NCBI GenBank assembly: GCA_029238555.1
Contig: JAQWFV010000032.1
Span: 1 to 14,422 of the forward strand
DNA: 14,422 nucleotides
DNA from: Flavobacteriaceae bacterium
GTDB taxonomy: Bacteria; Bacteroidota; Bacteroidia; Flavobacteriales; Flavobacteriaceae
Direction: 5' to 3'
Shown: one piece after another, positions 1 through 14,422 of the stretch
Numbering within the stretch: the first letter of the stretch is position 1
Layout: each line of letters opens with the position of its first letter
Notes under the pieces: generated by a model
What the model saw: the letters and a program-made list of their open reading frames with translations, nothing else
Databases searched by the model: none
What the model was told of the DNA's origin: nothing
Made by a program: the position numbers and the translations under genes

Positions 1-87
1 AAATTGGGTGCTGGGGTTTCTTGTGCGCTTAGGCTAAAAGAAAAACAAAGGCAGGCTAAAATGACTGCTTTTTTAAATAATTGCATG

Positions 88-235
88 GTACTGGTTTTTG
101 TCTGGTGCAAAGAACCATTACTAATGTTAAGTTATTGTAAATTGGGTGTTATGATATAATAAAGATTTAAAAAAAAGCAGCTGCCCCTAAGAACAGCTGC
201 AAGATTTCTAACGTATGACCGACAAAAACCAGTAC
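88..235. repeat. 15-bp perfect inverted repeat, 118 bp apart
   Basis: GTACTGGTTTTTGTC at 88-102 is the exact reverse complement of 221-235. Allowing one bulged T at 103, pairing continues three more bases (GGT at 104-106 against ACC at 218-220). The interior contains the minus-strand terminator at 169-200. No target-site duplication is obvious at the outer ends, so a MITE-like element is possible but unsupported. The alternative is a long-range RNA hairpin or a recombination relic. Confidence 0.6.
169..200 (-). terminator. Rho-independent terminator, minus strand
   Basis: GCAGCTG at 177-183 pairs perfectly with CAGCTGC at 194-200 around a 10-nt loop. On the minus strand the 7-bp GC-rich stem is followed directly by eight T residues (169-176 on the plus strand are all A). 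The plus strand lacks a T tract after the stem, so termination should be in the minus direction. It probably ends the transcript of the DUF5916 gene, 160 bp upstream, or of a separate small RNA. Confidence 0.82.
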
Positions 236-341
236 GTTATTAAGAAACCTACGTGGCTAGCACGCTGTACAAAGGTGGTGTGCATTTGTATTTTAAAAAT
301 GAACTAAACGTTAATAAACCATTAAATGCATGCCACTACCT
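169..341 (-). ncRNA. Candidate structured 3' UTR or small RNA
   Basis: Read on the minus strand, the segment between the DUF5916 stop and the terminator holds consecutive potential stem-loops. The first pairs 334-341 and 324-330 with 273-280 and 281-287 (8+7 bp, one G-U-type mismatch, a 3-nt bulge). The second is CGTG/CACG at 252-264. The third is TAACGTA/TACGTTA at 209-239. The last is the GC-rich terminator. This is more secondary structure than expected of a plain spacer. I find no clear TAnnTTTG promoter of its own, so a 3' UTR is as likely as an independent RNA. It matches no RNA family I recognise. Confidence 0.3.
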
Positions 342-360
342 ACTATTATCTTAAAGATAC

Positions 361-2565
361 CTACAAACCAAATTGGTACTGAAATTTAAAGTAAAGATTC
401 ACCCCATCTATTCTTAGGTCTCCAATTTGTTCTGCGTAGGAATACCCATTGGTGCCCCCAATGTAAAATATGGTGAATGGATTGGGGTTCCATTTGAGCA
501 AAGTTTGTACAAATGCCCCTTCGTTAAAGGAATTTACTTCTGAAACCAATCGAAGAGAGAGGTTTTGGTTGAACTGATAATTGGTGTTTCCCCTGACAAT
601 AAAACCCTCGTAAAAAGTATTTTTCCCGTCTAAATGTCTCAATCTGGAGTAGCGAATACTGGGGCTTACAGACCATTTGGGACTAAATTGGAAGTTGTTA
701 AAACTCCCTAGGAAAAAGTTTTTCCCCACCTCAGGAGCGTCTCCGTAAAAAATATTCTCTCCCCAAGAGGTGAATATTCTCATATTTACTTTTTCCGATG
801 GACTGAAACGAATGAAAAAGTTGTTTTCTGGCATATTGGTAGCGTTAAAGCCCTCGAACTCCTCATTGAGTACCAGAAATTTGCTGAATTCCATATTAAT
901 ATTTCCCGCCAATTGCATGGAAAGTCCCCCTCCGAAAGTGCTGTATTTTTTTAAACCGTCGTAATTGTGAATGACCTCACTACCCGTAAAGACATTCAAT
1001 TGCCTCAGGGTATTTTCTTTTTCAAAAAAGTGCTGGTACCCATGACCTAAAAACACCCTTTTAATACTGTTTCGTGTAATAAACCCAAGGGGCGTCTGAT
1101 AATGGGGACTATAATGTTCATAAAAGGCTTCTGAATTCCAATGCTTGGTATTTCTAGTCACCTTTAAGGCCAAGGCGTCTCCCTTGAGAGACTCCCCATC
1201 TAAGGCAATACTCTTGTCTTTAATACGCCCGCTATTGTCTATCCAATCTGCTTCAGGTTCTTTAATAACACTCTTACTGAATTCTGCCGTAAAAGCATAT
1301 TTTTCCTTCATCCTATACAGGGCGTTGAGTCCAAAGGTATTTCCTGAGCCTCCATCTGTAAAAAATCGGTTGGTGGTTAAAAAGCCCACATTTGAACCCC
1401 CTTTAAAAGTGCGCTGGTACCTTAATATATTTGCATAAGACGCTCCCCCTTGCTCTAGTACGGACTCGTTTTCTCCTGCCACTAAATACGGAGAAGATTC
1501 GTCGTAGGCAGTGAGCCAATACACCCTATTTTTCTCCCCCTGAGAGATGAGTTTTGAAGAAAAAAGCGGTTGATTAATAGCCCTGGTGTACACCGTATTA
1601 AGTTCAGAAGCAATCATGTCATTTCCCTCGTTAAAATAAGGACGACGCTCCGGAAATTCCACTGCAAAAGTATTGTTCACTGTGACCTGAGAAACGTCTG
1701 CTTCTACCTGAGAAAAGTCTGGATTAATGGTGTATTCCAAAGAGGCCGTATTGTTGAGGTCTATGAGTCCGCTAAGCCCCACGCCAGCGTCTAAGGCCCC
1801 ATATGACAAAGCACCCGCTACTTTTTCACCGGACCAACTTCCCACCATATTAGGGGTAAAAAGCAACCTGTTTTCTGATTTAATCCCTTCTAGATGAATG
1901 GTGCTCACCGCCTGACAGGGAAGGCAATTGTTGTTTCTATCTATGGCAATATTTAGGTTTTGGCTCCTGTTTTCCCCTGTGTAGGTTGAGCGGTATAAAA
2001 GGATGTTCCAATCATATTTAAGCGCCTTTTTAAACTGAAGGACATTAAAAGGAATTTTGAGTTCTACATGGTAAGCGTTTTCTTGTTTGCTGGCCTTGGA
2101 TTCAAAATTTATATCGTAGGATTCGTCGTCATTTCCGTCTGCGGTGAATTTCATATCTACCTGATTGCCTTCTGCATTGGCACCAAAATTAACCAAATAC
2201 CTGCCGTCTCCATAGGTGTCTATGCCAAACATCACCAGGTCGTCATTCCAAGCTTCATCCCTATTTCTAATAGAAGACCTCAGGGTTTTCATATCTGTGT
2301 AAGCTATAAATCCAACGTATAAATGGGTTTCAGAATAGCTCACAAATACTTCGGTGAGGTTTTCAGAAGGCGTATTATTTCCGGGATCTATCTCGTAATT
2401 GATCAGGAATTTCTGTGTATTCGCCCACTCCTGTTCCCCTACCACTCCGTCAAATTCAGGCACCTGAAACCTTTCTATTTTCTGAGCGGTTTCTTGGCCC
2501 CACAGGGCCGATACCATAAAGAGTGCACCTAAGAAAGGGGCAAAAATATTTAAGCGATGTTTCAT
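361..2565 (-). CDS. DUF5916 outer-membrane barrel with CBM9-like domain
   Basis: This is a 734-residue exported protein. The chosen start (MKHRLNIF) gives a clean signal peptide ending near WGQ; an in-frame ATG seven codons upstream (2586) is also possible, while the longest frame, opening at 2664, adds a non-signal-like leader. After the signal, roughly residues 30-215 resemble a CBM9/DOMON-like sandwich, with an FDGVVGEQEW opening and an AYHVELKIPF strand. The remainder is a DUF5916 barrel, marked by NPDFSQVEAD near residue 276 and FPERRPYFNEG near 305. The C-terminus (YFKFQYQFGL) is rich in aromatics, like outer-membrane barrels. The family's substrate is not established; a role in envelope carbohydrate or polymer handling is only a guess from the CBM9-like fold. 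It is transcribed away from the XRE operon and probably ends at the terminator at 200-169. Confidence 0.88.
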   Translation of the reverse strand: MKHRLNIFAPFLGALFMVSALWGQETAQKIERFQVPEFDGVVGEQEWANTQKFLINYEIDPGNNTPSENLTEVFVSYSETHLYVGFIAYTDMKTLRSSIRNRDEAWNDDLVMFGIDTYGDGRYLVNFGANAEGNQVDMKFTADGNDDESYDINFESKASKQENAYHVELKIPFNVLQFKKALKYDWNILLYRSTYTGENRSQNLNIAIDRNNNCLPCQAVSTIHLEGIKSENRLLFTPNMVGSWSGEKVAGALSYGALDAGVGLSGLIDLNNTASLEYTINPDFSQVEADVSQVTVNNTFAVEFPERRPYFNEGNDMIASELNTVYTRAINQPLFSSKLISQGEKNRVYWLTAYDESSPYLVAGENESVLEQGGASYANILRYQRTFKGGSNVGFLTTNRFFTDGGSGNTFGLNALYRMKEKYAFTAEFSKSVIKEPEADWIDNSGRIKDKSIALDGESLKGDALALKVTRNTKHWNSEAFYEHYSPHYQTPLGFITRNSIKRVFLGHGYQHFFEKENTLRQLNVFTGSEVIHNYDGLKKYSTFGGGLSMQLAGNINMEFSKFLVLNEEFEGFNATNMPENNFFIRFSPSEKVNMRIFTSWGENIFYGDAPEVGKNFFLGSFNNFQFSPKWSVSPSIRYSRLRHLDGKNTFYEGFIVRGNTNYQFNQNLSLRLVSEVNSFNEGAFVQTLLKWNPNPFTIFYIGGTNGYSYAEQIGDLRIDGVNLYFKFQYQFGL

Positions 2566-2698
2566 AAGTAATAGGTCAGTCTCCATGTGGTTGTTACCCT
2601 TTAAAGACGACACAGAAATGCAAACGTTACAAAAGTGTTTAATTCTTGAGTATTTTAAAGACAATTTGTATCAACAATTTAAAAAAGTCAACTTTCCT

Positions 2699-2767
2699 TT
2701 ACATTTTAAAAAAATTGATTACATTTGTCAAATAAACCTTACAAAATAGCAAGTAACATTTACATTT
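2699..2767 (+). promoter_or_regulatory. Promoter with three TTACATTT boxes
   Basis: The octamer TTACATTT occurs at 2699-2706, 2719-2726 and 2760-2767, with a one-mismatch copy (TAACATTT) at 2754-2761. Start-to-start spacings are 20 and 41 bp, close to two and four helical turns. The middle copy lies in TACATTTG (2720-2727), a perfect match to the Bacteroidota -7 box TAnnTTTG, 47 bp before the ATG at 2775. No good TTTG -33 box is seen; TTTA at 2698-2701 is the nearest. The iterated sites could be the operator of the XRE protein encoded in this operon. That is inference. Confidence 0.5.
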
Positions 2768-2774
2768 ATAACTT

Positions 2775-3182
2775 ATGAAAACTACAGAATCTTTTAAAGA
2801 ATTACAGCACAAAAGCACCAAGAGATTGGCTGTTTGGACCATGATTTGGGTGCTCAGTACAGCACTAGCTACTTTTGGCCCTGAAATGTTATGGGAAAAT
2901 TCCCTTTTCACTTACGCAGGCGTAGCTTTATTTTTAATCACAGGAGCTGCCATGATTTTGGCCAATAGAAAACACATTTTAAACTTGGATGAGTTGCAAC
3001 AACGCATGCATTTAGAAGCAATGGCCATTAGTTTGGGTGTGGCAGTAGTTTTGGGTTTGGGATTGTCCATCTTGGAGCAGCAAGATTTACTGGGTTTTAA
3101 AATGGATTTTGCCTTTATGACTATTGTGATTAGTTTGACATATTTGGCTGGATTAGCCATTAATACAAGACGTTTTAAATGA
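2775..3182 (+). CDS. Four-helix membrane protein paired with XRE regulator
   Basis: This 135-residue integral membrane protein has four hydrophobic helices near residues 19-35, 45-64, 82-100 and 111-130. Between helices 2 and 3 is a charged stretch, LDELQQRMHLEA. It recalls the conserved acidic signature of small DUF2178-type membrane proteins that sit beside YozG-like XRE regulators; I suggest this relation but cannot prove it by reading. The stop overlaps the next start as ATGA, which predicts translational coupling, so the two proteins are probably made together. In such pairs the membrane protein may be the target or the signal-sensing partner of the regulator. Its activity is unknown. 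Confidence 0.85.
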   Translation: MKTTESFKELQHKSTKRLAVWTMIWVLSTALATFGPEMLWENSLFTYAGVALFLITGAAMILANRKHILNLDELQQRMHLEAMAISLGVAVVLGLGLSILEQQDLLGFKMDFAFMTIVISLTYLAGLAINTRRFK

Positions 3183-3373
3183 AAAATAGCATTAAAGAAC
3201 TCAGGGCTAGGCACCAATTAACACAAGAAGATTTGGCCCACAAAGTAGGGGTATCTCGCCAAACCATCAATGCCATTGAAAAAGGAAAATTTGACCCCTC
3301 TTTGCCTTTGGCTTTTAAATTGGCCCATTTGTTTCACACCCCAATTGAGGGTATCTTTACCCATGAATCATAA
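3179..3373 (+). CDS. Small XRE/Cro-type HTH transcriptional regulator
   Basis: This 64-residue protein is almost entirely one helix-turn-helix domain. The helices include LTQEDLAHKVGVS (about 14-26) followed by the recognition helix RQTINAIEKGKFDPSL (27-42). The rest, LAFKLAHLFHTPIEGIF, is typical of the compact YozG-like XRE group, which usually has about 65-75 residues and no sensor domain. It begins inside the stop of the membrane-protein gene (ATGA) and is followed 4 bp later by a lipoprotein gene, so the three form an operon. It probably binds DNA as a dimer and may regulate its own promoter through the TTACATTT boxes. Signal input, if any, would have to come from a partner. Confidence 0.93.
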   Translation: MKNSIKELRARHQLTQEDLAHKVGVSRQTINAIEKGKFDPSLPLAFKLAHLFHTPIEGIFTHES

Positions 3374-3377
3374 ATAA

Positions 3378-4127
3378 ATGATTGTTATGGCAAAATATGT
3401 GTTGGGTTTTTTTGGATTGTTGCTGTTTTCTTGTGAGTTAACGCCAGAAATGGATGCAGACAGTCTCATTCAAAAAACGGTCGCAGCCCACGGATGGAAC
3501 CTAGGAAAACCCACTGAAATAGCCTTTGATTTTAGAGATTACCACTACGAGGTGAACAGGGACGCTTTTGGTGTCCGTTATTCCAGAGAAAAGCAAGACA
3601 GTTTAGGACTTACGAAAGACGTCTGGACCAATTTCAGCACTTTTGAAAGGACCCGAAATGCCCAAGCTGTAGTACTTTCAGATTCACTACAGACGGTCTA
3701 TGCCAATTCTTTAAATTCGGTGCTTTATTTTGCACAGTTGCCCTTGGGACTTCAGGACCAGGCTGTGATGGCAGAATACAAGGGTTTAACTCAGTTAAAC
3801 AATCAAAGCTACCACCAGTTGGCCATTACTTTTAAACAAGAAGGGGGTGGTGAAGATTTTCAAGACCAATTTTACTATTGGATACACAGCCTGCGTTTTG
3901 AAATTGATTTTATGGGGTATTCTTACCATACCAATGGGGGAGGTACCCGTTTTAGGGTAGGGAAAAACAAACAGCAAGTCAAGGGCCTTCTTTTTCAGGA
4001 TTTTGACAACTACAAACCCAAACAACATCCCAGCCCTTTAGATAGCCTCGCCATTTTATGGGAGCAACAAAATTTGGAGTGGCTTTCTGCCATAGAGAAT
4101 AGGGCTATTGAGGTGTACAGGGATTGA
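3378..4127 (+). CDS. DUF6503-like lipoprotein
   Basis: This protein has 249 residues, or 246 if ATG at 3387 is used. The N-terminus is a lipoprotein signal peptide, with hydrophobic FFGLLLFS before Cys19, the predicted lipid-modified residue, followed by Glu. The mature part begins with DADSLIQKTVAAHGW and a β-strand-rich segment, IAFDFRDYHYEV...FGVRYSREK, that resembles the Bacteroidota DUF6503 family of envelope lipoproteins. No catalytic motif is recognisable. It follows the XRE gene by 4 bp and precedes a hairpin at 4128-4161, so it is probably the last gene of the operon. Acidic residues after Cys are not arranged as a strong surface-export signal, so the protein may stay in the periplasm. 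Confidence 0.82.
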   Translation: MIVMAKYVLGFFGLLLFSCELTPEMDADSLIQKTVAAHGWNLGKPTEIAFDFRDYHYEVNRDAFGVRYSREKQDSLGLTKDVWTNFSTFERTRNAQAVVLSDSLQTVYANSLNSVLYFAQLPLGLQDQAVMAEYKGLTQLNNQSYHQLAITFKQEGGGEDFQDQFYYWIHSLRFEIDFMGYSYHTNGGGTRFRVGKNKQQVKGLLFQDFDNYKPKQHPSPLDSLAILWEQQNLEWLSAIENRAIEVYRD

Positions 4128-4161
4128 GTTAATTTTATATCTTAACGCTGGTAAAATTAAC
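4128..4161. repeat. 10-bp perfect inverted repeat after lipoprotein gene
   Basis: GTTAATTTTA (4128-4137) and TAAAATTAAC (4152-4161) are perfect reverse complements around a 14-nt loop. The left arm starts on the base after the lipoprotein stop. The right arm ends 16 bases before the apparent TTG start of the next gene. The stem is AT-rich and lacks a trailing T tract, so it is a poor intrinsic terminator. It may be a processing or stability hairpin, or an operator. Confidence 0.55.
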
Positions 4162-4177
4162 TAAGCGCGAATTCTTC

Positions 4178-4801
4178 TTGAAAAAATTAAAGTTGTTCTT
4201 ATTTTTTATGGTCACCACATTGGCCTCAGCCCAATTTTCTTTTGGAGTTGTGGCGGGTATAGATTTTGATACCGTCAATAATATAGATGCAGAGGTAGCG
4301 GCATTGGATAAAAACATCAACATATATGTAGGCCGTTCTGGCCATCATTTTGGCGGTTTTTTAAAATACAACTACCAAAATTGGTTTCTGAGGGTAGAAG
4401 CGCTTTCTCTGAGAAGAAACCATTCTTATAAGATACCTATTGTACTTACGGACACCAAGCGCATCATAACAGATTTTGATGTGACCCAATGGGACGTTCC
4501 TTTGCTTTTTGGATATAACCTCACTCGAGCTTTAAGGGTTTTTGCAGGTCCAAGATGGACTTTAAATCAGGCAGCAGTCTTTGAAGACAACCCCATTAAT
4601 GCATTAGAGCGCGCCAGGTTTGTAGGTACTCAATTGGGTTTGGGTTACCAGTACAAAAGATTTGAAATAGATGTGAGGTATTCTCTAAACGGACAGGACC
4701 ACGAGGTTAATTTTTTGCCAGAACCCATTGAAAACAAAAACCAATATATAAATTCACAGGGACAATTTGTGCTTTTAAGTTTGAGTGCTCACATTTTGTA
4801 A
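4178..4801 (+). CDS. PorT-like outer-membrane β-barrel protein, TTG start
   Basis: This 207-residue protein has an N-terminal signal peptide (KKLKLFLFF...TLASAQ, cleavage near residue 19) and alternating hydrophobic and polar strands typical of the small Bacteroidota 'porin family / PorT-like' barrels. Examples are YNYQNWFLRVEAL, VPLLFGYNLTRALRVFAGPRW and GLGYQYKRFEIDVRYSL, ending in LLSLSAHIL. The start is unusual: TTG at 4178 is the only reasonable codon. The frame upstream is closed by TAA at 4130-4132 without an ATG, and the first internal ATG would destroy the signal peptide. The gene lies 50 bp after the lipoprotein and 19 bp before the Asp-box gene, with which it is probably co-transcribed. 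The substrate or partner is unknown. Confidence 0.85.
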   Translation: MKKLKLFLFFMVTTLASAQFSFGVVAGIDFDTVNNIDAEVAALDKNINIYVGRSGHHFGGFLKYNYQNWFLRVEALSLRRNHSYKIPIVLTDTKRIITDFDVTQWDVPLLFGYNLTRALRVFAGPRWTLNQAAVFEDNPINALERARFVGTQLGLGYQYKRFEIDVRYSLNGQDHEVNFLPEPIENKNQYINSQGQFVLLSLSAHIL

Positions 4802-4820
4802 ACTTTTTAAATAAAAAATT

Positions 4821-7800
4821 ATGAAAAAATATTTTTTCCTTTTAGTGGCTATTGCCTCAGCTAATATTGTTTTAGGACAGGTAGAAGAGGCCTTTTCCTC
4901 CATGGTGAAATACAGAAATATTGGCCCTTTTAGAGGCGGCAGGTCGGTAGCGGCTTCTGGGGTGGTTCAAGATCCATTGACCTATTATATGGGTACGACG
5001 GGGGGTGGATTGTGGAAGACAGAAGACGCGGGCCAACATTGGAACAATGTGTCTGATGGGTTTTTTAATACAGGCTCCGTTGGTGCGGTGGCGGTGTCTG
5101 AAAGCCATCCCAATATTATTTATGTGGGTATGGGAGAGCACGCACCAAGGGGGGTTATGACCACTTATGGAGACGGGGTTTATAAATCATTAGACGGCGG
5201 TAAGACCTGGCAACATTTGGGTTTAGAGGCCACACAGCATATTTCAAGAATTAGAATTCACCCCAGCAATCCGGATATTGTTTACGTAGCTGCTCAAGGC
5301 GCTTTGCATGGACCCAATCCAGAACGGGGTATTTATAAGACTACTGACGGTGGTAAAAATTGGGTAAAACAACTTTTTGTGAACACCCTTAGTGGGGCTG
5401 CTGAATTGTCTATGGATATGCAAAATCCAGAAGTGCTTTACGCCGCCATGTGGGAACACCAAAGATTGCCTTGGCAGGTGGTGAGTGGGGGTCCTGGTAG
5501 TGGTCTGTACAAAACAACAGACGGCGGCGCCCATTGGACCGAACTAAAAGAAGGTTTGCCAGCAGAGAAAGGAAAAATGGCCATTGCAGTATCTAGGGCC
5601 AATCCCTCTAAAGTGGTGGCGCTCATTGAAAGCGACTCTAAGCAAGAAAAAGGGGGCTTATTTGTTTCTGAAGACTCAGGAGAAAATTGGACCAGGATTT
5701 CTGCAGACCATAGACTCATTCAGCGTGCCTGGTACTATACTGAGGTGTTTTTAGATCCTTTAGACGCAGACACCATTTATGTCATGAGTGCTACTGCTTA
5801 TAAATCTATCGATGGAGGAGCCCATTGGGAGGAAATGAATCCTGCCCATGGAGACTACCACGATCTATGGATACACCCAACCAATAACAAGCAAATGGTC
5901 TTGGCAGACGACGGCGGTGCGGCCATTAGTTTTAATGGTGGAGACAGTTGGTCCTCTCAAAACAACATGCCAACCGCTCAGTTTTACAGGGTAAACGCAG
6001 ACCATTTATATCCTTATAATATCTATGGCGGACAACAGGACAACACCAGTGTTCGGATTGCGAGTCTTGCGCTGGGAAGTGGGGGTATTGGGGAAGAGAG
6101 TTGGGAGGCATCGGCCGGAGGCGAAAGTGCCTTTTTAGCTTTTGACCCAGACCAGCCAGATGTAGTGCTTGGAGGGAGTTATCTGGGGACTATAGACGCT
6201 TATTATCCCAAGAGTAAATCCAGTACCAATATCATGATAGACCCCATTCAGTATTTGGGTATGGCGGCCAGTGAAATGACATATCGTTTTAATTGGAACG
6301 CCCCTATTATTAGGTCTGTTCATGAGGAGAATACTTATTTTCATGGGGCGCAGTACCTACTCAAAACCACAGACGTAGGCCAGAGTTGGGCTGTGATTTC
6401 TCCTGATTTGACCATGAACGACAAGTCCAAGCAGGTGCACGGTGGTGGTCCTTACACTATTGAAGCAGTTGGGGCAGAAAATTATGGCACACTCGCTTAT
6501 GTGGTGGAATCTCCCCATGAAAAAGGAGTTCTATACACCGGCTCAGATGACGGTCTGGTGCATTTGACCAAAGATGGGGGTAATACTTGGAAAAATGTGA
6601 CCCCCCGGGGTTTGCCAGAAACCATTATAAACGCCATTGAGGTCTCGCCTCATGATCCTGCCACGGTTTATATAGCCACCACCCGCTATAAATTTAACGA
6701 CAAAATGCCTGGACTCTACAAAAGTGTAAATTATGGCGCGCGATGGGAAGAAATATCGGCTGGAATTCCAGAGGGGTCCTTTACTAGGGTAGTTCGCGAG
6801 GACCCTGTGGTGAAAGATTTGCTTTTTGCAGGTACAGAAAAGGGGGTATATTACTCCTTAAATGGCGGAAAAAATTGGGAAACATTACAGTTAAACCTGC
6901 CTAATGTTCCTGTTACAGACTTGCTGATTAAACACAATGACCTTATAGTAGCCACTCAGGGCCGTTCTTTTTGGGTGTTAGATGACTTAGCCCTCATTAG
7001 ACAAGCCAAACCAATGGCTTTAAATGGGATTCAATTTTTCACACCTGAACCGGCTATTTTAGGGAATTGGTACAGTAGTATGAATGCTGCTGAACCCAAA
7101 GGGACTGATATTCTACAAGGGGTGAATCCTACGAACGGAGTAGTGTTTTATTACCATTTACCAGAAGGAATTTCTGAGAAGGACATTTCTTTGGAGATCA
7201 GGGATGCTAATAACCATCTGATTAGACGTTTTATTGGGATTAAAGATCAAACATATAAAGCCTATGAAGGTGCGCCTAGTCCAGCGCCTTTGTTGGGTGT
7301 GAACAATGGCTTGAATCGTTTTGTATGGGATATGAAACACCCCAGCTTGCCTGGTATTCCTGAGGCTTATATAGAAACCAGTTATAGTGGTCACAGGGCG
7401 TTGCCTGGAGTGTATAAAGCCATTTTACGCGTTGGAGAAGTCCAAAAACAGGTAGTGGTAAGCTTAGACAATAGCCCTTTAGAAGCTGTAGATGAAAAGG
7501 CACTCTTAGAATGGGACACTTTTATGACTGCAGGAGAAAAGACCTATAGAGAAATGGCAGCAATGGTCAATACACTGTATCCTTTACAATTGACCTTAGA
7601 GGGTTTGTTGGGCCATGATAAAATTTCTGGAAATGCGGCCTTAAAGCTGGCTGTTACTGAAGTATTGGAAACTGCCGTATCTTTTGACAATGACATGATC
7701 CAACGTTTGTCTAAAGCCTATGACGATGTAGAAAATTACCCCAATAAATTCACGGCTTCATACCTGTATGTACTGAACCAAACTGTGGGTAGCTTGCCTA

Positions 7801-7946
7801 AGCTAAATACTGGTTCTGTATCTAGAATGGCTGTTTTAAATAAAGAATGGGCCCTTTTAAAAGCCAGAGGGGAACACCTTAAAAATGATAAAATCCCCCA
7901 ATTGAATAAGCTGCTTTGGGAAGCAGGGATTGGGGCTATAGATTAA
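4821..7946 (+). CDS. Exported sortilin/Vps10-like Asp-box β-propeller protein
   Basis: This is a 1041-residue protein with a signal peptide cleaved near VLGQ (residue 20). Residues about 30-710 carry at least eleven Asp-box/BNR motifs (S/T-x-D-x-G-x-x-W and variants), near residues 66, 121, 172, 230, 282, 328, 370, 516, 583, 634 and 679. This is the pattern of sortilin/Vps10-like or BNR propellers often annotated as 'glycosyl hydrolase'. Around 720-880 is a β-rich linker with a FlgD-like Ig segment ([14 protein letters not shown]...[12 protein letters not shown]). The last ~160 residues are helical. Asp boxes are structural and do not prove hydrolase activity. No type IX sorting domain is seen, so the periplasm or envelope is the likely site. 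It is probably in one operon with the preceding barrel gene. Confidence 0.9.
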
Positions 7947-7984
7947 TCTAATATAAATTGATCTTATTGGATAGAAAGGTAGCC

Positions 7985-8012
7985 CAAAAGGCTTTTGATT
8001 TTTATAAAAAGC
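7985..8012. terminator. Possible weak bidirectional terminator
   Basis: Between the convergent Asp-box and porin genes, CAAAAG/CTTTTG (7985-7997) and GCTTTT/AAAAGC (7991-8012) form alternative 6-bp hairpins with nearby T and A runs. They lie where a shared terminator is expected, but the stems are short and AT-rich. A 22-codon open frame without ATG (7958-8026, TTG start) covers the same bases. Confidence 0.3.
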
Positions 8013-8028
8013 AATTAGGAGAATGATT

Positions 8029-9147
8029 TTAAAATAGCTTGTACTTGAGACGAAGGATGCCTACAAGGGCATTTTTCACCTGCGGATCTACTCCAGGATT
8101 TACAATATACTGGCTGTCTAATTGTACTTCTATTTGGTCACTTATAACATAATTGTAATACGCTTCTATCACTGTTTCTGATCGGTCTGAGCTTCTTGAA
8201 AGATTATTACGGTAAGTGTCCGACAGATTTCCTTGCCCCCATGCCAATCCTAATTGGTCTTGAGCTCTTTTTTTAAAGGCTCCGTAATAGACCATACCTA
8301 AGCCTTTATAATTAGAAAAGACAGAAGCATTATTTGGGACACGACCGTATTGTGCAAAAGCGTGGAGCCCTTGTGTAGGATCTTCATTTTCGGTTAAAAG
8401 GGTTTGGTCCATAATGGCGTAAAACCCGCTTTCTCTTTGACTATGGCCTTGTAGTGACCAAACACCCATCTTGTAGGTGCTTATTTGAGTTTTTTCTTTT
8501 GTTATTTGATAGTCTATTTCCCCAATCCAAAACAAACCTCGTTTGCTGTTTAAGGAAAAGTCATAGGATTTTAAATACCCTATTTCCGTATTTGGGCGGC
8601 CGTCATATACCGCTGCACTGAGATGAAAGTTTTTTTGTAATTGTATGTTGGTGTAAATGCCCATGGCGGCATAGGGAAAAGTAGCTAAGGGTACATTCAC
8701 GGACATTTCTGGACCTATACCAAAAGAGCTGTGAATGAAACCCATTCCATGGGTGCTGTAGGCAAACAGCGCATTGATTTCAGATTTACCTACCATGAGT
8801 TTATGGCCTTTGAATTTTTGTTCTATAATAAGCTCGTAGAGGTAAATATTCCTTGGTGCTTCTATATTACTGATGGTTTGTAAATCTCCCACATAATCGG
8901 TGAGTGGTTTTCCGTGGTTAAGCACATGCTGGCCTTTTAAACTGGCACCGCTCCACAAGCTTGTTTCATGTGAGAGTGAAATGAACCCCATCAGGGTTTC
9001 TCCTTGGGCAATACCTCCATCTATGACACGACTAAAATCTTCCACGAGATCTAGTCCAATGTTTGTTTTAGATTGGGCATTGAGCTTTGAAATACCAATG
9101 AGGCTAATAAGACAAAAAAAGATCGGTATTAGGTATTTACACTTCAT
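8029..9147 (-). CDS. OprB-like carbohydrate-selective porin
   Basis: This 372-residue protein has a signal peptide (hydrophobic stretch 6-20, cleavage near LNAQ at 22-25). The mature sequence shows OprB-family features: VGDLQTISNIEA followed by LYELIIEQKF (about residues 85-110), many amphipathic strands, and the C-terminal block ETVIEAYYNYVIS...LDSQYIVNPG...NALVGILRLKY, ending in Phe as outer-membrane barrels do. OprB porins form channels for sugars and related small solutes across the outer membrane; substrate specificity cannot be read here. It is convergent with the Asp-box gene and divergent from the first membrane regulator. The start ATG at 9147 sits 17 bp downstream of a good -7 box. 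It is slightly short for the family but appears intact. Confidence 0.88.
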   Translation of the reverse strand: MKCKYLIPIFFCLISLIGISKLNAQSKTNIGLDLVEDFSRVIDGGIAQGETLMGFISLSHETSLWSGASLKGQHVLNHGKPLTDYVGDLQTISNIEAPRNIYLYELIIEQKFKGHKLMVGKSEINALFAYSTHGMGFIHSSFGIGPEMSVNVPLATFPYAAMGIYTNIQLQKNFHLSAAVYDGRPNTEIGYLKSYDFSLNSKRGLFWIGEIDYQITKEKTQISTYKMGVWSLQGHSQRESGFYAIMDQTLLTENEDPTQGLHAFAQYGRVPNNASVFSNYKGLGMVYYGAFKKRAQDQLGLAWGQGNLSDTYRNNLSRSSDRSETVIEAYYNYVISDQIEVQLDSQYIVNPGVDPQVKNALVGILRLKYKLF

Positions 9148-9163
9148 AATATGGGAACAAGCA

Positions 9164-9194
9164 CAAAAGTATGTATAATAGCAATACTATGAAA
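9164..9194 (-). promoter_or_regulatory. Promoter of the OprB-like porin gene
   Basis: On the minus strand, TACTTTTG (9171-9164) matches the Bacteroidota -7 box TAnnTTTG exactly. TTTC (9194-9191) lies 19 nt upstream, one base off the -33 TTTG. The predicted transcript would start roughly 10 nt before the ATG at 9147. The -33 position abuts the inverted repeat at 9194-9214. Confidence 0.5.
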
Positions 9195-9214
9195 ATCCAG
9201 CGCTTAGCTGGATT
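9194..9214. repeat. 8-bp perfect inverted repeat at porin promoter
   Basis: AATCCAGC (9194-9201) and GCTGGATT (9207-9214) are perfect reverse complements with a 5-nt spacer. No T tract follows on either strand, so it is not an intrinsic terminator. It touches the -33 region of the porin promoter, which suggests a dimeric regulator site. That role is inference. Confidence 0.55.
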
Positions 9215-9242
9215 AAGCACTAAACTTGGAAGTAATTTGAAA

Positions 9243-9256
9243 TTAAAATATTTTAA
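9243..9256. repeat. 14-bp AT-only perfect palindrome
   Basis: TTAAAATATTTTAA reads the same on both strands. It lies in the intergenic region between the porin and the first membrane regulator, 130 bp before that gene's ATG. It resembles, in composition and outer bases, the longer AT-only palindrome at 11539-11561. In AT-rich DNA such a palindrome can occur by chance. Confidence 0.4.
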
Positions 9257-9386
9257 AAGGCTTTGCTGCGTCAAATTAGCTTATTATTAGGTGGTTATAC
9301 TTCTACCATTATTGCATCACTATCGTTTATACCCCTTATTTAAAGCACGTCTTTTCTTTTAATTTTAACACTTATAATATTTGATT

Positions 9387-10115
9387 ATGAACAAGTTATA
9401 TTACTTTGTTTGTTTTATTTTTTTAAGTGCTCAAATTAGTTTTGGACAATCTCATATTAAAGATAAAATTGAGTCGCCTTTTTTGTTTACGGATAACAAT
9501 AAAATTTACTTACTGACTAGTGATAGTATTTTTGACTTGTCATATAATCCTTGGAGTGCTCGTAAACACTCCTTGACAATATCCAATTACAGTTTTGTTG
9601 GGAATCAAACCAATAGTTTCCTAATTAATGACACTACTCGCAGTGCATTGGTATTTAAAGACGGCGTCTTTATTACTTTAAATAATGATTATGTTCTTGG
9701 TCATTCAAGAATTCCTTTGCAGACAGGTTTGCCTACTTACATTTATATTTTAGGTCTAATTCTTTTGTCTATAATCACGGCACTCATACTGCACTATAGG
9801 AAAAAAGATCAAAGAGTAAACTTAGCTAATCTAAATAATGACTCTTTAGAGTTGTTAGAATCAGAGCTTAATCAAGAAGAATTATTACTTTTTAAAAAAA
9901 TATTTTTTGCTGCTCCAGAGTATATATCTTTCCCTGAGCTTATGACTATTTACGACCAGGACCTTACCTACGATAGTCTAAAAAAGAAACTCAGGCACTC
10001 CTTAACCGAAATTGAGAAAAAGAGCCAAATACTTTTGAAGATAAACAGAAATATATTTGAAGAGCGAAGATCTGTGGAGGATAAAAGAATAAAGTGTATT
10101 CGAATCATGCCTTAA
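9387..10115 (+). CDS. Membrane-anchored regulator-like protein, short paralog
   Basis: I know no named family for this 242-residue protein. The visible layout is a signal peptide (MNKLYYFVCFIFLSAQISFG), an exported segment of about 95 residues (22-115), one membrane helix (about 116-136), a basic stop-transfer (HYRKKDQR) and a cytoplasmic domain (about 150-242). That last domain has EELLLFKKIFFAAPEYISF, then PELMTIYDQDLTYDSLKKKLR, then an ERRSVEDKRIK tail. The helix-loop-helix with a basic YDSLKKKLR helix reads like a winged-helix DNA-binding domain, but this is inference. It is paralogous to the next gene at both ends but lacks the ~190-residue kelch-like part. ATG at 9387 was chosen over TTG at 9381. 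Confidence 0.8.
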   Translation: MNKLYYFVCFIFLSAQISFGQSHIKDKIESPFLFTDNNKIYLLTSDSIFDLSYNPWSARKHSLTISNYSFVGNQTNSFLINDTTRSALVFKDGVFITLNNDYVLGHSRIPLQTGLPTYIYILGLILLSIITALILHYRKKDQRVNLANLNNDSLELLESELNQEELLLFKKIFFAAPEYISFPELMTIYDQDLTYDSLKKKLRHSLTEIEKKSQILLKINRNIFEERRSVEDKRIKCIRIMP

Positions 10116-10117
10116 AT

Positions 10118-10140
10118 AAATAAGGGTAAACCTATTTTTT
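10118..10140 (+). terminator. Possible intrinsic terminator after short paralog
   Basis: AAATAAGG (10118-10125) pairs with CCTATTT (10131-10137) around the loop GTAAA, with one bulged A. A T-rich tract runs on to 10140 and resumes after CCC. The position, 3 bp after the stop, fits termination. The stem has only two G-C pairs, so read-through into the next gene, or use as a regulatory site, is plausible. Confidence 0.4.
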
Positions 10141-10188
10141 CCCTATTTTTTTATTTTACTTAATTTATAATTTTATTGCATAATAAAT

Positions 10189-11496
10189 ATGCTTATGAAA
10201 TTTATATTTACATTATTTTTTCTTCAAACAATTTTTTTAGGGAATATTACGGCCCAAAACAAGGATGTTTTAGAGGGCTCCAATTTGTTGCTTTTTTCTT
10301 TTCAAGAAGATTCTTTTTTAATTTCGGGAGATTCCATTTACACAGTGTCAGATTCGCCATGGACTGCAAAGCTTCATGGATTAGAAAACTTGACCTATAA
10401 TTTTGTGTCCCAAGGTGATTTGGCTTATTTAGTGAACAGTTCTAATGGTGTGGTGTATTCTTTTGAAGAACAGGCTTTTAAGCGATTGGACCAATCTGAG
10501 CCTTTTTTATCCCAATTCGGTCATTTTCCGTTTATAAAAGACCGTAAGCTGTTTACTTTTGGGGGTTATGGTTTATTTACCCATAAAAATATCATTACCC
10601 AGTTCAATTCAGCCGTTGGAGAGACTGCTTTACAGCCCACCATCACCAAGCAGAGAGAAATGATTCCTGGTTTATACAAACCTATGGGCCAGTTTGTAGA
10701 TAATACTCTTTTTATAGCTTCCGGAGAGATATATAATGAAGACAGTCCCTTTAAATTAGACATTAAGCATTTAACGGAAGCATGGCGTTTTGATTTTGAC
10801 ACATTAGAATGGTTTTATTTAGGTCAGCTTAACGAGATGCTTTCTAAAGGATACAGGTTGTCATTACTCAATTATCCAGAGGGGAGTTTATACCTGGATT
10901 TTGACACAGCTTTTTCTTTAGATTTCCCCAACAATAAGATCCATCTCTATAAAGGTTCTCAAATGCTAAATTTGGCTTCTATAGAAGCATTAACTTATAA
11001 TCAGTCCAAAGGAGGCTTTTACCTTATTAAAAAGCGCAATAGGCTACAAAAAGAGCTTTTGTTTTTAAATAATTCAGAGATGTTAGGGGATTTGGTGGAA
11101 ACCTACCCTATTTATTCAAATACGATACCTTGGGTGGAGTATACTATTTTAGCGGTAGTTTTTTTAATTATCCTTTATTTTGCCCTTAGAAAAAAGAAAA
11201 CTTTAGAGGCAAAAATCAGTAGAAAAAAGATTTCCTTATACAAAACTTTAAGTAGTACAGAGCAAGAGATTTTAAATATTTTGCTTCATTCTTCACCTGA
11301 TTATGTTCCTTTTCCTAAACTAATGCAGCTCTTTAATCAAGACCTGTCTTATGACAATCTTAAAAAGAAACTACGTGGCGCCTTAGATTCCTTAGACCAA
11401 AAGCTTATGGTCTTTTTCAAGTATAAAGAGTCTTGTTTGGCAGAGCGAAAGAGTATTGAAGACGCTAGAGTGAAAGAGGTTAAGCTTAAAGGCTAG
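10189..11496 (+). CDS. Kelch-like propeller/TM/winged-helix-like membrane regulator
   Basis: This is a 435-residue protein; ATG at 10195 (MKFIF) is an equally good start. A signal peptide ends near ITAQ (residue 22). An N-terminal segment with DSIYTVSDSPWTAK matches DSIFDLSYNPWSAR of the upstream paralog. Residues about 105-220 show kelch-like features: LFTFGGYG near 121-128, then DNTLFIASGEIY, AWRFDFDTLEWFYLG near 198-210. A single membrane helix lies near 312-335, followed by RKKKT. The cytoplasmic C-terminus, about 352-435, carries STEQEILNILL, FPKLMQLFNQDLSYDNLKKKLR and ERKSIEDARVK, closely matching the paralog. I infer an extracytoplasmic sensor with a DNA-binding output. The large surface-protein gene 121 bp downstream is the natural candidate target. 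A non-DNA-binding, protein-interaction role for the C-terminus is the main alternative. Confidence 0.82.
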   Translation: MLMKFIFTLFFLQTIFLGNITAQNKDVLEGSNLLLFSFQEDSFLISGDSIYTVSDSPWTAKLHGLENLTYNFVSQGDLAYLVNSSNGVVYSFEEQAFKRLDQSEPFLSQFGHFPFIKDRKLFTFGGYGLFTHKNIITQFNSAVGETALQPTITKQREMIPGLYKPMGQFVDNTLFIASGEIYNEDSPFKLDIKHLTEAWRFDFDTLEWFYLGQLNEMLSKGYRLSLLNYPEGSLYLDFDTAFSLDFPNNKIHLYKGSQMLNLASIEALTYNQSKGGFYLIKKRNRLQKELLFLNNSEMLGDLVETYPIYSNTIPWVEYTILAVVFLIILYFALRKKKTLEAKISRKKISLYKTLSSTEQEILNILLHSSPDYVPFPKLMQLFNQDLSYDNLKKKLRGALDSLDQKLMVFFKYKESCLAERKSIEDARVKEVKLKG

Positions 11497-11538
11497 CCAA
11501 ACGAAGCTTGCTTTTGATGGTTTTATACTTATTTAGCA

Positions 11539-11561
11539 TTAAATAAAAACTTTTTATTTAA
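11539..11561. repeat. 23-bp AT-only perfect palindrome upstream of surface gene
   Basis: TTAAATAAAAA (11539-11549) and TTTTTATTTAA (11551-11561) are perfect reverse complements around a single C. The one-base spacer rules out a normal RNA hairpin, so this is better read as a DNA-level site. It lies 21 bp upstream of a perfect -7 box, across the usual -33 region. It could be an operator or an A/T-tract activating element. Confidence 0.55.
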
Positions 11562-11582
11562 ACTTAGTTACAACTTAAATAG

Positions 11583-11590
11583 TATATTTG
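11583..11590 (+). promoter_or_regulatory. -7 promoter box of the large surface-protein gene
   Basis: TATATTTG matches the Bacteroidota -7 consensus TAnnTTTG exactly. No clean TTTG is found at the usual -33 distance; TTTA at 11557-11560 lies 22 nt upstream, inside the AT-only palindrome. A transcript from here would start near 11594-11597, at the left arm of the hairpin below, giving a leader of only about 21-24 nt. Confidence 0.5.
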
Positions 11591-11591
11591 A

Positions 11592-11634
11592 AAATAGGGG
11601 GTATTTAAGGATCACCCATGAATACCCCCTATTT
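11592..11634 (+). promoter_or_regulatory. 14-bp perfect hairpin enclosing the start codon
   Basis: AAATAGGGGGTATT (11592-11605) and AATACCCCCTATTT (11621-11634) are perfect reverse complements around a 15-nt loop. The ATG at 11618-11620 forms the last three loop bases, and codons 2-6 form the right arm. In mRNA this would place the initiation site in a strong stem-loop close to the 5' end. Possible roles are translational control, transcript stabilisation, or a dyad operator over the transcription start. If translation really begins downstream (GTG at 11678), the structure would lie wholly in the leader. Confidence 0.65.
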
Positions 11635-14422
11635 GCTTTTCAGGTTTTCTGAAGGGTTTACTATTTATTATAATTTAGTGAAGGGAGTTCTGTTGTGCAT
11701 ATCTTTAATACTTAGCACATCATTCTTGTGGGCTTCTCCTGCTAGCAAAAACTTTCCAGAGCCCAAACTTAAAAATGATTCTATAGTAAATAGCCCATAT
11801 ACTTATCAAAAATCTTACATCCTCCCTGTATTAAATAAAAGGGTTTTAGAATCATCTAAGGATGTCTCAGAGATACTTATGGCAGATCCAGGAGGGGTTG
11901 GGTCAGGATTAAAGTTATGGCTCAAAGCAGACGCTGGGGTGTCATTAGATATTAATACAAACGCTGGTATTTGGAGTGATCAAAGTGGGCTAAATAAACA
12001 TGCAAACAATAGTGGAACAAACTTAAGCAGTAATGGTTCAGGTACCCCTTCCATAACTTATAATACTACTTCAAATCTTATAAACTACAACCCCAATCTT
12101 GCCTTTAATTTTGAACAGTTAAAAGTGGGCCTAGATATAAATCCATTAGCCATAGGCGATATGGATATTTATGTAGTCGTAGATGGAAATAACGCTATTC
12201 TTGGAAATGAAAACGGCGGTGTAGATCGCTCCATTGCGCCCAATAGGGTTTCCAATGGAGTAGATATACAAGATTATTTCTTTGGTTCAGGAGATAGCAG
12301 GTATAACGATCAATTAAAAATAATTCATTATTCCTTTGGCGCGACTTCAAATGCTGCAGCAACAAGCGTAATTAATGTAAATAGTAAGCTTATAAAAACA
12401 TTTACGGAGCAAAATTCTAATGGTGGTTACACAGATTTATATATCGGTAATGCGGGTAGTGTGGGGAGTTTTTCAGGCCAAATAGCAGAAATAATCATTT
12501 ATGATCAAAACCTAATAGGGGAGTATAAATCTAAAGTAGATACTTATTTGTCATTAAAATATGGAATTAGCTTAGATAATTCTACAACGACAGATTATGT
12601 AGCTAGTGATGGATCGCTTGTTTTTGACGCCTCTGCCAATAGTGGTTACACTACTGGGGTTTTTGGCCTAGGAAGAGATGACGACAGTTCGTTGAATCAG
12701 AGAATATCAAATAATGGTGGATCAGACTTGCTAGTAGCTTTGCAAAACAATTTTAGTTTAGCAAATAATAGTGGTAGTAGAAATGTAAATCACTCTAACA
12801 ATAATCAGTACCTCATTATTTCTAACAACGGATTAGCCAATACCTCAGACTCGGATAATGTTAATACAGATATTTTTGAAAGTCGATTTAGAAGGATTTG
12901 GAAAGTTAATTTAGCTGGGAGTTTTGATCAAGATGTGGCCCTTAGGTTTGACGCATTTGGCTCCAGTGTACCCGCAAATCAAAGATATTTACTGACAGAT
13001 GACGACGGTGATTTTTCCAATGGGGGAACAATAAACGAAGGCGTTTTAGCCACTGATAAAACGATCAGTGATGTTCGCTTTATTAGTGCAAGACCTTATT
13101 TTACAATTGCTAGAATTTCTTCCCTATCAGATCCTGGTCTTTCTGGTTTTGATAATACCACTAAGGTATATACAGATGTAGATTTCACCTATGACACGCC
13201 TACTACTTCTAGCACAGGAACGATTACTTATTCAAGTGAAGACACCTCAATTGCTAGCATTAATTCAAGCACTGGCGTAGTCACAATCCAAGGTGTTGGA
13301 ACTACCATTATTAGCGCGGGTCTGGCTGCTACAGATACCCATAGATCAGGGACCATCACGGCTACATTAACCGTTAATAAAGCTGGTTTAACCATTACCG
13401 CTAATAATGAATCTAAGACCTATGATGGGAATGCGTTTATTGGAACATATAGCATAACCAGTTCAGGATTTAGATCTGGTGAGGATATTTCTAATTTAGG
13501 AGGTAGCTTATCTTTTTCTGGAGCTGCCATTACAGCTACTAGTGCAGGGACTCATATTATCACTCCAGGGGGGTATTTAAGTAATAATTACAACTTTACT
13601 TATGTAAATGGAAGTCTTTTAATCAATAAGAAAAATCTGATAATTTCTGGAATAATCGCTAGTGAAAAACAATATGACGGAAATACTACCGCTACTATCA
13701 ATATCCTAAATGCAGATTATGCTGGATTAGAAACGGGAGATGATGTTGGATTATTAATAAGTACAGGAGTTTTTGACACCAAGGACGTGGGCACAGGAAA
13801 AACAGTCACTCTCACCAATACTTATGGCGGAACAGATCTAGGCAATTATACAATTGTTGACCAGACTAGTACTACGGCCAGTATATTGGCCAATGACAAC
13901 GTCTTAGATTTTGACGGAGCCAATGACTATTTGTTATTGCCTCAAGCGATTAGCTCTAATTTATCTTCTAGCTTATTTACCATTGAAGGATTTGTAAAGC
14001 TAACAAGTTATAATAGTTCTAATAGACAAGTTTTTTTTGTAGCAAGAAATAGTGCTGCAAATGACAGATGTATTTTTTATATCGAAAATGGCTCACCTAT
14101 TTTAAAAGTTTTTGTAAGCCAAGGTAATAGTATTGACTTTATTGGTGTGTCTGATGAAATATCTATTAACAAATGGTACCATTATGCATTAGTTAAAGAC
14201 GGTGTGAAATCTTTTAAATTTTATGTGAACGGAGCTTTAGTTAGTGACGACATTAGTACGTCTTCATTAACCAGTATTGACGTAAATCAGGCTCCAATTA
14301 TGGGATCTGATTATTATCCTGGTCCTACCTCAAGATCTAATTATTTTAGCGGCCAGTTGGACGAATTTAGAATTTGGAATGAGGCCAGATCTTTGACTGA
14401 TATTCAAAATAATATCAATAAT
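11618..14422 (+). CDS. Large multidomain surface protein, 3' end outside window
   Basis: The frame stays open for 935 codons to the window edge, so the gene is partial. An unusually long, partly polar N-region (1-22) precedes a hydrophobic signal core (24-38, cleavage near WASPA). Residues ~90-315 form a concanavalin A-like domain opening with LKLWLKADAGV and WSDQSG. About 316-505 match a DUF8202-type region (KYGISLDN, DYVASDGSLVFDA, GLGRDDDSSLNQ). About 506-587 are a Big_2-like Ig domain (SSEDTSIASINSSTGVVTI). About 588-672 are an MBG repeat (KTYDGNAF) and 673-757 a YDG repeat (KQYDGNTTATI). From 762 on is a LamG domain (LDFDGANDYL, KWYHYALVKDG, GQLDEFRIWNEA), still unfinished at the edge. 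Such Bacteroidota proteins are usually secreted adhesins, often carrying a C-terminal type IX sorting domain. That domain, if present, is not visible here. Confidence 0.9.
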   Translation, partial: MNTPYLLFRFSEGFTIYYNLVKGVLLCISLILSTSFLWASPASKNFPEPKLKNDSIVNSPYTYQKSYILPVLNKRVLESSKDVSEILMADPGGVGSGLKLWLKADAGVSLDINTNAGIWSDQSGLNKHANNSGTNLSSNGSGTPSITYNTTSNLINYNPNLAFNFEQLKVGLDINPLAIGDMDIYVVVDGNNAILGNENGGVDRSIAPNRVSNGVDIQDYFFGSGDSRYNDQLKIIHYSFGATSNAAATSVINVNSKLIKTFTEQNSNGGYTDLYIGNAGSVGSFSGQIAEIIIYDQNLIGEYKSKVDTYLSLKYGISLDNSTTTDYVASDGSLVFDASANSGYTTGVFGLGRDDDSSLNQRISNNGGSDLLVALQNNFSLANNSGSRNVNHSNNNQYLIISNNGLANTSDSDNVNTDIFESRFRRIWKVNLAGSFDQDVALRFDAFGSSVPANQRYLLTDDDGDFSNGGTINEGVLATDKTISDVRFISARPYFTIARISSLSDPGLSGFDNTTKVYTDVDFTYDTPTTSSTGTITYSSEDTSIASINSSTGVVTIQGVGTTIISAGLAATDTHRSGTITATLTVNKAGLTITANNESKTYDGNAFIGTYSITSSGFRSGEDISNLGGSLSFSGAAITATSAGTHIITPGGYLSNNYNFTYVNGSLLINKKNLIISGIIASEKQYDGNTTATINILNADYAGLETGDDVGLLISTGVFDTKDVGTGKTVTLTNTYGGTDLGNYTIVDQTSTTASILANDNVLDFDGANDYLLLPQAISSNLSSSLFTIEGFVKLTSYNSSNRQVFFVARNSAANDRCIFYIENGSPILKVFVSQGNSIDFIGVSDEISINKWYHYALVKDGVKSFKFYVNGALVSDDISTSSLTSIDVNQAPIMGSDYYPGPTSRSNYFSGQLDEFRIWNEARSLTDIQNNINN

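Follow-up and report, generated by a model that had tools for sequence, protein, structure and literature searches.

ToxR and CadC carry their DNA-binding domain at the N-terminus, and in ToxR-like regulators the C-terminal domain is periplasmic. Regulators of the Reg_prop/Y_Y_Y kind have a periplasmic propeller, a membrane helix and a C-terminal DNA-binding domain, which is an AraC or LuxR domain; PDB entry 3ott represents the BT4673 type of these Bacteroidota regulators, which include hybrid transmembrane transcription regulators. MarR proteins are soluble and dimeric, their subunits being joined through helices on either side of the winged helix, the wing of which has a D-x-R motif near the end. 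ToxR, CadC and TcpP are one-component proteins with a transmembrane helix and a cytoplasmic DNA-binding domain, and this larger kind has been named transmembrane transcription regulators (TTRs) in a survey that found DNA-binding domains with Pfam models (PMC10269533). Co-component systems of the ToxR/ToxS and VtrA/VtrC type, a subject of PMC9214523, consist of adjacent membrane partners that cooperate at the envelope.

We analysed a stretch of 14,422 nucleotides from a Flavobacteriaceae bacterium (the window), in which a sequence-only reading had recognised two adjacent genes for paralogous one-component membrane regulators, with and without a kelch-like sensor. That reading appears to be right in outline. 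As judged from sequence comparisons and structure models, the pair would be one-component regulators of the ToxR/TTR kind in which the domain order is reversed, the sensor is a kelch propeller and the winged helix is of an unnamed type. The features of the locus are listed in Table 1.

Table 1. Features of the regulator locus (positions in the window, residues in the respective protein).
Feature	Position	Strand	Basis
Short-form regulator gene, 242 aa from ATG	9387..10115	+	ORF
Signal peptide, short form, residues 1-21	9387..9449	+	hydrophobic N-terminus; AlphaFold2 helix 2-21
Eight strands, short form, residues 32-98, read as two four-stranded blades	9480..9680	+	AlphaFold2; aligns to first eight strands of the long form
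Membrane helix, short form, residues 117-140	9735..9806	+	hydropathy, AlphaFold2 helix
Predicted cytoplasmic winged helix, short form, residues 151-240	9837..10106	+	AlphaFold2
Long-form regulator gene, 435 aa	10189..11496	+	ORF
Signal peptide, long form, residues 1-23	10189..10257	+	hydropathy, alignment, AlphaFold2
Predicted periplasmic kelch propeller, long form, residues 33-306, 24 strands, read as six blades	10285..11106	+	AlphaFold2
Membrane helix, long form, residues 315-333	11131..11187	+	hydropathy, charge, AlphaFold2 helix
Predicted cytoplasmic winged helix, long form, residues 347-433, D-x-R motif D425/R427	11227..11487	+	AlphaFold2, profile
Palindrome, 14-bp perfect arms, spanning the presumed start region (ribosome-binding site, start codon) of the LamG/YDG/MBG gene	11592..11634	.	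sequence scan
Surface protein with LamG, YDG and MBG domains, candidate target	11618..14422, cut by window end	+	Pfam

Both open reading frames were found at the claimed place and strand, separated by 73 bases; the short form was counted from the ATG at 9387, and the mechanical ORF list opens it at a TTG at 9381. BLASTP aligned the long with the short form in two stretches, the membrane helix with the C-terminus (29% identity, E 7e-20) and an N-terminal part (28%, E 7e-9). The local-alignment score was 175 for the cytoplasmic part and 103 for the N-terminal part, and the maxima of 1000 shuffles were 57 and 64, respectively. Likeness by chance is ruled out by the E value of 7e-20 and by scores far above those of the shuffles; the two ORFs are paralogs, as had been proposed. 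The motifs on which that proposal was based were read as quoted in both proteins: the N-terminal motif (DSIFDLSYNPWSA / DSIYTVSDSPWTA), the FPxLM-type motif of the C-terminus (FPELMTIYDQDLTYDSLKKKLR / FPKLMQLFNQDLSYDNLKKKLR) and ERxSxEDxRxK (ERRSVEDKRIK / ERKSIEDARVK). The roughly 190 extra residues of the long form correspond to a length difference of 193, and each protein has the expected signal peptide with one membrane helix after it.

The Q that ends the short-form signal peptide is invariant in the alignments. The membrane helix of the long form has a mean hydropathy of 2.25. The 15-residue stretches on its two sides carry net charges of -2 (before) and +7 (after); in the short form the corresponding values are +1 and +3. 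Because of these flanking charges the C-terminus of both forms is predicted to be inside, in agreement with the cytoplasmic side that had been assigned to it. The net charge after the helix was positive in 22 of the 24 family genes listed and zero in both genes of locus L053.

AlphaFold2 models were obtained for the long form (35-row alignment, mean pLDDT 84.6, pTM 0.65) and the short form (42-row alignment, mean pLDDT 78.2, pTM 0.42). The best 50 Foldseek matches of the long-form model were all kelch chains. The Pfam model PF24681 matched the long form of the window at E 0.0089, below the cut-off, and 36 of 42 aligned family rows at E <= 0.1, with a best value of 1.3e-14. The kelch-like features that had been noticed are weak in the window protein alone and are backed by the PF24681 matches across the family and by the fold matches, which together point to a kelch propeller with 24 modelled strands, six blades by our reading. 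The short form had been considered to be without a sensor; it rather keeps what look like the first two blades, as suggested by the model and the alignment. Since the eight strands, the helix and the C-terminal domain are kept, blades 3-6 appear to be missing from the short form en bloc, and its two-blade stretch would be a propeller remnant.

The suspected winged helix was confidently modelled at the C-terminus of both forms. In the long-form model, with a pLDDT of 90-95 per block from residue 341 on, helices 347-353, 356-368, 375-379 and 388-410 are followed by a hairpin (417-433); the short-form domain has the same fold with a pLDDT of 84-94. A profile of the C-terminal domain was built from 32 of 35 genes, the L005 fragment and both L057 genes being left out. 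When this profile was compared with the PDB, 28 of the 32 sequences listed at E <= 10 were winged-helix regulators, MarR- and OmpR/PhoB-type proteins among them, and only six matches were below E 0.05; the best were AdcR (E 1.3e-4), DrrD (3.8e-4) and the ToxR DNA-binding domain (1.8e-3). Structural matches of the winged helix include MepR, SlyA and MarR. The D-x-R motif is invariant in all 32 aligned C-terminal domains and aligns with D-A-R of AdcR in the profile alignment. It is present within the last 75 residues of 55 of 57 family genes, compared with 21% after shuffling; the two genes without it are one that lost the winged helix and one remnant. These data suggest that the C-terminal domain of both forms is a winged helix related to the MarR and OmpR/PhoB domains.

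Pfam DNA-binding models gave no match at E <= 1 in the two window proteins. In relatives, DNA-binding models of Pfam and NCBIfam matched weakly, in one or two rows each: TrmB (0.0059), Trans_reg_C (0.0079) and SarA/Rot (0.043) among 25 of 35 families listed, FUR (0.044) in family rows, and MsvR of NCBIfam (4.1e-4) in one of 30 rows. NCBIfam mutarotase models matched two to three of 30 family rows, further NCBIfam scans gave no match or irrelevant ones, and in ten phylum-level members there was no DNA-binding model at E <= 0.01. The winged-helix segment of the long form contains 17 K+R and 12 D+E, that of the short form (148-242) 16 K+R and 17 D+E. The description as one-component regulators is therefore sustained in part: an outside sensor, a membrane helix and a cytoplasmic winged helix are predicted, but the short-form winged helix is not net basic.

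Both window proteins have the predicted transmembrane region that PMC10269533 gives as a mark of TTRs, and at E <= 1 neither has the Pfam DNA-binding domain given there as another. Since Pfam DNA-binding models were used in that survey, it would probably miss this family, which by its predicted winged helix would nevertheless work like a TTR; the ToxR DNA-binding domain is among its profile matches. The earlier statement that no named family is known holds for the particular family, for which we found no name, but the larger kind, the TTRs, is named in PMC10269533. In contrast to ToxR and CadC, the winged helix of the window family is C-terminal, behind a signal peptide, and the sensor is a kelch propeller, as predicted; filing under the ToxR-like regulators fails because the predicted order and topology are reversed. 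The arrangement of propeller, membrane helix and C-terminal DNA-binding domain, the last predicted here, is shared with the Reg_prop/Y_Y_Y regulators, and the short-form model matched 3ott weakly by fold (E 0.13). The window family differs from them by kelch blades, one small propeller and a winged helix; Reg_prop and Y_Y_Y were absent from the Pfam matches of the window proteins and from the 21 families listed for 42 aligned rows (E <= 0.1), and filing there fails for this reason. With MarR proteins the family shares a predicted winged helix with D-x-R near the end, AdcR being best by profile, whereas its chain is membrane-tethered and stops shortly behind the wing. In the long form the hairpin (E429-433 of 435) closes the protein and the domain comes after the transmembrane helix; filing under MarR fails because the dimerisation helices after the winged helix are absent. 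Filing under OmpR/PhoB fails because the Pfam scan gave no receiver domain; the N-terminal part is a predicted propeller. No kinase domain was found by Pfam in the window proteins or the family rows. Unlike those of ToxR/ToxS and VtrA/VtrC, the window partners are paralogs, both of which keep the predicted winged helix. Among the open-licence papers listed by the literature searches and judged by title and abstract, there was none on kelch regulators in Bacteroidetes or flavobacteria.

Fifty homologs of the long form were found at E <= 0.01, six of the short form, some of them fragments or near-identical, and 53 with the profile. The genome search gave seven loci in six MAGs, and the relatives lie in Flavobacteriaceae and one Bacteroidetes MAG. 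The profile matched in 27 of 397 genomes of one family, in 10 of the 12 genomes drawn from the G001 genus and in 35 of a sample of 395 Bacteroidota genomes, though not every match has this architecture; these are matches of the full-length profile, some covering the kelch part only, each draw includes the centre genome, and in the two large draws (397, 395) at most four candidates were scored per genome. A genome scan that used only the long protein picked up 17 pattern matches, none of them a relative. In L110-L138, 31 ORFs matched the full profile, of which 23 comprised 19 with D-x-R and 4 without it (377-485 aa), and eight, of 838-869 aa, had no D-x-R at the end. These eight (L126, L127, L129, L131-L134, L137) are kelch proteins with a different C-terminus and possibly represent another class of kelch membrane protein or regulator.

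A tree of 65 rows was calculated from the membrane helix plus C-terminal region. The three short forms (that of the window, P0053 and P0055) formed a 100/100 clade, which nests in a 39-row clade (99/96) otherwise consisting of long forms; its exact sister was poorly supported (81/22). From this placement, the short form is likely to be an old, derived paralog rather than a fragment that arose recently from the neighbouring gene.

We surveyed neighbours in the window and at 47 further loci (L001-L007, L053-L072, L089-L108), which together hold 56 family genes or remnants, L102 giving no family gene; the loci were chosen from matches, and the counts refer to family loci alone. A same-strand downstream gene was present at 26 of the 56 genes, and its kind differed by subgroup. 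No single neighbour recurs throughout, which rules out a universal adjoining target gene; the consistent neighbour that was looked for exists within subgroups and not across the family.

In the window, the downstream gene, for which we chose the first ATG (11618) as the start, matched Laminin_G_3 (1.1e-23), YDG (1e-17) and MBG_2 (4.3e-11) in Pfam. T9SS-tailed proteins adjoin the family genes of L006, L007 and L068 (Pfam), with LamG above the cut-off in L007 and L068 and just below it in L006; in L002 a T9SS-tailed protein without LamG lies at 622 bases. The gene directly downstream encodes a LamG-type protein at four loci, which come from three genomes (window; L006 and L068 of G005; L007 of G006), L006 and L007 looking like the same syntenic locus. 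TonB receptors lie 23-69 bases downstream in L065, L070, L093, L097 and L101, called by Pfam for L065 and by eye for the others, the L070 receptor appearing split into two ORFs; in L001 the receptor is 583 bases downstream. A Glycos_transf_4-type gene (Pfam checked in L053) has a family gene on either side in L053-L057, and at each of these five loci the transferase gene touches one of the two or shares up to 4 bases with it; Wzz-like genes adjoin in L053-L055 and L057, and SLBB genes in L053-L055. Family genes of L098, L103 and L107 also adjoin polysaccharide genes (Pfam checked in L103), and the types seen across these loci are Glycos_transf_4, Wzz, SLBB and NusG-like. Three subgroups therefore adjoin envelope or surface functions, and many loci adjoin unrelated genes, for example L003, L058, L062, L104 and L105. 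Upstream of the regulators, the window contains a BNR/Sortilin-type protein (4821-7946) and an OprB-type porin gene on the reverse strand (8029-9147), divergent from the short-form gene; a similar-looking BNR/Sortilin-type protein (by eye) is encoded directly upstream of the family gene in L099 (3501-6632).

The arms of the palindrome at the start of the LamG/YDG/MBG gene are the longest perfect arms in the window, and none of at least 12 occurred in 30 Markov shuffles. The RNA of 11560-11660 folds with a z of -4.35. No other 14-bp palindrome was present at the 26 same-strand downstream gaps, two of which are in the window, and palindromes of 9 to 11 bp were found in 4 of 24 comparable gaps of other loci. 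The palindrome may be an operator or an RNA hairpin.

From the computed paralogy, architecture, predicted topology and folds, and family spread, we infer DNA binding, a signal, a partner role and a target in the following way. The periplasmic kelch propeller of the long form would be the sensor, one helix would cross the membrane, and the C-terminal winged helix would sit at the cytoplasmic face. A ligand or partner, probably a glycan or envelope component, would bind the propeller and alter the pairing or tilt of the membrane helix and so, close to the membrane, the DNA binding of the winged helix. An older paralog, the short form would have lost blades 3-6 while retaining two blades, the membrane helix and the winged helix, and its most likely role is that of a partner to, or modulator of, a regulator of full length. 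As target, the neighbouring LamG/YDG/MBG surface-protein gene is likely, and the pair itself is possible. We regard it as fairly probable that the pair are inner-membrane one-component transcription regulators with this mechanism and local target.

It is a serious possibility, somewhat short of even, that the pair controls genes elsewhere, the LamG gene being a bystander and the palindrome an RNA element or terminator, as the lack of a universal neighbour, the absence of the palindrome at other family loci and its strong folding as RNA would fit; the LamG-type proteins directly downstream at four loci of three genomes argue for a local target instead. This alternative is compatible with the proposed mechanism and contests only its target. 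The winged helix itself might be a protein-protein module through which the protein signals from the membrane to a soluble partner, for example RNA polymerase, a sigma factor or an export machine. We consider this rather unlikely, since the PDB matches of the profile are mostly bacterial DNA-binding proteins (28/32) and the near-invariant D-x-R falls where AdcR has D-A-R.

Degenerate copies of family genes exist: winged-helix ends remain as short ORFs, with the upstream propeller decayed or missing, in L098 (4188-4523, 5407-5757) and L005 (1621-1947), and a stretch of G001 is a copy with six stops inside. The L098 remnants and the G001 stretch, together with the absence of four of six blades, would suit a short form that is a decaying copy without function. 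This is very unlikely, because the frame is intact, P0051, 98% identical to it, stands for 129 member sequences, and the relatives P0053 and P0055 share its 242-aa length at 64% and 63% identity and fall in the same 100/100 clade.

Family genes lie in pairs, adjacent or nearly so, in the window, L053-L058 and L090; L053-L057 had been selected because their matches came in pairs. In L057 a member of 361 residues (8616-9701) has the propeller and membrane helix without the winged helix; its frame overlaps the convergent next gene by 14 bases. The opposite losses, four blades in the window and the winged helix in L057, fit heteromeric partners, in two cases only. Two-blade lectins of the RSL/BambL type trimerise into a six-bladed ring, and the two-blade remnant could likewise rebuild such a ring by trimerising or by joining the long form. 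Paired tethered regulators of flavobacteria would then split sensing and DNA binding between paralogs, one partner lacking most of the sensor (the short form of the window) and another lacking the winged helix (the L057 member), and the stoichiometry would be the signal; we hold this extension to be distinctly unlikely.

The pairs with opposite losses, of most of the propeller in the window and of the winged helix elsewhere, are the freshest aspect of the locus, and they make the question of partners directly testable. If true, the proposal would add to the Bacteroidota a family of membrane-bound transcription factors that has no name in current domain models, with a kelch sensor fold better known from eukaryotes, and it would suggest a controller of some surface lectins, TonB receptors and exopolysaccharide genes in flavobacteria.
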